Source of the DNA: Microbacterium invictum
Lineage (GTDB): Bacteria; Actinomycetota; Actinomycetes; Actinomycetales; Microbacteriaceae
DNA: 64,000 nucleotides
Assembly (NCBI RefSeq): GCF_014197265.1
Contig: NZ_JACIFH010000001.1
Coordinates: 2,666,001 to 2,730,000, forward strand
Reading direction: 5' to 3'
Shown: positions 1-64,000 of the stretch, piece after piece
Layout of the letters: every line of letters starts with the position of its first letter
Numbering within the stretch: the first letter of the stretch is position 1
Position numbers and translations under genes: made by a program
Notes under the pieces: generated by a model
What the model saw: the letters and a program-made list of their open reading frames with translations, nothing else
Database searches by the model: none
Told to the model about the DNA's origin: nothing

Positions 1-402
1 GACGCGAACGCCCAGCCGAGCAAGTGCTTCGAGCGCGTTCGTTTCCTCGCGCCGATAGAGAATGGTGCGCTCCCCAGGCAAGCCACCGGACTTCGCGATG
101 AGACCCGCACGGAGTAGCCGAGTGATGAGCGTGTGCACGCTGCTCGCGGCCAGACCGGTCAACTCCATGATCTGTGGGGCCGAAAAGTCGTCGGAGTCGA
201 TGTCCGAGATGGCGACGATGACGGCGTGCATATGAGAACTGCCGAAGAGAGCCTTCGAGAGTTCCTTGTCACGCGCAACGGGGGTCACCACGCCATTGAG
301 TATCTCACCGAGCGCATGTGCCGCTTCAGGCTCCGGATCGCAGCGCCGTGCGCTACTTCGGCGCTCGAAGACACCGCTAGCACGCTGACGACTCCCGATC
401 AC
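1..402 (-). CDS. winged-helix DNA-binding protein (3' end outside window)
   Basis: The reverse strand stays open for 134 codons from a GTG at 402 to the window edge. It overlaps the end of the upstream oxidoreductase gene by 26 bp, which suits the last visible gene of the leftward sugar operon. Residues about 75-100 (APQIMELTGLAASSVHTLIT) look like a helix-turn-helix, followed by a wing-like segment. This suggests a small MarR- or ROK-type regulator, but the rest is missing. In-frame GTG codons near residue 38 could be the true start. The family is inferred from the HTH alone. Confidence 0.5.
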   Translation of the reverse strand, partial: MIGSRQRASGVFERRSSARRCDPEPEAAHALGEILNGVVTPVARDKELSKALFGSSHMHAVIVAISDIDSDDFSAPQIMELTGLAASSVHTLITRLLRAGLIAKSGGLPGERTILYRREETNALEALARLGVRV

Positions 403-1396
403 GGAAGTCGAATGTGCGTCCGGATTTTTCTGACCATTCGACGGCCTCCATCACGTCAAGCGAGGTTCCGGTCGCGCGCTGTTCGACCGTGGCGTCGCCG
501 CCGTCCACGACGAGTCGGACGAATCTCTCGACTTCACCAATCAGGGTGTGCTGCGCCTCGGACACCACATGTCGAGCGACTCCGCCGCCATGGCGCTCAA
601 ACTCGATCAGCCGCGGACTTGCGATGTGGTCAATTGAGAGCGTGCCCGCCTCGCCGCTGATCTGACTCGGCGCCCGCGAGGTCGTGATCTTCGAGTATTC
701 GAGCGACACCACAAACTCGTCGTAGGTGGCCAGTGCAGCTCCCGCTCCGTCAGCGCCCGAGTTGACGACTACGGATGCTGCGCTGATCCGCCGTGGCATT
801 CCGAACAGGCTTGTCATGGTGTGCACGCAGTAAACGCCGAGATCACGCAGGGCGCCGCCGCCCATCTCCGGATCGAAGATGTTGACCTGGTGCCCTTCCA
901 GGACGAGGTCGTACCGGGCGGAACGCGAGATGTGCCGGAGAAGGACCTGACGAATCGGCCCCACCTGCGGCAGGAGCTCTCTGAGAAGAAGGGTGCCTGG
1001 GTCGTAGGCGGTGCGCATCGCCTCGATCAGCACGACGTTGCGCTCCTCCGCAAGCTCGACAAGCTGCCGCCACCGTGCCGCGGTCTGAACCGCCGGCTTT
1101 TCGACGAGCACGTGTTTACCGGCTTCGAGCGCGCTTCGCACTTGGTCTGCGTGGATCGCGTTCGGCGTCGCGATGTACACCGCGTCCACGAGGTCTGACT
1201 CGAGGAGCGCGGCGAGGCTCGTGACAGATCCCGACGCACCCAACCGGTCCGCCGCGATAGCTCCCCTTTCTGCGTCCCTCGAGTACACGGCCGACAGTTG
1301 GATTCCATTCACTGCGCGCACAGCGTCGGCGAACCGTTGGGTGATAGGTCCTGTTCCGATCACGCCGACCCTGAGCTGCGGCATCTCATCGATCAT
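377..1396 (-). CDS. Gfo/Idh/MocA family NAD(P)-dependent oxidoreductase
   Basis: A 339-residue protein of normal length for the family. The N-terminal Rossmann fold carries a GVIGTG dinucleotide loop at residues 11-16. The family-typical EKP motif lies at residues 99-101 (HVLVEKP). The rest is the alpha/beta C-terminal domain. Such enzymes oxidise or reduce sugars, inositols and related polyols in the cytoplasm. It lies 2 bp after the transaldolase gene, in a leftward operon with a sugar ABC transporter, kinase and isomerase, so a role in converting the imported sugar or polyol is likely. The exact substrate cannot be read from the sequence. A second ATG four codons in (MPQL) is an alternative start. 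Confidence 0.88.
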   Translation of the reverse strand: MIDEMPQLRVGVIGTGPITQRFADAVRAVNGIQLSAVYSRDAERGAIAADRLGASGSVTSLAALLESDLVDAVYIATPNAIHADQVRSALEAGKHVLVEKPAVQTAARWRQLVELAEERNVVLIEAMRTAYDPGTLLLRELLPQVGPIRQVLLRHISRSARYDLVLEGHQVNIFDPEMGGGALRDLGVYCVHTMTSLFGMPRRISAASVVVNSGADGAGAALATYDEFVVSLEYSKITTSRAPSQISGEAGTLSIDHIASPRLIEFERHGGGVARHVVSEAQHTLIGEVERFVRLVVDGGDATVEQRATGTSLDVMEAVEWSEKSGRTFDFRDRESSAC

Positions 1397-1398
1397 GG

Positions 1399-2037
1399 CT
1401 ACACCCGGGCCGCCGCTTCGAAGTCGACGGCAGCCGCGTCGCTTGCCGGGTCGACGAGCATCGCCTCGATGACGGATGGATGAGCCGTGATGTGCCCGAT
1501 CCCTGCGAGAGCAAGATTTGCAGCGACTGTGGGAGTGCGCACGCTTGCCACGAGCACGTTCGTTCCGGATCCGGCTATCGCACGGTGCATGCTGCCCACC
1601 ACGTCGAGCGCGTCCAGGCCCGAGTCATCGAGGCGTCCGAAGTAGGGGGCGATGTAGCGCGCGCCGATGGACGCCGCTGCCACAGCCTGGGCGATGGTGT
1701 AGACCGCGGTGAGCAGCACGGGTGCTCCTGCACGGGCGCATTCTGCGGCAACACGGAACCCGATCGCCGTTGCCGGAATCTTCACGATGACGCGGTCACC
1801 AAGCCCACGAATCTCCGCCGCGTTCCCCTGCATCTCTGCCCGGGTTGCGCCCGTCGCTTGGAAGAAGATTTCCTCCGCGCCAGCGTCCGTGAATCGTCGA
1901 TGCAGATCCGGGATGTTGCGTGGGCGATGCCCGTCCTTCTGAAGGATGGTGGGGTTCGTGGTGACGCCGGTGATGATGTGATCTTCGAGCAGGGCGATCA
2001 CGGTGTCGATATCCGCGCTGTCCGCATACAGCTTCAC
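1399..2037 (-). CDS. transaldolase family protein, fructose-6-phosphate aldolase (FSA/TalC) type
   Basis: A 212-residue short transaldolase, the size of the FSA subgroup rather than classical transaldolase (above 300). TGVTTNPTIL is at residues 23-32. The Schiff-base lysine is K86 in VKIPAT, matching the FSA active-site lysine position. The start is a GTG at 2035-2037: GGAGG lies about 8 nt upstream, and GTGA overlaps the kinase stop by 4 bp. Upstream in-frame codons fall inside the kinase gene and give non-homologous sequence. Enzymes of this group cleave or form ketose phosphates using dihydroxyacetone or related donors. Here it probably splits the phosphorylated ketose made by the neighbouring kinase and isomerase. 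Confidence 0.88.
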   Translation of the reverse strand: MKLYADSADIDTVIALLEDHIITGVTTNPTILQKDGHRPRNIPDLHRRFTDAGAEEIFFQATGATRAEMQGNAAEIRGLGDRVIVKIPATAIGFRVAAECARAGAPVLLTAVYTIAQAVAAASIGARYIAPYFGRLDDSGLDALDVVGSMHRAIAGSGTNVLVASVRTPTVAANLALAGIGHITAHPSVIEAMLVDPASDAAAVDFEAAARV

Positions 2038-3539
2038 AGCGCTTCCTCCGACACTCGAGTTTGGGATTCGGACTGCTGTCGCGCCAGGCCTGGCCCGTCG
2101 ACAAGTGCGCGGTATCGCGCGCGCGTCACCCCGTAGCGGTCCTCGCGTGGCGGGGTTGACGTGGTGGTGGCAGGCGCCCACGCGTCGCGCACTTCGGCGA
2201 CGTCCCCCACTGCGAGTACGGCGGCGGCCTGGATGCAGGCGCCGCGGGCGGTCGCCTCCGAGAGGTCCTTCGTGAGCACCGGGGTCTGCAGGATGTCGGC
2301 GAGGAATTGGCGGTACGCCGGGGACTTTGATCCCCCGCCGACGGCGGTTACGGAGCCGTCGGCTGGTGCGCCCGCTGACCGGATCGCGTCGTGCCCGCTG
2401 ACGATGCCGAACAGGACTCCTTCGAATGCTGCGCGGGCGATCTGTGCGCGGGTCGTCGCGGTCGTCAGGCCGCCAAGTAGACCGGTGGCGTCCGGGCGGT
2501 TCGGGGTCCGCTCGCCATCGAGGTACGCGAGGAACACCGGCCGATCGTCACTGTCCGGCGCCTCGAGCGCGAGTGCGGCAAGCTCGTCGAGGGACACCCC
2601 GAGCCATCTTGCGACGGAGTCGGTCACCTTGGTCGAGTTGAGTGTGCAGGCGAGCGGCAGGTATCCGCCGGCAGCGTCGGCGACTCCATCTACGTCGCCG
2701 CGATGATCGAAGACGGGCGACGATGATTCGGTGAAGACCACCCCGGATGTGCCGAGGCTGTAGACAACATCTCCTTCCCGGACGCCCACGCCGAGGGCTC
2801 CAGCGTGCTGATCGCCGGCTCCGGGTCCGACGATGACGTCGGATCGCAGACCGAAGGACGCGGCGACGTCGGGGAGGATCCGGCCTGCGAGCTCGTTCGG
2901 TCCGAGGACCTCAGGGAGGAAGGAGGCCCAGTCGAGGCCACGGGCGACGAATTGGTCGAGCAGATCCACCCGCCACCGCCCCTGATGTGCGGCGTAATAC
3001 CCAGTACCCGATGCATCCGATCGGTCCGTGACCGCACGACCGGCCAGACGGTACGTGAGGTAATCGTGCGGCACGAGGATTTTGCTCACCATGTCGAGCA
3101 AGTACGGCTCGTTTTCGGCGATCCAGGCCAGCTTGGTGATCGTGAACGCCGCCGTGGGGACGGACCCGATGGCATCAGCCCACGCGCCGCTGCCCAACTC
3201 TTCTACCATCTGCTTCGCCTGCGGAGCGGACTCGGTGTCGTTCCACAGCTTCGCGCGGCGCAACGGCCGTCCGTTACTGCCGAGCAGAACCAATCCGTGG
3301 CACTGCGCCGCGACGCTGATCGCCCCGATCTCTCGTGCCGACACACCGGCATCCTCGACGGCACGACCGAACGCGCTCTCGAACGCTCTCCACCAGTCGT
3401 CCGGGTGCTGTTGGCTCACCGGGGGGAACGTGACAGGATGCGGCGCGCGACCCGTACCGCGAAGCATGCCGGTGTCGGCGTCGCGGAGTTCGACCGTGCA
3501 GGACTGCGTGGAGCTGTCCACGCCGGCAACGATGCTCAT
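2034..3539 (-). CDS. xylB: FGGY-family carbohydrate kinase, xylulokinase-like
   Basis: A 501-residue two-domain FGGY kinase, usual for xylulokinase. The N-terminal phosphate-binding strand is GVDSSTQS (6-13). The catalytic aspartate is D243 in the GAGDQHAGALG segment, and a glycine-rich nucleotide site (AVGGGSKSPAYRQ) is in the C-terminal domain. It would phosphorylate a ketose such as D-xylulose with ATP in the cytoplasm. It lies 19 bp after the SIS isomerase and overlaps the aldolase gene by 4 bp. With a transaldolase, a SIS isomerase and an epimerase nearby, the substrate may be a rarer pentulose or hexulose, so the symbol reflects family resemblance only. Confidence 0.85.
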   Translation of the reverse strand: MSIVAGVDSSTQSCTVELRDADTGMLRGTGRAPHPVTFPPVSQQHPDDWWRAFESAFGRAVEDAGVSAREIGAISVAAQCHGLVLLGSNGRPLRRAKLWNDTESAPQAKQMVEELGSGAWADAIGSVPTAAFTITKLAWIAENEPYLLDMVSKILVPHDYLTYRLAGRAVTDRSDASGTGYYAAHQGRWRVDLLDQFVARGLDWASFLPEVLGPNELAGRILPDVAASFGLRSDVIVGPGAGDQHAGALGVGVREGDVVYSLGTSGVVFTESSSPVFDHRGDVDGVADAAGGYLPLACTLNSTKVTDSVARWLGVSLDELAALALEAPDSDDRPVFLAYLDGERTPNRPDATGLLGGLTTATTRAQIARAAFEGVLFGIVSGHDAIRSAGAPADGSVTAVGGGSKSPAYRQFLADILQTPVLTKDLSEATARGACIQAAAVLAVGDVAEVRDAWAPATTTSTPPREDRYGVTRARYRALVDGPGLARQQSESQTRVSEEAL

Positions 3540-3558
3540 CTGCTCATCCTGCGCGGTA

Positions 3559-4197
3559 TCAGGCCGGGGAGGGCGAGTCGATGCGATCGAGCGGGTCGGG
3601 AAGGTCCGTGATAAGTCCCACCGCCCCTGCGGGGTGCGTTTCGAGGACCTGGTCCCATCCGTAGCCGCGGCGGCGCATCAGGATGTTGGCGAGAGCGTCG
3701 CCCCACACCGCGGTCACGAGTGTGCTTCCCATCGCAATGACCCCGCCCGGGTCGCCGTCCCCTTCCGTGGCAAGAGTCACCGTGAGGTCCGCCAGCCGGC
3801 CGAGGCTGGACGAGGGCGCGGCCGTGATCGCGACCACCTTGACGGAGCGGCGCTGCGCCCGGGTGGAGAAGTCGTTGATCTCGCTCGACTCGCCGCCCCG
3901 GGAGATCGAGATGAGCACATCGCCGGGGGCGAGGGCGCCCATCGTGCCGTGCAGCGCGTCCATGGGGTGAATGAACACGGATGGTGTTCCGCAGACGGCG
4001 AGCAGGTGTGCCATGCGCCGCGCGACAGCACCGGAGGTACCCGAACCGGTCACGAAGACCTTTCCGCGGCAGTTCTCGAGCAGGTCGACGACCTCGATGA
4101 AGGTCTCATCGATCTGGTCCGCGACTGCCAGTACTGCGGCGCCCTCGTTGCGCACGACCAGCCGGGCAGCATCGAGAAGGGTCGAATTCGTGGACAT
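3559..4197 (-). CDS. SIS-domain sugar-phosphate isomerase (KpsF/GutQ-like, no CBS domains)
   Basis: A 212-residue single SIS domain. The phosphosugar loop is TGSGTSGAVARR (50-61). A KpsF/GutQ-like HPMDALHGTMG segment is at 77-87, SRGGESSEIN at 99-108, and a late ETHPAGA. Arabinose-5-phosphate isomerases of this family usually carry C-terminal CBS domains (above 300 residues); this one stops after the SIS fold. The expected reaction is aldose/ketose isomerisation of a phosphosugar. AAAGGACC precedes the ATG. Gene order (15 bp after the ABC ATPase, 19 bp before the kinase) places it in the sugar operon. Phosphohexuloisomerase activity is a possible alternative. Confidence 0.82.
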   Translation of the reverse strand: MSTNSTLLDAARLVVRNEGAAVLAVADQIDETFIEVVDLLENCRGKVFVTGSGTSGAVARRMAHLLAVCGTPSVFIHPMDALHGTMGALAPGDVLISISRGGESSEINDFSTRAQRRSVKVVAITAAPSSSLGRLADLTVTLATEGDGDPGGVIAMGSTLVTAVWGDALANILMRRRGYGWDQVLETHPAGAVGLITDLPDPLDRIDSPSPA

Positions 4198-4212
4198 GTG
4201 AGGTCCTTTCGG

Positions 4213-5763
4213 TTATGCAGCGTCCCACGCCGCGTGACGCAGCGAGGCCGGTGTCAGGGAGTCAGGGTTGAGGAGCGTTCCGTCGGCTGTTCCGTTGCTC
4301 ATCACGAGCACGTCGTCGGAGACCTCGCAGATCTCCTCCTCTTCGCTGGAGACGACGATGACGGTCAGCCCGTTGTCGTGGGCAAGGCGACGGACCATGT
4401 GATGGATGTCGGCTTTCACGCCGAGGTCGACGCCTTTGGTGGGCTCATCCAGGAGGAGCACTTTCGGGTTCTGGGCCAATGCGCGGGCCAACAAGACCTT
4501 TTGCTGATTGCCGCCGGAGAGTCGCTCGATCGGTCCTGAGCGATTGCCTTTGACCTTGAGCTGGTCCATGTATTCGGCGGCTATTCCTTTGAGCCGCGAG
4601 CGGTCGAGCCTCCCCCACCGGTAGGCGCGGCGCAGCACGGGCAGAAGCGCGTTGATGGACGAGTCGAGTTGCGGAACGATGCCGTCGACCTTGCGCTCTT
4701 CGGTCACGTAGACGACGCCTGCTTTCATCGCGTCGTGCGGTCCACGCGGGGCGAATGGCTTCTCGAACAGTGTGACCGTTCCGCTCTTGATCGGGTCCAG
4801 CCCCACGAGCGTTCGAAGCAGCTCCGTGCGACCCGAGCCGACGAGCCCGTAGATGCCAAGAACTCGCCCTTCGTGGGCGCGCAGGGTCACGTCAGAGAGC
4901 GCGCCGGTACGTAGTCTTTCGACGGCCACAGTGACCGGGCGGGTCGACTCAACCGCTTGTTGAGGGACACGTGCCTGACGTCCGATGAGCTCAAGGGCAT
5001 CTTCTCCGGCGATCGCCGTGATGACATCCTGCCGGGAGACTTCGCTCACGTTGGCATCGATCCGGACTTCTCCGTCGACCAGGGCAACGACTCGGGACGC
5101 CACGGCGTACAGCTCCTCGAGCTTGTGGTCGACGAGGATGATGCCGATGCCGCGAGAAGACAGCGACTTCACGATCTCGAGGAATCTGTCGACTTGAGCG
5201 CCCTCGAGGCTCGTCGTCGGCTCGTCGAGCAGCAGGAAGCGGGCGTTTCGGTGGGTAGCGATCGCGATCTCCAGCAGCTGCCGAGTGGCGACCGGATAGC
5301 TGCCGACCTTGGCGTCGGGGTCGACGTCCAGACCGAACTCGGTGGTGAGCGCCCGAGTCCGCTCGCGCATCTGGTCCTTGCTGAGAAGGCCCCCCCGGGA
5401 CCGCTCGTGTCCGAGGAATGCGTTTTGCGAAACGGTGAGGTTCGGCAGAAGCGATAGCTCCTGGTACACCGTCGCGATACCGGCATCGAGGGCGTCGATC
5501 GGGGAGCCGAGAGTTTTCGGCTCCCCGTCGAGGAGGACCGCACCGGAGACCGGTTTGATCGCTCCGGAGATGACACGCATGAGGGTCGATTTGCCGGCGC
5601 CGTTGTGGCCGACCAGGCCGATCACCTCACCGGGTCGGACGGCGATGGACACGCCCTTCAGCACCGTCACGCCCGAGTAGCTCATGACGACATCCCGGAC
5701 TTCGAGGCCTGATCCGGCCGCTCCATCCATCGCGGCACCGGTGGCCGCATCCATCGCCGCCAT
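4213..5763 (-). CDS. sugar ABC transporter ATP-binding protein (RbsA/MglA/XylG type)
   Basis: A 516-residue protein with two fused ABC domains, as in ribose- and galactose-type importers. The first Walker A is GHNGAGKST (52-60). The second domain has a degenerate P loop (GLVGSGRTEL) and a full signature LSGGNQQKV, the usual asymmetry of this family. It powers import through the permease encoded at 6844-7923. Its ATG lies one base after the stop of the binding-protein gene, so translational coupling is likely. The first 20 residues are a small Met/Ala/Asp/Gly-rich extension that is absent from typical homologues, so translation may begin at an internal Met. Confidence 0.93.
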   Translation of the reverse strand: MAAMDAATGAAMDGAAGSGLEVRDVVMSYSGVTVLKGVSIAVRPGEVIGLVGHNGAGKSTLMRVISGAIKPVSGAVLLDGEPKTLGSPIDALDAGIATVYQELSLLPNLTVSQNAFLGHERSRGGLLSKDQMRERTRALTTEFGLDVDPDAKVGSYPVATRQLLEIAIATHRNARFLLLDEPTTSLEGAQVDRFLEIVKSLSSRGIGIILVDHKLEELYAVASRVVALVDGEVRIDANVSEVSRQDVITAIAGEDALELIGRQARVPQQAVESTRPVTVAVERLRTGALSDVTLRAHEGRVLGIYGLVGSGRTELLRTLVGLDPIKSGTVTLFEKPFAPRGPHDAMKAGVVYVTEERKVDGIVPQLDSSINALLPVLRRAYRWGRLDRSRLKGIAAEYMDQLKVKGNRSGPIERLSGGNQQKVLLARALAQNPKVLLLDEPTKGVDLGVKADIHHMVRRLAHDNGLTVIVVSSEEEEICEVSDDVLVMSNGTADGTLLNPDSLTPASLRHAAWDAA

Positions 5764-5764
5764 G

Positions 5765-6763
5765 TCAGCCGACCTCGCCCGGTGCGGGGGTCTCGCCGGA
5801 GACGAACATCTTCAGCGGGAGCAGGATCTCGGGCTCAGGGGTGTCACCGTCGACCCAGCCGCGGATCTGGTCGATAACCTGCTGTCCGTACGATTCGGGC
5901 TCCTGAGCGACACAGCCCATGTACTGGCCGGTGAGCGGCTCTTCCGAGGCGCAGAAACCGTAGAGCTGCACGTCGGGGTGCCCTTCAAGACCCTGCAGGG
6001 CGCCATAAGTGCCCGGGCCGGTGCTGGCGAAGATGACATTGATGTCGGGGTTTCCGCTGAGCATTTCGGTCGTCGCGGCCAGGCTGTCATCCGGCTTCAC
6101 GTTGCCGTCGACCTTTGCGACCACCTTCGCGTTCGCATTGGACGCAATGCCGGCTTCGAAGCCCTCATCGCGCTGGACCGTCGGAACCTCGTCGGGCTCG
6201 GTGACGAAACCGATGTTGAGTGCCGCGTCGGCCCCCATGTCCGTGAGCACCTGTTCGGCCATCTGCGTGCCGCCTGCGGCGTTGTCTGCGCCGAGGTACT
6301 GCACGATCGAAGCGCCTTGCGCCTCCAGAGACTCCGGTGAGACGATCACGTTGACCGTGAACACGGGAACACCCGCGTCGTTCGCGGCTTTGACGATTGC
6401 CGCGGCGGGCTCTGACTTCACGGCGTTGAGGGCTAGGGCGCACGGCTTTTTCTGCAGCATCGACTGCACCTGGGATAGCTGTGCGGCGTCGTCGTCGTCC
6501 GCGACCTGGACCTCGACCTCGAAGCCCTGCTCTTCGCCCTGTTCCTCGAAGCCCTGTTTCATGGCGATGTAGTAGGGGTTGGTGAGGTTGGGGAGGGCAA
6601 CCGCGATGTACGGGGTGTCCTCGTCGCACGCGGCGGGTCGCGGGATCGACCCATCAGATGCGGTGGGTGCTGTGCCTGCGCCGGTGTCAATGGCGCCGGA
6701 ACAGCCGGTGAGCAGCAGGAGGATGCCCGCTGCCGCGGCTGTCAGTGTGATGCGTCGTCGCAT
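5765..6763 (-). CDS. sugar ABC transporter substrate-binding lipoprotein
   Basis: A 332-residue protein with a lipoprotein signal: basic start MRRR, hydrophobic stretch, and lipobox LLTGC with C21. It should be secreted and lipid-anchored outside the membrane. The body is a periplasmic-binding-protein type 1 fold of the RbsB/XylF kind (IAVALPNLTNPYYIAMKQG near the start of the mature part). AAGGAG lies 5 nt upstream of the ATG. Longer in-frame readings upstream run into the permease and lack homology. It captures the sugar for the RbsC-type permease and RbsA-type ATPase. The ligand is unknown. The xylulokinase-like gene suggests a pentose or ketose. Confidence 0.92.
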   Translation of the reverse strand: MRRRITLTAAAAGILLLLTGCSGAIDTGAGTAPTASDGSIPRPAACDEDTPYIAVALPNLTNPYYIAMKQGFEEQGEEQGFEVEVQVADDDDAAQLSQVQSMLQKKPCALALNAVKSEPAAAIVKAANDAGVPVFTVNVIVSPESLEAQGASIVQYLGADNAAGGTQMAEQVLTDMGADAALNIGFVTEPDEVPTVQRDEGFEAGIASNANAKVVAKVDGNVKPDDSLAATTEMLSGNPDINVIFASTGPGTYGALQGLEGHPDVQLYGFCASEEPLTGQYMGCVAQEPESYGQQVIDQIRGWVDGDTPEPEILLPLKMFVSGETPAPGEVG

Positions 6764-6843
6764 GATTGCTCCTTGTTTGCGGTGGTGCTGTGTGGTGAGC
6801 CTGGTGGTTTTTGTGGCGAGTCGGCCCTTCCCGCCGGGTCTGG

Positions 6844-7923
6844 TTAGTGGGTGGACGGTGTAGGCCCAGCTGTGGCGTCTGCGGGCACCGTCGATCCGGT
6901 CGAGGGAGCCGCCAAGGCCGTAGCGGTCGTCCCGCTGCCGGGGGTCGAGTCCTGCCCCGGTGAACGCCGGAACCGGCCGAGGAGGGCGGCGAAGGAGAGT
7001 TGACGTCGGTGGGTGTCGATGATGACGCCGCCGAGGATGATGAGGCCGATGACGAGCGGCTGCCAGTAGCTCTGCACGCCTACGACGTTCATGCCGTTGG
7101 AGACGGTCGCAATGAGGACGGCTCCGAGCAGTGCGCCGCTGATTGATCCGATGCCGCCGAACAGGCTGACACCGCCGACGACTGCCGCAGCGATGGAGTA
7201 GAAGAGTTCGTTGCCGGATCCGGCGCTGGGGTATCCGACCATGAGCCGGCTCGTCACGATGAGCCCGCCCATCGCGGCGCACAGACCGCTGAGTGCGTAG
7301 ACGAGGAGGATGATGAGGCCGCTGTTGACACCCGCCAAGCGGCTCGTCTCAGCGTTTCCGCCGACGGCGTAAATATGCACGCCGGTTGCGGTGAATCGCA
7401 GCAGGAAGCCGAAGATGATCGCCGCGACAGCGACGAGGATGACTGGCATCGGGATGCCGTAGATCGAACCTCGACCGATGATGGCGAAGAACGGGTCGGC
7501 GACGTTCACCGACCCGCCGCCGGTGAGGATGAGCGGAATGCTCGCGGCGACGCCGAACGTCGCGAAGGTCACGATGAAGGGAGGCAGTTTCAGGTAGTAG
7601 ATCAGCGCGCCATTGATGGACCCAACGAACAACCCGGTGGCAATGGCGATAAGCACGGCCGCCCACCACGGCAAGCCCGCCTGCATGGAAAGAGCGGCAA
7701 TCATGCCAGTCAGCGCGACGTTTGAGCCGGTGGAGAGATCGATGCCACCCGTGAGGAGCACGAACGTCTGTCCGAGTGCTAGGAATGCGATCACTGCACC
7801 GTTGAGTAGCAGGACTTGAGCGTTTTCCAGAGTGCGGAAGTTCGGTGAGAGGAGGCTGAACGCGATCACGACCAAGACCAGCACAGCCGCGATGCCCATC
7901 TCATTTGGTATGCGTCGACGCAT
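6844..7923 (-). CDS. sugar ABC transporter permease (RbsC type)
   Basis: A 359-residue integral membrane protein with about nine or ten hydrophobic segments. It has family-typical stretches such as GGIDLSTGSNVALTGM and GGVSLFGGIGSISGALLGA. The last 45 residues are a hydrophilic Ser/Thr/Ala-rich tail facing the cytoplasm. It forms the transmembrane channel of the importer with the adjacent ATPase and lipoprotein. This is the first gene of the leftward operon. AGAGGA precedes the ATG, and an 80-bp gap separates it from the lipoprotein gene. Transcription probably starts in the 97-bp region shared with the divergent SorC regulator. Confidence 0.93.
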   Translation of the reverse strand: MRRRIPNEMGIAAVLVLVVIAFSLLSPNFRTLENAQVLLLNGAVIAFLALGQTFVLLTGGIDLSTGSNVALTGMIAALSMQAGLPWWAAVLIAIATGLFVGSINGALIYYLKLPPFIVTFATFGVAASIPLILTGGGSVNVADPFFAIIGRGSIYGIPMPVILVAVAAIIFGFLLRFTATGVHIYAVGGNAETSRLAGVNSGLIILLVYALSGLCAAMGGLIVTSRLMVGYPSAGSGNELFYSIAAAVVGGVSLFGGIGSISGALLGAVLIATVSNGMNVVGVQSYWQPLVIGLIILGGVIIDTHRRQLSFAALLGRFRRSPGQDSTPGSGTTATALAAPSTGSTVPADATAGPTPSTH

Positions 7924-7974
7924 CGTCCTCTGTCTCCCTGCAGCCGGTTCCCGGCGTATCGGTCAAAACTAGTT

Positions 7975-7988
7975 CGCTCATTTGAGCG
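7975..7988. promoter_or_regulatory. candidate SorC operator between the divergent operons
   Basis: The sequence CGCTCATTTGAGCG is a perfect inverted repeat with 6-bp arms and a 2-bp centre. It sits midway between the ABC permease start (7923) and the regulator start (8021). A second palindrome, GCAATTGC, follows directly at 7989-7996, and a TTGC-N10-GCAA dyad spans 7993-8010. The position suits autoregulation plus control of the leftward sugar operon. Binding by the SorC protein is inferred. Confidence 0.5.
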
Positions 7989-8020
7989 GCAATTGCGCCC
8001 ATATGTGCAATAGTAGAGTC

Positions 8021-9049
8021 ATGAAGACGAAACCGCAACCTCTCAGGAAGGGAAGCCCTCTCTTGGCGCGTGGACGGTCGAACCAATCCGATGAGCTGAC
8101 CGTGGAAGAGCGCAGCCAGTTGCTCTCCGTCGCACGCCGCTTCTACCTCGAGGATCAGAGCAAGATCCAGATCGCCGCGGAGCTTCAAATCTCACGGTTC
8201 AAGGTGGCAAGGATGCTGGATCTGGCGCGCGCGCAAGGGCTGGTCACGATAACTCTCAACGACGATGGCGCTGTCGACTGGGACCTCTCCCAGCAACTCG
8301 CGCAGCACCTCGGACTTGCTGAAGTCGTCGTCGTACACGCCAACGGCGACACGGAACAGGTTCGCAAACGAGTCGCCGCGGCCGGCGCAGAATTCGTCAG
8401 CTCGACGCTCCGCGACGGCGAGGTGCTTGGGATGGCGTGGGGTCGTACTCTCAGCGCGCTGACGGCGGCGCTTCCCCGCCTGCCGCGAATGTCGATCGTC
8501 CAGCTGACCGGGGCAGCTGGATCTGATGTTGGCCAGTCGCCTGTCGAGCTCGTCCGCCTCATCGCCCAGAACTCCGGGGGGTCTGCGCATCCGATCTTCG
8601 CGCCGCTCGTCGTGGAGACCGCCGAGACTGCGCGCTCCCTCCGCCAACAGCCGGATATCGCGCGGGCGTTCGCGATGTTCGCGGACGTGACGACCGCGCT
8701 CGTATCGGTCGGTTCGTGGAACCCGCCGGACTCGCAGCTCTATGAGTTTTTACCGCCGGGTGAGCGTGAGGCTCTCGTGGCAAGAGGGGTAGTAGCAGAA
8801 GTATCTGCGACGCTGCTGGCGGCGGATGGCGTCGAGATCGCGGACGACTTCGTGGACCGGACAATCGCTGTGTCCACCGCGCAGCTCCGGGCGATTCCCC
8901 GCGTCCTCGCCGTCGCTGCCGGCGCTCGGAAAGCGGGAGCGGTTGCCGCCGTAACCCGTGCCGGGCTGATCACAGGACTCGTGACCGACCACGCCCTCGC
9001 GATCGAGGCACTCGCCGCCGCATCGCCGCGATCTGGGGACGCCGCGTGA
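8021..9049 (+). CDS. SorC/DeoR-type sugar-binding transcriptional regulator
   Basis: A 342-residue protein. A helix-turn-helix lies around residues 45-72 (KIQIAAELQISRFKVARMLD), preceded by the SARRFY-like helix typical of SorC regulators. It is followed by a sugar-phosphate-binding domain with GMAWGRTLSAL and the VGSW/ITGLVTD elements of this family. It should sense a phosphorylated intermediate and control the divergent sugar operon. I chose the ATG at 8021; a TTG at 7982 is in frame but would put extra residues over the operator region. Its GTGA end overlaps the epimerase gene by 4 bp, so the two are co-transcribed. Confidence 0.88.
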   Translation: MKTKPQPLRKGSPLLARGRSNQSDELTVEERSQLLSVARRFYLEDQSKIQIAAELQISRFKVARMLDLARAQGLVTITLNDDGAVDWDLSQQLAQHLGLAEVVVVHANGDTEQVRKRVAAAGAEFVSSTLRDGEVLGMAWGRTLSALTAALPRLPRMSIVQLTGAAGSDVGQSPVELVRLIAQNSGGSAHPIFAPLVVETAETARSLRQQPDIARAFAMFADVTTALVSVGSWNPPDSQLYEFLPPGEREALVARGVVAEVSATLLAADGVEIADDFVDRTIAVSTAQLRAIPRVLAVAAGARKAGAVAAVTRAGLITGLVTDHALAIEALAAASPRSGDAA

Positions 9050-9684
9050 CTTTGAGGATCGGAGGATCGCTATGGTCCGTCCCGCCCAAACACGTTCGGA
9101 GCGAAGCCGTTCGCCTCGCCGAGGCCGGTCTGCAGGTGTGGCACTGGGACCGCGCTGACGGCACCATGGGGCCTGCAGGGGGTTTCACCGCCGACTTCGC
9201 CCACGACATCGCCCAGGCAACGGGCGTCCGCTCGGAAGCGCACCTGATGCTCGCAGACCCACGCAGCGAGCTGGATGCGTGGACAGCGTTCTGCGAACTC
9301 GTCGTCGTCCACATAGAAAGTCCGCACTGGCGTGAATCGATCGAGCGGATCGCTCTATCCGGCGCGCGGGGAGGGGTCGCGATCTCGCCCGGCAGCGCTC
9401 TGCCAGCCGACCTCCCCCACGACATCGCAGTCCTGGTGATGACCGTCGCGCCCGGCAATGCCGGGACGAGCTTTCTCGAGGACCGACTATCGCTTCTCGA
9501 TGGAGTGGTCGGCCACCCCCTCCGAGGCATCGACGGGAGCGTCAACCACCGCAGAGGTCAAGCCGCCCGTGCGCACAGCGCGAACTGGATAGTCAGCGGA
9601 ACTGCGTTGACTTCTGCCGAGGACCCGCGCGCGTGGCTAGCTTCGTTTGTTGAGAACGGCGACGGGACACGAACGACGCTATGA
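9046..9684 (+). CDS. ribulose-phosphate 3-epimerase family protein
   Basis: A 212-residue TIM-barrel protein of the Rpe family. The H-x-D pair is retained as VWHWDRADG, the next metal-ligand region as AHLMLADP, the phosphate-loop region as VAPGNAGTSF, and the last catalytic aspartate as GIDGSV. The key residues are present, but the surrounding sequence is divergent from housekeeping Rpe. Start is the GTG that overlaps the regulator stop. Rpe-like paralogues in sugar operons often epimerise rarer ketose phosphates, for example allulose-6-phosphate in the E. coli als operon. Its link to the SorC gene suggests that it acts on the product of the kinase and isomerase across the divergent promoter. 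Confidence 0.82.
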   Translation: MTLRIGGSLWSVPPKHVRSEAVRLAEAGLQVWHWDRADGTMGPAGGFTADFAHDIAQATGVRSEAHLMLADPRSELDAWTAFCELVVVHIESPHWRESIERIALSGARGGVAISPGSALPADLPHDIAVLVMTVAPGNAGTSFLEDRLSLLDGVVGHPLRGIDGSVNHRRGQAARAHSANWIVSGTALTSAEDPRAWLASFVENGDGTRTTL

Positions 9685-10110
9685 CGGAAAGGAGCCGGTA
9701 CTCCTTTTCACCCTGCACGACAGCCACGGCCCGATCGGCACACTGCAACAGGCGCTCACCATCCACCCGATGGCCACTGTGTAGGAATTCGCAAAGTAGC
9801 GCGGTCGCGCGGACCGAAAACTACGCAAACTAGCGTGGAATCAGCCGCATTCCGCGCAACGTCGATCGGGATCCGACAGCGAATACGAAGAGTTGGGTCT
9901 GTCCTAGAAGCGGTGGATCTGGTCTGGCGACATCAGTTGATGCGGCCTTCGAATGCGATCTCGATGCGTTCAGCGCCGCCCGTCCACCTCGTCGCCCAAC
10001 GCGCCCTGCCGGCGTCTGGTCCGGGACAAGTGAGCAGAGCTGAGCGCCGGGGTTCCCAATGGAGGGCGTGTCAAGGGGATCCCACCTCCACCGCGGTCCG
10101 AGGCGGCCAG
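9685..10110. other. non-coding or decayed interval
   Basis: No supportable intact gene is seen on either strand. A short tail reading LLFTLHDSHGPIGTLQQAL ends at a stop near 9784 and has no visible start, so it may be the end of a lost gene. Codon bias is weaker than in flanking genes. The interval leads into clear gene fragments at 10111-10930. Confidence 0.5.
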
Positions 10111-10341
10111 CTCTATCACCCCGACTACGAGGCAGGAATGACTAAACGCGTCCTGCTCGGCATCGCCGATCGCAGGGTGCTCCTCCTCGACGCAACGCGC
10201 TTCACGGGGCAGGGGCTCTATCAGGTCGCCCCGTTGTCGGACTTCGACGACATCATCGTTGATGCCGCCGCCGGCCCCGAGCAGATCGAGGCGCTCCAGG
10301 AACACACCGACGCTGTCTTCCATGTCGTCGACGTTCCTTGA
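10111..10341 (+). pseudogene. C-terminal fragment of a DeoR-family regulator
   Basis: About 76 codons in one frame match the end of DeoR-type sugar-sensing domains: a KRVLLGIADRRVLLLDATRF stretch, then VAPLSDFDDIIVD. These parallel the usual KRAML...RVVLLADSSKFG and VAPLSDVD...ITD blocks. The helix-turn-helix and most of the effector domain are absent; the sequence upstream in the same frame (9835-10110) does not resemble DeoR. It ends at a normal TGA. It is best read as a 5'-deleted pseudogene, possibly once a regulator of the sugar locus. Confidence 0.65.
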
Positions 10342-10549
10342 GGACCTATGAGCGGTCGACGACATCTGGGGAGGGCGGGGCACTCCAGCCGTAGGCTGAA
10401 AGCGTGATCGCGATCGCCGTCGCCTTCCCCGCTCTTCTGCAGCTCGCGGCCGTGCTTACGCAGCTCGCCGGGAACGGCGTGCTTCGGTGAAACCGAATGG
10501 CGGGCATCCGCGTGCGGGCGACCCTGAACTCTGATGCCGGCTGGCGGGT

Positions 10550-10930
10550 CGGATCCTGTTCGCTGAGCAACGACGGCTTCGGCTGCGGGCCTTCCTTGGA
10601 ATCCTCGGCGCCGAGACTCCCCGAGACGACGATGGTCTCGATGAGGTCTTCGACGGGTATCTGGTCTACTACCGCCGCGCGTGGCGCGCATTTCCGGGGT
10701 AGTGGAGGTTCTCACCAATCTGCGTAGTCGTGGCGAACGGGTGGGGATCCTCACGAATGGGAACGACGAGCAGCAAATTGAAAAACTGACCGTTACAGGA
10801 TGCTCGCGCCGCCGGAATCGCTGCGGGTCAGGTTCGCTACGGTGACGCAGTGCCGGTGGGACTGATGGCCGCCCTGAGGTCCGCGAGTCTCTGACGACGA
10901 GATCAGCGCGGCGAAGCCGCCCTACCGCAG
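10550..10930 (+). pseudogene. decayed HAD-family hydrolase
   Basis: From 10550 one frame reads as a HAD cap-domain region (LFAEQRRLRLRAFLGILG, then VFDGYLVYYRRAWRAFPG) and stops at a TAG near 10697. After a shift, the next frame gives VVEVLTNLRSRGERVGILTNG, with the HAD motif II region (ILTNGNDEQQ) at about 10750-10775. Near 10893-10922 a DDEISAAKP piece resembles the motif III lysine region. The N-terminal DxD motif is missing, and the last piece follows sequence normally found after it. It has both frameshift and rearrangement and is not functional. Confidence 0.6.
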
Positions 10931-11616
10931 TCGCTCGAAGCGATGAGATGAGGCGGGTCAGCGGCCACGAGTGCTGCCGCGCGGTGGAGGCGCTCACGTC
11001 GCTCCCGGTGTTCCGGCCACACGAGCGTCTCGAGCCAGGCGAGTTGGTCCGGGTCCGCCACGTCGATCGGGTTCAGGTCGACGCCCGCGCGCCATGCGAC
11101 CTCGGGGAGACGTGTGGGCACGCTGGTCGCGTCGATCGTGCAGGGCAGCTCGACCGGGCTCGGCCCGGTCGAGGGGTCGAGGGTAAGGCGCTCCGTCGTG
11201 CCGTCCACGACGTAGCGATAGCTGTAGCGATCGGGATAGAGGACCAGTCCGCCGGCAGCCCCGGCCTCGATGAGGGACAGCGGCCCGTCCAGCCGCTCGA
11301 GGACTGGGAGGAGCACGGCGCAGCGCGCGGCCTCGTTGGTCTGGGTGGAGCGGGCCAGGATCACGGGGACCACGGACTCCCAGTGTTCGACGATCCAGTC
11401 GCGGAACTCGGCGTAGGAGCCGACAGGCGCACCGACGAATCGGGCGGCGGCGAACACGAGGTTCGGCTGTCCCTTGATCCCAGGTAGGGCGGCGATCAAT
11501 TCCAACACGGTCGGGTCATCGGCGATTCCTGACGCCCAGTCGAAGTAGATCTCCGAGACCCCGGTGGCTTCCAGTTCGGCAAATCGTCGGTAGCCGTCAG
11601 CAAGAACCTGGGTCAT
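10903..11616 (-). pseudogene. DUF2332 family protein, C-terminally truncated
   Basis: A 237-codon leftward reading frame starts at the ATG at 11616. It contains characteristic DUF2332 blocks: KGQPNLVFAAARF, ARSTQTNEAARCAVLLPVL, PLSLIEAGAAGGL, PDRYSYRY, WRAGVDLNPIDVADPD and WLETLVWPEHRERRERL. Members are usually about 330-350 residues. This one ends shortly after ADPPH in an unrelated tail (SSDCGRAASPR), so roughly the last 100 residues are missing. The break coincides with the end of the decayed HAD gene on the other strand, consistent with one deletion removing both ends. Function of the family is unknown. It could still be expressed, but is probably a remnant. Confidence 0.65.
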
Positions 11617-11839
11617 ACCGGCGACGATAACGCTGCCGACCCACCGTCCGAATCCTCGCGGTCGGCGCCGTGGACAAATCGAGCCGAAATCTGGCCGCAT
11701 CCGGGTGGACATCTCTCGTTCGAGGCCCCGACTCCCACGGCGGCCCCGTGGACATCTTCAAGTGGTTCCTGCACTTGACTGTGACCGACGGCTTCGAGGC
11801 CACGCTCCCTGCCATCGTGCGGACCGACTGAGGTTCAGT

Positions 11840-12235
11840 TCACACGTCTACGGTGAATCCGAGATCGACGTCGCTGGCCGCGTGTCCGCCGCCGACGCCC
11901 CAGTTCTCCAGCTGGATTTCGTGCACGATCGTCGACACATGATCGCGCGGAATGCCCAGGCCTTCGAGCTCGTCGGCGATCCCGGCGTAGAGACGCCTCT
12001 TCGCATCGGCTGATCGACCCGCGAAGCAATCGATCGTGACGATCGTTCGATATTCGGGGTGCGAGAGATCAGCGGAACACGAAAAGCGATGCGGCTCGTG
12101 AACGATGAGCCGAACGTTCCGATCCTCCTGAGGGATTCGGAAGGCGGCGACGAGTGCTCGGTGAACCGCCGCCATGATTTCGGCTTCTTCTGCCTGGGTG
12201 TACCGACGGCGGACTTCGATCAGGACAGCTGGCAT
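11840..12235 (-). CDS. tautomerase family protein
   Basis: A 131-residue protein beginning Met-Pro. Proline 2 becomes the N-terminal catalytic base after Met removal in the 4-oxalocrotonate tautomerase superfamily. The chain fits the longer, about 130-residue tautomerase subgroup (IPQEDRNVRLIVHEPHRF in the middle, and C-terminal NWGVGGGHAASDV). The start lies only 7 bp after the mesD stop on the same strand, so it is the third gene of the mesX-mesD operon. A role in that pathway, for example isomerising an oxidised intermediate, is possible but unproven. Confidence 0.85.
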   Translation of the reverse strand: MPAVLIEVRRRYTQAEEAEIMAAVHRALVAAFRIPQEDRNVRLIVHEPHRFSCSADLSHPEYRTIVTIDCFAGRSADAKRRLYAGIADELEGLGIPRDHVSTIVHEIQLENWGVGGGHAASDVDLGFTVDV

Positions 12236-12242
12236 CCCGCAA

Positions 12243-13310
12243 TTATCCGGTGCCGAGTATCGGCTGTGAAGCCATACTCACCGTATCGTCGACCTCCTCG
12301 CGGACGATGGCTGCGCCCGCACTGAGCGCGCTCAGCTTCTGAAGTGCAACGTCCCGAGACAACGGGGCCATTCCGCAGTTCGTGCTCGGGATGAGCTTGT
12401 CCGCGTCGACGAACCTGAGCGCGTTCCGCAGGGTATCGGCGACCTCCTCCGGAGTTTCGATCGAATCGCTCGCCACGTCGATGGCCCCGAGCATGACCTT
12501 CTTGCCGCGGATGAGCTCGATGAGCTCCATCGGCACATGGGAGTGGAGGCACTCCAGCGAGACGATGTCGATGGTTGACCGCTGCAACAGGGGGAACGAG
12601 TGCTCGTACTGCCGCCACTGGGATCCGAGGGTCGCCTTCCAGTCGGTGTTCGCCTTGATGCCGTAGCCGTAGCAGATGTGCACGGCGGTTTCCGCGTGCA
12701 GTCCCTCGGTCGCCCTCTCTAGCGTCGCGACACCCCAGTCCCGCACCTCATCGTGGAACACGTTGAATGCGGGCTCGTCGAATTGGATGATGTCGACCCC
12801 TGCCGCCTCGAGTTCTCTCGCTTCCTGATTGAGGATCGTCGCGAACTCCCACGCCAGCTTCTCGCGGCTGCGGTAGTGGCGGTCGTAGAGCGTGTCGATC
12901 ATTGTCATCGGGCCAGGGAGCGCCCACTTGATCGGTCGATCGGTCTGCTGGCGCAGAAATCTCGCGTCGTCGACGAACACCGGCTTCTCGCGGCTCACAG
13001 CGCCGACGACGGTCGGGACGCTCGCGTCGTATCGATCGCGGATTCGAACTGTCTCACGCTGCTCGAAGTCGACCCCTGTGAGGTGCTCGATGAACGTCGT
13101 GACGAAGTGCTGGCGGGTCTGCTCGCCGTCGCTGATGATGTCGATGCCGCGCCGGCGCTGCTCGTGGACTGCGCTGCGCAGCGCATCGCGCTTGCCCTCG
13201 ACCAGCGCATCACCCTCCAGCTTCCACGGAGACCAGAGGGTCTCCGGTTCGGCGAGCCACGACGGCTTCGGCAGGCTGCCGACGATGGCGGTGGGCAGGA
13301 GCGTAGGCAT
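12243..13310 (-). CDS. mesD: folate-independent methionine synthase MesD (MetE C-terminal domain-like)
   Basis: A 355-residue single-domain homologue of the catalytic half of MetE, without the N-terminal folate-binding half. The N-terminus TLLPTAIVGSLPKPSWL is characteristic. Likely zinc and homocysteine ligands are H211 and C213 (HICYGYG), E253 (SLEC) and C312 (STNCGM). It should methylate homocysteine to methionine. MesD-family enzymes need neither methyl-folate nor cobalamin but require the DUF1852 protein MesX and oxygen. The mesX gene lies directly upstream. I chose the ATG at 13310 because GGAGAG lies 8 nt before it. An ATG at 13334 overlapping the mesX stop would add eight residues. 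Confidence 0.87.
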   Translation of the reverse strand: MPTLLPTAIVGSLPKPSWLAEPETLWSPWKLEGDALVEGKRDALRSAVHEQRRRGIDIISDGEQTRQHFVTTFIEHLTGVDFEQRETVRIRDRYDASVPTVVGAVSREKPVFVDDARFLRQQTDRPIKWALPGPMTMIDTLYDRHYRSREKLAWEFATILNQEARELEAAGVDIIQFDEPAFNVFHDEVRDWGVATLERATEGLHAETAVHICYGYGIKANTDWKATLGSQWRQYEHSFPLLQRSTIDIVSLECLHSHVPMELIELIRGKKVMLGAIDVASDSIETPEEVADTLRNALRFVDADKLIPSTNCGMAPLSRDVALQKLSALSAGAAIVREEVDDTVSMASQPILGTG

Positions 13311-13330
13311 GATCGACGACTCTCCGGTCG

Positions 13331-14323
13331 TCATCGGACGGGAGCGAGGTAGTCGGCCGCCCACTGCTCGAGTGCTCTCCCGTGGGGCTTCATGAAGTGT
13401 TCCTCCGTGTACTTTCCCTGCTTCTTCGCGAGCTGATTGCGCTCGACGCGGTCGTAGTCGATCTGCGTCCGCGAGTAGTCCTGCTGCTCCAGGCTCGGTC
13501 GGTAGATGCTCGCAGCGGGCGAGTGTGCGTTGTAGATCTCGGGTCGGTAGATCTTCTGGAACGTCTCCATCGTGCTGATGGTGCCGATGAGCTGCAGGTC
13601 GGTGTAGTCACCGATCAGATCGCCGCGGAAGTAGAACGCGAGCGGAGCGGCGCTGCCGACCGGCATGAAGTATCGGACCTGCATGCCCATGCGTCCGAAG
13701 TACGCGTCGGTCAGCGAGTAGTCTTCCTGCTCATATTCGACCCCGAGAACCGGATGCCGGTACTCGGTCCGACGGTACGTCTTGCTCGTCGACACGCTGA
13801 TGCAGATCACGGGCGGCAGCGGGAAGCGTTCGCGGTACGCGGCCGAGTCGAGGAAGTGCTGGAACAGCCTGCCGTGGAGTTCGCCGAAGTCGGCGGGGAC
13901 GGTGAACCCGGCCGCACCTTCACCTGCCGCCGGCAGCAGCACGCTGAAGTCATAATCGCGGATGTAGGACGAGAAGTTGTTGCCCACGATCCCGTGGCGG
14001 CGTTCGCCGGTGTGTCGATCGACGATCTGGACATCGAGGATCTCGAGCAGCGGGAAGCCCTGATCAGCGCCTTGCGTAGTGAACTGCAGCGCCACGGAGA
14101 CGATCTCGAGTTCGACCGTGTAGCGGTCCCGGTTCGGGTTGTCCCGGTGCGCGAGATCGTTGAAGCGGTGGTCGATCATCGCCAGGGCGTTGCGGAGGTT
14201 CTGCTGGCGGTGTTCGCCTCGGGCCAGATTGGCGAAGTTCGTGGTGATCCGCGAACTGTCCGACGGCGAGTAGTCCTCGTCGAAGCGGGTGGTGGTGATG
14301 CTGAACGTGAAGTCGTTCGCCAT
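13331..14323 (-). CDS. mesX: DUF1852 protein MesX, putative oxygenase partner of MesD
   Basis: A 330-residue protein with the conserved DUF1852 opening: ANDFTFSITTTRFDEDY, then SSRITTNFANLARGEHRQ and LRNALAMIDHRFNDLAH. It is full length for the family. DUF1852 is needed for methionine synthesis by MesD in aerobic bacteria and is proposed to be an oxygenase supplying the methyl group; the methyl donor is not known. The gene overlaps or abuts mesD on the same strand and is transcribed away from a LysR gene. I chose the ATG at 14323, where family similarity begins. The 26 residues readable upstream have no such similarity and run towards the promoter. Confidence 0.87.
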   Translation of the reverse strand: MANDFTFSITTTRFDEDYSPSDSSRITTNFANLARGEHRQQNLRNALAMIDHRFNDLAHRDNPNRDRYTVELEIVSVALQFTTQGADQGFPLLEILDVQIVDRHTGERRHGIVGNNFSSYIRDYDFSVLLPAAGEGAAGFTVPADFGELHGRLFQHFLDSAAYRERFPLPPVICISVSTSKTYRRTEYRHPVLGVEYEQEDYSLTDAYFGRMGMQVRYFMPVGSAAPLAFYFRGDLIGDYTDLQLIGTISTMETFQKIYRPEIYNAHSPAASIYRPSLEQQDYSRTQIDYDRVERNQLAKKQGKYTEEHFMKPHGRALEQWAADYLAPVR

Positions 14324-14420
14324 GAGTGGCCAATCCGGTGGCTGATCGGCCGGGCTCGGCCTTGCGGAAATCGGTACAGCCATCGTGCGGCCACATCGCA
14401 CCCATCGACAAACTCATTGT

Positions 14421-14440
14421 GACTATGCATCCCTATAGTC
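14421..14440. promoter_or_regulatory. LysR-type operator overlapping the regulator promoter
   Basis: The inverted repeat GACTAT-N8-ATAGTC lies between the divergent mesX and LysR genes. Its right arm contains TATAGT (14434-14439), a good -10 element only 8 nt before the LysR ATG. That suggests a leaderless regulator mRNA and autorepression by occlusion. The site is about 100 bp upstream of the mesX start, a normal position for LysR activation. The DNA symmetry is seen directly; binding is inferred. Confidence 0.55.
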
Positions 14441-14447
14441 TGTAGCT

Positions 14448-15389
14448 ATGGCTCGGGCGTCAGGCAGTTTCACCTTGCAGCAGCTCCACTACTTCATCGA
14501 GGTCGCTGCGGAGGGGTCGATCAGCGCCGCGGCCGACTTGCTCTACGTTTCCCAGCCGACCATGTCGGCGGCGATGAAAGACCTCGAGACCCGCGTGGGC
14601 CGCGCCCTGCTCGTCCGCTCTGCCCGCGGGGTGACCCTCACCGACGAAGGCGCAGAGTTCCTTGGATATGCCAGGCAGGTCACCGAGCAGGCAGCGCTCC
14701 TCGAGCAGCGCTACCTCGGGCGGCCACCCTCGCGCCGCCTGCTCGGGGTTTCGGCGCAGCACTACTCGTTCGTGGTCGATGCGTTCGTCCGGATGGTGAG
14801 GAGCAGCGGGGCGGCCGAATACGAGTTCTCGTTGCGTGAGACTCGCACCTGGGACATCATCGAGGACGTCCGGACCCTCCGCAGCGAGCTCGGTATCCTC
14901 TATCGGAACGATTTCAACCGGAACGTCATCGACAAACTGCTCCGGGACTCCGGTCTTGCGTTCCACCCGCTCTTCCTCGCCGAGCCGCACATCTTCATAT
15001 CCCGGAAGAATCCGCTCGCCGCGCGGGATCGCGTCGCCCTCGCCGATCTCGCCGACGTGCCGCGCCTGACCTTCGACCAGGGGGCGAACAATTCGTTCTA
15101 CTTCGCCGAGGAGATTCTCTCCACCTTGTCGAGCAAGCGGGAGATCCGGGTCTCCGACCGTGCCACCATCTTCAACCTCATGATCGGGCTCGACGGCTAC
15201 ACGATCTCGACGGGCATCATCAGCGACGACCTCGATCCCGAGATCGTCGCCATTCCGCTTGACGTCGACGAACGCATCGAGATCGGCTGGATCGGCCATT
15301 CGGCGATCCCGCTCACCCAGCAGGCACAGCGCTACCTCGATGAACTGCGGGCCGTTGTGGCCGGGTTCGGCGTGGCGCTGCTCGGGTAG
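14448..15389 (+). CDS. LysR-family transcriptional regulator
   Basis: A 313-residue LysR protein. The N-terminal winged HTH is at about residues 8-66 (LQQLHYFIEVAAEGSISAAA, then LYVSQPTMSAAMKDLE), followed by a periplasmic-binding-like effector domain. It is divergent from mesX-mesD-tautomerase with a symmetric site between them. It is therefore the probable regulator of methionine synthesis here, perhaps sensing homocysteine, methionine or sulfur status. The ATG at 14448 is the only start consistent with the HTH and the -10 element. Confidence 0.9.
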   Translation: MARASGSFTLQQLHYFIEVAAEGSISAAADLLYVSQPTMSAAMKDLETRVGRALLVRSARGVTLTDEGAEFLGYARQVTEQAALLEQRYLGRPPSRRLLGVSAQHYSFVVDAFVRMVRSSGAAEYEFSLRETRTWDIIEDVRTLRSELGILYRNDFNRNVIDKLLRDSGLAFHPLFLAEPHIFISRKNPLAARDRVALADLADVPRLTFDQGANNSFYFAEEILSTLSSKREIRVSDRATIFNLMIGLDGYTISTGIISDDLDPEIVAIPLDVDERIEIGWIGHSAIPLTQQAQRYLDELRAVVAGFGVALLG

Positions 15390-15572
15390 CGTTGCCTCAG
15401 CAGCCCCGCGCCGACAAGGTACGCGATGCGGTGTGGCTTCGTGATGGGTGCCGCCGCCGACGTGGGTCAGAGATCGACCTGCTCGCCATCACACCGCAGC
15501 GAGTGTTGGCCGGCGGGCCGAGCGCCTCGACTCGTGCCGGCCAGGTCACACGATGGCTTGCGGGTCGTTTGG

Positions 15573-15790
15573 TCATCCCTGCCCGGCGACGCCGACGCCG
15601 GGCAGGTCGCCGAAACGAGCCTTGACGTCGAGCGATACGACGCGCCGCCCGGTCTGTCGCGCGTGGGCAGCGATGATCAGATCATGGGCGCCACGGGGTA
15701 CCCCGGCGCGCCGCACGTGGTCGAGCAGGGCCGTCATCCGCAAGACGGCCGAGCAGCGGATCTCGAAGGCATGAGCCTTGGCAGATTGCA
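15573..15790 (-). pseudogene. C-terminal fragment of a PIN-domain (VapC-like) toxin
   Basis: Read leftward, about 70 codons give the end of a PIN domain: AFEIRCSAVLRMTALLDHVR, then GVPRGAHDLIIAAHARQTGR, then VVSLDVKARFGDLPGV. The alternating acidic residues and GAHDLIIAAHA helix are typical of VapC-type nucleases. No N-terminal half with the first catalytic acidic residue and no antitoxin gene can be found upstream (15791-15850). It ends in a normal TGA. This is a toxin-antitoxin remnant beside an intact Fic gene. Confidence 0.6.
15578..15606. terminator. GC-rich hairpin, possible terminator
   Basis: A perfect inverted repeat with 11-bp arms (CCTGCCCGGCG and its complement) and a 7-nt loop. 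It overlaps the last codons of the PIN fragment, about 190 bp after the LysR stop. No T-run follows in either direction. It may end transcription or simply reflect coding-sequence symmetry. Confidence 0.3.
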
Positions 15791-15852
15791 GTGAAGAAGT
15801 AAGCTTCTCGCGTCTTGGCTTTCATCTTCTACGGGAATAAGAAAGGAGAGTC

Positions 15853-17043
15853 ATGCGCACCGAGCTCTACATCAATGAACGCTTCGGCGAGATCACCAAG
15901 AATCCGACAGGCGCGTGGACTCACCCGTACTTCCTCCCTGTGTCGATCCCTCGTGAGTTTGCGCTGACCGCTGAGTCGATGGCGGCCGTCTCGAGAGCAG
16001 ACTTGGCACTCGGTCGGCTCTCGGGCCTCGCGATGCTGATCGATGACCCCGAACTCTTACTGGGGCCGTCGATGATGCAGGAAGCGCTCTCGAGCTCGCG
16101 CATCGAGGGGACTCGGGCGTCCCTCAGCGATGTGCTCAGCGCCGCGAGCGTCGATGAGCCGATCGAAGATGAGAATCTCCGCGAGGTAAGCAACTACCTC
16201 GACGCCGCCGCTCAAGGCACCGATCTGATGAATGCCTGGCCGCTGACGCAGCGGTTCTTCTGCGCCCTGCACGCCACCCTGCTCGCCAATGTGCGCGGCG
16301 AGGAGAAGTTCCCGGGCGAGCTGCGGAGGTCACCGGTCTGGATCGGATCGCCGAACGCCCGACCTGAGACCGCGCGCTTCATCCCGCCGCATCACGACAG
16401 AATCGGAGAGCTCCTCGCGGATTGGGAGCGCTTCGTGAATGAGCCGTCGACGATGCCGCCGGCGTTGCGCGCCGCCCTGATGCACTACCAGTTTGAGACG
16501 ATCCATCCGTTCCTCGACGGCAACGGTCGCATCGGCCGGTTGCTGATCGGCTTCCTCCTCATCTCCGATGGTGTGCTGAGCGCGCCGATTCTGCCGATCT
16601 CGGGATACTTCGAGCGCAATCGCGACGAGTACTACGACCGTCTACAGGCAGTCCGCGAACGCGGCGAGATGGAGGAATGGCTGCAATTCTTCTGCGAAGG
16701 AGTGGAGCAACAGGCGAATCACTCCGCCGCACGTATCCGTGCCCTGGTCGCGGTCCGGGAACGCTACCGGCGAGAGACCATCAACGATCGTTCCGCGCTC
16801 ACGTCGGTCGTGGATCTGATCTTCCGAAACCCGGTCGTCACAGTCGCGGCCGTCATGCGTCATGCCGGTGTCAGTCGCCCGGCCGCGTCCGCGGCACTCC
16901 GGCGCGCCGAGGCACGCGGCTGGCTGCGGTCGGCGGGACGCTGGGGACGGGGAGGTCGCGAGAGGTGGGTGGCCACAGAGGTGTGGTCGGCTGTCTCCAG
17001 CGAAAAAGCTTTCGGCCAGGAGTCGACGGAAGGACCACGATGA
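15853..17043 (+). CDS. Fic/DOC family adenylyltransferase-like protein
   Basis: A 396-residue Fic protein. It has an N-terminal helical region, an inhibitory-helix motif S-x-x-x-E-G at residues 81-86 (SSRIEG), the full active-site motif HPFLDGNGRIGR at 218-229, and a C-terminal winged helix (VTVAAVMRHAGVSRPAASAA). It belongs to the self-inhibited class with the alpha-inh helix ahead of the Fic core. The expected reaction is AMP transfer from ATP to protein hydroxyls. All catalytic residues are intact. AAAGGAG lies just before the ATG. The next segment is an hsdR remnant, and Fic genes often sit in type I restriction loci, so this gene may be a survivor of a lost defence island. Confidence 0.9.
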   Translation: MRTELYINERFGEITKNPTGAWTHPYFLPVSIPREFALTAESMAAVSRADLALGRLSGLAMLIDDPELLLGPSMMQEALSSSRIEGTRASLSDVLSAASVDEPIEDENLREVSNYLDAAAQGTDLMNAWPLTQRFFCALHATLLANVRGEEKFPGELRRSPVWIGSPNARPETARFIPPHHDRIGELLADWERFVNEPSTMPPALRAALMHYQFETIHPFLDGNGRIGRLLIGFLLISDGVLSAPILPISGYFERNRDEYYDRLQAVRERGEMEEWLQFFCEGVEQQANHSAARIRALVAVRERYRRETINDRSALTSVVDLIFRNPVVTVAAVMRHAGVSRPAASAALRRAEARGWLRSAGRWGRGGRERWVATEVWSAVSSEKAFGQESTEGPR

Positions 17044-17330
17044 CCGCCCTCTCCGAGTCCGCCTGAGAGAGCGACGCCCTTGACCTGATGGCGAGCCGCC
17101 CGGGTGGCAGCCGCTGGCGGGAGCAGGCGGTCGCCGAGATCGCGTCGCCGACGTCGCAAGATGCGATCACCGAAAACCACCGCATCCATCAGTACCTCGT
17201 GAGCGGGTACCCGCTGAGTTACGTCGACCCGGATGGCGTCGAGCAGAATCTGCGGCGTCGATCACGCGGCTGCTCGTGAAGTACAAGTACCCACCCGAGG
17301 CGATCAAGCTCGTCATGGACCCCCGCAGGC
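17041..17330 (+). pseudogene. remnant of a type I restriction endonuclease subunit (hsdR)
   Basis: Directly after the Fic stop a short reading frame gives MTALSES, a typical HsdR start, then a stop. From about 17120 the frame reads SPTSQDAITENHRIHQYLVS and GYPLSYVDPDGVEQN, matching the N-terminal part of HsdR. From about 17255 another frame gives ITRLLVKYKYPPEAIKLVMD, matching the C-terminal end. More than 800 internal residues, including all nuclease and helicase motifs, are missing. It is a heavily deleted pseudogene. Confidence 0.6.
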
Positions 17331-17383
17331 GACAGCGCGTAGCTCGAACGTCGCTGCGCGGAAATCGTGGATGAGGATCGGTG

Positions 17384-18775
17384 TCAGTTCCCCACTGACA
17401 CCCGGGCGTCCACCTTATAGCTCGACCCCCGATGCTCGTCAGGCAGCCGGTCGCCGCGGCCGTGGAGCTTCTGGCGCAGGGTGCCGGGCGAGTAGTCGGT
17501 CTGGTAGCGCCCGCGGCGCTGCAGTTCCGGCACGACGAACTCGACGATGTCCTCGAAGGTGCCCGGGGTGATGGCGTAGCTGAGGTTGAAGCCGTCGACG
17601 TCGGTCTCGGCGACCCAGGCCTCGAGCTGGTCGGCGACTTCCGCGGCGGACCCGACGATCCGCGTGCCGAACCCGCCGATCTTGCCGCGCTCGGCAAGGG
17701 TGCGGATGGTCCACTCGTCACCGGCATCCGCTTCTTCCTTGAGCGAGGTGACCAGCGACTGGATCGCGTTGCTCTTGACGTCGCCGATCGGGTCGTCGAG
17801 ACCGTAGGTCGACAGGTCAGCGCCCATCCACCCCGACATAAGCACGAGTGCTGCTTCGTCGCTGGCGTACGACAGGTACTCCGCCTCTTTGGCGCGTGCC
17901 TTCTCGGGCGTCTCGTCGACGATGACCGTCGCCATCGTGTAGATGCGCGCCGCATAGCGGTCGCGGCCGGCGGCCTCGAGGGCGTCACGGATCTGCCGCA
18001 CCTGGGTGGCGACGGTCCGCTTCGACGGAGCCGCGACGAAGATCGCCTCGGCGTTCTCGGCCGCGAAGGCGATGCCGCGCGCAGATGCGCCGGCCTGGTA
18101 GATCACGGGCGATCGCTGCGGCGAAGGTTCGACGAGGTGGATGCCGGGAACCCGGAAGTGGGCGCCGTCATGCTCAATGGGGTGCACCTTCGCCGGATCG
18201 GTGAACACACCGGTCTCGCGATCGCGCAGCACCGCGTCGTCCTCCCACGACCCCTCCCACAGCTTGTACAGCACCTCGAGGTACTCGTCGGCGATGTCGT
18301 AGCGCTGGTCGTGCTCCACCTGGTCGTCATGGCCCATGTTGCGGGCGGCCGAGGGCAGGTAGCCGGTCACGACATTCCAACCGACCCTGCCCTTCGTGAG
18401 GTGGTCGAGCGTCGACATCCGCCGAGCGAAGGGATAGGGGTGCTCGTAGGCGGTACCTGCGGTCACGCCGAAGCCGAGATGCTCCGTCACAGCGGCCATC
18501 GCGGAGACGACCAGCAGCGGGTCGGTCACCGGCACCTGGGATCCGTGGGTGATGGCCGCGTCGGCCGTCCCCGCGTACACGTCGTAGGTCCCGAGCACGT
18601 CGGCGATGAACACGCCGTCGAACCGGCCGCGTTCGAGCAACTTCGCCAGCTCAGTCCAGTACGCAATGTCGGTGTAGCGCTGCGCCTGGTCATCGGGGTG
18701 CCGCCAGAGGCCACTCGAGATGTGACCGACGCAGCTCATGTCGAACGCATTGAACCGGATGGGGCGAGTGCTCAT
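17384..18775 (-). CDS. LLM-class flavin-dependent monooxygenase (NtaA/SnaA/DszA family)
   Basis: A 463-residue reduced-flavin-dependent monooxygenase. The NtaA/SnaA/DszA pattern is clear: GLWRHPDDQAQRYTDIAYW near the start, FIADVLGTYD, EHPYPFARRMSTLDHLTKGR, GWNVVTGYL, PVIYQAGASARG, and a C-terminal FVVPELQRRGR. Members use FMNH2 from a separate reductase to hydroxylate or cleave organosulfur or nitrogen compounds. The ATG at 18775 has AAGGTGG upstream. It is divergent from two SfnB/DszC-like genes and an APC permease, suggesting one scavenging pathway. No flavin reductase gene is next to it. Confidence 0.9.
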   Translation of the reverse strand: MSTRPIRFNAFDMSCVGHISSGLWRHPDDQAQRYTDIAYWTELAKLLERGRFDGVFIADVLGTYDVYAGTADAAITHGSQVPVTDPLLVVSAMAAVTEHLGFGVTAGTAYEHPYPFARRMSTLDHLTKGRVGWNVVTGYLPSAARNMGHDDQVEHDQRYDIADEYLEVLYKLWEGSWEDDAVLRDRETGVFTDPAKVHPIEHDGAHFRVPGIHLVEPSPQRSPVIYQAGASARGIAFAAENAEAIFVAAPSKRTVATQVRQIRDALEAAGRDRYAARIYTMATVIVDETPEKARAKEAEYLSYASDEAALVLMSGWMGADLSTYGLDDPIGDVKSNAIQSLVTSLKEEADAGDEWTIRTLAERGKIGGFGTRIVGSAAEVADQLEAWVAETDVDGFNLSYAITPGTFEDIVEFVVPELQRRGRYQTDYSPGTLRQKLHGRGDRLPDEHRGSSYKVDARVSVGN

Positions 18776-18916
18776 AACGGATGCCACCTTTCTCGAAGGC
18801 CCATCCTGGTGCTGCGTCGACCGGACCGGAAACGGACCGACATCGGGCGTCACGCGGCGTTACGAAAGGTCACACCCGCAGATCGCGCAGGCCATGATGC
18901 GCCATCATCCTTGATC

Positions 18917-20167
18917 ATGACCATCGCCGAATCCCCCTCGCCTGCCCTGGGCTCGTCACAGCCGACAACCTGGTGGCACGGCGCCGCCACGCCCGACGAG
19001 CTCGGGCGGTGGAGCGCCGTGGCACAAGAGGTTGCCGACGCGCTCGCCGCCGACGTCGTAGAGCGCGACCGCGCGAACGCGCTGCCGGTCGCACCGGTGC
19101 AGCTGCTGCGCGACGCCGGGCTGGCGAACCTGCTCGTCCCGGTCGAACTCGGCGGGCACGGGGCGCACTGGGAGACCGCCTTCACCGTGGCGCGCATCAT
19201 CGCGCGAGTGGACGCGTCGGTCGCGCAGATCCTCGGGTACAGCTGGCTGAACCAGGCATGTGCGATCTTCTACGGGACCGATGCCGAGGTGACGCGCGAC
19301 GTGCTGCGCCGCAGCGCGAGCCTGAGAGCGGTGTGGGCCGACTCGTTCAACCCGGTCAGCCCCGATCTCTCGCTCGTCTTCGACACCGACCGGTACCTGC
19401 TGAACGGCCGCAAGGCGTTCGCAACGGGCGCGGCGGTGGCCGATGTGATCGTGGCGGGGGCGGTGGCCGAAGGCGGCGCACGTGACGGGCAGTTCCTCGT
19501 GCTCGCTCTCGACGCCCACCGTGGCGGCATCGCCCACCTCGGCGACTGGGACAACATCGGCTATCGCGCCTCCGCGAGCGGGGGCGTGGAGTACACCGAC
19601 GTCCTGGTGACGGATGCCGATGTTATCGGGGTCGACACCGAGGAGCCGTTCTCGTCCGTGGTGACGCCGGGCGTGCAGCTGCTGTTCGGGAACATCTACC
19701 TCGGCATCGCCGAGGGTGCGTTGGCGCAGGCGGCGGAGCTGACGCGCGCCCGGCCCAACTCCTGGTTCCTCTCCGGTGTCGACCGCTACGCGGACGACCC
19801 GATCACCCATCGTGTGTTCGGCGAGCTGGTGTCGCGCACCACGGCGGTGGAGGCGCTCGCCGACAGGCTGGGTCGCCAGTACGACGAAGTGGTCGCGCTC
19901 GGGCACGCCACCACCGCCGACGACCGCGCTGCCATCGAACTTGCGGTCGCGCGACTGAAGGTCGTCGCCACCGAAGTCGGCCTGGATGTGGCCGGCCGTG
20001 TCTTCGAACTCACCGGCGCCAGTTCGACCAAGAGCGCTACCGGGCTCGACCTGCACTGGCGCAACATCCGCACACACAGCCTGCACGACCCGGTGGACTA
20101 CAAGCGGATCGAGGTCGGCGCGCACTTCCTGCGCGGCACCGTCCAGCCGGTGAGCCTGTACACATGA
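18917..20167 (+). CDS. SfnB/DszC-like acyl-CoA dehydrogenase-fold monooxygenase 1
   Basis: A 416-residue flavoprotein with the acyl-CoA dehydrogenase fold. The N-terminal helical domain contains LLRDAGLANLLVPVELGGHG, the middle beta domain follows, and a C-terminal DLHWRNIRTHSLHDPVDYK resembles DszC and SfnB proteins rather than true acyl-CoA dehydrogenases. No acyl-CoA dehydrogenase catalytic glutamate context is evident. Such proteins oxygenate organosulfur compounds with reduced flavin. The start at 18917 is the first ATG after the divergent promoter region. The gene overlaps the next by 4 bp (ATGA). Confidence 0.85.
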   Translation: MTIAESPSPALGSSQPTTWWHGAATPDELGRWSAVAQEVADALAADVVERDRANALPVAPVQLLRDAGLANLLVPVELGGHGAHWETAFTVARIIARVDASVAQILGYSWLNQACAIFYGTDAEVTRDVLRRSASLRAVWADSFNPVSPDLSLVFDTDRYLLNGRKAFATGAAVADVIVAGAVAEGGARDGQFLVLALDAHRGGIAHLGDWDNIGYRASASGGVEYTDVLVTDADVIGVDTEEPFSSVVTPGVQLLFGNIYLGIAEGALAQAAELTRARPNSWFLSGVDRYADDPITHRVFGELVSRTTAVEALADRLGRQYDEVVALGHATTADDRAAIELAVARLKVVATEVGLDVAGRVFELTGASSTKSATGLDLHWRNIRTHSLHDPVDYKRIEVGAHFLRGTVQPVSLYT

Positions 20168-21354
20168 GCGCGCTGTCGTCCAAGTACGCCGACGTCTTCG
20201 CGTCGATCGCCGCCGGTGCCCTGCAGCGCGAGCTCGAACGGCAGCTGCCGTTCGAAGCCATCGCCGCGCTCAAACGCGCGGGCTTCACCGGCGTGCGGGT
20301 CCCCGAGGAGCTCGGTGGTGACGGCGCCACTCTGCCCGAGCTATTCGCGCTGCTGGTGGAACTGGCAGCCGTCGATCCTCACGTGCCACAGGCGCTGCGC
20401 GGTCACATCGCGTTCGTCGAGGACCGTCTGAACGCGGCCCCGTCGCCCGAGCGCGACGACTGGCTGCGCCGATTCGCCGCGGGCGAGCTCGTCGGCAACG
20501 CGGTCACCGAGATCGGCAACGTGGCGCTCGGCGACACCGCGACCCGGCTCACCGAGACGGCAGACGGGTATGCGATCAGCGGCAGCAAGTACTACACGAC
20601 CGGCTCGATCTTCGCCGAGTGGATCGACGCGACCGCCGTCACCCCCGACGGCACCGAGGTGGCGGCGCTGGTGTCGACCGCGACCGACGCGGTCACCGTG
20701 ACCGATGACTGGACCGGGTTCGGGCAGCGACTCACCGGTAGCGGTACCGCCGTGTTCGATGGCGCCCCCGTGCGAATCGAGCACGTGCATCCTTTCGGCG
20801 AGCGGTTCGCGTATCAGACCTCGCTGTATCAGCTGGTGCTCGTGGCGGTGCAGGCCGGCATCGCCCGAGCCGCGGCCCGCGACGCGGCCGACCAGGTCGC
20901 CAACCGGGCCCGCACGTTCAGCCACGGAAACGCCGCCCAGACCCGGGACGACCCGCAGATCCTCGAGATCGTCGGACGTATCGAGGCCGACGCCTTCGCG
21001 GCCGAGGCGACCGTGCTGCACGCGGCATCCGCTCTGCAGACGGCGTACGACGCGCGAGGCGGAGACGCGGCGACGCGCGATGCGGCCAAGCGCGCCGCCG
21101 AACTGGCATCCGCTCAGGCGCAGCTCACGGTCGCGCCGCTCGCCCTCGACGCGGCCACTCGGCTGTTCGATGCGCTCGGGGCGAGCGCCACCAGCACGTC
21201 GCTCGCCCTCGATCGGCATTGGCGCAACGCCCGGACGGTCGCAAGTCACAACCCCGCCGCGTTCAAGGCGCGGATCATCGGCGACGCCATCGTCAATGGT
21301 GCCGAGCCGCCCTATGAATGGGCGATCGGCGTACCGCGCTCCGCTTCCGCATGA
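20164..21354 (+). CDS. SfnB/DszC-like acyl-CoA dehydrogenase-fold monooxygenase 2
   Basis: A 396-residue paralogue of the preceding protein with the same architecture. It has LKRAGFTGVRVPEELGGDGA near residue 40, a flavin-facing segment YAISGSKYYTTGSIFAEWI, and the C-terminal DRHWRNARTVASHNPAAFK hallmark. The ATG overlaps the previous stop, implying coupled translation and perhaps a hetero-oligomer or two sequential oxidations. It is co-directional with the APC permease 37 bp downstream. Annotation as a plain acyl-CoA dehydrogenase is the common alternative but fits the context less well. Confidence 0.85.
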   Translation: MSALSSKYADVFASIAAGALQRELERQLPFEAIAALKRAGFTGVRVPEELGGDGATLPELFALLVELAAVDPHVPQALRGHIAFVEDRLNAAPSPERDDWLRRFAAGELVGNAVTEIGNVALGDTATRLTETADGYAISGSKYYTTGSIFAEWIDATAVTPDGTEVAALVSTATDAVTVTDDWTGFGQRLTGSGTAVFDGAPVRIEHVHPFGERFAYQTSLYQLVLVAVQAGIARAAARDAADQVANRARTFSHGNAAQTRDDPQILEIVGRIEADAFAAEATVLHAASALQTAYDARGGDAATRDAAKRAAELASAQAQLTVAPLALDAATRLFDALGASATSTSLALDRHWRNARTVASHNPAAFKARIIGDAIVNGAEPPYEWAIGVPRSASA

Positions 21355-21391
21355 CCCCTCAGCACTGAACCCTCACCCGAAGGAGGCCGCC

Positions 21392-22861
21392 ATGGCCGAC
21401 ACCACCATCACCGCGAACCCGGCACCGGACGGCGGTGTCGACGTTCTCATCGGCGACTCCGCCCGCCCCGATCGGCGCCGCCTGCGCGGCTCCCTCGGCG
21501 TCGCGAGCATCGTGTTCATCGTCGTCGCGGCTGCATCTCCGCTGGGTGTGATCGGCGGCCCGGTGCCGCTGGGCATCGCGTTCGGCAACGGCGCCGGCTT
21601 CCCGTTCACGTTCATCGTCGTGACGGCGGTGCTGCTGCTGTTCGCCGTCGGCTTCACCAATGCCACGCCGTTCGTGAAGTCGGCCGGAGCGTTCTTCGCG
21701 TACGTCGACCGAGGCCTCGGCCGCGGCGCCGGCCTCGGAGCCGCGTTCGCCGCACTGCTCTCGTACCTCGCGCTCGAGGCCGGGGTCTTCGGCCTGTTCG
21801 GACCCGGGGCGAACGAGCTGCTCAAGAGCTACGGCCTGCCCGACATCCCGTGGTGGGTGTACGCCGCGGTCGCCTTCGTGGTCGTGAGCGTGCTCGGCTA
21901 CTTCAAGATCGAGCTGTCGGGCCGGGTGCTCGCGGTGCTGCTGATCGCGGAAGTGCTCATCGTGCTGGCGCTGGACGCCGCGGTGATCTTCTCGGGCGGT
22001 GGCCCCGAGGGCTTCTCCACCGGCATCATCACCCCCGCGCAGATCGTCTCGGGAGCGCCCGGGTTCGCGATCCTCTTCGCCATCCTGAGCTTCATCGGGT
22101 TCGAAGCGACCGCTGTGTTCCGCGATGAGGCGCGCGATCCCGAGCGCACCATCCCCCGCGCCACGTACATCGCGCTCATCCTGATCGGCGCGTTCTACAC
22201 GCTGTCGAGCTGGGTGCTGATCTCGGCCAACGGCGAGAGCACCATCGTGCAGAACGCCACCGACAACGCCGGCACCATCCTGGCGACCACCACGGAGCAG
22301 TTCCTCGGCACGGCCGGCGCCCACATCATCCAGGTGCTGTTCGTGACGAGCCTGTTCGCGTGCATCCTGTCGTTCCACAGCATCGCGTCGCGCTACATCT
22401 TCACGCTCGCCGGTCGCGGCGTGCTTCCGCAGCCGCTGGGCGTCGCGCACCACACGCAGGGATCGCCAGCACGGGCTTCGCTCACGGCATCGATCACCGT
22501 CGCCGTGCTGATCGTCGTCGCGGTGCTGCTCGGCCTCGACCCGATCGGGCAGTTCTACACCTGGCTCGGCGGCATCTCGTCGGTCGGCATCGTGCTGCTG
22601 CTGACGATCACGAGCGTGGCCGTGCTCGTCATCTTCCGTCGCACGCCGAACACGCTCGGCCCCTGGAAGACCCTCATCGCCCCGGGCCTCGGGCTGATCG
22701 GCCTGGCGATCTTCGCGGTGCTCGTCTTCATCAACCTGCCCGTGCTGGTGAGCGAAGACGGGTACGGCCCGTTCTCGTGGGGCATCATCACTCTGTTCGT
22801 CGCCGCGTTCGCGGCCGGTCCGATCGTGGCGCGCTTCCGCAAGGGCGTCGAACTCGAGTAA
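21392..22861 (+). CDS. APC-superfamily amino acid/amine permease
   Basis: A 489-residue membrane protein with about twelve hydrophobic segments. It has family features of the amino acid-polyamine-organocation group: GSLGVASIVFIVVAAASPLG in TM1, then FIGFEATAVFRDEARDPERT after TM6. It probably imports an amino acid, amine or related compound. AGGAGG lies 5 nt before the ATG at 21392; long in-frame reading upstream overlaps the previous gene and is not homologous. Coupling with the monooxygenases suggests that it imports their substrate or a related nitrogen or sulfur source. Confidence 0.92.
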   Translation: MADTTITANPAPDGGVDVLIGDSARPDRRRLRGSLGVASIVFIVVAAASPLGVIGGPVPLGIAFGNGAGFPFTFIVVTAVLLLFAVGFTNATPFVKSAGAFFAYVDRGLGRGAGLGAAFAALLSYLALEAGVFGLFGPGANELLKSYGLPDIPWWVYAAVAFVVVSVLGYFKIELSGRVLAVLLIAEVLIVLALDAAVIFSGGGPEGFSTGIITPAQIVSGAPGFAILFAILSFIGFEATAVFRDEARDPERTIPRATYIALILIGAFYTLSSWVLISANGESTIVQNATDNAGTILATTTEQFLGTAGAHIIQVLFVTSLFACILSFHSIASRYIFTLAGRGVLPQPLGVAHHTQGSPARASLTASITVAVLIVVAVLLGLDPIGQFYTWLGGISSVGIVLLLTITSVAVLVIFRRTPNTLGPWKTLIAPGLGLIGLAIFAVLVFINLPVLVSEDGYGPFSWGIITLFVAAFAAGPIVARFRKGVELE

Positions 22862-22908
22862 CCCCGGGAGCGGCGGGCCCGGCGAGCGCGCGGTGTCGTG
22901 GCATCCAC

Positions 22909-23508
22909 TCAGCCGGTCGGCGCATTCCTCGCCGCCGCGCGGTGCATCCGACGCCTGCCGATGACCGCTTCGATCGGCTTCATCAGCGTCACCTCGCCGA
23001 ACCGGTACTCGTGACCGCGCACGAGCCGCTCGGCGAGGTCGGGACGCTGCTGCCAGAGGTGCGCCCGGGCCTTCTCGGCGTGGACGGCGCCGGAGGCGAT
23101 GACGATCCGGTCGGCGTCCTCGATGAGGGGGATCGCGTTGCGGATGTTCTCCTCGGTCGTCCGGCTCTCGCGGTCGAGCAGCATCGGCCCGGCGTAGCCG
23201 AGCTCGCGGGCGTGCCGCGCGAGGATGTCCGCCTCGGGCACGGGGCCTTCGACGCTGCCGCCGCACATCACCAGCACGTCGTCGGCTGTAGCGGTGAGGG
23301 CACGCAGCGCAGCGCGCACACGGTATCGATTCACCCAGTTCGCGCGGGCGCCGCGGTTGCCGTACCCGAGCACCACGATCGCGCGGCGGTCGCCCGCGCC
23401 GGGATGGGCGCCCAGCAGCCGCCGGCTCGCGCGCCAGTGCTCCCACTCGCCCCCGAGCAGCACGCCGGCACCGAGAGCGGCCGATACGACGAGTCCGCGG
23501 CGGAGCAT
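22909..23508 (-). CDS. YdcF/DUF218 family protein
   Basis: A 199-residue protein with one N-terminal hydrophobic segment (LVVSAALGAGVLLGG) and a DUF218 domain. Signature pieces are AIVVLGYGNR, DVLVMCGGSVEGPVPEADILAR compressed into one block, and LDRESRTTEENIRNAIPLI. Such proteins are membrane-associated and linked to cell-envelope or cofactor roles; the biochemical function is not settled. I chose the ATG at 23508, where the membrane segment starts. Readable codons further upstream run antisense into the next gene. It is divergent from the PCD-VOC gene. Confidence 0.85.
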   Translation of the reverse strand: MLRRGLVVSAALGAGVLLGGEWEHWRASRRLLGAHPGAGDRRAIVVLGYGNRGARANWVNRYRVRAALRALTATADDVLVMCGGSVEGPVPEADILARHARELGYAGPMLLDRESRTTEENIRNAIPLIEDADRIVIASGAVHAEKARAHLWQQRPDLAERLVRGHEYRFGEVTLMKPIEAVIGRRRMHRAAARNAPTG

Positions 23509-23578
23509 CACATCTTCGACTGTACGGACCCCTACCGTGATGTCGAGCGATTCACTACCCTCCCTCAAGGAGGCGAAC

Positions 23579-24238
23579 ATGAGCGAGCAGGGCTGGCGCG
23601 CGTTTCTCGCAGCACAGGACGTCGATGACTGGGTGGTGCTGCACGGCGGCGCGACGGCCGTCTTCCGAACGGGGTCGCTCGTTGAGGCGGCGCACCTCGC
23701 CGAGGCGGTCACGCGGGTGCCGGGGACGGATGCCGCGGTGCTGACGCTCACGGCAGGAACGCTGAGTGTGCGTCTGACTCGAGACATGTGGAGCCTGGAA
23801 GAGCACCACATCGATCTCGCACGGGCGATCTCGGCGGTTGCTCGTGACCAACGCGCGGTGGCAGACCGCGCGGCGGTGGACGAGGTGCAGCTTGCGATCG
23901 CGGCGAAGCCCGGGGCGATCGCGCTGCCGTTCTGGCGGGCCGTGCTCGGCTACAGCGCTGCCGCCGACGACAACGCCGTCGATCCGCTCGGGTACGGCTC
24001 AGTGGTGTGGATGCAGGAGCTCGACGAGGCGAAGCCGCTGCGACACGCGATGCACCTCGACGTGTCGGTTGCGCGAGAGCACGCTGAAGCACGCATCGCG
24101 GCCGCGCTCGCCGCAGGTGGCCGCATCGTGGACGACTCCGACGCGCCGTCGAGCTGGATCCTCTCCGACCCGGCCGGCAACCGGGTGTGCATCGTGTCGT
24201 GGCCGGATGGTGCGAAGCCTGCACAGCCCGAGACGTGA
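23579..24238 (+). CDS. pterin-carbinolamine-dehydratase-like / VOC fusion protein
   Basis: A 219-residue two-domain protein. Residues about 1-95 resemble a pterin-4a-carbinolamine dehydratase: DDWVVLHGGATAVFRTGS, then LSVRLTRDMWSLEEHHIDLA. Residues about 105-215 are a glyoxalase-like VOC domain with LPFWRAVLGY and WILSDPAGNRVCIVSW. This fusion is common in Actinobacteria, but its role is not established. AAGGAGG lies 5 nt before the ATG at 23579, which fixes the start. The classical PCD His-His pair is reduced to EEHHID. Confidence 0.82.
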   Translation: MSEQGWRAFLAAQDVDDWVVLHGGATAVFRTGSLVEAAHLAEAVTRVPGTDAAVLTLTAGTLSVRLTRDMWSLEEHHIDLARAISAVARDQRAVADRAAVDEVQLAIAAKPGAIALPFWRAVLGYSAAADDNAVDPLGYGSVVWMQELDEAKPLRHAMHLDVSVAREHAEARIAAALAAGGRIVDDSDAPSSWILSDPAGNRVCIVSWPDGAKPAQPET

Positions 24239-24264
24239 TCGCGAGGCCGCCGTACCCTGGAAGC

Positions 24265-24612
24265 ATGCACCGGATCTTCACCAAGAGCGTCGCGTCGGTC
24301 TACCCGATGTACGTGGCCAAACTCGAGAAGAAGGGACGGACCGAGGATGAGCTGGTCGAGGTCTTCGAGTGGCTCACCGGGTTCGACGAGGCGACGCTGC
24401 GCCGGCACCTCGCCGACGGCACGACGTTTCAGGACTTCTTCGCGCAAGCGCACCTCAACCCGAACGTGTCACTCATCTCCGGTGTGGTCTGCGGCATCCG
24501 CGTCGAAGAGATCGAAGATCCGCTGATGCAGAAGCTCCGGTACCTCGACAAGCTCGTCGACGAGCTCGCCCGGGGCAAGAAGATGGAGAAAGTCCTCCGC
24601 GTCCCGGCCTGA
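24265..24612 (+). CDS. DUF2200 family protein
   Basis: A 115-residue small soluble protein. It matches DUF2200 with HRIFTKSVASVYPMYVAKLE at the start, EVFEWLTGF, and VSLISGVVCGIRVEEIEDPL later. The family has no known biochemical role. It is 26 bp after the PCD-VOC gene in the same direction, so may be co-transcribed. The ATG at 24265 is the only plausible start. Confidence 0.85.
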   Translation: MHRIFTKSVASVYPMYVAKLEKKGRTEDELVEVFEWLTGFDEATLRRHLADGTTFQDFFAQAHLNPNVSLISGVVCGIRVEEIEDPLMQKLRYLDKLVDELARGKKMEKVLRVPA

Positions 24613-24699
24613 CCTCGCTCAGAGGCGCTGGAAGCTCTGCCCGTGGGGTCCGATGTGCGCGCACGCTAACGCGGGCTCGCCGCGGTGTCGAATCACGGC

Positions 24700-25716
24700 A
24701 TGCTGGGAGGCATGCGGATCGCGGTGGAATGGTGGGAGCGTCATCAAGTCGTGCTCTATCTCGCCGCGCTCGTCGTCGGTGCGATTGTCGGGCTGGCGGC
24801 GCCGGGTGTGGCCGGCCCGCTGGAACCGGCGATAGCCCCCGTCCTGGGGCTGCTGCTGTACGCCACCTTCCTCGGTGTGCCGTTCGCCGCGATCGGGCGC
24901 GCCCTGGGCGACTGGCGCTTCCTCGCTGCAGTGGTCGCACTGAACTTCGTGCTCGTACCCGTCATCGTGTTCGGGCTGAGCCGGTTCGTCGCGCACGACG
25001 AGGCGCTGCTCGTCGGCGTGCTGCTCGTGCTGCTCACGCCCTGCGTGGACTACGTCATCGTGTTCTCGGGGCTCGCCGGCGGCGCTCGTGACCGGCTCCT
25101 GGCCGCGACCCTGCTGCTGATGCTGCTGCAGATCCTGCTGCTGCCGTTCTACCTCTGGCTCATGGCCGGCAGCGATGTCGTCGGCGCGATCGATCCGCAG
25201 CCGTTCGTCGCAGCGTTCCTGCTGCTGATCGTGCTGCCGCTCATGCTGGCGGCGCTCACCCAGCTGCTCGCGAAACGATCGCGCGCCGGCCGTGCGATAG
25301 CGCGCGGCGCGTCGGCGGCGATGGTGCCGCTGATGATGATCACACTCGCCGTGGTCGTCGCGTCGCAGATCTTCGCGGTCACCGGTTCGCTCGGCCGGCT
25401 GCTCGCCGTCGTCCCCCTCTACGTCGTGTTCGTGCCGATCGCCGCGGTGCTCGGCGCGGTGATCGGCCGGGTCGCGCACCTCGACGTGCCGGCGCGCCGC
25501 GCCGTGACGTTCAGCGGTGTCACCCGCAACTCGCTCGTCGTCCTTCCCCTGGCCCTTGCCCTGCCGGCATCCTTCTCGCTCACCCCGCTTGTCGTCGTCA
25601 CGCAGACGCTCGTGGAGCTGGTGGCCATGGTCGTGATGGTCGCGCTGGTGCCGCGGTTCATCCGCGCCGACCCGCGCACCCGAACCGCCCACGCTGACGG
25701 ACCGCTCGCGCGCTAA
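24700..25716 (+). CDS. arsenic-resistance-type permease (bile acid:sodium symporter/ACR3 superfamily)
   Basis: About 338 residues with nine or ten hydrophobic segments. The conserved LTPCVDYVIVFSGLAGG block of the ACR3-like arsenic resistance proteins is near residue 105, and FSGVTRNSLVVLPLALALP lies late in the chain. It probably exports arsenite or a related oxyanion. No arsR or arsC gene is nearby. The start is uncertain: ATG 24700, ATG 24712 and GTG 24685 are in frame, and none has a good ribosome site. Confidence 0.85.
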   Translation: MLGGMRIAVEWWERHQVVLYLAALVVGAIVGLAAPGVAGPLEPAIAPVLGLLLYATFLGVPFAAIGRALGDWRFLAAVVALNFVLVPVIVFGLSRFVAHDEALLVGVLLVLLTPCVDYVIVFSGLAGGARDRLLAATLLLMLLQILLLPFYLWLMAGSDVVGAIDPQPFVAAFLLLIVLPLMLAALTQLLAKRSRAGRAIARGASAAMVPLMMITLAVVVASQIFAVTGSLGRLLAVVPLYVVFVPIAAVLGAVIGRVAHLDVPARRAVTFSGVTRNSLVVLPLALALPASFSLTPLVVVTQTLVELVAMVVMVALVPRFIRADPRTRTAHADGPLAR

Positions 25717-25890
25717 ACTTGCCGGGCGCGGACGCTCCGCCCGCGTGCCCGGCATCGGCCCACGTCCGATGCCGAACGACGGCAGAGGTGGCTCGGTCAT
25801 CGCGGAGACGGATTCGCTTCGTTCGACGTTCAGCGGATGCCGGTGGGATAGGCGTGGGTCGATTCCGCCGCGCATCGGAATGGACAGACG

Positions 25891-26355
25891 ATGAACGACG
25901 AAATCAACGAGTCACTCGACATCGACGCTCCGCCGGCAGCGGTCTGGGCGGTCGTCACTGACGTGCGAGCGCTCCCGCAGATACTCTCCGGCATGACCGC
26001 ACTCGCGATCGAGGGGGATGATCCTTCGATGCGCGTCGGGCTCTCGTGGACGCAGACGCGCGTCATCCGCGGCCACACGGGGTCGGAGCGACTTGCTGTC
26101 ACGGCAGTCGAGCCGGGATCGAAGTATGCGACCGAAGGCGGTGGGCACGGCTTCGACTACGTGACGACCTGGACAGTCGAACCACTCGGGGCGGATGCCT
26201 CGCGGCTGACCTGCACGTTCCGCGGGATCCCGCGGAACTGGCTGGCCCGGGTGATGCTCGGGATCTTCTCCGGAGCAGGGAGCAACGCCAGCCGTAACGC
26301 GATGCGCGCCGATCTCGCCGACATCGCACGCGCGATCGAAGGCGGCGCCCGATGA
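25891..26355 (+). CDS. SRPBCC family protein
   Basis: A 154-residue START-like (polyketide cyclase/dehydrase) fold. It has the usual SIDAPPAAVWAVVTDV-like first strand and helix (here LDIDAPPAAVWAVVTDVRAL) and a long C-terminal helix (MRADLADIARAIEG). It probably binds a hydrophobic ligand. The stop overlaps the next start by 4 bp (ATGA), so it forms a two-gene operon with the BtrH-like protein. Ligand and role are unknown. Confidence 0.85.
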   Translation: MNDEINESLDIDAPPAAVWAVVTDVRALPQILSGMTALAIEGDDPSMRVGLSWTQTRVIRGHTGSERLAVTAVEPGSKYATEGGGHGFDYVTTWTVEPLGADASRLTCTFRGIPRNWLARVMLGIFSGAGSNASRNAMRADLADIARAIEGGAR

Positions 26356-27434
26356 CCGAGCGAAAGGCGTTCAAGAGACGGGTCCGTGCGCAGATGGGCC
26401 GCACCGGACAGACCTACGCGCAGGCGGCGGCGCAACTCGAGGCGGGCAACCCGGCACATCGCAGCGACGCACATCCTGCGTCGGCGATCGTCGTCGCACT
26501 GCTGAATGCGTCGGGGATGACCCTCGATCCAGTGGCGGCCTACGGCGTCGGCGGCGGGATCGGGTTCATGTATGCCCTGTTCCGGTACCAGGACTCCCCG
26601 CAGCCGCTGCTGACACTCGTCTGTCAGCATCATCCGGCGCCGTGGGCGCCGGCGATCCTCGAGCGGCTCGGCGTCGACCACACGGCGACAGTGGGGAAGC
26701 GTGAGCTCGGCCGACTGCTCGGCGAGGAGCGACCGCTGGTCGTCCCTGTGGCCTGCGGCGCCGTCCCCTGGCTGACGAGCGATCCGCTCACCGAGCGGGA
26801 GGAGTGCGTCGTGCTCGCCCTCCCCGACGGAGAGCACATCCGGATCTTCGACGGCACCGGTGCGCATGCCCGCATCGCACCGGACGCGCTCCTCGCGGCA
26901 TACACCGCGACGCGGCGAAGGCATCCGATTCTCGTGATCGATCACGGTGCACGCCTGCCCGCTGACCTCCGCCCGGCGATCGCGAGCGGGCTGCGGGCCA
27001 CGATCGCGGGAATGTCCGAGCCGGTCCTCGGCAACGCCTTCGACGTGAACTTCGGGCTGCGCGGACTGCGCCGATGGGCGGAGCGCGTGACCGACACCGG
27101 CGGGGACGGATGGGCGAAGGCGTTCGCCGATCCCACTGTCTGGCAGACGCGACTCGTGCAGTGCATCGACACCGAGTACACCGCGCCCACCGCGGGCCGG
27201 CCGCTGTTCGCCCGCCTACTGCGTGACAGCGGTCACCTCGATGCGGCCGATGCCTTCGACCGCTCGGCGCAGCGGTGGCACGAGATCGTCACCGGCGCGC
27301 GCCGCGGAACCCTCGACCTCGTGCAGCTGGCGGCCCTCGTGACCACGATCGCCGACGATGAACAACGGGGGATCACGGCGCTGCGGACGGCGATGGACTC
27401 GCTCCGCGACACGGGCGCGCCCGCCGACTCGTGA
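26352..27434 (+). CDS. BtrH N-terminal domain-containing protein (DUF4872-like)
   Basis: A 360-residue protein. Residues about 35-190 resemble the BtrH/DUF4872 N-terminal domain: an opening AHPASAIVVALLNASGM, then AAYGVGGGIGFMYALFRY, then EERPLVVPVACGAVPWLTSD. In the family the opening His is usually followed by a Cys that forms the cysteine-protease-like site. Here the sequence is HPAS, so the nucleophile appears to be missing. The C-terminal 130 residues are helical and charged (LRRWAERVTDTGGDGWAKAF). It is translationally coupled to the SRPBCC gene. The reaction is unknown. Confidence 0.72.
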   Translation: MTERKAFKRRVRAQMGRTGQTYAQAAAQLEAGNPAHRSDAHPASAIVVALLNASGMTLDPVAAYGVGGGIGFMYALFRYQDSPQPLLTLVCQHHPAPWAPAILERLGVDHTATVGKRELGRLLGEERPLVVPVACGAVPWLTSDPLTEREECVVLALPDGEHIRIFDGTGAHARIAPDALLAAYTATRRRHPILVIDHGARLPADLRPAIASGLRATIAGMSEPVLGNAFDVNFGLRGLRRWAERVTDTGGDGWAKAFADPTVWQTRLVQCIDTEYTAPTAGRPLFARLLRDSGHLDAADAFDRSAQRWHEIVTGARRGTLDLVQLAALVTTIADDEQRGITALRTAMDSLRDTGAPADS

Positions 27435-27511
27435 GCACCGCGGAGCCCCGCTTCGACGTGATCTCCACCTCGGTCTGATCGAGGTTCACGCGCTCGATGA
27501 GACCGAAGACG

Positions 27512-28534
27512 TCACAGGTCGGCGACGCGAATGAGCACCTTTCCGATGGTGCCGCCCTCCACGGCAACGTGTGCCGCAGCTGCCTGATCGAGCGAGAACC
27601 ACGTGAGCGGCAGCCCGACGTCCTCCCCGGTGCGCAGGATGCCGGAGCTCAGCGCCGCGGTGATGTCCTCGGCCGCCGCCGCCCAGGCGTCGGGTGCCAC
27701 CGTGTAAAGCAGCACGCCCTGGATACGCAGGTTCTTCGCGAAGGACGGGCGCGTCGGCATCGTGAAGCTGGTGCCGCCCTCGTCGGCGTAGTACGCGATG
27801 CTCGCCGAGTTCGCCGCGACCTCGGCATCCAGACCTGCATTGGCGGCGATCGAGACCTCGATGATGTGGTCGACGCCGTCCGGGGCGACCTCGTGCACCC
27901 GGGCGATCACGTCCTCGGTGCGGTAGTCGATGACGGTGTGCGCCCCTGCCGCTCGGGCCAGTGTCGCCTTCTCAGCCGACGACACCGTCGTCAGGACCGT
28001 GGCTCCGGCCCACCGGGCCAGCTGGATCGCCGCGCGTCCTACGGCCCCCGCGCCGCCGGCGACCAGCACGGTGCGGCCCGTCAGCGTACCGGGAGCCAGC
28101 CGCGACGGCCCGTGCTCATGCACCGTCAGCGCTCGGTGCGCCGTGATCGCGGGCACGCCCAGCGTCGCACCGGTCGTGAGATCGACCTCGGGGGGAAGCC
28201 GCACCGCGCGCACCGCGGGGACGACGGTGTACTCCTGAGCAGTCCCGGTCGGGCGCCCGTGCTGCGACAGATACAGCCACACACGATCGCCGACCGCGAG
28301 CTCCGTGACGTCTGCGCCCACGGCATCCACCACCCCTGACCCATCCTGGTTCGGGACGATCTCGGCGAACTGATCGAGTCGCGCCGTCGCGGCCCGTGAC
28401 TTCCAGTCGGTGGGGTTCACCCCCGACACCGCGATGCGCACCCGCACCTCGCCGGGGCCGGGGACGGGCATCTCACGATCGACGAGAGACAGGACGGACG
28501 AGTCGCCGTGCGACGAGTAGACGATGGACCTCAT
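27512..28534 (-). CDS. NADPH:quinone oxidoreductase / zinc-independent medium-chain dehydrogenase
   Basis: A 340-residue MDR-superfamily protein. The catalytic domain includes VRIAVSGVNPTDWKSR. The nucleotide fold has VLVAGGAGAVGRAAIQLARW (residues about 150-170), as in quinone oxidoreductases. The zinc ligands of alcohol dehydrogenases are not present. It likely reduces quinones or enones with NADPH in the cytoplasm. The ATG at 28534 is chosen because homology begins with RSIVYSSHGDSSVLSL. It stands alone, convergent with the BtrH-like gene. Confidence 0.88.
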   Translation of the reverse strand: MRSIVYSSHGDSSVLSLVDREMPVPGPGEVRVRIAVSGVNPTDWKSRAATARLDQFAEIVPNQDGSGVVDAVGADVTELAVGDRVWLYLSQHGRPTGTAQEYTVVPAVRAVRLPPEVDLTTGATLGVPAITAHRALTVHEHGPSRLAPGTLTGRTVLVAGGAGAVGRAAIQLARWAGATVLTTVSSAEKATLARAAGAHTVIDYRTEDVIARVHEVAPDGVDHIIEVSIAANAGLDAEVAANSASIAYYADEGGTSFTMPTRPSFAKNLRIQGVLLYTVAPDAWAAAAEDITAALSSGILRTGEDVGLPLTWFSLDQAAAAHVAVEGGTIGKVLIRVADL

Positions 28535-28606
28535 ACCGGCACCGTACTTCAACGTCCCATAGCCGCGAGTGGGGCCGACCGGGGGGCGTCCGCGGGCAGC
28601 GGTCGG

Positions 28607-29701
28607 TCAGTCGCGCTGCCCGGCGACCCCGAGGAAGCGGATGAAGACCGAGATCCATCCGAAGATCAGCGCGAACACGACGATCTCGAAGGCCGTCAGG
28701 GTGAAGAACCGGGTCACGAACAGCACCGTGGAGCCCAGCACCGCGCCGAGGAAGACCCACGACGCGACGAAGTAGACGCGGGGCATGCCTCGAAGTATCC
28801 GTGGCCCTGCCACGAGCATGCCGATGTACATGAGGGCCATGCCGCTCGCGCAGAGATTGTGGATCAGCAGACTGATGTTGACGGGGACCAGCCCGACGCC
28901 GGCGAGCATGGCGCCCATGATGACGAACATCGTGGAGATGGTCTGCGGGCTCGACTCGCGCGTCAGGATGCCGCGGTCTGTCAGTGCGCGCATGTCGTTG
29001 GCGAGATAGACGGCGAAGGTCGTGACGAGCAGGCCGCCGATGACCAGGGTGCCGTTGAACATGAGGCTCGACAGGCTCCAGAAGGTGCCGAGGTGACTGA
29101 AATGGGTCTCCCACCACAGCGGATCGGTCGTGGTGACCATGGACGTCAACGTGCCGATGACGACGAACGACATGAGCAGCGACGACATCCGCTGGGTGGT
29201 GATCCGTGACACCGACAGGAAGGTCAGGTAGGCGCTCAGCCCGAGGACGACCGCCATGAGCACGGCCGCCCAGAACAGCAGGTTGATCTCGAGACCGATG
29301 AACCCGAGGCTGAGGATCAGGAACACCGCGATCGTGCTGAGCATGGCGAGGACGACGTGCACGAGCACCACAGACACGGTGTTGACCGTGAACCTCACCG
29401 TCGACAGGCTCTGCCGCCATTCCTGCCCCGGCATCCCGCGGGCGCGCCAATAGCCGACGCCACCCGCGACCGCCGCGACCACGCCGGCCGCGACGGCGGC
29501 GACGCTGCCGAACGACGAGGTTCCCGACAGCGGCAGCGGGGGCAGCACCAGGCCGACGATGATCCCGGTGATCGCCCCGATCACGCCCGAAGCCAAGGCG
29601 GCGTAGATGGCCAGTGACTCCACGCTGAGCCGAGGCGGCGTCTGTGCGGTCTGTGACGCCGCGTCGTGCCGGGTGGATGCCACGGCTTCCCCCTCAGTCA
29701 T
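28607..29701 (-). CDS. DUF998-like multi-pass membrane protein
   Basis: A 364-residue membrane protein with about ten hydrophobic segments and a short hydrophilic N-terminus (first 25 residues). The segment ETHFSHLGTFWSLSSLMFNG resembles the FH-LGT...N region of DUF998 proteins. A charged loop (NDMRALTDRG) separates the two halves. Function is unknown. The ATG at 29701 follows a gap of 179 bp from the divergent dodecin gene, where its promoter must lie. Confidence 0.75.
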   Translation of the reverse strand: MTEGEAVASTRHDAASQTAQTPPRLSVESLAIYAALASGVIGAITGIIVGLVLPPLPLSGTSSFGSVAAVAAGVVAAVAGGVGYWRARGMPGQEWRQSLSTVRFTVNTVSVVLVHVVLAMLSTIAVFLILSLGFIGLEINLLFWAAVLMAVVLGLSAYLTFLSVSRITTQRMSSLLMSFVVIGTLTSMVTTTDPLWWETHFSHLGTFWSLSSLMFNGTLVIGGLLVTTFAVYLANDMRALTDRGILTRESSPQTISTMFVIMGAMLAGVGLVPVNISLLIHNLCASGMALMYIGMLVAGPRILRGMPRVYFVASWVFLGAVLGSTVLFVTRFFTLTAFEIVVFALIFGWISVFIRFLGVAGQRD

Positions 29702-29880
29702 CAGACCCTCCGCTCTGCGGCGTGCCGCACGTGCGCAACTGCGCTGAGCATAGCGACGGACCGACGGCAGAAAATCGCACCCGGAGGGTGATCGTGTGCC
29801 GCACGCCAGGGGTATGGCCAGGCGGACACCGCGCGGTTAGGGTGAGCCCACGTGGCGAACGCCGCGGCGAGGAGGAACTC

Positions 29881-30096
29881 ATGCCAGACAACACGTATCG
29901 GGTCACCGAGATCGTCGGCACATCTCCCGACGGCGTCGATGCAGCGATCCGCAGCGGGCTCGACCGGGCCGCCCAGACGCTGCACGGCATCGACTGGTTC
30001 GAGGTGGTGTCCGTCCGCGGCCACCTCGAAGACAACGCGATCCATCACTTCCAAGTCACGCTGAAGGTCGGCTTCCGGCTCGACGATGTGAGCTGA
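29881..30096 (+). CDS. dodecin family flavin-binding protein
   Basis: A 71-residue small protein matching dodecin: TYRVTEIVGTSPDGVDAAIR, then DRAAQTLHGIDWFEVVSVRG and FQVTLKVGFRLDD. The tryptophan of GIDWFEV is the conserved flavin-stacking residue in bacterial dodecins. It would assemble as a dodecamer that stores or buffers flavin. GAGGAGG-like sequence lies before the ATG at 29881. The nuclease gene begins at the base after its stop, so the two are co-transcribed. Confidence 0.93.
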   Translation: MPDNTYRVTEIVGTSPDGVDAAIRSGLDRAAQTLHGIDWFEVVSVRGHLEDNAIHHFQVTLKVGFRLDDVS

Positions 30097-30954
30097 GTGG
30101 AGGAGGCGCTGAGCGCACCGCCTGCCGCAGAGATGTCGATGGATGCCGGGCCGCCGCCGGCCGGTTATGACGCGGACTTCCTGGGCGTCGACGTGCCGCT
30201 CCCGTCGCCGACGGCACCTCGCAGCACCGCCCTGCTCGGCTATCCGCGGTTCTCGGTCATGCAGGACCTCGACCGGCGGCTCGCCGTGGTCACCGGCGTG
30301 AACATCGATGGCGCGACCCTGCTCGACATCGCGCGCAGCGGCTCGTGGCGCCTCGAGCGTCGCATCGAACGCGATCAGCAGGCAGGGCCTGACGTGTATG
30401 AACGCAACGACCTCGATCGCGGTCACCTCGTGCGCCGGCGCGATCCCGGCTGGGGTGAGCGGGACGAGGCTCGGGCGGCGACGGTGGCGACATTCGTCTA
30501 CACGAACGCTGCCCCCCAGGTCGCGGGCTTCAACCAGTCCAAAGACCTGTGGCTCGGGCTCGAAGACCACGTGCTCGAGTACGCCGAGATCCAGGATCTG
30601 CGGCTCTCGGTGTTCACTGCGCCGGTGCTGGCGGCGGCTGACCCGCCGTACCGCGGCATCCATATCCCGCTTCGATTCTGGAAGGTGGCCGCCTGGGTGG
30701 ATCCGGATGCCGGAGTCACCGCCACCGGGTTCGTCCTCGACCAATCGGAGCTCGTCGCCCCGGTCGTCGCCGCTCGCGCGGTGCCTCCGCTGGGGGCTTT
30801 CCGCACCTTCCAGGTCGCGCTCGCCGAGATCGAGGAGCTCGCCGCGGTCGATCTGGGTCCACTGGTCGCCGCCGACATCCTCAGTGCTCCCGGCGCCCGC
30901 GACACCCCGGATTGGATCCCGCTGCGCACCCCCGCCGACATCCGTCTCGGCTGA
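30097..30954 (+). CDS. DNA/RNA non-specific endonuclease (NUC family)
   Basis: A 285-residue protein with the beta-beta-alpha-metal nuclease fold. The DRGHL motif is at residues 107-111, with H110 as the catalytic base. A second block is TNAAPQVAGFNQSKDLW, with a metal-binding asparagine. It would cleave DNA and RNA with a divalent cation. There is no clear signal peptide, unlike most secreted members, and no immunity gene is obvious. The start is a GTG immediately after the dodecin TGA, so it relies on coupling to dodecin translation. Residue spacing around the active site looks intact. Confidence 0.87.
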   Translation: MEEALSAPPAAEMSMDAGPPPAGYDADFLGVDVPLPSPTAPRSTALLGYPRFSVMQDLDRRLAVVTGVNIDGATLLDIARSGSWRLERRIERDQQAGPDVYERNDLDRGHLVRRRDPGWGERDEARAATVATFVYTNAAPQVAGFNQSKDLWLGLEDHVLEYAEIQDLRLSVFTAPVLAAADPPYRGIHIPLRFWKVAAWVDPDAGVTATGFVLDQSELVAPVVAARAVPPLGAFRTFQVALAEIEELAAVDLGPLVAADILSAPGARDTPDWIPLRTPADIRLG

Positions 30955-31056
30955 CGCGGGCCTCGCCTCCTGCACAGCCGGCGACGAGGCGGGTCGGTCC
31001 ACGCGGGTGCCAAGGCAACTTATGGGCCAGGTTGGACGCAGCATCCGGGTCGGTAC

Positions 31057-31075
31057 TAAGGTAACCCTTACCTAA
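31057..31075. promoter_or_regulatory. DtxR/IdeR-type iron box
   Basis: TAAGGTAACCCTTACCTAA is a near-perfect palindrome that agrees at about 15 of 19 positions with the DtxR/IdeR consensus (TTAGGTTAGCCTAACCTAA). It lies about 75 bp upstream of the siderophore-binding-protein start. It predicts repression of the transport operon when iron is plentiful. Confidence 0.82.
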
Positions 31076-31149
31076 CATCAACGTCGCGTTCAGGTTCGGC
31101 ACGCTTGTGCCGTCCCGGGGCGCGATCTTTCTTGGAGAAGGCAACCCTC

Positions 31150-32163
31150 GTGCACGCAACACTGAACAGATCGTCACGCTCGTCCATCGCTCTCAAGACC
31201 GGCGCCCTGGCGCTCGGCGCCGTCCTGCTCGCCGGATGCGCCACCACTGCGCCCGCCGCCGACGCAGGCGAACCCGCGGCTGAGGTCACCTCGATCGAGG
31301 TGACCGACAACAACGGGACCCACACGATCGATCTGCCGCTGACGTCCGTCGTCGCCACCGACAACCGCACCTTCCAGACGCTGTCGGACTGGGGCATCGA
31401 GCTGACCGCGGCAGCGGTCGCGCTGATGCCCGACACGATCGCGTACACGACCGACGACTCGATCATCGATCTCGGTTTGCACAATGAGCCCGACCTCGAG
31501 GCCGTCGTCGCAGTGGCCCCGCAGCTCATCGTCAACGGCCAGCGCTTCGCGCAGTACCACGACGACTTCGCGTCGCTCGCGCCCGATGCCGTGATCCTCG
31601 AGCTCGACCCCCGTGAGGGCGAGCCCTTCGACGAGGAGCTGAAGCGCCAGACGACCGTGCTCGGCGAAGTCTTCGGCAAGCAGGCCGAAGCACAGGAGCT
31701 CAACGAGGCGCTCGACGCGGCGATCGAGCGGGCCCAGGCGGCGTACGACGCGGCCGACTCCGTCATGGCCGTCACCACGTCCGGCGGCGAGATCGGCTAC
31801 ATCGCCCCCACTGTCGGCCGCACCCTCGGCCCGGTGTTCGACTTTCTCGATCTCACCCCGGCACTCGAGGTGACCGACGCGACCGACGACCACCAGGGCG
31901 ATGACATCTCGGTCGAGGCCATCGCGGCATCCGACCCGACATGGCTCCTCGTCATGGACCGGGACGCCGCCGTGGCCGCGGACGACCCCGCGTACGTGCC
32001 CGGTGCCGAGATCCTCGAAGGCTCCGAGGCGCTGGCCGGCGTCACCGCGGTCAGCGAGGGCAACATCGTGTACATGCCCGCGGACACGTACACGAACGAG
32101 GGCATCCAGACCTACACCGAGTTCCTCAATGACTTCGCCGACGCCCTCGAGGCGGCCGCGTAA
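31150..32163 (+). CDS. siderophore ABC transporter substrate-binding lipoprotein
   Basis: A 337-residue lipoprotein: signal sequence up to VLLAGC (lipobox), then a type III periplasmic-binding-protein body. VVATDNRTFQTLSDWGIELT and DLEAVVAVAPQLIVNGQRFA are typical of the FatB/CeuE/SiuA group that binds catecholate or mixed siderophores. The GTG start at 31150 has GGAGAAGG upstream; a longer in-frame reading has no match to a signal peptide. It is the first gene of an iron-box-regulated transport operon with two permeases and an ATPase. Confidence 0.92.
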   Translation: MHATLNRSSRSSIALKTGALALGAVLLAGCATTAPAADAGEPAAEVTSIEVTDNNGTHTIDLPLTSVVATDNRTFQTLSDWGIELTAAAVALMPDTIAYTTDDSIIDLGLHNEPDLEAVVAVAPQLIVNGQRFAQYHDDFASLAPDAVILELDPREGEPFDEELKRQTTVLGEVFGKQAEAQELNEALDAAIERAQAAYDAADSVMAVTTSGGEIGYIAPTVGRTLGPVFDFLDLTPALEVTDATDDHQGDDISVEAIAASDPTWLLVMDRDAAVAADDPAYVPGAEILEGSEALAGVTAVSEGNIVYMPADTYTNEGIQTYTEFLNDFADALEAAA

Positions 32164-32173
32164 GCCACACGGC

Positions 32174-33154
32174 ATGACCACCACCACTCCTGAACGGCGA
32201 CGCGCCGGCAGGCTCTTCGACCCGAAGCTGATAATCGGCATCGCGGTCGTCGCAGCCCTGCTGGCGCTGTCGCTGTTCACCGGCGTCTACGACATCTTCG
32301 GCGCGGCCGATGGCGGCGAGATGTTCGCCATCACCCGCATCCCGCGCACGATCGCGCTCATGCTGGCGGGCGCGGCGATGGCCATGTGCGGGCTGGTCAT
32401 GCAGCTGCTGACCCAGAACCGCTTCGTCGAACCGACCACCACCGGCACCACCGAATGGGCCGGCCTGGGACTTCTCGCGGTGATGATCCTGGCGCCGAAC
32501 GCGGGGATCATGCCCAAGATGATCGGCGCGATCGTGGCCGCATTCGTCGGCACGATGGTGTTCTTCCTGTTCCTGCGACGCGTGTCGCTGCGATCCTCGC
32601 TCATCGTCCCGATCGTCGGAATCATGCTCGGCGCGGTGGTCGGCTCGATCTCGACCTTCATCGCCCTGCAGTTCGATGCGCTGCAGACCCTCGGCGTCTG
32701 GTTCGCGGGCAGCTTCACCTCGGTGATGCGCGGGCAGTACGAAGTGCTCTGGATCGTCGCCCTCGTCGGGGCCGCGGTCTTCGTGATCGCCGACCGCTTC
32801 ACGGTCGCGGGTCTCGGCGAAGAGGTCGCCACCAACGTCGGTGTCGACTACAACCGCGTCATCCTGCTCGGCACCATGCTCATCGCGATCGCGGTGGGCG
32901 TGGTCACCGTCGTGGTCGGCAACCTCCCCTTCCTCGGTCTGATCGTGCCCAACATCGTCTCGATGGTGCGCGGTGACGACCTGCGCAGCAACCTGCCCTG
33001 GGTGTGCCTGCTCGGCATCGCGATCGTGACCGTGTGCGACCTGATCGGACGCACGATCATCGCGCCGTTCGAGGTGCCGGTGTCGCTGATCCTCGGCATC
33101 CTGGGCGCGGTCGTGTTCATCTTCCTCCTTCTCCGGCAGCGTCGTCGTGCTTAG
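32174..33154 (+). CDS. iron-siderophore ABC permease 1 (FecCD family)
   Basis: A 326-residue membrane protein with about nine or ten segments. FecCD hallmarks include ITRIPRTIALMLAGAAMAMC and, late in the chain, GNLPFLGLIVPNIVSMVRGD, the coupling loop to the ATPase. It pairs with the next permease to form the channel. The ATG at 32174 is 10 bp after the lipoprotein stop. The gene ends 8 bp inside the next gene. Confidence 0.92.
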   Translation: MTTTTPERRRAGRLFDPKLIIGIAVVAALLALSLFTGVYDIFGAADGGEMFAITRIPRTIALMLAGAAMAMCGLVMQLLTQNRFVEPTTTGTTEWAGLGLLAVMILAPNAGIMPKMIGAIVAAFVGTMVFFLFLRRVSLRSSLIVPIVGIMLGAVVGSISTFIALQFDALQTLGVWFAGSFTSVMRGQYEVLWIVALVGAAVFVIADRFTVAGLGEEVATNVGVDYNRVILLGTMLIAIAVGVVTVVVGNLPFLGLIVPNIVSMVRGDDLRSNLPWVCLLGIAIVTVCDLIGRTIIAPFEVPVSLILGILGAVVFIFLLLRQRRRA

Positions 33155-34193
33155 GGCGCTCGGGAACATGGGCCCGGCGTCCCTGGCATCCACCACCCAT
33201 GCCGGCCCGTTCGCCTCGCCGCGCGCGCGGCGACGGTACTGGATCGTGCTGAGCGTGCTGATCCTGCTTGCGGTGGTCTTCGGGACAGGTCTGCTCGCCT
33301 GGGACAACCCCATGCCGTTCGGCACCGAGGGGTTCTGGCGCATCGCCCAGCTGCGCGTGACCAACCTCACCGTGCTCGCGATCGTGGCCGTGTGCCAGGC
33401 ACTGGCGACCGTCAGTTTCCAGACGGCGACGAACAACCGCATCATCACCCCGTCGATCATGGGGTTCGAGTCGCTCTATGTCGCGGTGCAGACCTCGACC
33501 GTGTACTTCCTCGGCGTCGCGGGACTGGTCTCGCTGCAGGGACTGCCGCAGTTCGTCATGCAGGTGGCGCTGATGGTGGGGTTCTCGCTGCTGCTGTACG
33601 GCTGGCTGCTGTCGGGCAAGTACGGCAACCTGCAGATCATGCTGCTGGTCGGCATCGTGATCGGCGCGGGCCTGGGATCGGTCTCCGCCTTCATGCAGCG
33701 GCTGCTCACCCCCAGCGAGTTCGACGTACTCGCGGCACGGCTGTTCGGCAACGTCTCGAACGCGGACCCCGACTACTTCCCCGTCGCGATCCCGCTGTGC
33801 GTGGTGGCCGCAACCCTGCTGTGGGCCGACGCCCGGCGACTCAATGTGCTGTCGCTGGGGAGGGATGCCACGATGAGCCTCGGCATCAACCACCGCCGCC
33901 AGATCATGCGCGTGCTGTTCCTGGTCTCGATCCTCATGGCGGTGTCGACCTCGCTGGTCGGCCCGATGGTCTTCCTCGGCTTCCTCGTCGCGACGCTGGC
34001 CTACCAGCTCGCGGACACATACGACCATCGGCATATATTCCCGATCGCCGTGCTCACCGGGTTCGTGGTGCTGGCGGGCGCGTACTTCGTCATGAAGAAC
34101 GTCTTCTACGCGCAAGGCGTGGTCTCGATCATCATCGAACTGGTCGGCGGCTCGGTCTTCCTCTACGTCATCCTGAGAAAGGGACGCCTGTGA
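33147..34193 (+). CDS. iron-siderophore ABC permease 2 (FecCD family)
   Basis: A 348-residue FecCD-type permease with a longer hydrophilic N-terminus (about 30 residues). WRIAQLRVTNLTVLAIVAVC and LVGPMVFLGFLVATLAYQLA correspond to family positions. It starts at a GTG overlapping the previous stop by 8 bp and ends with a 4-bp GTGA overlap into the ATPase gene. Together with permease 1 it makes a heterodimeric importer, as in FatCD or CeuBC systems. Confidence 0.92.
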   Translation: MLRALGNMGPASLASTTHAGPFASPRARRRYWIVLSVLILLAVVFGTGLLAWDNPMPFGTEGFWRIAQLRVTNLTVLAIVAVCQALATVSFQTATNNRIITPSIMGFESLYVAVQTSTVYFLGVAGLVSLQGLPQFVMQVALMVGFSLLLYGWLLSGKYGNLQIMLLVGIVIGAGLGSVSAFMQRLLTPSEFDVLAARLFGNVSNADPDYFPVAIPLCVVAATLLWADARRLNVLSLGRDATMSLGINHRRQIMRVLFLVSILMAVSTSLVGPMVFLGFLVATLAYQLADTYDHRHIFPIAVLTGFVVLAGAYFVMKNVFYAQGVVSIIIELVGGSVFLYVILRKGRL

Positions 34194-34945
34194 TCACGCT
34201 CACCGATGTGCGCAAGGACTACACGAGCGAGGTCGTCATCGGCCCCGTCGACCTGCAGATCCCCGCCGGCGGCATCACGGCTCTCGTCGGCCCCAACGGG
34301 GCGGGCAAGTCGACGCTGCTCACGATGATCGGTCGCCTCATGGGGGTGGATGCCGGCACGATCGAGATCGCCGGATTCGACGTGACGACCACGAAGTCGA
34401 AGGATCTCGCCAAGATCGTCTCGATCCTGCGGCAGGAGAACCACTTCATCACGCGCCTGACCGTGCGGCAGCTGGTCGGCTTCGGCCGCTTCCCCTACTC
34501 GAAGGGCCGGCTGACGCGGGCAGACGAGGAGATCGTCTCGCGGGCCATCGAGTTCCTCGACCTGACGGCGTTGGGCGACCGGTACCTCGACCAGCTGTCC
34601 GGCGGTCAGCGCCAGCGTGCGTATGTGGCGATGGTGCTCGCCCAGGACACCGAGTTCGTGCTGCTGGACGAACCCCTGAACAACCTCGACATGAAGCACT
34701 CGGTGCAGATGATGAAGCACCTGCGCCGCGCGGCCGAAGAGCTGGGCCGGACCATCGTCATCGTGCTGCACGACATCAACTTCGCGGGACACTACGCCGA
34801 TCACATCTGCGCGGTGAAGGACGGCAGCGTCGTCGAGTTCGGCACGCCGGCCGAGATCATGACCGACGACGTGCTGACCCGGGTCTTCGAGACCCCCGTG
34901 CACGTCATCGACGGCCCGAACGGGGCACTCGCCGTCTACTACTGA
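34190..34945 (+). CDS. iron-siderophore ABC transporter ATP-binding protein
   Basis: A 251-residue ABC ATPase. Walker A GPNGAGKST is at residues 34-42, the signature LSGGQRQR and Walker B FVLLDEPLNNLD follow, and the switch histidine is in VLHDIN. It fits the FepC/CeuD group. The GTG start overlaps the permease stop. It energises siderophore import with the three preceding genes; the whole operon lies behind the DtxR box. Confidence 0.93.
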   Translation: MITLTDVRKDYTSEVVIGPVDLQIPAGGITALVGPNGAGKSTLLTMIGRLMGVDAGTIEIAGFDVTTTKSKDLAKIVSILRQENHFITRLTVRQLVGFGRFPYSKGRLTRADEEIVSRAIEFLDLTALGDRYLDQLSGGQRQRAYVAMVLAQDTEFVLLDEPLNNLDMKHSVQMMKHLRRAAEELGRTIVIVLHDINFAGHYADHICAVKDGSVVEFGTPAEIMTDDVLTRVFETPVHVIDGPNGALAVYY

Positions 34946-35036
34946 CGTGCGTGCGGCCCCGCTTCACGCTGTCAGAGTGCGTCGATGAGCTCGCGCACCG
35001 ATATCGTGGGCATCATCACGCCGACCACCCCCGAGG

Positions 35037-36014
35037 ATGCCGATGACCCAGGCCCGTATCGCGGTCATCGCCGGCGCCAGCGGCTTCGTCGGCACTGCGC
35101 TGGCCTCGGCACTCGAGGACGACGGATACGAGATACGCCGCATCGGTCGTGCGGAACGATACGGCTGGAACGACCCCGCCGGACCTGCCCGCGCCGTCGA
35201 GGGCGCCGATCTCGTCGTGAACCTCGCCGGCACGTCGGTCAACTGCCGATACACCGACCGCAACCGCGACGAGATCCTCCGCTCACGTATCGACACCACC
35301 CGCGCGCTGCGCGAGGCGATCGCAGCCAAGCATCCGCCGCGTGTGTGGATGAATGCATCGACGGCGACGATCTACCGGCACGAGGAGCAGCGCGCGAACA
35401 CCGAGGCCGAGGGCGCGCTCGGGGAGGGGTTCTCGGTCGACGTCGCCCGGGCGTGGGAGCAGGAGTTCTTCGCCGGTGACCTGCCGCACACCCGCCGGGT
35501 CGCGCTGCGCATGGCGATCGTGCTCGGCGACGGACCGGCCACGGGCATGCTCTTCCGGCTGGCTCGCATCGGGCTCGGCGGACCGCAGATCGACAGCTGG
35601 TGGTTCCCGCACCGGCGCTACCGCGGCATCGGCGTGAGCCCCACCGGAGACGGACGGATGCCATGGCACCGCACCCGCGGTCGCCAGAAGTTCAGCTGGA
35701 TCCACATCGACGACGTGACCGAAGCGATCCGCTTCCTCCGTGACCGCGAAGACATCTCTGGTCCGGTCAACCTCGCGAGCCCCAACCCCACCGACAATCG
35801 CACTCTCATGCGGACCCTGCGCCGCACGGTGCGGATGCCCATCGGCCTGCCCGCATGGCGATGGATGCTCGAACCGGCGATGTGGGTTCTCCGCACCGAA
35901 CCCGAGCTCGTGCTCAAGAGCCGATGGGTCGTCCCCGGCATCCTGAACGACACAGGGTTCGTGTTCAGCCACCCGCAGATCGAGGCTGCGCTCGCCGACG
36001 TGCACTCGCGCTGA
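35037..36014 (+). CDS. TIGR01777-type NAD-dependent epimerase/dehydratase
   Basis: A 325-residue short-chain-type protein. The N-terminal GASGFVGTAL nucleotide loop (residues 13-22) and the conserved VVNLAGTSVNCRYTDRNRDE match the TIGR01777 (SulA-like) family. The catalytic YxxxK is replaced by the family-specific MNASTATIY. The substrate is not known. The second ATG at 35043 (MTQAR) is better spaced from GAGG and may be the real start. Confidence 0.85.
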   Translation: MPMTQARIAVIAGASGFVGTALASALEDDGYEIRRIGRAERYGWNDPAGPARAVEGADLVVNLAGTSVNCRYTDRNRDEILRSRIDTTRALREAIAAKHPPRVWMNASTATIYRHEEQRANTEAEGALGEGFSVDVARAWEQEFFAGDLPHTRRVALRMAIVLGDGPATGMLFRLARIGLGGPQIDSWWFPHRRYRGIGVSPTGDGRMPWHRTRGRQKFSWIHIDDVTEAIRFLRDREDISGPVNLASPNPTDNRTLMRTLRRTVRMPIGLPAWRWMLEPAMWVLRTEPELVLKSRWVVPGILNDTGFVFSHPQIEAALADVHSR

Positions 36015-36033
36015 CTCATGCCCCGGACAGGAC

Positions 36034-36064
36034 GATGCCCCCACTCGAGATGAGCGGGGGCATC
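36034..36064. terminator. bidirectional terminator between convergent genes
   Basis: A 31-nt hairpin with a perfect 9-bp GC-rich stem (GATGCCCCC with GGGGGCATC) and three further inner pairs. It lies 19 bp after the epimerase stop and 14 bp after the CsbD stop on the other strand. There is no T-run, as is common in high-GC Actinobacteria. The placement between convergent genes supports a shared terminator. Confidence 0.7.
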
Positions 36065-36078
36065 GTGGGGGCAGTGCC

Positions 36079-36255
36079 CTACTTGTCGGTGAAGACGTCC
36101 TTGACGTCGTCGCCGACCTTCTTGACCTTTGCGGAGACCTGATCGGCCTGGCCCTCGGCTTCGAGCGACTCGTTGTTCGTCGCGTCGCCGACGGCTTCCT
36201 TGGCCTTGCCCTTCAGGTCTTCGGCGTTGTGCTTGATGTCGTCTCCCATGCCCAT
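36079..36255 (-). CDS. CsbD family stress protein
   Basis: A 58-residue hydrophilic protein: GMGDDIKHNAEDLKGKAKEA then VGDATNNESLEAEGQ, the CsbD pattern. These small disordered or helical proteins are induced by general or envelope stress; no reaction is known. GAAGGGAG lies 5 nt before the ATG at 36255. It is monocistronic. Confidence 0.9.
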   Translation of the reverse strand: MGMGDDIKHNAEDLKGKAKEAVGDATNNESLEAEGQADQVSAKVKKVGDDVKDVFTDK

Positions 36256-36396
36256 GGGTGCTCCCTTCGTCATGCGGTACGAGCTCTCATGCGGTGATGC
36301 AGAGTGCCTCCGTACCCGTGACGTTATGCGGGTCCGCGCGACAACCCGAGGGGGTTGCCACGGGCGGCGACAACGCGTACTGTGCCGCGGCGAGGG

Positions 36397-37317
36397 CTAA
36401 CCGCCGGCTGCGCCGTGCGGTGACGCACCGCCCTCCTGGAAGCTCGGCTCCTTGCCGAAGAGCTTTCCGATCCCGAGGACGACCCCGACGATCACGAGTC
36501 CGAGTGCCAGTCCGCAGATGGCGGATGCCAGGGTCTCGCCGATCCACACCACGACGACTCCGAGCGGCTCGAGGAGATGCTCGATGCCGTGCAGCATGTC
36601 GACGGGGAGCGCCCAGCCGACCTCGCCGAGGTTCTGCAGCACGAGGTGGCCGCCGACCCACAGCATCGCGACGGTGCCGACGATGCTGATGACCCGGAAG
36701 ACGGCGGGCATCGACCGGACGATGCGTGTGCCGGTGTGCCGGACCCGCTTGTCAGGATTCTTCGCCATCTTCAGGCCGATGTCGTCGATCTTCACCAGCA
36801 GCGCGACGGCGCCGTAGACCACGCCGGTCATCACGAGCGCGATCACGGCGAGCACCGCGAGGGTCATCCAGATACCCATCCCGCCGTCGAGGGCGGCCAG
36901 GGAGATCAGCATGATCTCGGTGGAGAGGATGAGGTCGGTGCGCACGGCGCCGAGCACGAGACGCTTCTCGTCGCGCGCCTCCTCGTCGCCGTGACCGTGG
37001 TGGAATCCGAACCATTCGAGCACTTTCTCGGCACCCTCGAAGCACAGGTAGGCACCGCCGACGATCAGCAGGAACGGCAGCACCCCGGGTGCGAACGCCG
37101 TCAGCACCAGTGCGATGGGGATGATGATGAGGAATTTGTTCGCCAGGGATCCGAGCGCGATCTTGCCGACGACCGGCAGCTCACGGGCGGGGGTGAGGCC
37201 CTGAACGTACTGCGGGGTGACGGCGGCATCGTCGATGACCACTCCGGCGGTCTTGGCCGAGGCTTTCATCGCGGCGCTGAGGATGTCGTCGACGACGGCG
37301 AGCAGACCAACGGACAT
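36397..37317 (-). CDS. DUF808 (YedI-like) membrane protein
   Basis: A 306-residue membrane protein. The conserved N-terminus LLAVVDDILSAAMKASAKTA, then VVIDDAAVTPQYVQGL and ARELPVVGKIALGSLANKF, identifies DUF808. About seven or eight hydrophobic segments follow. GFHHGHGDEEARDEKRLV is a hydrophilic loop. Function is unknown. The start at 37317 is fixed by the family N-terminus. The very long antisense extension further upstream overlaps the copper genes and is not real. It is divergent from csoR. Confidence 0.88.
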   Translation of the reverse strand: MSVGLLAVVDDILSAAMKASAKTAGVVIDDAAVTPQYVQGLTPARELPVVGKIALGSLANKFLIIIPIALVLTAFAPGVLPFLLIVGGAYLCFEGAEKVLEWFGFHHGHGDEEARDEKRLVLGAVRTDLILSTEIMLISLAALDGGMGIWMTLAVLAVIALVMTGVVYGAVALLVKIDDIGLKMAKNPDKRVRHTGTRIVRSMPAVFRVISIVGTVAMLWVGGHLVLQNLGEVGWALPVDMLHGIEHLLEPLGVVVVWIGETLASAICGLALGLVIVGVVLGIGKLFGKEPSFQEGGASPHGAAGG

Positions 37318-37370
37318 GCGAGAAACGCTACCGCCTCGGTCGCACCGGCGACGACCGAACGCTTGCGACG

Positions 37371-37389
37371 GATACCCTAGGGGGGTATC
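37371..37389. promoter_or_regulatory. CsoR operator overlapping the copper operon promoter
   Basis: GATACCC-N5-GGGTATC is a perfect inverted repeat typical of CsoR sites. A TTGCGA (-35, 37363-37368) and a TATCGT (-10, 37386-37391) are spaced 17 bp apart and flank or overlap it. Repressor binding would block polymerase until copper is present. The -10 lies 7 nt before the csoR ATG, so the mRNA is probably leaderless. Confidence 0.78.
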
Positions 37390-37398
37390 GTATCCGGT

Positions 37399-37680
37399 AT
37401 GCACGGATACAGCGACAACAAGGACGACCTGCTCAAGCGGCTGCGTCGTGCCGAGGGGCAGGTGCGCGGCATCGCCCGCATGGTCGAAGAGGACAAGTAC
37501 TGCATCGACATCCTCACTCAGGTGTCGGCGGCCACCAAGGCCCTCGAAACCGTCGCCCTCTCGCTGCTGAGCGACCACCTCAGCCACTGCGTCGCCGAGG
37601 CCACCGCCGAAGGCGGTCCCGTCGCCGACGCCAAGATCCGCGAAGCGAACGAAGCCATCGCACGCCTCGTCCGCTCCTGA
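37399..37680 (+). CDS. csoR: CsoR-family copper-sensing repressor
   Basis: A 93-residue all-helical DUF156 repressor. The copper ligands C35 (KYCIDIL), H60 and C64 (DHLSHC) are all present, which marks copper rather than formaldehyde or nickel sensing. It binds the operator directly upstream and releases it on Cu(I) binding. It is the first gene of the csoR-copZ-copA-copB operon, with copZ 19 bp downstream. Confidence 0.93.
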   Translation: MHGYSDNKDDLLKRLRRAEGQVRGIARMVEEDKYCIDILTQVSAATKALETVALSLLSDHLSHCVAEATAEGGPVADAKIREANEAIARLVRS

Positions 37681-37699
37681 CCCCCACGAAAGGCAACCC

Positions 37700-37927
37700 A
37701 TGAGCACCATCGACTCCGAGATCGTCGTCACCGGCATGACCTGCCAGCACTGCGTGCGCAGCGTCACCGAAGAGCTCACCGAGCTCGCCGGCGTCAGTGA
37801 CGTCTCGGTCGACCTCAAACCCGGTGCCGCCTCGCGGGTGACCATCCGCAGCGAGGCCGCCCTCGACCCGGCGAGCGTGCGCGCGGCCGTGGAGGAGGCC
37901 GGGTACGCGCTCGCCGAGCAGGCATGA
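37700..37927 (+). CDS. copZ: CopZ-type copper chaperone (HMA domain)
   Basis: A 75-residue single heavy-metal-associated domain with the CxxC site C15-C18 (GMTCQHC). It carries Cu(I) in the cytoplasm and hands it to the ATPase encoded next. GAAAGG precedes the ATG. Its stop overlaps the copA start by 4 bp (ATGA), implying coupled synthesis. Confidence 0.93.
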
Positions 37928-40065
37928 GCGCGCCCAGCGTCGAACTCGACATCTCCGGGATGACCTGCGCCTCGTGCGCCACCCGGATCGAGCGCAAGCT
38001 CAACAAGCTGCCCGGCGTGGCCGCCACGGTCAATTACGCCACTGAGAAGGCGAGCGTCGAGGCCGCCGAGATCGACACCGCCACGCTCATCGCCACCGTC
38101 GAGGCGGCGGGCTACCACGCCGCAGTCCCCCCGCCCCCGACCCCCGAAGAACCCGAGCAGGCAGCGCCCGAGCTCGGTGTGCTGCGTCGCCGGCTGGTCA
38201 TCAGCGCGGCGCTCGCCGTGCCGGTGGCCGTCATCTCGATGATCATGCCGCTGCACTTCCCCGGCTGGGAGTGGGTGGCTCTCGCCGTCACGACCCCCAT
38301 TGCACTGTGGGGCGCATGGCCGTTCCACCGTGCCGCGGCGATCAATGCGCGCCACGGCGCGGCCACGATGGACACGCTCGTGAGCGTCGGCATCCTCGCC
38401 GCCTTCGGCTGGTCCGTCTACGCCATGTTCTCCGGCACCGCAGAGGTGTACTTCGAGGTCGCGGCGATCGTGACGGTGTTCCTGCTCATCGGCCGCTACG
38501 CCGAGGCGCGCGCCAAGGCGTCGTCCGCAGAGGCACTGCGCGCTCTGCTGCAGCTCGGCGCGAAGAACGCCACCCGCCTCGTCGACGGTGTCGAGCATCA
38601 GGTGCCCGTCGGCGAGCTCGCCGTCGGCGACCTCGTCCGGGTGCGTCCCGGTGAGAAGATCCCGTCGGACGGTCTCGTCATCGACGGCGCGTCGGCAGTG
38701 GATGCCGGGATGCTCACCGGCGAGTCCATGCCGGTCGAGGTGACCGAAGGCTCGCGCGTCGTCGGCGCCACGGTCAACGTGAGTGGTTTGCTGACGATCG
38801 AGATCACGCGCGTCGGCGCCGACACCGAACTCGCCCGCATGCGCCGTCTCATGACCGAGGCGCAGACGGGCAAGGCGAAGGTGCAGCGTCTCGCCGACCG
38901 CGTCTCGAGCGTCTTCGTGCCGATCGTCATGGTGCTCGCCGTCATCGCGTTCGTGCTGTGGCTGCTCGTCGACGGCTCGGCCGAAGCCGCGTTCACGGCC
39001 GCCATCACGACCCTGATCATCGCGTGCCCATGCGCGCTCGGTCTCGCCACCCCCACCGCACTGCTGGTCGGCACCGGGCGCGGCTCGCAGCTGGGCATCC
39101 TCATCCGCGGACCGCAGGTGCTCGAGCAGACCCGCCGCGTCGACACGATCGTCCTCGACAAGACCGGCACCGTCACCACCGGGCGCATGGCCGTCGGCGA
39201 GGTGCGGCCGGCCACCGGCATCCACCCCGACGACCTGCTGCGCACCGCCGCGGCCGTCGAGTCCGGCTCGGAGCACCCCGTCGCGCGCGCCATCGTCGAC
39301 GCAGTGCATGCCGCGGTCTCGGTCGACACGTTCTCCTCGCACGCCGGGTTCGGGGTGCAGGGCATCGTCGACGGCGCCCTGGTCGTCGCGGGGCGCCCGG
39401 CATGGCTGGCCGAGGAGTGGAGCATCCGCCCCACCGATGCCGAGAGAGTGGATGCCGCATCTCTCGCCGCCGGCGGTGCCACCGTCGTCGCGGTCGGGCG
39501 CGACGGCGTCTACCTCGGCGCGATCGCCGTGGCCGACACCGTGAAGCCGACCAGCGCCGCGGCGATCGAGAAGCTGCGCGACCTCGGACTTCGTCCGGTG
39601 CTGCTCACCGGCGACAACGACGGGGCGGCGGCGCGGGTCGCCGCCGAGGTCGGCATCGACGAGGTGCACGCGGGCGTCACGCCGGCGGGCAAGCTCGACG
39701 CGATTCGCGCGCTGCAGGCGGAGGGACGCGTGGTCGCGATGGTCGGCGACGGCGTCAACGACGCGGCGGCACTCGCGGCCGCCGACCTGGGGCTCGCGAT
39801 GGGTGGGGGCACCGACGCGGCGATCGCCGCCAGCGACATCACCGTCGTGTCGGGCGACCTCTTGATCGTCGTCGATGCGATCCGGCTGGCCCGCCGCACG
39901 CTCGGCACGATCAAGGGCAACCTGTTCTGGGCCTTCGCGTACAACGTCGCGGCGCTGCCGATCGCGATGCTCGGGCTGCTCAACCCGATGATCGCCGCGG
40001 CCGCGATGGCGTTCTCGTCGGTGTTCGTGGTCACCAACAGCCTGCGGCTGCGGCGGTTCCGGTGA
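37924..40065 (+). CDS. copA: Cu(I)-exporting P1B-type ATPase CopA
   Basis: A 713-residue P-type ATPase. One N-terminal HMA domain carries CxxC at C15-C18. The transmembrane metal site is C368-P-C370 ([10 protein letters not shown]), the phosphorylated aspartate is D412 (DKTGTV), and the hinge is [20 protein letters not shown]. It pumps Cu(I) out of the cytoplasm using ATP. The CPC motif assigns it to the P1B-1 class. Its last base pair is shared with the copB start (TGATG). Confidence 0.95.
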
Positions 40066-42215
40066 TGCACGAGCACGGTGGGCGCGCGGCGCGCGATGCG
40101 CACGCGGCGCGTGACGGGGACGCGGGTCACGACGCGCATGCGGCGCGTGACGACCACGCCGGTCACGACGCACCCGCGGGTCACGGCGAGCACCCCGGTC
40201 ACACCGACCACGCCGGTCACGACGCACCCGCGGGTCACGGCGACCACGCAGGGCACGGCGACCACGTGGGTCAGTTCCGCCGCCTCTTCTGGATCATGCT
40301 CGGGCTGGCTGTGCCCGTCGTCGCGTTCTCACCGATGTTCGCGCACATTCTCGGCTATCCACTGCCCGACGCCGCGTGGGCCGCGTGGGTCTCACCCCTG
40401 CTCGGCACCGTCATGTACGTCTGGGGCGGCCGGCCCTTCCTGACCGGAGCCGTCGCCGAACTGCGCGACCGCGCACCGGGCATGATGCTGTTGATCGGGC
40501 TGGCGATCACCGTGGCGTTCCTCGCGTCCTGGGGTGCGAGCCTCGGCATCCTGCATCATGAACTCGACTTCTGGTGGGAGCTCGCCCTCCTGATCGTGAT
40601 CATGCTGCTCGGTCACTGGATCGAGATGCGATCGCTCGCGCAGACGACCTCCGCGCTCGACTCGCTCGCGGCGCTGCTGCCGGACGAGGCCGAGCGGGTC
40701 GAGGGCGATGCGACCGTCACCGTCGCGCCCGCCGAGCTGCGGGTCGGTGACGTCGTCGTGGTCCGCCCCGGCGGCCGGGTCCCCGCCGACGGGCGCATCA
40801 TCACCGGCGGCGCCAGCGTCGACGAGTCGATGATCACCGGCGAGTCGAACCCGGTGCGCCGCGAGGTCGGCGACGCGGTCGTGGCGGGGACCATCGCCAC
40901 CGACTCCGGCATCCGCATCGAGATCGCCGCCGTCGGCGATGACACCGCGCTCGCCGGCATCCAGCGCCTCGTCAGCGATGCGCAGAACTCGTCGTCGCGC
41001 GCGCAGCGGCTCGCCGACCGCGCGGCGGGCTGGCTGTTCTGGTTCGCGCTCGGTGCCGCCCTGATCACGGCCATCGTCTGGACGCTGCTCGGCTCGCCCG
41101 ATGACGCGGTAGTCCGCACCATCACCGTGCTCGTGATCGCGTGCCCGCACGCGCTGGGCCTGGCCATTCCGCTGGTCGTGTCGATCGCGACCGAGCGCGC
41201 CGCCCGTGCCGGCCTGCTCATCAAGGACCGGCTCGCGCTGGAGGCCATGCGCTCCGTCGACACGGTGCTGTTCGACAAGACCGGCACGCTCACCAAGGGC
41301 ACTCCCGCCGTCCTCGAGGTGGCGACGACCGACGGCTTCGGCGAGGGCGAGCTGCTGGCGCTCGCAGCGGCCGCGGAGGCCGACTCCGAGCATCCGCTCG
41401 CCCGGGCGATCGTCGAGGCAGCACGTGCGCGGGATCTCACCGTGCCCGCGACGACGGAATTCAGCTCGGAGCCTGCGACCGGCGTCCGTGCCGTCGTCGA
41501 CGGCCGGGTCGTGCACGTCGGCGGTCCCTACCTGCTCGAGCAGGAAGACGCCCGCGAGCTCGCGATCGCCGAGCAGTGGCGCGGCGGCGGCGCCATCATC
41601 CTGCACGTGCTGGTCGACGGCCGTGTCGCCGGAGCCCTGCGGCTCGCCGACGAGATCCGTCCTGAGTCGAGGGATGCCGTGGCCGCGCTGCGCCGGCTCG
41701 GCATCGGCGTCGCGATGATCACCGGCGACGCCGAAGCGGTCGCGGCATCGGTCGCGCGTGAACTCGGCATCGACCGGTACTTCGCCGGCGTCCGGCCCGA
41801 GAACAAGGCCGCTACCGTGCAGGAGCTGCAGGCCGAGGGTCGCCGGGTAGCGATGGTCGGCGACGGGGTCAACGACGCCCCGGCGCTCGCCCAGTCCGAC
41901 GTCGGCATCGCCATCGGCGCGGGCACCGACGTCGCGGTCGCCTCGGCCGGGGTGATCCTCGCGGGCGACGACCCCCGCGCGGTGCTATCGCTGATCACGC
42001 TGTCGAAGGCGACGTATCGCAAGATGGTCCAGAACCTGTGGTGGGCAGCGGGCTACAACCTGATCTCGGTGCCGCTCGCGGCCGGGGTCCTCGCCCCGAT
42101 CGGCTTCGTGCTGCCGATGTCGGTGGGTGCGGTGCTCATGTCGCTGTCCACCGTCGTCGTCGCCCTCAACGCACAGCTGCTGCGCCGGCTCGACCTGCGC
42201 CCGGAATCGATCTGA
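40065..42215 (+). CDS. copB: CPH-type copper-exporting P1B ATPase with His-rich N-terminus
   Basis: A 716-residue P-type ATPase. The first 70 residues are a histidine-rich tail with 16 His in GH, DH and AH repeats instead of a CxxC HMA domain. The membrane site is C360-P-H362 (IACPHALGLAIP), typical of P1B-3/CopB pumps, and the phosphorylation site is D404 (DKTGTL). It exports Cu(II) or Cu(I), complementing CopA. The ATG overlaps the copA stop by one base (TGATG). The repeated His tail is also repetitive at the DNA level. Confidence 0.93.
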   Translation: MHEHGGRAARDAHAARDGDAGHDAHAARDDHAGHDAPAGHGEHPGHTDHAGHDAPAGHGDHAGHGDHVGQFRRLFWIMLGLAVPVVAFSPMFAHILGYPLPDAAWAAWVSPLLGTVMYVWGGRPFLTGAVAELRDRAPGMMLLIGLAITVAFLASWGASLGILHHELDFWWELALLIVIMLLGHWIEMRSLAQTTSALDSLAALLPDEAERVEGDATVTVAPAELRVGDVVVVRPGGRVPADGRIITGGASVDESMITGESNPVRREVGDAVVAGTIATDSGIRIEIAAVGDDTALAGIQRLVSDAQNSSSRAQRLADRAAGWLFWFALGAALITAIVWTLLGSPDDAVVRTITVLVIACPHALGLAIPLVVSIATERAARAGLLIKDRLALEAMRSVDTVLFDKTGTLTKGTPAVLEVATTDGFGEGELLALAAAAEADSEHPLARAIVEAARARDLTVPATTEFSSEPATGVRAVVDGRVVHVGGPYLLEQEDARELAIAEQWRGGGAIILHVLVDGRVAGALRLADEIRPESRDAVAALRRLGIGVAMITGDAEAVAASVARELGIDRYFAGVRPENKAATVQELQAEGRRVAMVGDGVNDAPALAQSDVGIAIGAGTDVAVASAGVILAGDDPRAVLSLITLSKATYRKMVQNLWWAAGYNLISVPLAAGVLAPIGFVLPMSVGAVLMSLSTVVVALNAQLLRRLDLRPESI

Positions 42216-42259
42216 TCCCGGCGCTTCCGAGCGAACTCCCCGAAACGATTCGATACCAT

Positions 42260-42284
42260 GAAGGGTTGCCACCGGCATCCCTTC
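42260..42284 (+). terminator. candidate terminator after copB
   Basis: The sequence folds as GAAGGG-T-TGCC-ACC-GGCA-T-CCCTTC: a 6-bp and a 4-bp stem separated by one T-T mismatch, followed by a pyrimidine-rich run. It lies 45 bp after the copB stop and 42 bp before the MATE start. It may end the copper operon. Confidence 0.45.
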
Positions 42285-42325
42285 TCTTCCTCCTGCCCGC
42301 ACGTTTCGCTCGAGAGCTCTCCCGC

Positions 42326-43846
42326 ATGTCCACCACCCTGACGACCGGCCGTCCCTGGCGCGTCATCCTCCTGTTCTCCGTCCCCCTGCTGATCGGCAAC
42401 GTCGTTCAGCAGCTGTACCAGTTCGCCGACGCGATCGTGGTGGGTCGCCACCTGGGCGTCGACGCGCTCGCCGCCGTCGGCGCGACCGGCAGCCTGCTGT
42501 TCCTGCTGCTCGGGTTCGCATGGGGACTCACCTCCGGGTTCGCGATCCCCACCGCACAGGCCTTCGGCGCCCGCGACTACGCCGCGGTGCGCCGGTCGGT
42601 CGCGTCGGGCGCGATCCTGACCGCGATCACGAGCGTGCTGCTCACCATCGCCGCGCCGCTGCTGGCCGAGCCCGCACTCGTGCTGCTGCAGACCCCGCCC
42701 GAGCTCGTCGCCGAGGCCACGGTGTTCGCGCAGGTCAGCTTCCTCGGCGCCGCCGCGATGATGTCGTTCAACTTCCTCGCCGCGATCATCCGCGCGATCG
42801 GCGACTCGCGGACGCCGTTGGTGTTCCTCACCCTCGCGTGCCTGCTCAACGTCGCGCTCGTGATCCTCATGGTCGGCCCGCTCGACTGGGGCGTCGGCGG
42901 CGCCGCGCTGGCCACCGTCGTCTCGCAGGCGGTGTCGGTGCTGCTGTGCCTCGAGTACGTCCGCCGCCGGGTGCCGGTGCTGCACGTCGGCCGCGCGGAC
43001 TTCAAGGTCACCCGCGCCGACCTGGCCGAGCATCTGCGGCTCGGCCTGCCGATGGGCTTCCAGGCGTCGATCATCGCGATCGGCGCGCTCGCCGTGCAGG
43101 TCGCCTTGAACAGCCTCGGTGCCGAGGCCGTCGCGGCCTACACCACGGCATCCCGAGTCGACGGACTCGCCGTCGCCCTGCTCCAGTCGCTCGGGCTCGC
43201 CGTCTCGATGTACGCGGCGCAGAACCTCGGTGCCCGTCGCCCCGACCGCATCCGTCGCGGTGTCGTGCAGGCAGTGTGGATGTCGATCATCGCGGCCGTC
43301 GTGCTCGGTGCCCTGCTGGTGCTGTTCGGGTCGGCCATGGTGCGCCTGTTCGTCGGCGACGGGTCGGAGGAGGTCGTGGAGCTTGCCCACCTCATGCTGA
43401 TCGTCAACGGTGTGAGCTATAGCGCTCTGGGGGTGCTGTTCGTGCTGCGCGGTGCGCTGCAGGGCCTCGGGCACACTCTGATCCCGACCGTGACGGGCGT
43501 GGTCGAGCTGGCCATGCGCGTCGGCGCGGCCGTGATCTTCGGTGCGCTGTTCGGATTCGTCGGCGTCGCCCTGAGCAACCCGCTCGCGTGGGTGGGCGCG
43601 GCCGTCGTGCTCATCCCCGCGTACGTGCATGCGCACCGCGCGCTGGCACGCTTGCCGATCCAGCCTGAGACGTTGACGCCGACCACCCCGATCCCGGTCG
43701 TCGGCCCCACCGACGGCTCGATGATCGTGGATGCCATCGTCACGCAGCCCATCGCCCTTCCGCAGTCGCCGTCGGGCGCCCAGCGCGGCAACCTCGTGCG
43801 CGTCTTCGCCCGCCGCCGCGCGCCGCGCGACCGCGTCTCGCGCTGA
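42326..43846 (+). CDS. MATE family efflux transporter
   Basis: A 506-residue membrane protein with twelve predicted segments in two repeats, as in multidrug and toxic compound extrusion exporters. VPLLIGNVVQQLYQFADAIV in the first helix and LSLGLPMGFQAS-like sequence (LRLGLPMGFQASIIAIG) at the start of the second half are characteristic. The C-terminal 60 residues are a hydrophilic Pro/Thr/Arg-rich tail longer than usual. It exports drugs or cations with a proton or sodium gradient. The ATG at 42326 is chosen; the reading upstream is antisense-like filler. Confidence 0.92.
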   Translation: MSTTLTTGRPWRVILLFSVPLLIGNVVQQLYQFADAIVVGRHLGVDALAAVGATGSLLFLLLGFAWGLTSGFAIPTAQAFGARDYAAVRRSVASGAILTAITSVLLTIAAPLLAEPALVLLQTPPELVAEATVFAQVSFLGAAAMMSFNFLAAIIRAIGDSRTPLVFLTLACLLNVALVILMVGPLDWGVGGAALATVVSQAVSVLLCLEYVRRRVPVLHVGRADFKVTRADLAEHLRLGLPMGFQASIIAIGALAVQVALNSLGAEAVAAYTTASRVDGLAVALLQSLGLAVSMYAAQNLGARRPDRIRRGVVQAVWMSIIAAVVLGALLVLFGSAMVRLFVGDGSEEVVELAHLMLIVNGVSYSALGVLFVLRGALQGLGHTLIPTVTGVVELAMRVGAAVIFGALFGFVGVALSNPLAWVGAAVVLIPAYVHAHRALARLPIQPETLTPTTPIPVVGPTDGSMIVDAIVTQPIALPQSPSGAQRGNLVRVFARRRAPRDRVSR

Positions 43847-43881
43847 GCCCCGCGACCTCGGCATCCGCTCGCCCTGGTATC

Positions 43882-44168
43882 GCCGGAGGAAGGCAGATCG
43901 TCGGAGGAAGGCGGGATGCCGCGGAGAGTGGCCTTCCTGGGCCGATTCGCCTTCCTGGGCCGACGCGGTCCACCCTGCCCGGCAGCGGCGGATCGGGTGT
44001 TGAACCCGAGGGTGACCCGGAGGAAGCGGGATGCCGGAGGAAGGCAGATCGCCGGAGGAAGGCGGGATGCCGGGGACAGTGGCCTTCCTGGGCCGAATCG
44101 CCTTCCTGGGCCGACGCGGCCCACTCTGCCCGGCACCGGCGGATCGGGTGTTGAATCGGAGGGTGACC
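43882..44168. repeat. two-copy direct repeat (136 bp, 151-bp period) with internal inverted repeats
   Basis: Copies at 43882-44017 and 44033-44168 match at the great majority of positions. Each begins with two CGGAGGAAGGC-type units and contains two GCCTTCCTGGGCCGA units. AGGAAGGC and GCCTTCCT are reverse complements, so each copy can fold into a branched hairpin. The second copy ends at the proposed GTG start region of the hydrolase gene, so it forms that gene's promoter and leader. The rest of the 346-bp gap holds no gene. Confidence 0.85.
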
Positions 44169-44192
44169 ACCGCCCTGCAGCTGCTGACCGAG

Positions 44193-44960
44193 ATGCCCGA
44201 CCCGCAGTACGTCATGGTCGGCGACGGGTATCGCATGGCGACCTACACCTGGGGCGATCTGGCCGACCCGACCGTCGTCCTCGTACACGGCTTTGCCTCC
44301 AGCGCCCGTGACAACTGGGTCAACACCGGGTGGGTGCGCGACCTCACCCGCTCCGGGTACCGGGTGCTTGCCGTCGACCAGCGCGGCCACGGACTCAGCG
44401 ACAAGCCGCACGACCCGGCCGCGTACCGGCCGCGGGCCCTCGCCGCCGACATCGAGGTCGTCCTCGACACCTACCTCGTCGACCAGGCGTTCTACGTCGG
44501 CTACTCGCTCGGGGCACGCGTGGGCTGGGAGGTCGCGCAGGACTTCGCCGCGCGCATCGACCGGGTCGTCCTGGGCGGCGTGCCCGACGGCATCCCTCTC
44601 GCCCGGCTCGATCTCGATCAGGTGCGCGCGTACGTCGCCGACGGCACGCCGGTGACCGATCGAGTGACGCAGAACTACATCGCGCTGTCCGATCGCGTCG
44701 CGGGCAATGACCTGCGCGCGCTGCTCGCGATCGCCGAGGGCATGCGGGCCTCGCGCATGATCGATCCCGATCCGTCGCACGCGCCCGAGCAGCCGGTGCT
44801 GTTCGCGACCGGCTCCGAAGACGCGATCATCGAGGGCTCGAAGGCCCTCGCCACCGCGTGCGCGCAGGGCCGGTTCGTCGAGATCCCCGGGCGGCACCAC
44901 TTCAACGCGCCGGGGTCGAGGGCGTTCCGCGAGGCGGCGCTGGCGTTCCTGGCCGAGTGA
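44193..44960 (+). CDS. alpha/beta-hydrolase
   Basis: A 255-residue alpha/beta-hydrolase. The oxyanion region is LVHGFASSARDNW. The nucleophile elbow is GYSLGA, the acid lies in ATGSEDAII, and the histidine is in EIPGRHHFNAPG. It would hydrolyse an ester or similar bond in the cytoplasm; the substrate is unknown. I chose the ATG at 44193 (MPDPQYVMV). A GTG at 44163, inside the repeat and touching GGAGG, would add ten residues. Confidence 0.87.
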   Translation: MPDPQYVMVGDGYRMATYTWGDLADPTVVLVHGFASSARDNWVNTGWVRDLTRSGYRVLAVDQRGHGLSDKPHDPAAYRPRALAADIEVVLDTYLVDQAFYVGYSLGARVGWEVAQDFAARIDRVVLGGVPDGIPLARLDLDQVRAYVADGTPVTDRVTQNYIALSDRVAGNDLRALLAIAEGMRASRMIDPDPSHAPEQPVLFATGSEDAIIEGSKALATACAQGRFVEIPGRHHFNAPGSRAFREAALAFLAE

Positions 44961-44999
44961 GCCTTCCCCTGTGGTTCGCCGCGGCGTAGCCTCGAGCCG

Positions 45000-46085
45000 A
45001 TGGCCGAGCCGCACCACCTGACCCGCGAGCAGGCACGCCGCATCATCGTGCGCGCGCAATTGCTCGACGCCGATCGGCCGGGCGACGTCATCGAGGTGGC
45101 CGAGCAGCTCACTTATATCAAGATCGACCCGACGGCCACGATCGCGCCGTGCGAGCACACGATGGCCTGGACGCGCATCGGCTGGTCGTACGAACCCGGC
45201 CAGCTGCGCAAGGCGGCCGAAGACGACCGGCTGCTGTTCGAGTTCGACGGCGCCTTCCGCCCGACCAGCCTGCTGCCGTTCATGCGGCCGACCATGCGCG
45301 TGTGGCCCACGCGGGAGAGCAACCGGCAGTGGCTTGAGGCGAACGACCGGTTCAAGCGCGAGATCCTCGACCGGCTGCGCGCCGACGGGCCGACGCTGAC
45401 CACCGATATCCCGAACACCGCGCAGGTCGACCGTGCCCCCGACGGCTGGACGGGCACGAACCAGGTGCCGATCATGCTCGACTTCCTCTGCCGCCAGGGC
45501 CTGGCCGCCGTGGTCGGCCGTGAGGGCCGGCACCGCCGGTGGGATCTCGCCGAGCGGGTCTACCCTGCCGATCTGCCCGAGTACGACCCCGATGACGCCG
45601 CGCGGCTGCTGGCCGAGCGCAAGCTGCAGGCGGCGGGCATCGCCAGGGCTCACCGGTACTGGAACGCGGTCGGTTCTGCGGGTGAGCCGGCCACCGTCGA
45701 GGGCAGCAAGTGGAAGTTCCGCGTCGACCCCGAGGCGCTGGCGGCGCTCGACGACGACGCCGGCGGACGCGTGGCGTTCATCAACCCGTACGACTCGATG
45801 CTGTTCGACCGGCCACGACTCGAGGAGGTCTTCGAGTACAAGTACGTCCTCGAGCAGTTCAAACCGAAGGCGCAGCGCGTCTACGGGTATTTTGCGCATC
45901 CGATCCTGCTGGGTGACCGGTTCGTCGGGATGCTCGACGCCGAGGTCGACCGCAAGGCCGACGTGCTGCGCGTGAACGCGATCCACGAGTTCGAGCCGTT
46001 CGAGCCGGACGAGATGGAGATGGTCCGCGCCGAGATCGACGACCTCGCCGAGTGGCTGGGTGTCCCGGTCGTCGGGGTGAGGTGA
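45000..46085 (+). CDS. winged-helix DNA glycosylase family protein (YcaQ/AlkX-like)
   Basis: A 361-residue protein of the HTH_42 family. It has LTREQARRIIVRAQLLDADR at the N-terminus and the diagnostic FINPYDSMLFDRPRLEEVFE, then QFKPKAQRVYGYFAHPILLG and ADVLRVNAIHEFE near the end. Relatives excise alkylated bases and unhook interstrand cross-links. The catalytic Q-x-D of YcaQ corresponds to KIDPT here, so Gln is replaced and activity may differ. It is separately transcribed. Confidence 0.85.
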   Translation: MAEPHHLTREQARRIIVRAQLLDADRPGDVIEVAEQLTYIKIDPTATIAPCEHTMAWTRIGWSYEPGQLRKAAEDDRLLFEFDGAFRPTSLLPFMRPTMRVWPTRESNRQWLEANDRFKREILDRLRADGPTLTTDIPNTAQVDRAPDGWTGTNQVPIMLDFLCRQGLAAVVGREGRHRRWDLAERVYPADLPEYDPDDAARLLAERKLQAAGIARAHRYWNAVGSAGEPATVEGSKWKFRVDPEALAALDDDAGGRVAFINPYDSMLFDRPRLEEVFEYKYVLEQFKPKAQRVYGYFAHPILLGDRFVGMLDAEVDRKADVLRVNAIHEFEPFEPDEMEMVRAEIDDLAEWLGVPVVGVR

Positions 46086-46114
46086 CTGCCTTCCCTTTCC
46101 ATTATCCCGCATGA

Positions 46115-46139
46115 GGGGGGTCTTGCGGCAAGGGCCCCC
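46115..46139 (+). promoter_or_regulatory. rifamycin-associated element (RAE)-like palindrome
   Basis: A G-run, TCTTG, CGG, CAAGG and a C-run form an inverted repeat around CTTG-CGG-CAAG. This closely resembles the 19-bp RAE found upstream of rifamycin-inactivating and helR genes in Actinobacteria. It lies 60-85 bp before the helR start. A possible -35 (TTGCGG) is inside it, and a CAGAAT -10-like sequence follows at 46148-46153. It predicts induction by rifamycins. Confidence 0.78.
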
Positions 46140-46199
46140 TGATAGGGCAGAATCGCAGATCGCATCGGAAAACCGTCGATGCGGACCGAGGGGAGACGG

Positions 46200-48365
46200 A
46201 TGCCGTCACTGGGCACCACAAGTGCATTCCACCTGCCGGAGCGACTGACTGCGAAGAACGATCCGGCGTTGATCGGCGCGGACGAGGAGCACTTCGCGGC
46301 GATCGGCGAGAGCCTGGCCCGCACGACCGCGCAGCTGCAGACACAGCTCGAGGGGGAGCGCCGCAAGCCGGCCCATCCTGGCCAGCAGGCGCTCGAGCGC
46401 GACCTCGAAGTCCACCGGCTGAGCTCCCGGCTGCGGCTGCTGCGCCGGTTCGGTCTCGACATGTGCCTCGGACGCATGGTCTATGCCGACACCGATGAGC
46501 CGGTCTACATCGGCCGATTCGGTCTGACCGGCGACGACGGCCGCCAGCTGCTGGTCGACTGGCGCGCGCCCGCGGCCGAGCCGTTCTTCGCCGCGACGCA
46601 CGCGCAGCCCATGGGCCTGGTGAGCCGGCGCCGCTACCGGTGGACGAACCGCCGCGTCAGCGACTACTGGGATGAGGCGTTCACCGCCGATGCCCTGGCA
46701 TCCGGTGCCGCGCTCGATGACGAATCGGCGTTCATCGCCAGTCTCGGCTCGTCCCGTTCGCCTCGCATGCGTGACGTCTTGAGCACCATCCAGTCCGACC
46801 AGGACGCGATCATCCGCGCCGGCTCACGCGGCGCGCTCGTCGTCGACGGCGGTCCCGGCACCGGCAAGACCGTCGTCGCCCTGCACCGTGCCGCGTACCT
46901 GCTGTATGCCGACCCGCGACTGCAGGCCGGTCGCGGTGGCGTGCTGTTCGTCGGGCCGCACCAGCCCTATCTGGCCTATGTCGATGACGTGCTGCCGAGC
47001 CTCGGCGAAGAGGGCGTGCAGATCTGCACTCTGCGCGAGCTGCTGCCGCAGGGGGCGGATGCCGGTGTCGAGCACGATTCGCGCGTCGCCGCGCTGAAGG
47101 CTTCGGCCGCGCTCGAAGCGGCTGTCGAACCGGCTGTCGCGCTGTACGAGGAGCCGCCCGCGCAGGCGCTGCTGGTCGAGACGCCCTGGGCCGAGGCGTG
47201 GCTCACCCCCGAGGACTGGGCGGACGCGTTCTCGGCGGCGGAGGCCGGCGCGACGCACAACGACGCGCGCGATCAGGTGTGGGAGGAACTGCTCGACATC
47301 CTGCTCGCCGGGCACGGGGAGCTCGATGTCTCGCCGACCCAGTTGCGCCGCCAGCTGGCGCGCAACGAGACGTTGGGAAGGGCCTTCGCGAAAGCATGGC
47401 CGCTGCTGAGCCCCGAGGTGGTCGTCGCAGACCTGTTCACGGTGCCGGCGTACCTGCGCAGGTGCGCACCGTGGCTCACCGCCGACGAGGTGACGACACT
47501 GCAGCGCGAGGACGGCCGGGCCTGGACCACTTCTGATCTGCCCCTGCTGGATGCCGCGCGGCTGCGCGTCGGCGACCCCGAGCAGAACCGGGTGCGGCGC
47601 CGCCGCGAGGTGACGCTCGCCGAGCAGCGCGAGCAGATGGACCGCGTCGTCGACGAGATCATCGCGGCCGACGACTCCGAGCTGGGCGAGGTGCGGATGC
47701 TGCGAGGCGCCGACGCACAGCACAGTCTTGTCGACGAAGCGCTGCTGCCCGCGCTCGACCCCGATGCCCTGGCGGGTCCGTTCGCCCACGTGATCGTCGA
47801 CGAGGCGCAGGAGCTGACGGATGCCGAGTGGCAGATGCTGCTGCGCCGCTGCCCGTCTCGAAGCTTCACCATCGTCGGCGATCGCGCCCAGGCCCGCCAC
47901 GGCTTCAGCGAGTCCTGGACCGAGCGCCTCGAGCGGATCGGATTCCGAGATGTGCATATGGCATCCCTGACGGTGAACTACCGCACCCCCGAAGAAGTCA
48001 TGGCCGAGGCCGAACCCGTGATCCGCGCGGCGATACCCGACGCGAATGTGCCGACATCCGTGCGCAGCAGCGGTGTCGGTGTGCATCATGGCTCGGTGGC
48101 CGAGCTCGGCGGCATCGTCGCGCAGTGGCTCGCCGCACATGAGGAGGGCATCGCATGCGTGATCTCGCCCGAAGGCCGCCCCGTGGAGTGGGCGGCCGGC
48201 ACGGACCGCGTGCGAATGCTCACTCCCGAGACGGCGAAGGGTCTCGAGTTCGACCTCGTGGTGCTCATCGACCCCGATCGGTTCGGCGACGGCATCACCG
48301 GCGCTGTCGATCGCTACGTGGCGATGACCCGCGCCACCCAGCGGCTCGCGATCCTCACGAGCTGA
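46200..48365 (+). CDS. helR: HelR, RNA polymerase recycling motor ATPase
   Basis: A 721-residue UvrD/HelD-like superfamily 1 ATPase. Walker A GGPGTGKT is at residues 217-224, the Walker B region VIVDEAQEL at about 532-540, and the later helicase-like motifs (RMLTPETAKGLEFDLVVLID, VAMTRATQRL) are intact. Length and the N-terminal segment fit HelR, which displaces rifamycins from RNA polymerase, rather than UvrD or PcrA. AGGGGAG precedes the ATG at 46200. The RAE upstream supports the call. It should give inducible intrinsic rifamycin tolerance. Confidence 0.87.
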   Translation: MPSLGTTSAFHLPERLTAKNDPALIGADEEHFAAIGESLARTTAQLQTQLEGERRKPAHPGQQALERDLEVHRLSSRLRLLRRFGLDMCLGRMVYADTDEPVYIGRFGLTGDDGRQLLVDWRAPAAEPFFAATHAQPMGLVSRRRYRWTNRRVSDYWDEAFTADALASGAALDDESAFIASLGSSRSPRMRDVLSTIQSDQDAIIRAGSRGALVVDGGPGTGKTVVALHRAAYLLYADPRLQAGRGGVLFVGPHQPYLAYVDDVLPSLGEEGVQICTLRELLPQGADAGVEHDSRVAALKASAALEAAVEPAVALYEEPPAQALLVETPWAEAWLTPEDWADAFSAAEAGATHNDARDQVWEELLDILLAGHGELDVSPTQLRRQLARNETLGRAFAKAWPLLSPEVVVADLFTVPAYLRRCAPWLTADEVTTLQREDGRAWTTSDLPLLDAARLRVGDPEQNRVRRRREVTLAEQREQMDRVVDEIIAADDSELGEVRMLRGADAQHSLVDEALLPALDPDALAGPFAHVIVDEAQELTDAEWQMLLRRCPSRSFTIVGDRAQARHGFSESWTERLERIGFRDVHMASLTVNYRTPEEVMAEAEPVIRAAIPDANVPTSVRSSGVGVHHGSVAELGGIVAQWLAAHEEGIACVISPEGRPVEWAAGTDRVRMLTPETAKGLEFDLVVLIDPDRFGDGITGAVDRYVAMTRATQRLAILTS

Positions 48366-48656
48366 TCAGCCCGCGGGGTTCGTCGCCGCACCGTCGAGCC
48401 ACAGCGTGTCGCTCGGGTCGGCGTGAGTGCCGCCGCTGCCGACGTGCTTCGCGCTGATCTGCGGGCCCTTCGTGATCACGTGCACGAGCGCCATCGCGTG
48501 CCCGCGTCCGAGGCCGTAGTCGGCTGCGAGCCACTCCACGATCGGCGTGGCCTTCGTGCTCTCGTCGAAGCCGCGCTCGCGTGCGAGGTCGACGAGCTGG
48601 CGGGGCGTGAGTCCGGTCTTCTTCTCGATGGCGTCGAGATATGCCTGAAACGACAT
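48366..48656 (-). CDS. DUF4287 domain-containing protein
   Basis: A 96-residue soluble protein. SFQAYLDAIEKKTGLTPRQL and LGRGHAMALVHVIT, then KGPQISAKHVGSGG, match DUF4287. GGAGGA lies 4 nt before the ATG at 48656. It ends at the base after the helR stop (convergent). Function is unknown; relatives sit near DUF1801 and similar proteins. Confidence 0.88.
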   Translation of the reverse strand: MSFQAYLDAIEKKTGLTPRQLVDLARERGFDESTKATPIVEWLAADYGLGRGHAMALVHVITKGPQISAKHVGSGGTHADPSDTLWLDGAATNPAG

Positions 48657-48771
48657 GAGTCCTCCTCCGTGCGAATTCCTGGTCCATCGTGACGCATAGC
48701 GCGGCCGACGTCCACCATCGGGCGCGCGTGACCGCTGGCGGGGAGAGCCCGTCGATGGAATCATCGAAGCG

Positions 48772-49206
48772 ATGGGCATCCCCGACCTGCAGACGCTCGC
48801 CCTGCTGCGCCGCGTCCGCGACAAGATGGACCGCGAGTACGCGCAGCCGCTCGACGTCGAGTCGCTCGCGCGCGACGTGCACATGTCTGCCGGGCACCTG
48901 AGCCGGCAGTTCGTGCTCGCCTACGGTGAGCCGCCGTACTCGTACCTCATGACGCGGCGTATCGAACGGGCGATGACCCTGCTGCGCCGGGGCGATCAGA
49001 CCGTCACAGAGGTCTGCTTCGCCGTGGGATTCTCCTCACTGGGCACGTTCAGCTCGCGGTTCTCGCAACTCGTGGGTGTCGCGCCCAGTGTGTATCGCGA
49101 ACAGGGCGCGCCGTTCCGGCCCGGCATGCTGCCGTGCATCGCCAAGCATCTGACCAAACCGATCAGGAATCGAGAAGCGCCGGTAGCCGCAGCGCTCGTA
49201 CCGTGA
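48772..49206 (+). CDS. AraC-family helix-turn-helix regulator, DNA-binding domain only
   Basis: A 144-residue protein that is essentially the double-HTH AraC DNA-binding domain: PLDVESLARDVHMSAGHLSR, then TVTEVCFAVGFSSLGTFSSR and a closing FSQLVGVAPSVYRE. It lacks the usual effector domain. The following VOC gene begins 5 bp after its stop, so it may regulate that short operon. Confidence 0.88.
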   Translation: MGIPDLQTLALLRRVRDKMDREYAQPLDVESLARDVHMSAGHLSRQFVLAYGEPPYSYLMTRRIERAMTLLRRGDQTVTEVCFAVGFSSLGTFSSRFSQLVGVAPSVYREQGAPFRPGMLPCIAKHLTKPIRNREAPVAAALVP

Positions 49207-49211
49207 TCGTC

Positions 49212-49628
49212 ATGGACATCACCATTCACTCCAGCTTTCTCCCGCACACCGATCCAGAGGCATCACTGACCTTCTACCGCGACGTGCTCGGCTTCGAGGT
49301 GCGGCTCGACGTCGGCTACGAAGACATGCGGTGGATCACCGTGGGCCCCGCCGGGCAGCCCGACACCGCCATCGTGCTGCACCCGCCGGGGGTCGGCTAC
49401 GACATCTCGGACGACGAGAAGCAGACCCTGCTCGAACTCATCGCCAAGGGCAGCTACTTCGGCGTCAACCTCGCCACCGACGACCTCGACGCGACTTTCG
49501 CGCAGGTCGAGGCTGCCGGGGCCGACATCGTGCAGGAGCCCATCGAGCAGGACTACGGCGTCAGAGACGCGGCGTTCCGCGACCCGGCCGGCAACCTCAT
49601 CCGCATCCAACAGAAGAAGGAGAACTGA
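49212..49628 (+). CDS. VOC family (glyoxalase-like) protein
   Basis: A 138-residue vicinal-oxygen-chelate protein: SLTFYRDVLGFEVRLDVGYE in the first module and DAAFRDPAGNLIRIQQ in the second. It is probably a metal-dependent lyase, dioxygenase or resistance protein; the substrate cannot be inferred. The start is the ATG at 49212; a GTG at 49203 is an alternative. The DUF1801 gene follows after one base, so AraC, VOC and DUF1801 are likely co-transcribed. Confidence 0.87.
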   Translation: MDITIHSSFLPHTDPEASLTFYRDVLGFEVRLDVGYEDMRWITVGPAGQPDTAIVLHPPGVGYDISDDEKQTLLELIAKGSYFGVNLATDDLDATFAQVEAAGADIVQEPIEQDYGVRDAAFRDPAGNLIRIQQKKEN

Positions 49629-49629
49629 A

Positions 49630-50067
49630 ATGGCCGACAAGGGCAGCGGGTTCAGCGCCGAAGAGCGCGCCGCAATGAAACAGCGCGCCGAAGAACTACG
49701 GGCATCGAAGGGGCTCAAGGGCGCCGCGAAGCTGGCCAAGGAGCTCGAGGCCTGCGTCGCTGCGATCGACGGGCTCGACGGCGTGGACAGGGACGTCGCC
49801 GTGCTGCTGAACAAGGTCGTCAGCGAGGAGGCCCCCGACCTGAACCCGAAGACCTTCTACGGCTTTCCCGCGTATGCGCGTGACGGCAAGGTCATCGTGT
49901 TCTACCAGCCGGCCTCGAAGTTCAAGACCCGCTACGGCACCGTCTCCTTCGATGAGACGGCGAACCTGGACGACGGCCCGATGTGGTCGGTCTCCCACGC
50001 CGTGGTCGAGGTGACCGATGCCGTCGAGAAGAAGATCCGCGCACTCGTCAAGAAAGCGGTCAGCTGA
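49630..50067 (+). CDS. DUF1801 family protein
   Basis: A 145-residue protein with an N-terminal charged helix (AAMKQRAEELRASKGLKGAA) and a C-terminal DUF1801 fold: PDLNPKTFYGFPAYARDGKV and TRYGTVSFDETANLDDG. Related YdhG/Fra-like proteins bind iron or act in stress; the function here is unknown. It is coupled to the VOC gene. Confidence 0.85.
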   Translation: MADKGSGFSAEERAAMKQRAEELRASKGLKGAAKLAKELEACVAAIDGLDGVDRDVAVLLNKVVSEEAPDLNPKTFYGFPAYARDGKVIVFYQPASKFKTRYGTVSFDETANLDDGPMWSVSHAVVEVTDAVEKKIRALVKKAVS

Positions 50068-50092
50068 CGCACTCCACCCGACGGCCGCATCG

Positions 50093-51514
50093 TCACCCCA
50101 GCGGGATGCCGACGATGCGGTCGTCGCCGTCTGAGGGGTCGCCGCGCCCATCGGTGTTGTTGGTGAGCACCCACGCCGCACCGTCCGGGCCGGCGATGAC
50201 GTCGCGCAGCCGCCCGTACTCGCCGGCCAGGTGCTCGCTCGACGTGCTCAGATCGTTCAGCGGGACCTCGCGCAGCACCTGACCGCGCAGGTTCGCGATG
50301 TACAGCGAGTCGCCGATCACCGCGATGCCGCTCGGACTGGCCGCGCCCGGCTCCCACACCTGCACCGGATCGATGAACCCCTCATCCTCACCGCCGGTGC
50401 CCTCCACGACCGGCCAGCCGTAGTTGCCGCCGGCGACGATCTCGTTCAGCTCATCCCACGCGTCCTGACCGAACTCGCTCGCGAGCATCGTGCCGTCGTC
50501 GGTCCACGCGAGCCCCTGCACGTTGCGGTGGCCGAGGCTGTACACCGGAGAGCCGGCGGTGGGGTTGTCGGCGGGGATCGACCCATCCGGGTTCACCCGG
50601 AGGATCTTGCCCGACAGCGACTCGGGATCCTGCGCGCCGTTCGCGTCACCGGCATCCCCCGCCCCCAGGTACAGGGCACCGTCGGGACCGAACGCGATCC
50701 TTCCGCCGTTGTGGATGCCGGCTTTGGGCAGAGAGTCGATGATCACGGCCGGATCGTCGAGGGCGAGCGAACCGGGCTCACCGGTCAGCTCGAAGCGGAC
50801 CACGCGGTTGTCGTCGGCGGCCGTGAAGGCCGCGTAGATCCCGCTGTCGCCGTCGAAGGCGAGACCGAGGAGCCCACCCTCCCCGTCGGGAACGACACCG
50901 TCGACGGTCGTGATCTCGCGCACGTCGCCGGCCTCGGTCAGCTCGAGGATGCGCGCGCTGTCGCGCTCGCTGATCAGCACGGAGGTGCCCACCACGACCA
51001 TCGACCACGGTGCGTCGAGCCCGGTGGCGATGTCGGCCGGGGTCTCGGGAGCAGGCTCGGTGGTCTCGGTCGGGGTCGGCTCGGGCGTCGGCGCAGTGCT
51101 CGTCGGGGCCGGGGTGGTGGGCACCGGCTCGGTCGTCGGGCCGAGCGCGATGATGAGCGTGCACACCGCCAGCGCCGCGCACGCGGGCGCCATCGTCCAG
51201 CGCTCCGCGGGGCTGCGTGAGATGAGGTTCATCACGATGCCGACCACGAAGTACGCGAAGAGGATCCAGGTCATGACGACGACGAAGCCCGATTCGCCGC
51301 CGGGAAGGATGCCGGCGCGACTCAGCAGCAGCGCCGCGAAGCCCAGGTAGAGCACGACCGAGATCGCGCTGACGACGCGCAGCTTCGTCGGCAGGACCTT
51401 GTGCTGTCCGCCCCAGACGAACCGGCCGTACGGCAGCCCGGCGGCGACGAGCACCTGCAGCACCGCCAGGGCGAGAAGAAGGACACACGCGATCACTGCG
51501 GCGGCGGTCGTCAT
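50093..51514 (-). CDS. membrane-anchored PQQ-type sugar/aldose dehydrogenase
   Basis: A 473-residue protein. Residues 1-125 contain four hydrophobic segments. Residues about 127-160 are a Pro/Thr-rich linker. Residues about 165-470 form a glucose/sorbosone dehydrogenase beta propeller: TGLDAPWSMVVV, GGLLGLAFD, HNGGRIAFGPDGALYLGAGD and SLGHRNVQGLAW. The propeller would lie outside the membrane. PQQ and calcium dependence is a family property. Fusion to a four-helix membrane domain is unusual. The ATG at 51514 follows AAGGTG by 6 nt; a GTG at 51523 is in frame. Confidence 0.87.
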   Translation of the reverse strand: MTTAAAVIACVLLLALAVLQVLVAAGLPYGRFVWGGQHKVLPTKLRVVSAISVVLYLGFAALLLSRAGILPGGESGFVVVMTWILFAYFVVGIVMNLISRSPAERWTMAPACAALAVCTLIIALGPTTEPVPTTPAPTSTAPTPEPTPTETTEPAPETPADIATGLDAPWSMVVVGTSVLISERDSARILELTEAGDVREITTVDGVVPDGEGGLLGLAFDGDSGIYAAFTAADDNRVVRFELTGEPGSLALDDPAVIIDSLPKAGIHNGGRIAFGPDGALYLGAGDAGDANGAQDPESLSGKILRVNPDGSIPADNPTAGSPVYSLGHRNVQGLAWTDDGTMLASEFGQDAWDELNEIVAGGNYGWPVVEGTGGEDEGFIDPVQVWEPGAASPSGIAVIGDSLYIANLRGQVLREVPLNDLSTSSEHLAGEYGRLRDVIAGPDGAAWVLTNNTDGRGDPSDGDDRIVGIPLG

Positions 51515-51627
51515 GTGCGTCACCTTAGTGGGCTGCGGTGGCGCGGGGTAGCGCGCCCGGCGGCCAGTCCTGCGCGACGACCTAGACTGGAGAGGTTCTG
51601 ATCCGCCTGCCCTGATGGGTTTCTGCC

Positions 51628-52266
51628 GTGACCGCCACCGCCGCCCGCACTTTCGAAGTGCGTCACCTTCAGCTTGCGCGCGCCCTGTTCGCGGCGCTCG
51701 CGGCGATCATGATCACGTTCTCGGGCGATCACTCGGCCCCCGTCGGGCTGTCGGTGTTCAGCGGCTTCGCCATTGCCACGGGCCTGGTCTTCCTGCTGTC
51801 CTGCTGGCTCGTCTACCCCGCCGGCTCCCGCAGCGTGCCGATGATCCTCGGCATCGTGACCATCGGCGTCGGCATGGCCGGAGGCCTCCCGCCGCTGCGG
51901 ACGGACACCCTGTACTTCGTGCTCGTGATCGCCTGGGCCTTCGTCACCGGGGTCGTCGAGCTCATCGGCGGCATCCGGGGGCGGCGCACCGGCGACCCCG
52001 CCGCGCGCGACGGCGTGCTCATCGGCATCCTGACCATCGTGCTCGGCATCGGACTGCTGCTGGTCAACCCGGCCTACAGCCTCGAATACTTCATCGCCGA
52101 GGCCGGTCGGGCCTTCACGCTCACCGGCATCACCATCGGTGTCGGACTGTTCGGCGGCTACTGCGCCATCGTCGCGGTGTTCCTCGGCATCGCCGGCTTC
52201 TCGCCGCGGCGCGAGGCCCTCACCGAGGCGCCCGGCGCGAACACCTCTGCAGGAGAGACCGTATGA
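51628..52266 (+). CDS. multi-pass membrane protein of unknown function (HdeD/DUF308-like)
   Basis: A 212-residue protein with about six hydrophobic segments (for example LARALFAALAAIMITFSG and GILTIVLGIGLLLVN). The paired-helix pattern recalls DUF308/HdeD proteins but the match is weak. It starts at a GTG at 51628 and overlaps the next small membrane gene by 4 bp (ATGA). No function can be assigned. Confidence 0.75.
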   Translation: MTATAARTFEVRHLQLARALFAALAAIMITFSGDHSAPVGLSVFSGFAIATGLVFLLSCWLVYPAGSRSVPMILGIVTIGVGMAGGLPPLRTDTLYFVLVIAWAFVTGVVELIGGIRGRRTGDPAARDGVLIGILTIVLGIGLLLVNPAYSLEYFIAEAGRAFTLTGITIGVGLFGGYCAIVAVFLGIAGFSPRREALTEAPGANTSAGETV

Positions 52267-52637
52267 CCGAACCCCGCCCCACCCGCCGCGACCTGATGAA
52301 ACCGGTGCAGCTGCTCGGCTTCGCGTTCGCGGCCGCCGTGTTCGGCGGTGTCATCGCCCTGATCTCGATGGGATTCTTCCAGGACCTCACCGGCGCCCAG
52401 CGCGAGCACGTCATCATCGTCGCGCTCGTCGTCGCCGGGATCTCGTTCATCGCGACGCTGGTCATCATGGCGCTGCTGATCCTGGCCGTCGACCCGGCGC
52501 AGCTGGAGAAGCCCGTCGACCGTCCCGTGCTGCTGCCCGACGAAGACACCTCTGGTGGTGCCGGTGCTGCCGGCGGCTCGAATGGGGCTCGGGATGCCGG
52601 GGACGCAGACGACAAGGGCGGCCCCGCCGCCGGGTGA
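52263..52637 (+). CDS. small two-helix membrane protein of unknown function
   Basis: A 124-residue protein with two hydrophobic helices (LLGFAFAAAVFGGVIALISM and VIIVALVVAGISFIATLVIM). A charged, glycine-rich C-terminal tail (GGAGAAGGSNGARDAGDADD) follows. It is coupled to the preceding membrane gene by a 4-bp overlap. It may be an accessory subunit of that protein. Confidence 0.75.
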   Translation: MTEPRPTRRDLMKPVQLLGFAFAAAVFGGVIALISMGFFQDLTGAQREHVIIVALVVAGISFIATLVIMALLILAVDPAQLEKPVDRPVLLPDEDTSGGAGAAGGSNGARDAGDADDKGGPAAG

Positions 52638-52718
52638 CTGCCTCGGGCCGGTGACTGCCTCGGGCCGGGTGATCCGACATCCACTTGCCTCACGCGCCCT
52701 TGACCACGGTCGCCACGC

Positions 52719-52975
52719 GCACGATTGTGGTCGCGTGTTGCGGTGTGCCGGGCGTGGAGGCGGCCAGAGGTGACCCTGATTCGTGTCGTGCCTTGGTGGA
52801 ACGCGGCCGCCTGCACGATTGTGGTCGCGTGTTGTCGTGTGCCGGGCGTGGAGGCGACCAGAGGTGACCCTGATTCGTGTCCTGCCTTGGTGACACGCGG
52901 CCGCCTGCACGATTGTGGTCGCGTGTTGCCGTGTGCGCGGCGTGGAGGCGGCCACGGGCGACCCCGATTCCGTGA
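52719..52975. repeat. tandem repeat, 94-bp unit, about 2.7 copies
   Basis: The word GCACGATTGTGGTCGCGTGTTG-like (first 9 bases identical) begins copies at 52719, 52813 and 52907, giving a constant period of 94 bp. Later blocks (GGGCGTGGAGGCG, GTGACCCTGATTCGTG) also recur, with a few substitutions, and the last copy is incomplete. The period is not a multiple of 3 and no frame is conserved, so it is non-coding. It fills most of the 364-bp gap between the small membrane gene and purB. Nothing else is visible there. Confidence 0.88.
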
Positions 52976-53001
52976 GAAGGGGCGCGGAGAGAACGGCTCC
53001 G

Positions 53002-54384
53002 TCAGCGGAGTTCGTCGACGAGGCGGTCGGCCAGACCCGTGTAGCTCGCGGGGGTCAGTGCCAGCAGGCGCCGCTTCGCGTCGTCGCCGATGTCGAGCCC
53101 CTGCACGAACTCGGCCAGCTCGGGTCCACCGACGCGGCGACCGCGCGTGAGGTCCTTGAGCAGTGCGTACGGGTCGGTGATCTCAGAGCGCCCGGCGGTG
53201 ATCTCCGCGCGCACCACGGTCTGGATCGCCTCGGCCAGCACCTCCCAGTTCGCGTCGAGGTCGGCCAGCAGCACGTCGCGAGAGAGCGAGATCTCCTTCA
53301 GCCCGCGCTGCAGGTTGTCCAGCGCAAGCAGTGAGTGACCGAACGCGACGCCGATGTTGCGCTGCGTCGTGGAGTCGGTCAGGTCACGCTGCATGCGGCT
53401 GGTCACGAGAGTGGATGCCAGTGTCTGGAACAGCCCGCCCGAGATCTCGAAGTTCGCCTCGGCGTTCTCGAACCGGATCGGGTTGATCTTGTGCGGCATC
53501 GTCGAGGACCCGGTTGCCCCGGCGACGGGGATCTGCGCGAAGAAGCCCATCGCGATGTAGGTCCAGATGTCGGTGGCGAGGTTGTGCAGGATGCCGCCGG
53601 CGTGACGCGCCCGGTCGTACAGCTCGACCTGCCAGTCGTGCGACTCGATCTGCGTCGTCAGCACGTTGAAGTCGATGCCCAGCCCTTCGATGAACGCGCG
53701 CGACAGCGCCGGCCAATCCACGTCGGGCGCGGCCGACAGGTGTGCCGACCAGGTGCCGGTGGCGCCGGAGAACTTCGCGAGGTACTCCCCTGCCTCGATC
53801 TGCTTCGCGACCCGCTCGAGGCGCCACGCGAACACCGCGAGCTCCTTGCCCATGGTCGACGGCGTGGCCGGCTGTCCGTGCGTGCGGGAGAGCATCGCGG
53901 CATCCCGATGCTCCTCGGCCAGTGCCGAGATCGCGCCGATCACGGCGCGCAGCTTCGGCAGCCAGACGTTCTCCACAGCCCGCTTGACAGTCAGGGCGTA
54001 CGACGCGGAGTTCACATCCTCGCTCGTGCAGGCGAAGTGGGTGAGTTCGGCGACGGCATCCAGCCCCAGCGACGACAGCCGGTCGCGCACGAGGTACTCG
54101 ACCGCCTTGACGTCGTGGCGTGTCACGGCTTCCTTCTCGGCGAGCCAGTCGATCTCGGCCTGGCCGAAGTCGCGGTAGAGGGCGCGGAGGTGCTCCCTGT
54201 CTGTCTCGCCCAGCGGGCTCGACTCGAACAGCGAGCGGTCGGTGAGCGCGATGATCCACTCGACCTCGACCTCGACGCGGGCGCGGTTGAGGCCCGCTTC
54301 AGACAGGTAGTCGGCGAGATCGCCGACTGCGGCTTGGTAGCGGCCGTCGAGCGGGCTGAGGGGCTGGGCGGGAAGAGAGGTCAC
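53002..54384 (-). CDS. purB: adenylosuccinate lyase
   Basis: A 460-residue fumarase-superfamily enzyme. The signature GSSTMPHKINPIRFENAE is present, along with the catalytic-histidine region SRTHGQPATPSTMGKELAVF and a THFACTSEDVNSASYAL block. It makes AMP and AICAR with release of fumarate in purine synthesis. Sequence resembles the longer, about 455-residue PurB type. The GTG at 54384 has GGAG 5 nt upstream and gives the family N-terminus (LSPLDGRYQ). Confidence 0.95.
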   Translation of the reverse strand: MTSLPAQPLSPLDGRYQAAVGDLADYLSEAGLNRARVEVEVEWIIALTDRSLFESSPLGETDREHLRALYRDFGQAEIDWLAEKEAVTRHDVKAVEYLVRDRLSSLGLDAVAELTHFACTSEDVNSASYALTVKRAVENVWLPKLRAVIGAISALAEEHRDAAMLSRTHGQPATPSTMGKELAVFAWRLERVAKQIEAGEYLAKFSGATGTWSAHLSAAPDVDWPALSRAFIEGLGIDFNVLTTQIESHDWQVELYDRARHAGGILHNLATDIWTYIAMGFFAQIPVAGATGSSTMPHKINPIRFENAEANFEISGGLFQTLASTLVTSRMQRDLTDSTTQRNIGVAFGHSLLALDNLQRGLKEISLSRDVLLADLDANWEVLAEAIQTVVRAEITAGRSEITDPYALLKDLTRGRRVGGPELAEFVQGLDIGDDAKRRLLALTPASYTGLADRLVDELR

Positions 54385-54412
54385 GAGGCTCCGATCGGTG
54401 AGGGGAGGGCGC

Positions 54413-54931
54413 TCAGGACGTCGATCGGATGGCGGGTTCGAGCTGCCGGAAGAGCGCCCGGCTCGCACCTTCGATCATACCGAGCACCTCGTCGAACATT
54501 CCGGGGTGCCCGTAGTAGGGGTCGGGCACGTCGAGCTGCCCGTCGTCGCGCGGCGCGATCGACAGCATGAGGGCGAGTTTGTCGGCATCGTCGGGCGTGC
54601 GCGCCCAGCTCGCGAGAATGCGCTCGTGCGAGCGGTCGAGGGCGACGACGAGGTCGTTGCGGTCGAAGTCCGCGTGCGTGAACTGCCGGGCGCGGTGGTG
54701 CGAACCGTCGTACCCGCGGCGGCGGAGGGCGTCGAGGGTGCGTCCGTCGGCGCGCTCGCCGACATGCCAGTCGCCGGTCGCCGCGCTGGAGGAGACGACC
54801 CGGTCGCCCAACCCGGCCTGCGCGGCGAACCAGCGGAAGACGACCTCGGCCATCGGGGAACGGCAGATGTTTCCGGTGCACACGAAGATCACGCGGTAGG
54901 GGTCTCGCACATCGGGCACGAGTTCCATCAT
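54413..54931 (-). CDS. low-molecular-weight protein-tyrosine phosphatase
   Basis: A 172-residue phosphatase. The P-loop CTGNICR (C18 to R24) fits C-x5-R, and the general acid is in VPDPYYG near the end. It removes phosphate from tyrosines in proteins. The ATG at 54931 is the first sensible start; readable codons upstream lack similarity. It lies 28 bp upstream of purB on the same strand. Confidence 0.92.
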   Translation of the reverse strand: MMELVPDVRDPYRVIFVCTGNICRSPMAEVVFRWFAAQAGLGDRVVSSSAATGDWHVGERADGRTLDALRRRGYDGSHHRARQFTHADFDRNDLVVALDRSHERILASWARTPDDADKLALMLSIAPRDDGQLDVPDPYYGHPGMFDEVLGMIEGASRALFRQLEPAIRSTS

Positions 54932-55033
54932 GGCGAATCCATCGCCTCCTGCACAGGATGCCGGGATTCCGAACTGTCCACGGATGCTCCTGCCACGCGC
55001 TTCGCGGGCGTTGCGGATGGTCAGGATCGGTGC

Positions 55034-55327
55034 ATGACGACCATCAGCACAACATCTCCGCCGTGGATCGAGGCGGCTCACCGCCTGGGCGTCGCGCGTG
55101 AGCGTCTACGCGCGCTTTCGGGGGAAGTCGACGTCCTGCGCGCCAGGGCGCGGGCGCTCGCCGCGGCGACGGATTGGCAGTCGCGATCGGTGGACCGGTA
55201 CCGCGACGCCATGACAGATCTGATCGAACGATTCGACCGCATCGCGGACGGGTTCGACCTGGCAGACCAGGACCTCGACTGGGAGCAGCAGCGCCTGCGG
55301 TCGCTTCCCGTGGACCTGTGGCGATGA
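55034..55327 (+). CDS. small coiled-coil protein (WXG100-like?) coupled to a hydrolase
   Basis: A 97-residue, almost entirely helical, hydrophilic protein: GVARERLRALSGEVDVLRA, a central AATDWQSRSVDRYRDAM with a tryptophan in the turn region, then LIERFDRIADGFDLADQD. The size and helix-Trp-helix layout recall WXG100 proteins, though no exact WxG is present (DWQS). Its stop overlaps the next start by 4 bp. Function is unknown. Confidence 0.7.
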   Translation: MTTISTTSPPWIEAAHRLGVARERLRALSGEVDVLRARARALAAATDWQSRSVDRYRDAMTDLIERFDRIADGFDLADQDLDWEQQRLRSLPVDLWR

Positions 55328-56628
55328 GCGACCTCGAGATCCGCAGCGGAAGCGTCATCGCCGTCAACACGCATCACCTGCGTCACACGGCCGGACGGCT
55401 GATGTCGCTGGCTGCCGAGTGCGAGGTGGTCCAACGGAGGCTGCACGACATCTCCGCCGGCATCACCGACGAGGGGGCGTGGGCGAACCTGCCGCTCGCC
55501 CTGGTCGCCGAGGCCATCGAACGCACCCGCTCGATCGCGGCCGATCTGCGGACCCTGGCGACCATCTATGAAATGGTCGAACTCGAAATCCAGCGAGATG
55601 CCGCCGCCGCCATCGGCGACGACCTGAGTGCGCGCAGCCTGACCGGGCGGCTCGCGGCGCTGAGCGGGACACTCTCCCTACCCGAGCAGGTGGTGGCCTG
55701 GCAGCTCACGCGAGGATGGCGTGCGGACAGCCACCGGGAGCTGACGTGGCAGTCGGTCCAGGCCGGCCTGCCGTTCGGGCCGTTCGGCTGGGCGGTCTCC
55801 GCGGTCGTCCCGCTGCTGCTCGTGGGCGTCCGCGGCCTGGACCGCGGGGCCGTCCCGAACGACGCGCGGCTGCGCGGACCCACGCGGCCCGTGTCGCTGA
55901 GCCCGCATCGACTGCGGGAAGCCACGACAGCGCCCGCGACCGTCGCCGACGTCGCCCGCCGCCTGCCTGACGACACGCTCGGTCGCGTCAGAGTCGAGCG
56001 CTACACGATGCCCGACCGGTCCCGGCAGTTCGTCGCCTACATCGCAGGGACCCGGTTCGGGGGCGACGACGAGCCGTTCGACATGACCTCGAATCTCGAG
56101 CTGTACGACGGGGTGCGCTCCGCATCGTACGAGGCGACCGTGGAGGCGCTGCGCGCGTCGGGAGCCGGGCCGGGCGACACCGTGCACCTGGCCGGGCACT
56201 CCCAGGGCGGCATGATCGCCTCGCGCGTCGCCCTCGAGCATGAGTTCAGGGTCGAAACCATCATCACGTTCGGCTCGCCCGTGCAGGCCGATGTCGGCGC
56301 GGACACGCTGCAGGTGGCGGTGCGGCATACCGATGACCTCGTGTCGGCCCTGTCCGCCGGCGGGTTCGAAGGCGCCAGCGGCGCACCGGGCAGCTTCGTC
56401 GCCGAGCGTGTCGCGGATCCGGTCGGCACGATCGGCGACGTCACATTCGACGTGCATCAGATGGAGGCCTACACCGAGACCGCCGAGCTGCTCGACTCCT
56501 CGACCGATCCGAGAATGGATGCCGTGCGCGAGAGCCTCGCGCCGCTGGCCACGGCGACCTCTGTCAGCACCACCGTCTACGGCGCCGAGCGCGGGACCGC
56601 ACGTCGCGCGGGCGGTGGTGGGGCTTAG
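55324..56628 (+). CDS. alpha/beta-hydrolase with N-terminal helical domain
   Basis: A 434-residue protein. Residues about 1-120 are helical (HLRHTAGRLMSLAAECEVVQ), like a second WXG-type partner. A hydrophobic segment (FGWAVSAVVPLLLVGV) is near residue 165. The C-terminal hydrolase has the nucleophile S293 in GHSQGG, with TFGSPVQ and DVTFDVHQMEAYT further on. It may be a cell-surface or exported lipase/esterase; no classical signal peptide is seen. Coupling to the small helical gene suggests that the two proteins act together. Confidence 0.75.
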   Translation: MSDLEIRSGSVIAVNTHHLRHTAGRLMSLAAECEVVQRRLHDISAGITDEGAWANLPLALVAEAIERTRSIAADLRTLATIYEMVELEIQRDAAAAIGDDLSARSLTGRLAALSGTLSLPEQVVAWQLTRGWRADSHRELTWQSVQAGLPFGPFGWAVSAVVPLLLVGVRGLDRGAVPNDARLRGPTRPVSLSPHRLREATTAPATVADVARRLPDDTLGRVRVERYTMPDRSRQFVAYIAGTRFGGDDEPFDMTSNLELYDGVRSASYEATVEALRASGAGPGDTVHLAGHSQGGMIASRVALEHEFRVETIITFGSPVQADVGADTLQVAVRHTDDLVSALSAGGFEGASGAPGSFVAERVADPVGTIGDVTFDVHQMEAYTETAELLDSSTDPRMDAVRESLAPLATATSVSTTVYGAERGTARRAGGGGA

Positions 56629-57023
56629 CGCTTCTTCTTCAGCTGCGGACGCAGGAAGATGCCCAGGATCCAGTTGATGAGCGTGATCACGAGGGCCGCG
56701 ACGACGCCGAGCCAGAAGTCCTCGACCCGCAGGCCCCACTGCCACCAGTGGGTGAGCCAGGCGGTCAGCCACAGGAGGAACCCGTTGATGATGAGCGAGA
56801 TGAGGCCGAGCGTGAGGATGTAGAGCGGGAACGCGACGATCTTGATGACCGTGCCGATGATCGTGTTGACGATCGCGAACACGGCGGCCACGGCGAGCAG
56901 CGTGAGCACCATCTGCAGGGTCTCGCCCGGAGGGAACGGGATCACATCGACCTGCAGGGGATCGATGAGGGTCACCACCCAGATGGCGAACGCGTTGATG
57001 ATGACGCGGATCAGGAAGCGCAT
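56625..57023 (-). CDS. phage holin family protein (four-helix membrane protein)
   Basis: A 132-residue protein with four hydrophobic segments. FLIRVIINAFAIWVVTLIDP at the start and GLISLIINGFLLWLTAWL in the third helix match the PF04020 holin-like family found in most Actinobacteria. Despite the name it is a normal chromosomal membrane protein of unknown role. It overlaps the end of the hydrolase by 4 bp (tail to tail). Confidence 0.88.
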   Translation of the reverse strand: MRFLIRVIINAFAIWVVTLIDPLQVDVIPFPPGETLQMVLTLLAVAAVFAIVNTIIGTVIKIVAFPLYILTLGLISLIINGFLLWLTAWLTHWWQWGLRVEDFWLGVVAALVITLINWILGIFLRPQLKKKR

Positions 57024-57072
57024 AGTGTCGCCAGTCTGGCACGGTCAAGGGTGTCGTTCCTAGAGTTGACGC

Positions 57073-57738
57073 GTGTCCGACGTGTCGAAGGTTCGCGTGC
57101 TGATCGCGCTGCCGCTGCGGGGCCGGTCGCAGGCGCGCAACAGTCCCGCCGACCGGGTGCCGAGCCACGGCACGCACCTGTTCGGCACGACCTATGCGAT
57201 CGACCTCGTCCCGGTGGACGAGCACGGCCGCTCGGCACGACGCGGCTGGCGCGCGTGGCTGGCGAGCGAGCCGCCCGAACGGTTCATCGGCTTCGGCGCC
57301 GATGTCCTCGCACCCGCAGACGGCGAGGTCGTCGCTGTGCACGACGGGGAGCCCGACCACGTCGCGCGTCGCTCGGTGTTCGCGGGGCTCCGCTATCTCG
57401 CCACGCAGGGCGCGCGCGCCCAGGCGGGAGTCGGCGCGATCGCCGGCAACCATGTCGTCATCGCGCTCGGCGCCGGTGGCCCGTTCGTCTTGCTCGCGCA
57501 CCTGCGCGGAGGGTCGGTGGCCGTTCGCGTGGGAGATCGGGTGAGGGCGGGCGACCGCGTGGGCGCGTGCGACAACTCGGGCAACAGCACCGAGCCGCAC
57601 GTCCACCTGCAGGTCACCGACACCATGGCGTGGGCGACGGCCCGCGGCGTTCCGCTCGCGTTCCGCACCGGACCGCACGGCGAGCCCCGGCCCGATGGCT
57701 GGATGCCGCGCAACGGCGAGATCGTCTGGGCCCGCTGA
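57073..57738 (+). CDS. M23 family metallopeptidase (LytM-like)
   Basis: A 221-residue peptidoglycan-endopeptidase-like domain. Likely zinc ligands are H35 and D44 (GTHLFGTTYAIDL) and the second His of EPHVHLQ. DSGNSTEP-like DNSGNSTEPHVH is the conserved approach to that motif. It has no signal peptide or LysM domain, so the site of action is uncertain. The start is a GTG at 57073 shortly after a divergent promoter region. Confidence 0.87.
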   Translation: MSDVSKVRVLIALPLRGRSQARNSPADRVPSHGTHLFGTTYAIDLVPVDEHGRSARRGWRAWLASEPPERFIGFGADVLAPADGEVVAVHDGEPDHVARRSVFAGLRYLATQGARAQAGVGAIAGNHVVIALGAGGPFVLLAHLRGGSVAVRVGDRVRAGDRVGACDNSGNSTEPHVHLQVTDTMAWATARGVPLAFRTGPHGEPRPDGWMPRNGEIVWAR

Positions 57739-57893
57739 GGTCCACGGCCGGCTACGGCCTCCAGCCGCCTCGAGCCGGCCAGTCGCGTTCTTCCGGAAGT
57801 CGCACGGTCATGGCCATACCAGAATGGTCCTGCCACCAGATTGGAATCTCCCCAACCCGTGTCCGGTCGGCACACGCTCCGTAGACTCGAAGC

Positions 57894-58967
57894 GTGACCG
57901 ACATCCCCGTGCGCATCCGGCCCGAGATCGCGGCGCTGCCCGCGTACAAGCAGGGCACGCAGGCAGGGCCCGACGCCTTCAAGCTGTCGAGCAACGAGAA
58001 CCCCTTCGACCCGCTGCCCAGCGTGCTCGCCGCGGTGCAGGGCGCGACCGCCGTCAACCGCTACCCCGACGCCTCCGCCGGGCGGTTGCGGGCACGCGTC
58101 GCCGAACGCTACGGCGTCGGCACCGACAGCGTGCACGTCGGCGCCGGATCGGTGTCGATCCTGTACCAGCTCGCGCAGGCCACCTCGGGTCCCGGCGACG
58201 AGATCGTCTTCGCGTGGCGGTCGTTCGAGGCCTATCCGGGCCTCGCCGTCGTCGCCGGAGCCACCGCCGTGATGGTCCCCGGCACTGCGAACGGACACCA
58301 CGACATCGCGGCGATGGCATCCGCGCTCACCGACCGCACCCGCATGGTGCTGGTCTGCAGCCCCAACAACCCGACCGGCCCGATCGTGACCCAGGCCGAG
58401 TTCGACACGCTGCTTGCGGCCGTGCCCGCCGACGTCCTGGTCGTGCTCGACGAGGCCTACGCCGAGTTCATCACCGCGACCGACGCGGTCGACGGCAAGA
58501 AGGTGCTCGCGTCCGGTCACCCGAACGTCGTCGTGCTGCGCACGTTCTCGAAGGCCTACGGCCTGGCGGGGCTGCGGGTCGGGTACGCCGTCGGGCACCC
58601 CCGGATCCTCGATGCCGCCCGGTCGACGGGCATCCCGCTGTCGGTCACCGCCGCCGCCGAAGACGCTGCCCTGGCCAGCCTCGACGCCGAGCCCGAGCTG
58701 CTCGAGCGGGTGCGTGTGATCGCCGAGCGTCGTGACCTGCTGGTCGCGCGGCTGCGCGAGACGGGCTGGGATGTGCCCGACGCGCAGGGCAACTTCGTGT
58801 GGCTCCCCGCCGGCGATCGGGCCCTCGAGGTCGCCGAGGCCTTCGCGGCGGCCGGGCTCATCGTGCGCGCCTTCGCCGGCGACGGCGTGCGCATCACGGT
58901 GGGCGAGGAGGAGTCGATCGATCGGGTGGTGACGACCGCGGCCGGCCTTGGCGTCCGGAGCCAGTGA
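57894..58967 (+). CDS. hisC: histidinol-phosphate aminotransferase-like enzyme
   Basis: A 357-residue class II PLP aminotransferase. [14 protein letters not shown] near residue 25, [11 protein letters not shown], and the PLP lysine K220 in [16 protein letters not shown] are conserved. It transfers amino groups to histidinol phosphate or aromatic 2-oxo acids. It stands outside a his operon and next to 2-oxoacid dehydrogenase genes, so it may be an aromatic aminotransferase (PatA-type) instead. The start is a GTG at 57894. Confidence 0.85.
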
Positions 58968-59030
58968 TTTCCGGCATCCATTGTCGATCTCATGCAGACC
59001 GGTGCATAGGCGTCGCGATAGCGTGAATCC

Positions 59031-60161
59031 ATGACCCCGCTCGACGACCCTGACATCGTGCGCGTTCTGACGGCGGAGGGCACGTTCGCCCCGACGCCAC
59101 AAGCCGAGCGTTACGTCCCGCTCATCGAGGCACTCAGCGACACCGATCTCGAGACCTTCTACCGCGACATGGTGATCTCGCGGGCGTTCGACCGCCAGGC
59201 CACGAACCTGCAGCGCCAGGGGCAGCTCGCGCTGTGGCCGCCGTCGTACGGGCAGGAGGCCGCTCAGGTCGGCTCGATCCGCGCCGCGCGCGCTCAGGAC
59301 CACATCTTCCCGTCGTACCGCGAGCACGTCGTCGCCACGATCCGCGGCGTCGATCCGGTCGACATCATCCGGCTCATGCGCGGACTCACGCACGGCGGCT
59401 GGGATCCGACGGATGCGCGCAACGGCAACACCCACGTGTACACGCTGGTGCTCGGTTCGCACACTCTGCACGCCGCCGGGTACGGCATGGGTCTCGTGTT
59501 CGACAAGCGCTGCGGCACCGGAGACCCCGAGCAGGACGCGGCCGTCATGGTCTACTACGGCGACGGCGCCTCCAGCCAGGGCGATGTGCACGAGGCCATG
59601 GTGTTCGCCGCGAGCTACCAGACGCCGCAGGTCTTCTTCCTGCAGAACAACCAGTGGGCGATCTCGGTGCCGGTGGCCACCCAGTCACGGGCCCCGCTGT
59701 ACCAGCGGGCCGCCGGATACGGCATGCCGTCGCTGCGGGTGGACGGCAACGACGTGCTGGCCAGCTACGCGGTCAGCAAGCTCGCCCTCGACGAGGCGCG
59801 CGCAGGCTCCGGCCCCCGCGCGATCGAGGCGATGACCTACCGGATGGGCGCGCACACCACCAGCGACGACCCGACGAAGTATCGCACCTCCGACGAGGAG
59901 GAATCGTGGGCACGGCGCGATCCCATCGCGCGCATGCGCACCTACCTCGAGGGCCGGGGCGCGTCCGAGACGTTCTTCGAGGGGGTGGATGCCGAGGCGC
60001 GCGACTACGCGGATGATGTGCGCGTGCGCACCAATGCGCTCGGCGGCATTCCCGTGGACACGATGTTCGCGCATGTGTACAGCGACCGGCATCCACTCGT
60101 CGAAGAGCAGCGACAGTGGCTCGCCGACTACGAGGCGTCGTTCGAGGGAGGCCAGGCATGA
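59031..60161 (+). CDS. 2-oxoacid dehydrogenase E1 component, alpha subunit
   Basis: A 376-residue thiamine-diphosphate enzyme subunit. The ThDP motif GDGASSQGDVHE through LQNNQWAIS is complete, and the phosphorylation-loop region YRMGAHTTSDDPTKYR is typical of branched-chain or pyruvate E1alpha. It decarboxylates a 2-oxo acid and passes the acyl group to E2. It overlaps the E1beta gene by 4 bp. Pyruvate versus branched-chain substrate cannot be decided; branched-chain fits Actinobacteria that carry a separate AceE. Confidence 0.93.
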   Translation: MTPLDDPDIVRVLTAEGTFAPTPQAERYVPLIEALSDTDLETFYRDMVISRAFDRQATNLQRQGQLALWPPSYGQEAAQVGSIRAARAQDHIFPSYREHVVATIRGVDPVDIIRLMRGLTHGGWDPTDARNGNTHVYTLVLGSHTLHAAGYGMGLVFDKRCGTGDPEQDAAVMVYYGDGASSQGDVHEAMVFAASYQTPQVFFLQNNQWAISVPVATQSRAPLYQRAAGYGMPSLRVDGNDVLASYAVSKLALDEARAGSGPRAIEAMTYRMGAHTTSDDPTKYRTSDEEESWARRDPIARMRTYLEGRGASETFFEGVDAEARDYADDVRVRTNALGGIPVDTMFAHVYSDRHPLVEEQRQWLADYEASFEGGQA

Positions 60162-61138
60162 GCGCGGAAGTGCTGCCGTTCGCGAAGGCGCTCAGCGCCG
60201 GGCTCGCCGCGGCGATGGACGCCGACGATCACGTCCTGCTCATGGGCGAGGACATCGGGCGCCTGGGCGGGGTGTTCCGCGTGACCGAGGGGCTGCAGGC
60301 GCGGTTCGGCGAGCAGCGCGTCATCGACTCGCCCCTGGCGGAGTCGGGCCTGGTCGGCACCGCGATCGGACTCGCGATGGCCGGCTTCCGACCCGTGGTG
60401 GAGATCCAGTTCGACGGATTCGTGTTCCCCGCGTTCGACCAGATCACCACGCAGCTGGCGAAGTTCACGAACCGGCACGAGGGTGCACTGCAGATGCCGG
60501 TCGTCATCCGCATTCCGTACGGCGGGCACATCGGCGCCGTCGAGCACCATCAGGAGAGCCCCGAGGCCTACTTCGCGCACACGCCGGGGCTCCGGGTTGT
60601 CTCGCCCGCGTCGCCGAACGACGCGTACTGGATGATCCAGGATGCGATCGCCTCGCCCGACCCGGTGATCTTCCTCGAGCCGAAGGCCAAGTACTGGCTC
60701 AAGGGCGAAGTCGACACGGCCGAGCGCGCCATGCCGCTGCACGCGTCGCGCCGGGTGCGACAGGGCACCGATGTGACCCTCGTCGGGCACGGCGCGATGG
60801 TCACGACGCTGCTGCAGGCCGCCGCTCTGGCCGAGGCCGAGGGCACCTCGTGCGAGGTCATCGACGTGCGATCGCTGTCACCGGTGGACTACGGCCCGAT
60901 CCTCGACTCGGTGCGCCGGACCGGCCGCATGGTCTACGCGCAGGAGGCGCCGGGGTTCGCCTCGGTCGGCTCGGAGATCGCGGCCACCGTCATGGAGAAG
61001 GCGTTCTTCGCGCTCGAGTCGCCTGTGCTGCGCGTCTCGGGGTTCGACGTGCCGTTCCCGCCCGCGAAGCTCGAGGGTCAGTTTCTGCCCGACGCCGACC
61101 GGATTCTCGAGGCCGTCGACCGCGCCCTCGCCTACTGA
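60158..61138 (+). CDS. 2-oxoacid dehydrogenase E1 component, beta subunit
   Basis: A 326-residue E1beta: ADDHVLLMGEDIGRLGGVFR at the start, LAESGLVGTAIGLAMAGFRP, and PVVIRIPYGGHIGAVEHHQE in the middle. It forms the alpha2beta2 E1 heterotetramer with the preceding protein. A 144-bp gap with a large palindrome separates it from E2. Confidence 0.93.
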   Translation: MSAEVLPFAKALSAGLAAAMDADDHVLLMGEDIGRLGGVFRVTEGLQARFGEQRVIDSPLAESGLVGTAIGLAMAGFRPVVEIQFDGFVFPAFDQITTQLAKFTNRHEGALQMPVVIRIPYGGHIGAVEHHQESPEAYFAHTPGLRVVSPASPNDAYWMIQDAIASPDPVIFLEPKAKYWLKGEVDTAERAMPLHASRRVRQGTDVTLVGHGAMVTTLLQAAALAEAEGTSCEVIDVRSLSPVDYGPILDSVRRTGRMVYAQEAPGFASVGSEIAATVMEKAFFALESPVLRVSGFDVPFPPAKLEGQFLPDADRILEAVDRALAY

Positions 61139-61164
61139 CATGCCCGCCCCCGCGACCCTTCCCC

Positions 61165-61237
61165 CCGCGAGAGAACAACTGGCCGCCGAGAGAACGGGTG
61201 AGACCTGTACTCTCGGCGCTGAGTTGTTCTCTCGCGG
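61165..61237. repeat. 73-bp interrupted palindrome between E1beta and E2
   Basis: Perfect 16-bp arms (CCGCGAGAGAACAACT at 61165-61180 and its complement at 61222-61237) enclose a second 9-bp inverted repeat, CGCCGAGAG with CTCTCGGCG. The element can form a long two-part hairpin in DNA or RNA. It has no coding role and ends about 45 bp before the E2 start. It may be a dispersed intergenic palindrome or an attenuator affecting E2 level. Confidence 0.85.
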
Positions 61238-61282
61238 ATGGGGTGGGGCCGTCCACGGGGCCGGGGGACCATAAGGAGCACC

Positions 61283-62620
61283 ATGAGCACGCAGACCTTT
61301 CTTCTTCCGGACGTCGGTGAAGGACTGACCGAGGCTGAGATCGTCCAGTGGCGGGTCGCCCCCGGCGACACCGTGGCGGTCGACGACGTGCTGGTCGAGA
61401 TCGAGACGGCGAAGTCGCTCGTCGAGCTTCCGTCGCCGTTCGACGGGACCGTCGGCGAACTGCTCGCCGCCGAGGGAGACACCGTCGAGGTCGGCGCCGC
61501 GATCATCACGATCAGCGGCGGTGCCGCCGCGGCCGATGTGACCGCCGGCCAGTCGGAGCACGGCGAGCAGCCTGCTGATCCGGATGCCGGTGGCGCAGTG
61601 CTCGTGGGCTACGGCACCGGTGGCGCCGCCACGTCGCGCCGCAAGCGGCCCGAGAGCCGCACCGAGGCGGTGCGGGCGTCGGTCGGGGTGGTCGCCAAGC
61701 CGCCGGTGCGCAAGCTCGCCCGCGACCTCGATGTCGACCTGACCCAGGTCACCCCCAGCGGTCCCGCCGGCGAGGTCACCCGGGACGACGTCATGGCGCA
61801 CGCCTCGCAGGCGTCGGTGTTCCGCAACATCGCGACCCCCGATCTGCCCGCCGAGCGGGAGCGGACGATCTCCGTCGCGCCGGAGGCGCCGGCATCCACC
61901 CCCGTGCTCGATGAGAGCCGCGAAGAGGCGATCCCGGTCAAGGGAGTGCGCAAGGCGACCTCGTCGGCGATGGTGCGCTCGGCGTACACGGCGCCGCACG
62001 TGTCGGTGTGGACCGACGTCGATGCGACCCGCACGATGGAGCTCGTCAAGCGGCTCAAGGCCTCGCCGGACTTCGCCGACATCAAGGTGTCGCCGCTGCT
62101 GATCTTCGCCCGGGCGCTGGTGTGGGCCGTGCGCCGCACGCCCATGGTCAACGCCGCGTGGATCGACAAGGAGGATGGCTCAGCCGAGATCCGCGTGCGC
62201 AACTACGTCAACCTCGGCATCGCCGCCGCGACGCCCCGGGGACTGCTGGTGCCGAACATCAAGGACGCGCAGGACCTCAACATGCGCGAGCTGGCGCGGG
62301 CGCTCGAGAAGCTGACCCTCACCGCACGCGAAGGCAAGACGACCCCGGCCGACCAGCAGGGCGGCACGATCACGATCACGAACATCGGCGTGTTCGGGAT
62401 GGATGCCGGTACCCCGATCATCAACCCCGGCGAATCGGGCATCGTCGCGATGGGCACGATCCGGCAGAAGCCGTGGGTGGTCGACGGCGAGGTGCGTCCG
62501 CGCTACGTGACGACCGTGTCGGGCTCGTTCGACCACCGCGTCATCGACGGCGACGGCATGAGCCGGTTCATCGCCGACATCGCCGCGATCCTCGAGGAGC
62601 CCGCGCTGCTGCTGGACTGA
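61283..62620 (+). CDS. 2-oxoacid dehydrogenase E2 component (dihydrolipoamide acyltransferase)
   Basis: A 445-residue protein. The lipoyl domain has its lysine K44 in EIETAKSL. A Pro/Ala/Glu linker and peripheral subunit-binding domain ([19 protein letters not shown]) follow. The C-terminal catalytic domain carries H418 in [10 protein letters not shown]. It transfers the acyl group to CoA and forms the complex core. AAGGAG lies just before the ATG at 61283. There is a single lipoyl domain. No E3 gene is present. Confidence 0.94.
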
Positions 62621-62666
62621 CCTCGACGTGGCCTGGCCTCGCCGGTGGACAGGGCCACCCGCGTGG

Positions 62667-62681
62667 TGAGAACGATTATCA
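62667..62681 (+). promoter_or_regulatory. Zur box and leaderless promoter of the zinc transporter
   Basis: TGAGAACGATTATCA matches 12 of 15 positions of a Zur-type palindrome (TGAAAATGATTTTCA). A TATAGT -10 element follows at 62690-62695, so transcription would begin at about 62702, one base before the ATG at 62703. This predicts zinc repression and a leaderless mRNA. Confidence 0.7.
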
Positions 62682-62702
62682 ATAGCGGTTATAGTGGTGG
62701 GT

Positions 62703-63698
62703 ATGAACCGCCGAACCCTCGCTCCGCTCGTGCTCGTTGCAACATCCGCCCTCGCCCTCGCGGGCTGCGCGTCCACGGCACCCGATGCGGGAACGGACGA
62801 CGCGGTGCAGGTCGTGGCATCCACCAACGTGTACGGGTCGATCGCGGAGGCCATCGGGGGAGACCTCGTCGACGTGACGGCGGTCATCACGTCGCTGTCG
62901 CAGGATCCGCACTCGTACGAGGCGTCGGCGCGCGACCAGCTGACGGTCTCGCGCGCTGACCTCATCGTCGCGAACGGCGGCGGGTACGACGCGTTCATGG
63001 ATGACCTCATCGACGCGAGTGGGACGGATGCCGTGGTGCTCAGCGCGGTGACGTTCTCGCACGACTACCCGGACAATGCGGGACATGACGCCGAGCCCGA
63101 TCATGATCACGCCGAAGGCGACGACCACGAGCACGACGACGCGGAGGACCACGACGGCCACGATCACATCGAGGGCTTCAACGAGCACGTCTGGTACGAC
63201 CCGCACACGATGGCGCACCTGGCCGAAGACATCGCGCACGAGCTCGGCGCGCTCGACCCCGGCAATGCGAGCACCTACGAGGCGAACGCGGCGGAGTTCA
63301 CCGCCGGCATCGACGAGATCGAGGCCGCACTCGACGACATCGCCGCAGGCCACCAGGGCACGCAGATCTTCGTCACCGAGCCCGTGCCGCTGTACCTGAC
63401 CGAGGCTGCCGGTCTTGTGAACGCGACTCCGGAGGCGTTCAGCGAGGCCGTCGAGGAGGGGCAGGACGTCCCGCCGGTGAGCCTGCTGGAAGCCTTGCGC
63501 ACCATCGAGTCGGGAGACATCGCCGTGCTCATCGCGAACGCGCAGACCGGCGGTGCCGAGACCTCGCAGGTGATCGACGCAGCCACCGCGCAGGAGATCC
63601 CTGTGCTCGAGTTCACCGAACTGGTGCCCGAGGGTGAGACGTATCTGACCTGGATGGGGCAGAACGTCGCCGACCTCGCGGGTACGCTTTCCCGGTGA
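62703..63698 (+). CDS. znuA: zinc ABC transporter substrate-binding lipoprotein
   Basis: A 331-residue cluster A-I metal-binding lipoprotein. The lipobox LALAGC has C22, [20 protein letters not shown] follows, and a His/Asp/Glu-rich loop lies at about residues 120-160 ([14 protein letters not shown]), typical of zinc-binding ZnuA/AdcA. Metal-coordinating histidines include DPHSYEAS and [10 protein letters not shown]. The Zur box upstream supports zinc. Its stop overlaps the ATPase GTG by 4 bp. Confidence 0.9.
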
Positions 63699-64000
63699 GC
63701 TCGTCCGACCCCGCAGGCACGTCGCCGCCGAGCACCGCCTCGTCGAGCACCGCGCCGCCGACCGCACCGCCGTCGAGCACCGCGCCGCCGCTGCAGATCC
63801 GCGGTGCGGCGCTGCGGCGCGACGACCGCGAGCTGTGGAGCGGCCTCGACCTCGACGTCGCCCCCGGCGAGCTGATCGCCGTGCTCGGCCCGAGCGGCTC
63901 GGGCAAGACGACGCTGCTGCAGGCGATCCTCGGCCTCGTTCCCCTCAGCGAAGGCGAGATCACGGCACTGGGCGAGCCGGTGCACCGCCGCGGCAACCGG
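63695..64000 (+). CDS. metal ABC transporter ATP-binding protein (3' end outside window)
   Basis: The first 102 codons of an ABC ATPase from a GTG that overlaps the znuA stop. Residues about 5-32 are an unusual Ser/Thr/Ala/Pro tail built of STAPP repeats, also repetitive at DNA level. The ABC domain then begins ([16 protein letters not shown]), with Walker [10 protein letters not shown] near residues 65-73. It is the zinc importer ATPase; signature and Walker B lie beyond the window. Confidence 0.9.

Follow-up and report, generated by a model that had tools for sequence, protein, structure and literature searches.

The mesX-mesD methionine synthase genes of Microbacterium invictum, their divergent lysR gene and an adjoining tautomerase gene

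Price, Deutschbauer and Arkin (2021; PMC7857596) demonstrated in vivo that the core methionine synthase MesD requires MesX, a DUF1852 protein, and O2. In the available portion of their text, the O2-dependent support of MesD by MesX is described for E. coli carrying the Sphingomonas koreensis genes, and mesX plus mesD suffice to rescue the E. coli mutants delta-metE and delta-metF. A flavin reductase neighbour of mesXD is already noted there.

Here, we describe a mesXD locus in a stretch of 64,000 nucleotides of M. invictum DNA, referred to below as the window. The original prediction placed mesX, mesD and a tautomerase gene on the minus strand, with 7 nt between the mesD stop and the tautomerase ATG, and this layout was confirmed (Table 1). 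It assigned the pair to O2-dependent, folate-independent methionine synthesis, and it saw in the tautomerase a hint of what the methyl donor is. The first assignment stands, through the experiments done elsewhere (PMC7857596, available portion), and the second is not supported. We consider it highly probable that mesXD is an ordinary methionine synthase unit, probably the sole synthase and under LysR control, and that the tautomerase gene is a mobile passenger with its own leaderless-type promoter.

The mesX-mesD pair and the methyl-folate route

Table 1. Features of the mesXD locus (positions in the window).
Feature	Position	Strand	Description
mesX (DUF1852)	13331..14323	-	330 aa; putative O2-dependent partner of MesD; PF08908
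mesD	12243..13310	-	355 aa core methionine synthase; PRK09121; similar to 3RPD
Tautomerase gene	11840..12235	-	131 aa; Pro-1 tautomerase superfamily, PF14552/PF01361; judged a passenger
mesD 3' end	12243..12267	-	Codons Q-P-I-L-G-T-G-stop; 25 nt homologous to DNA that precedes a tautomerase gene in a mesX-less congener
Promoter-like site of the tautomerase gene	12242..12270	-	TTCACA (12270-12265), 17 nt, GATAAT (12247-12242), 6 nt, ATG
lysR	14448..15389	+	LysR-family regulator gene, candidate mesXD regulator in Actinobacteria; HTH_1, LysR_substrate
CTAT-N8-ATAG inverted repeat	14423..14438		Candidate regulator site, proposed function; overlies the -10-like TATAGT of lysR

The identity of the pair, as originally predicted, is borne out by family and structure matches. 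MesX matches PF08908 with 549.9 bits (cut-off 25) over model positions 1-323 of 323. Eighty MesX columns are invariant across 92 sequences, and alignment A1, of 90 rows, gives the identical set. MesX was modelled by AlphaFold2 with a mean pLDDT of 91.2 and a pTM of 0.91; among the solved structures compared with the model, a GNAT-like fold being considered, there was no clear relative, and the modelled fold gives no mechanism yet. The mesX stop and the mesD start are separated by 20 nt. MesD matches the NCBIfam model PRK09121 'methionine synthase' with 662 bits (cut-off 392) and PDB chain 3RPD with 605.7 bits. Its catalytic domain is of the PRK09121 type, and a folate domain is absent. The candidate zinc ligands His211, Cys213, Glu253 and Cys312 are all present, these positions being ones that we take to be ligands by analogy with MetE. 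Ser12, Glu63 and Asp178 of MesD match the homocysteine residues given for 3RPD by Price et al. MesX is present at 92 of 92 other mesD loci; this comparison set consists of the best 80 of at least 586 confirmed matches plus 12 loci from relatives, and some loci of the set are truncated at contig ends.

Judged from its sequence, mesX-mesD is a complete and ordinary copy of the known O2-dependent, folate-independent methionine synthase. We suggest that it acts as follows. Zinc and homocysteine would be held by MesD, as in 3RPD. The methyl group would come from a metabolite through MesX, which would use O2 and, probably, flavin reduced by an enzyme whose gene lies elsewhere in the genome.

The genome containing the window shows no TIGR02082 match, indicative of MetH, and matches TIGR01371, the MetE model, only at the level of MesD (E 1.2e-29). 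A strong PF02219 (MetF) match is absent; two weak ones are present, the best with E 4.2e-9. Thus this strain probably has no methionine synthase other than MesXD. The sole other protein with a weak PF01717 (Meth_synt_2) match has 369 aa and scores 40 bits over model positions 145-307; its gene lies far from mesXD (G000:C1:2967700-2968248; L152:1021-2127).

The distribution of these enzymes was surveyed in 295 Microbacterium genomes. Genes were classed by PF02219 at E <= 1e-35 for MetF, TIGR02082 at E <= 1e-180 for MetH and TIGR01371 at E <= 1e-100 for MetE, thresholds chosen after the lists, which are bimodal, had been seen. The MetF calls are of the PF02219 type only; a flavin-independent MetF is also named in the available portion of Price et al. 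(PMC7857596). MesX occurs in 146 genomes, 136 of which have no MetE, MetH or strong MetF. MetE and MetF occur without MesX in 126 genomes, 51 of these also having MetH. The mixed classes are small: MesX with MetH and MetF (6 genomes), MesX with MetE and MetF (3), MesX with MetF only (1, G222), MetH without MesX and MetE (2, MetF being present in one), and MetE with MetH but not MetF (1). That is, a strong PF02219 match accompanies MetE or MetH in 136 of 138 genomes, the two exceptions being 79% and 93% complete, and is found in 1 of the 137 genomes in which MesX is the sole synthase detected. MesX and the methyl-folate route are nearly mutually exclusive in Microbacterium, although p-values for this exclusion overstate the case, since the species are not independent.

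Two weak PF02219 matches in the window's genome might be read as a divergent MetF that also makes 5-methyl-folate, so that MesXD would not be truly folate-independent here; a weak match of this kind is present in 51 of the 136 MesX genomes in which strong MetF is missing, among them the window's. We give this reading little credence. Across the 295 genomes MetF of the PF02219 type tracks MetE and MetH, the window's genome has neither enzyme to use 5-methyl-folate, and mesXD functions in E. coli delta-metF (PMC7857596, available portion).

The genus provides a cleaner test than the published one: 136 of 137 MesX-only genomes are without strong MetF (PF02219), against 69% of 85 sole-MesD proteomes without MetF in the survey as given in the available portion of PMC7857596. 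On balance, we favour the proposal that about half of Microbacterium species dropped the methyl-folate branch and obtain the methyl group from a non-folate source via MesX, that MesXD and metF-metE are interchangeable modules, and that the actinobacterial module comes with a dedicated LysR protein. Of lasting use are the exchange of modules among congeners and the dedicated LysR gene. Congeners paired so that one has the MesXD and the other the MetE module lend themselves to tracing of the methyl source. A further 20 of the 295 genomes, several of them complete, have no MesX, MetE, MetH or strong MetF, though weak PF02219 matches occur in 15 of them; the 20 may be methionine auxotrophs or bearers of another synthase.

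The tautomerase gene and its distribution

The tautomerase scores 56.6 bits against PF14552 (cut-off 28) and 53.9 bits against PF01361 (cut-off 22). With the start Met counted, its Pro is residue 2 and its Asp residue 38, i.e., Pro-1 and Asp-37. The nearest solved relatives include the FG41 malonate semialdehyde decarboxylase, 3MJZ. An assignment to the 4-oxalocrotonate tautomerase equivalog of NCBIfam was rejected, the best score being 31.2 bits vs. 86 for PRK01964. The GC content at third codon positions is 0.70 in this gene vs. 0.85-0.87 in mesD, mesX and lysR.

The original prediction made the tautomerase a working third component, which would tautomerise the methyl donor or a product released by MesX. 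The shared strand, the 7-nt gap, the retention of Pro-1 and Asp-37, and the failure to find a terminator-like site between the genes agree with that idea. Its distribution in the 295 genomes does not. At E <= 1e-3, a tautomerase match is found in 49 genomes, 27 of which also have MesX, the two genes being on one contig in 13 and on different contigs in 14 (several drafts). In the window's genome they are 1.5 kb apart, and in the other 12 same-contig genomes their separation ranges from 47 kb to 2.7 Mb; only the window's genome, 1 of 146 with MesX, has them closer than 47 kb on one contig. Full-length matches at 51% identity or more occur in 12 genomes, the window's included; one further genome has a match at 38%, and one 68% match is broken by a contig end. 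Of the 13 genomes with a full-length tautomerase, 5 have MesX, a co-occurrence at chance level (Fisher p = 0.57), and G012 has an orthologue of 76% identity and no MesX.

The survey of how often a tautomerase follows mesD was also carried beyond the genus. An HMM of the tautomerase subfamily found none at the 92 other mesXD loci (best 80 of at least 586, plus 12; some clipped by contig ends). In 50 of the mesXD genomes, PF01361 gave 71 matches in 35 genomes; seven overlapped a mesXD locus by coordinates, and none of the seven read as a tautomerase. Since mesX and mesD alone rescue the E. coli mutants (PMC7857596, available portion), the tautomerase is not needed; E. coli was not among the control genomes with a PF01361 match. 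With these counts and with a junction that has the marks of a joined-in gene with its own promoter-like site (see below), we regard a role as third component as very improbable, although recent functional recruitment in one genome could have occurred. The tautomerase carries no information on the methyl donor of MesXD, and a misleading lead is thereby removed before assay.

The surroundings of the tautomerase gene in 12 congeners have no gene family in common with the window neighbourhood except one Fic homologue, and three of the more distant loci have genes in common among themselves. The Fic-domain protein of the window (15853-17043) is encoded near lysR, and a Fic protein of 49% identity (L060:8659-9855) adjoins the tautomerase gene of G059; this is possibly a mobile neighbourhood in common, or chance. 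On the other side of the tautomerase gene, between it and a sugar-catabolism cluster, the segment 9835-11712 holds what are probably the remains of genes, namely a C-terminal piece of a DeoR protein (PF00455, under the cut-off) and a DUF2332 protein that aligns best over model positions 81-237 of 334.

The junction of mesD and the tautomerase gene

Window positions 11812-12267 are 85.3% identical (blastn) to the tautomerase locus L056 of G039, a genome without MesX. The homology reaches into mesD and takes in the last 25 nt of its reading frame, which encode seven codons and the stop. The MesD tail past residue 340 is unlike the tails of the eight relatives inspected, which are shorter. The mesD stop (12245-12243) lies within the GATAAT of a -10 box, and the tautomerase ATG (at 12235) follows that box after 6 nt, a leaderless-type spacing. 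The 7 nt between the two genes are thus the final base of the -10-like box and the 6-nt gap. In the segment 11700-14700 this is the only promoter-like site; shuffles give 0.5 on average, so the site is not significant alone. Among 13 relatives of the tautomerase in other congeners, none adjoined by mesXD, GAYAAT is found at the same distance from the ATG in seven, TATCGT in three, and neither in three.

Because the box and gap also precede relatives without mesXD, the 7-nt spacing on its own does not establish a mesD-tautomerase operon. We conclude that it would represent promoter geometry rather than operon design. Most likely, the gene came by recombination with its own leaderless-type promoter, which would have been joined to the mesD end in such a way that the mesD stop now sits inside the -10 box. 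As a promoter, the candidate site is a consensus match only, and its activity is putative. From the junction we infer that the tautomerase gene is a passenger.

The scan of 11700-14700 found no terminator-like site between mesD and the tautomerase gene or elsewhere in that segment, so read-through from mesD is possible. It is therefore conceivable that the tautomerase, though chemically unrelated to MesXD, has been captured transcriptionally and is now under mesXD/LysR control, as the 7-nt gap would also allow. We consider such capture unlikely, though the least so of the alternatives, since the gene still has the -10 box of its relatives, at their distance from the start codon, and hence an independent start. 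A passenger with its own promoter remains our preferred reading.

The divergent lysR gene, flavin reductases and comparison with known systems

At 47 of 48 other actinobacterial loci, mesX has a lysR gene next to it in divergent orientation, usually at about 120 bp; at the 48th it is non-divergent. LysR identity at these 48 loci is 82.3-93.3% and exceeds that of MesX (65-85%) at every one. The CTAT and ATAG half-sites are each kept in at least 90% of the 48 aligned mesX-lysR intergenic regions, all drawn from the same set (best 80 of at least 586, plus 12). The divergent lysR gene, absent from the original prediction, belongs to the mesXD unit. Its conserved position and half-sites suggest that the LysR protein controls mesX-mesD. 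The gene provides a handle, as the compound that induces it may point to what MesX uses or makes.

A PF01613 flavin reductase gene directly follows mesD at 45 of the 92 other loci (16 of 49 actinobacterial, 29 of 43 others) and lies on the opposite side at one further locus, again among the best 80 of at least 586, plus 12. Representatives of three reductase groups were confirmed by Pfam. The window's genome encodes two PF01613 proteins, both unlinked to mesXD. One of these (G000:C1:3473399-3473953) shares 72-77% identity with the reductase encoded behind mesD at loci of Arthrobacter type and at some Microbacterium loci. Among sampled genomes, 25 of 41 with MesX and 9 of 39 others had a close relative of this protein (p = 0.0007); it is enriched in MesX genomes, not obligatory. 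In Acinetobacter baumannii, according to the available portion of PMC12892962, added vitamin B12 lowers expression of the DUF1852 gene (log2 -8.33) and of a flavin reductase gene whose locus number is close to it (log2 -2.52). Because of the flavin reductase linkage, a reaction with reduced flavin is likely, and MesX would be the user. Free flavin from general reductases must then be enough in many hosts, E. coli included.

Three observations concern the neighbourhoods of such genes. C4 antisense RNAs of phage type (L102:7960-8538 and L111:7864-7948) lie just 3' of Acinetobacter mesX-mesD-flavin reductase genes. A contig filed as Bacillus subtilis SK6B4 (L101) carries mesXD with an Acinetobacter-type flavin reductase and may be contamination. 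Near LysR-mesXD in the window (17384-20167), a gene for an NtaA/DmoA-type FMN-dependent monooxygenase (TIGR03860, 567.6 bits) lies beside an acyl-CoA-dehydrogenase-like gene; the two resemble a pair for the oxidation of organosulfur or similar compounds, which would likewise need reduced flavin.

The locus may be compared with three known systems, as follows. The malonate-semialdehyde-decarboxylase-like tautomerases (PDB 3MJZ) resemble the passenger in length, Pro-1 and Asp-37; the score is low (39.0 bits), and the gene context is not in common. With MetE, the catalytic domain of MesD is distantly related (TIGR01371, 106.9 bits), but MesD is without the folate-binding N-terminal half. The match covers model positions 425-753 only and is far under the cut-off of 929.95, and a MetE identity for MesD was rejected. 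With the MesD-MesX system of Price, Deutschbauer and Arkin (PMC7857596, available portion), the locus shares both families, the order mesX-mesD, the homocysteine residues and the candidate zinc residues. It is a known system, correctly recognised, whose one novel-looking feature is a strain-specific recombination. LysR goes unmentioned in the available portion of that text. In contrast to the published system, the pair described here is without an adjoining flavin reductase gene, is followed by a passenger tautomerase gene, and is accompanied by a divergent lysR gene.
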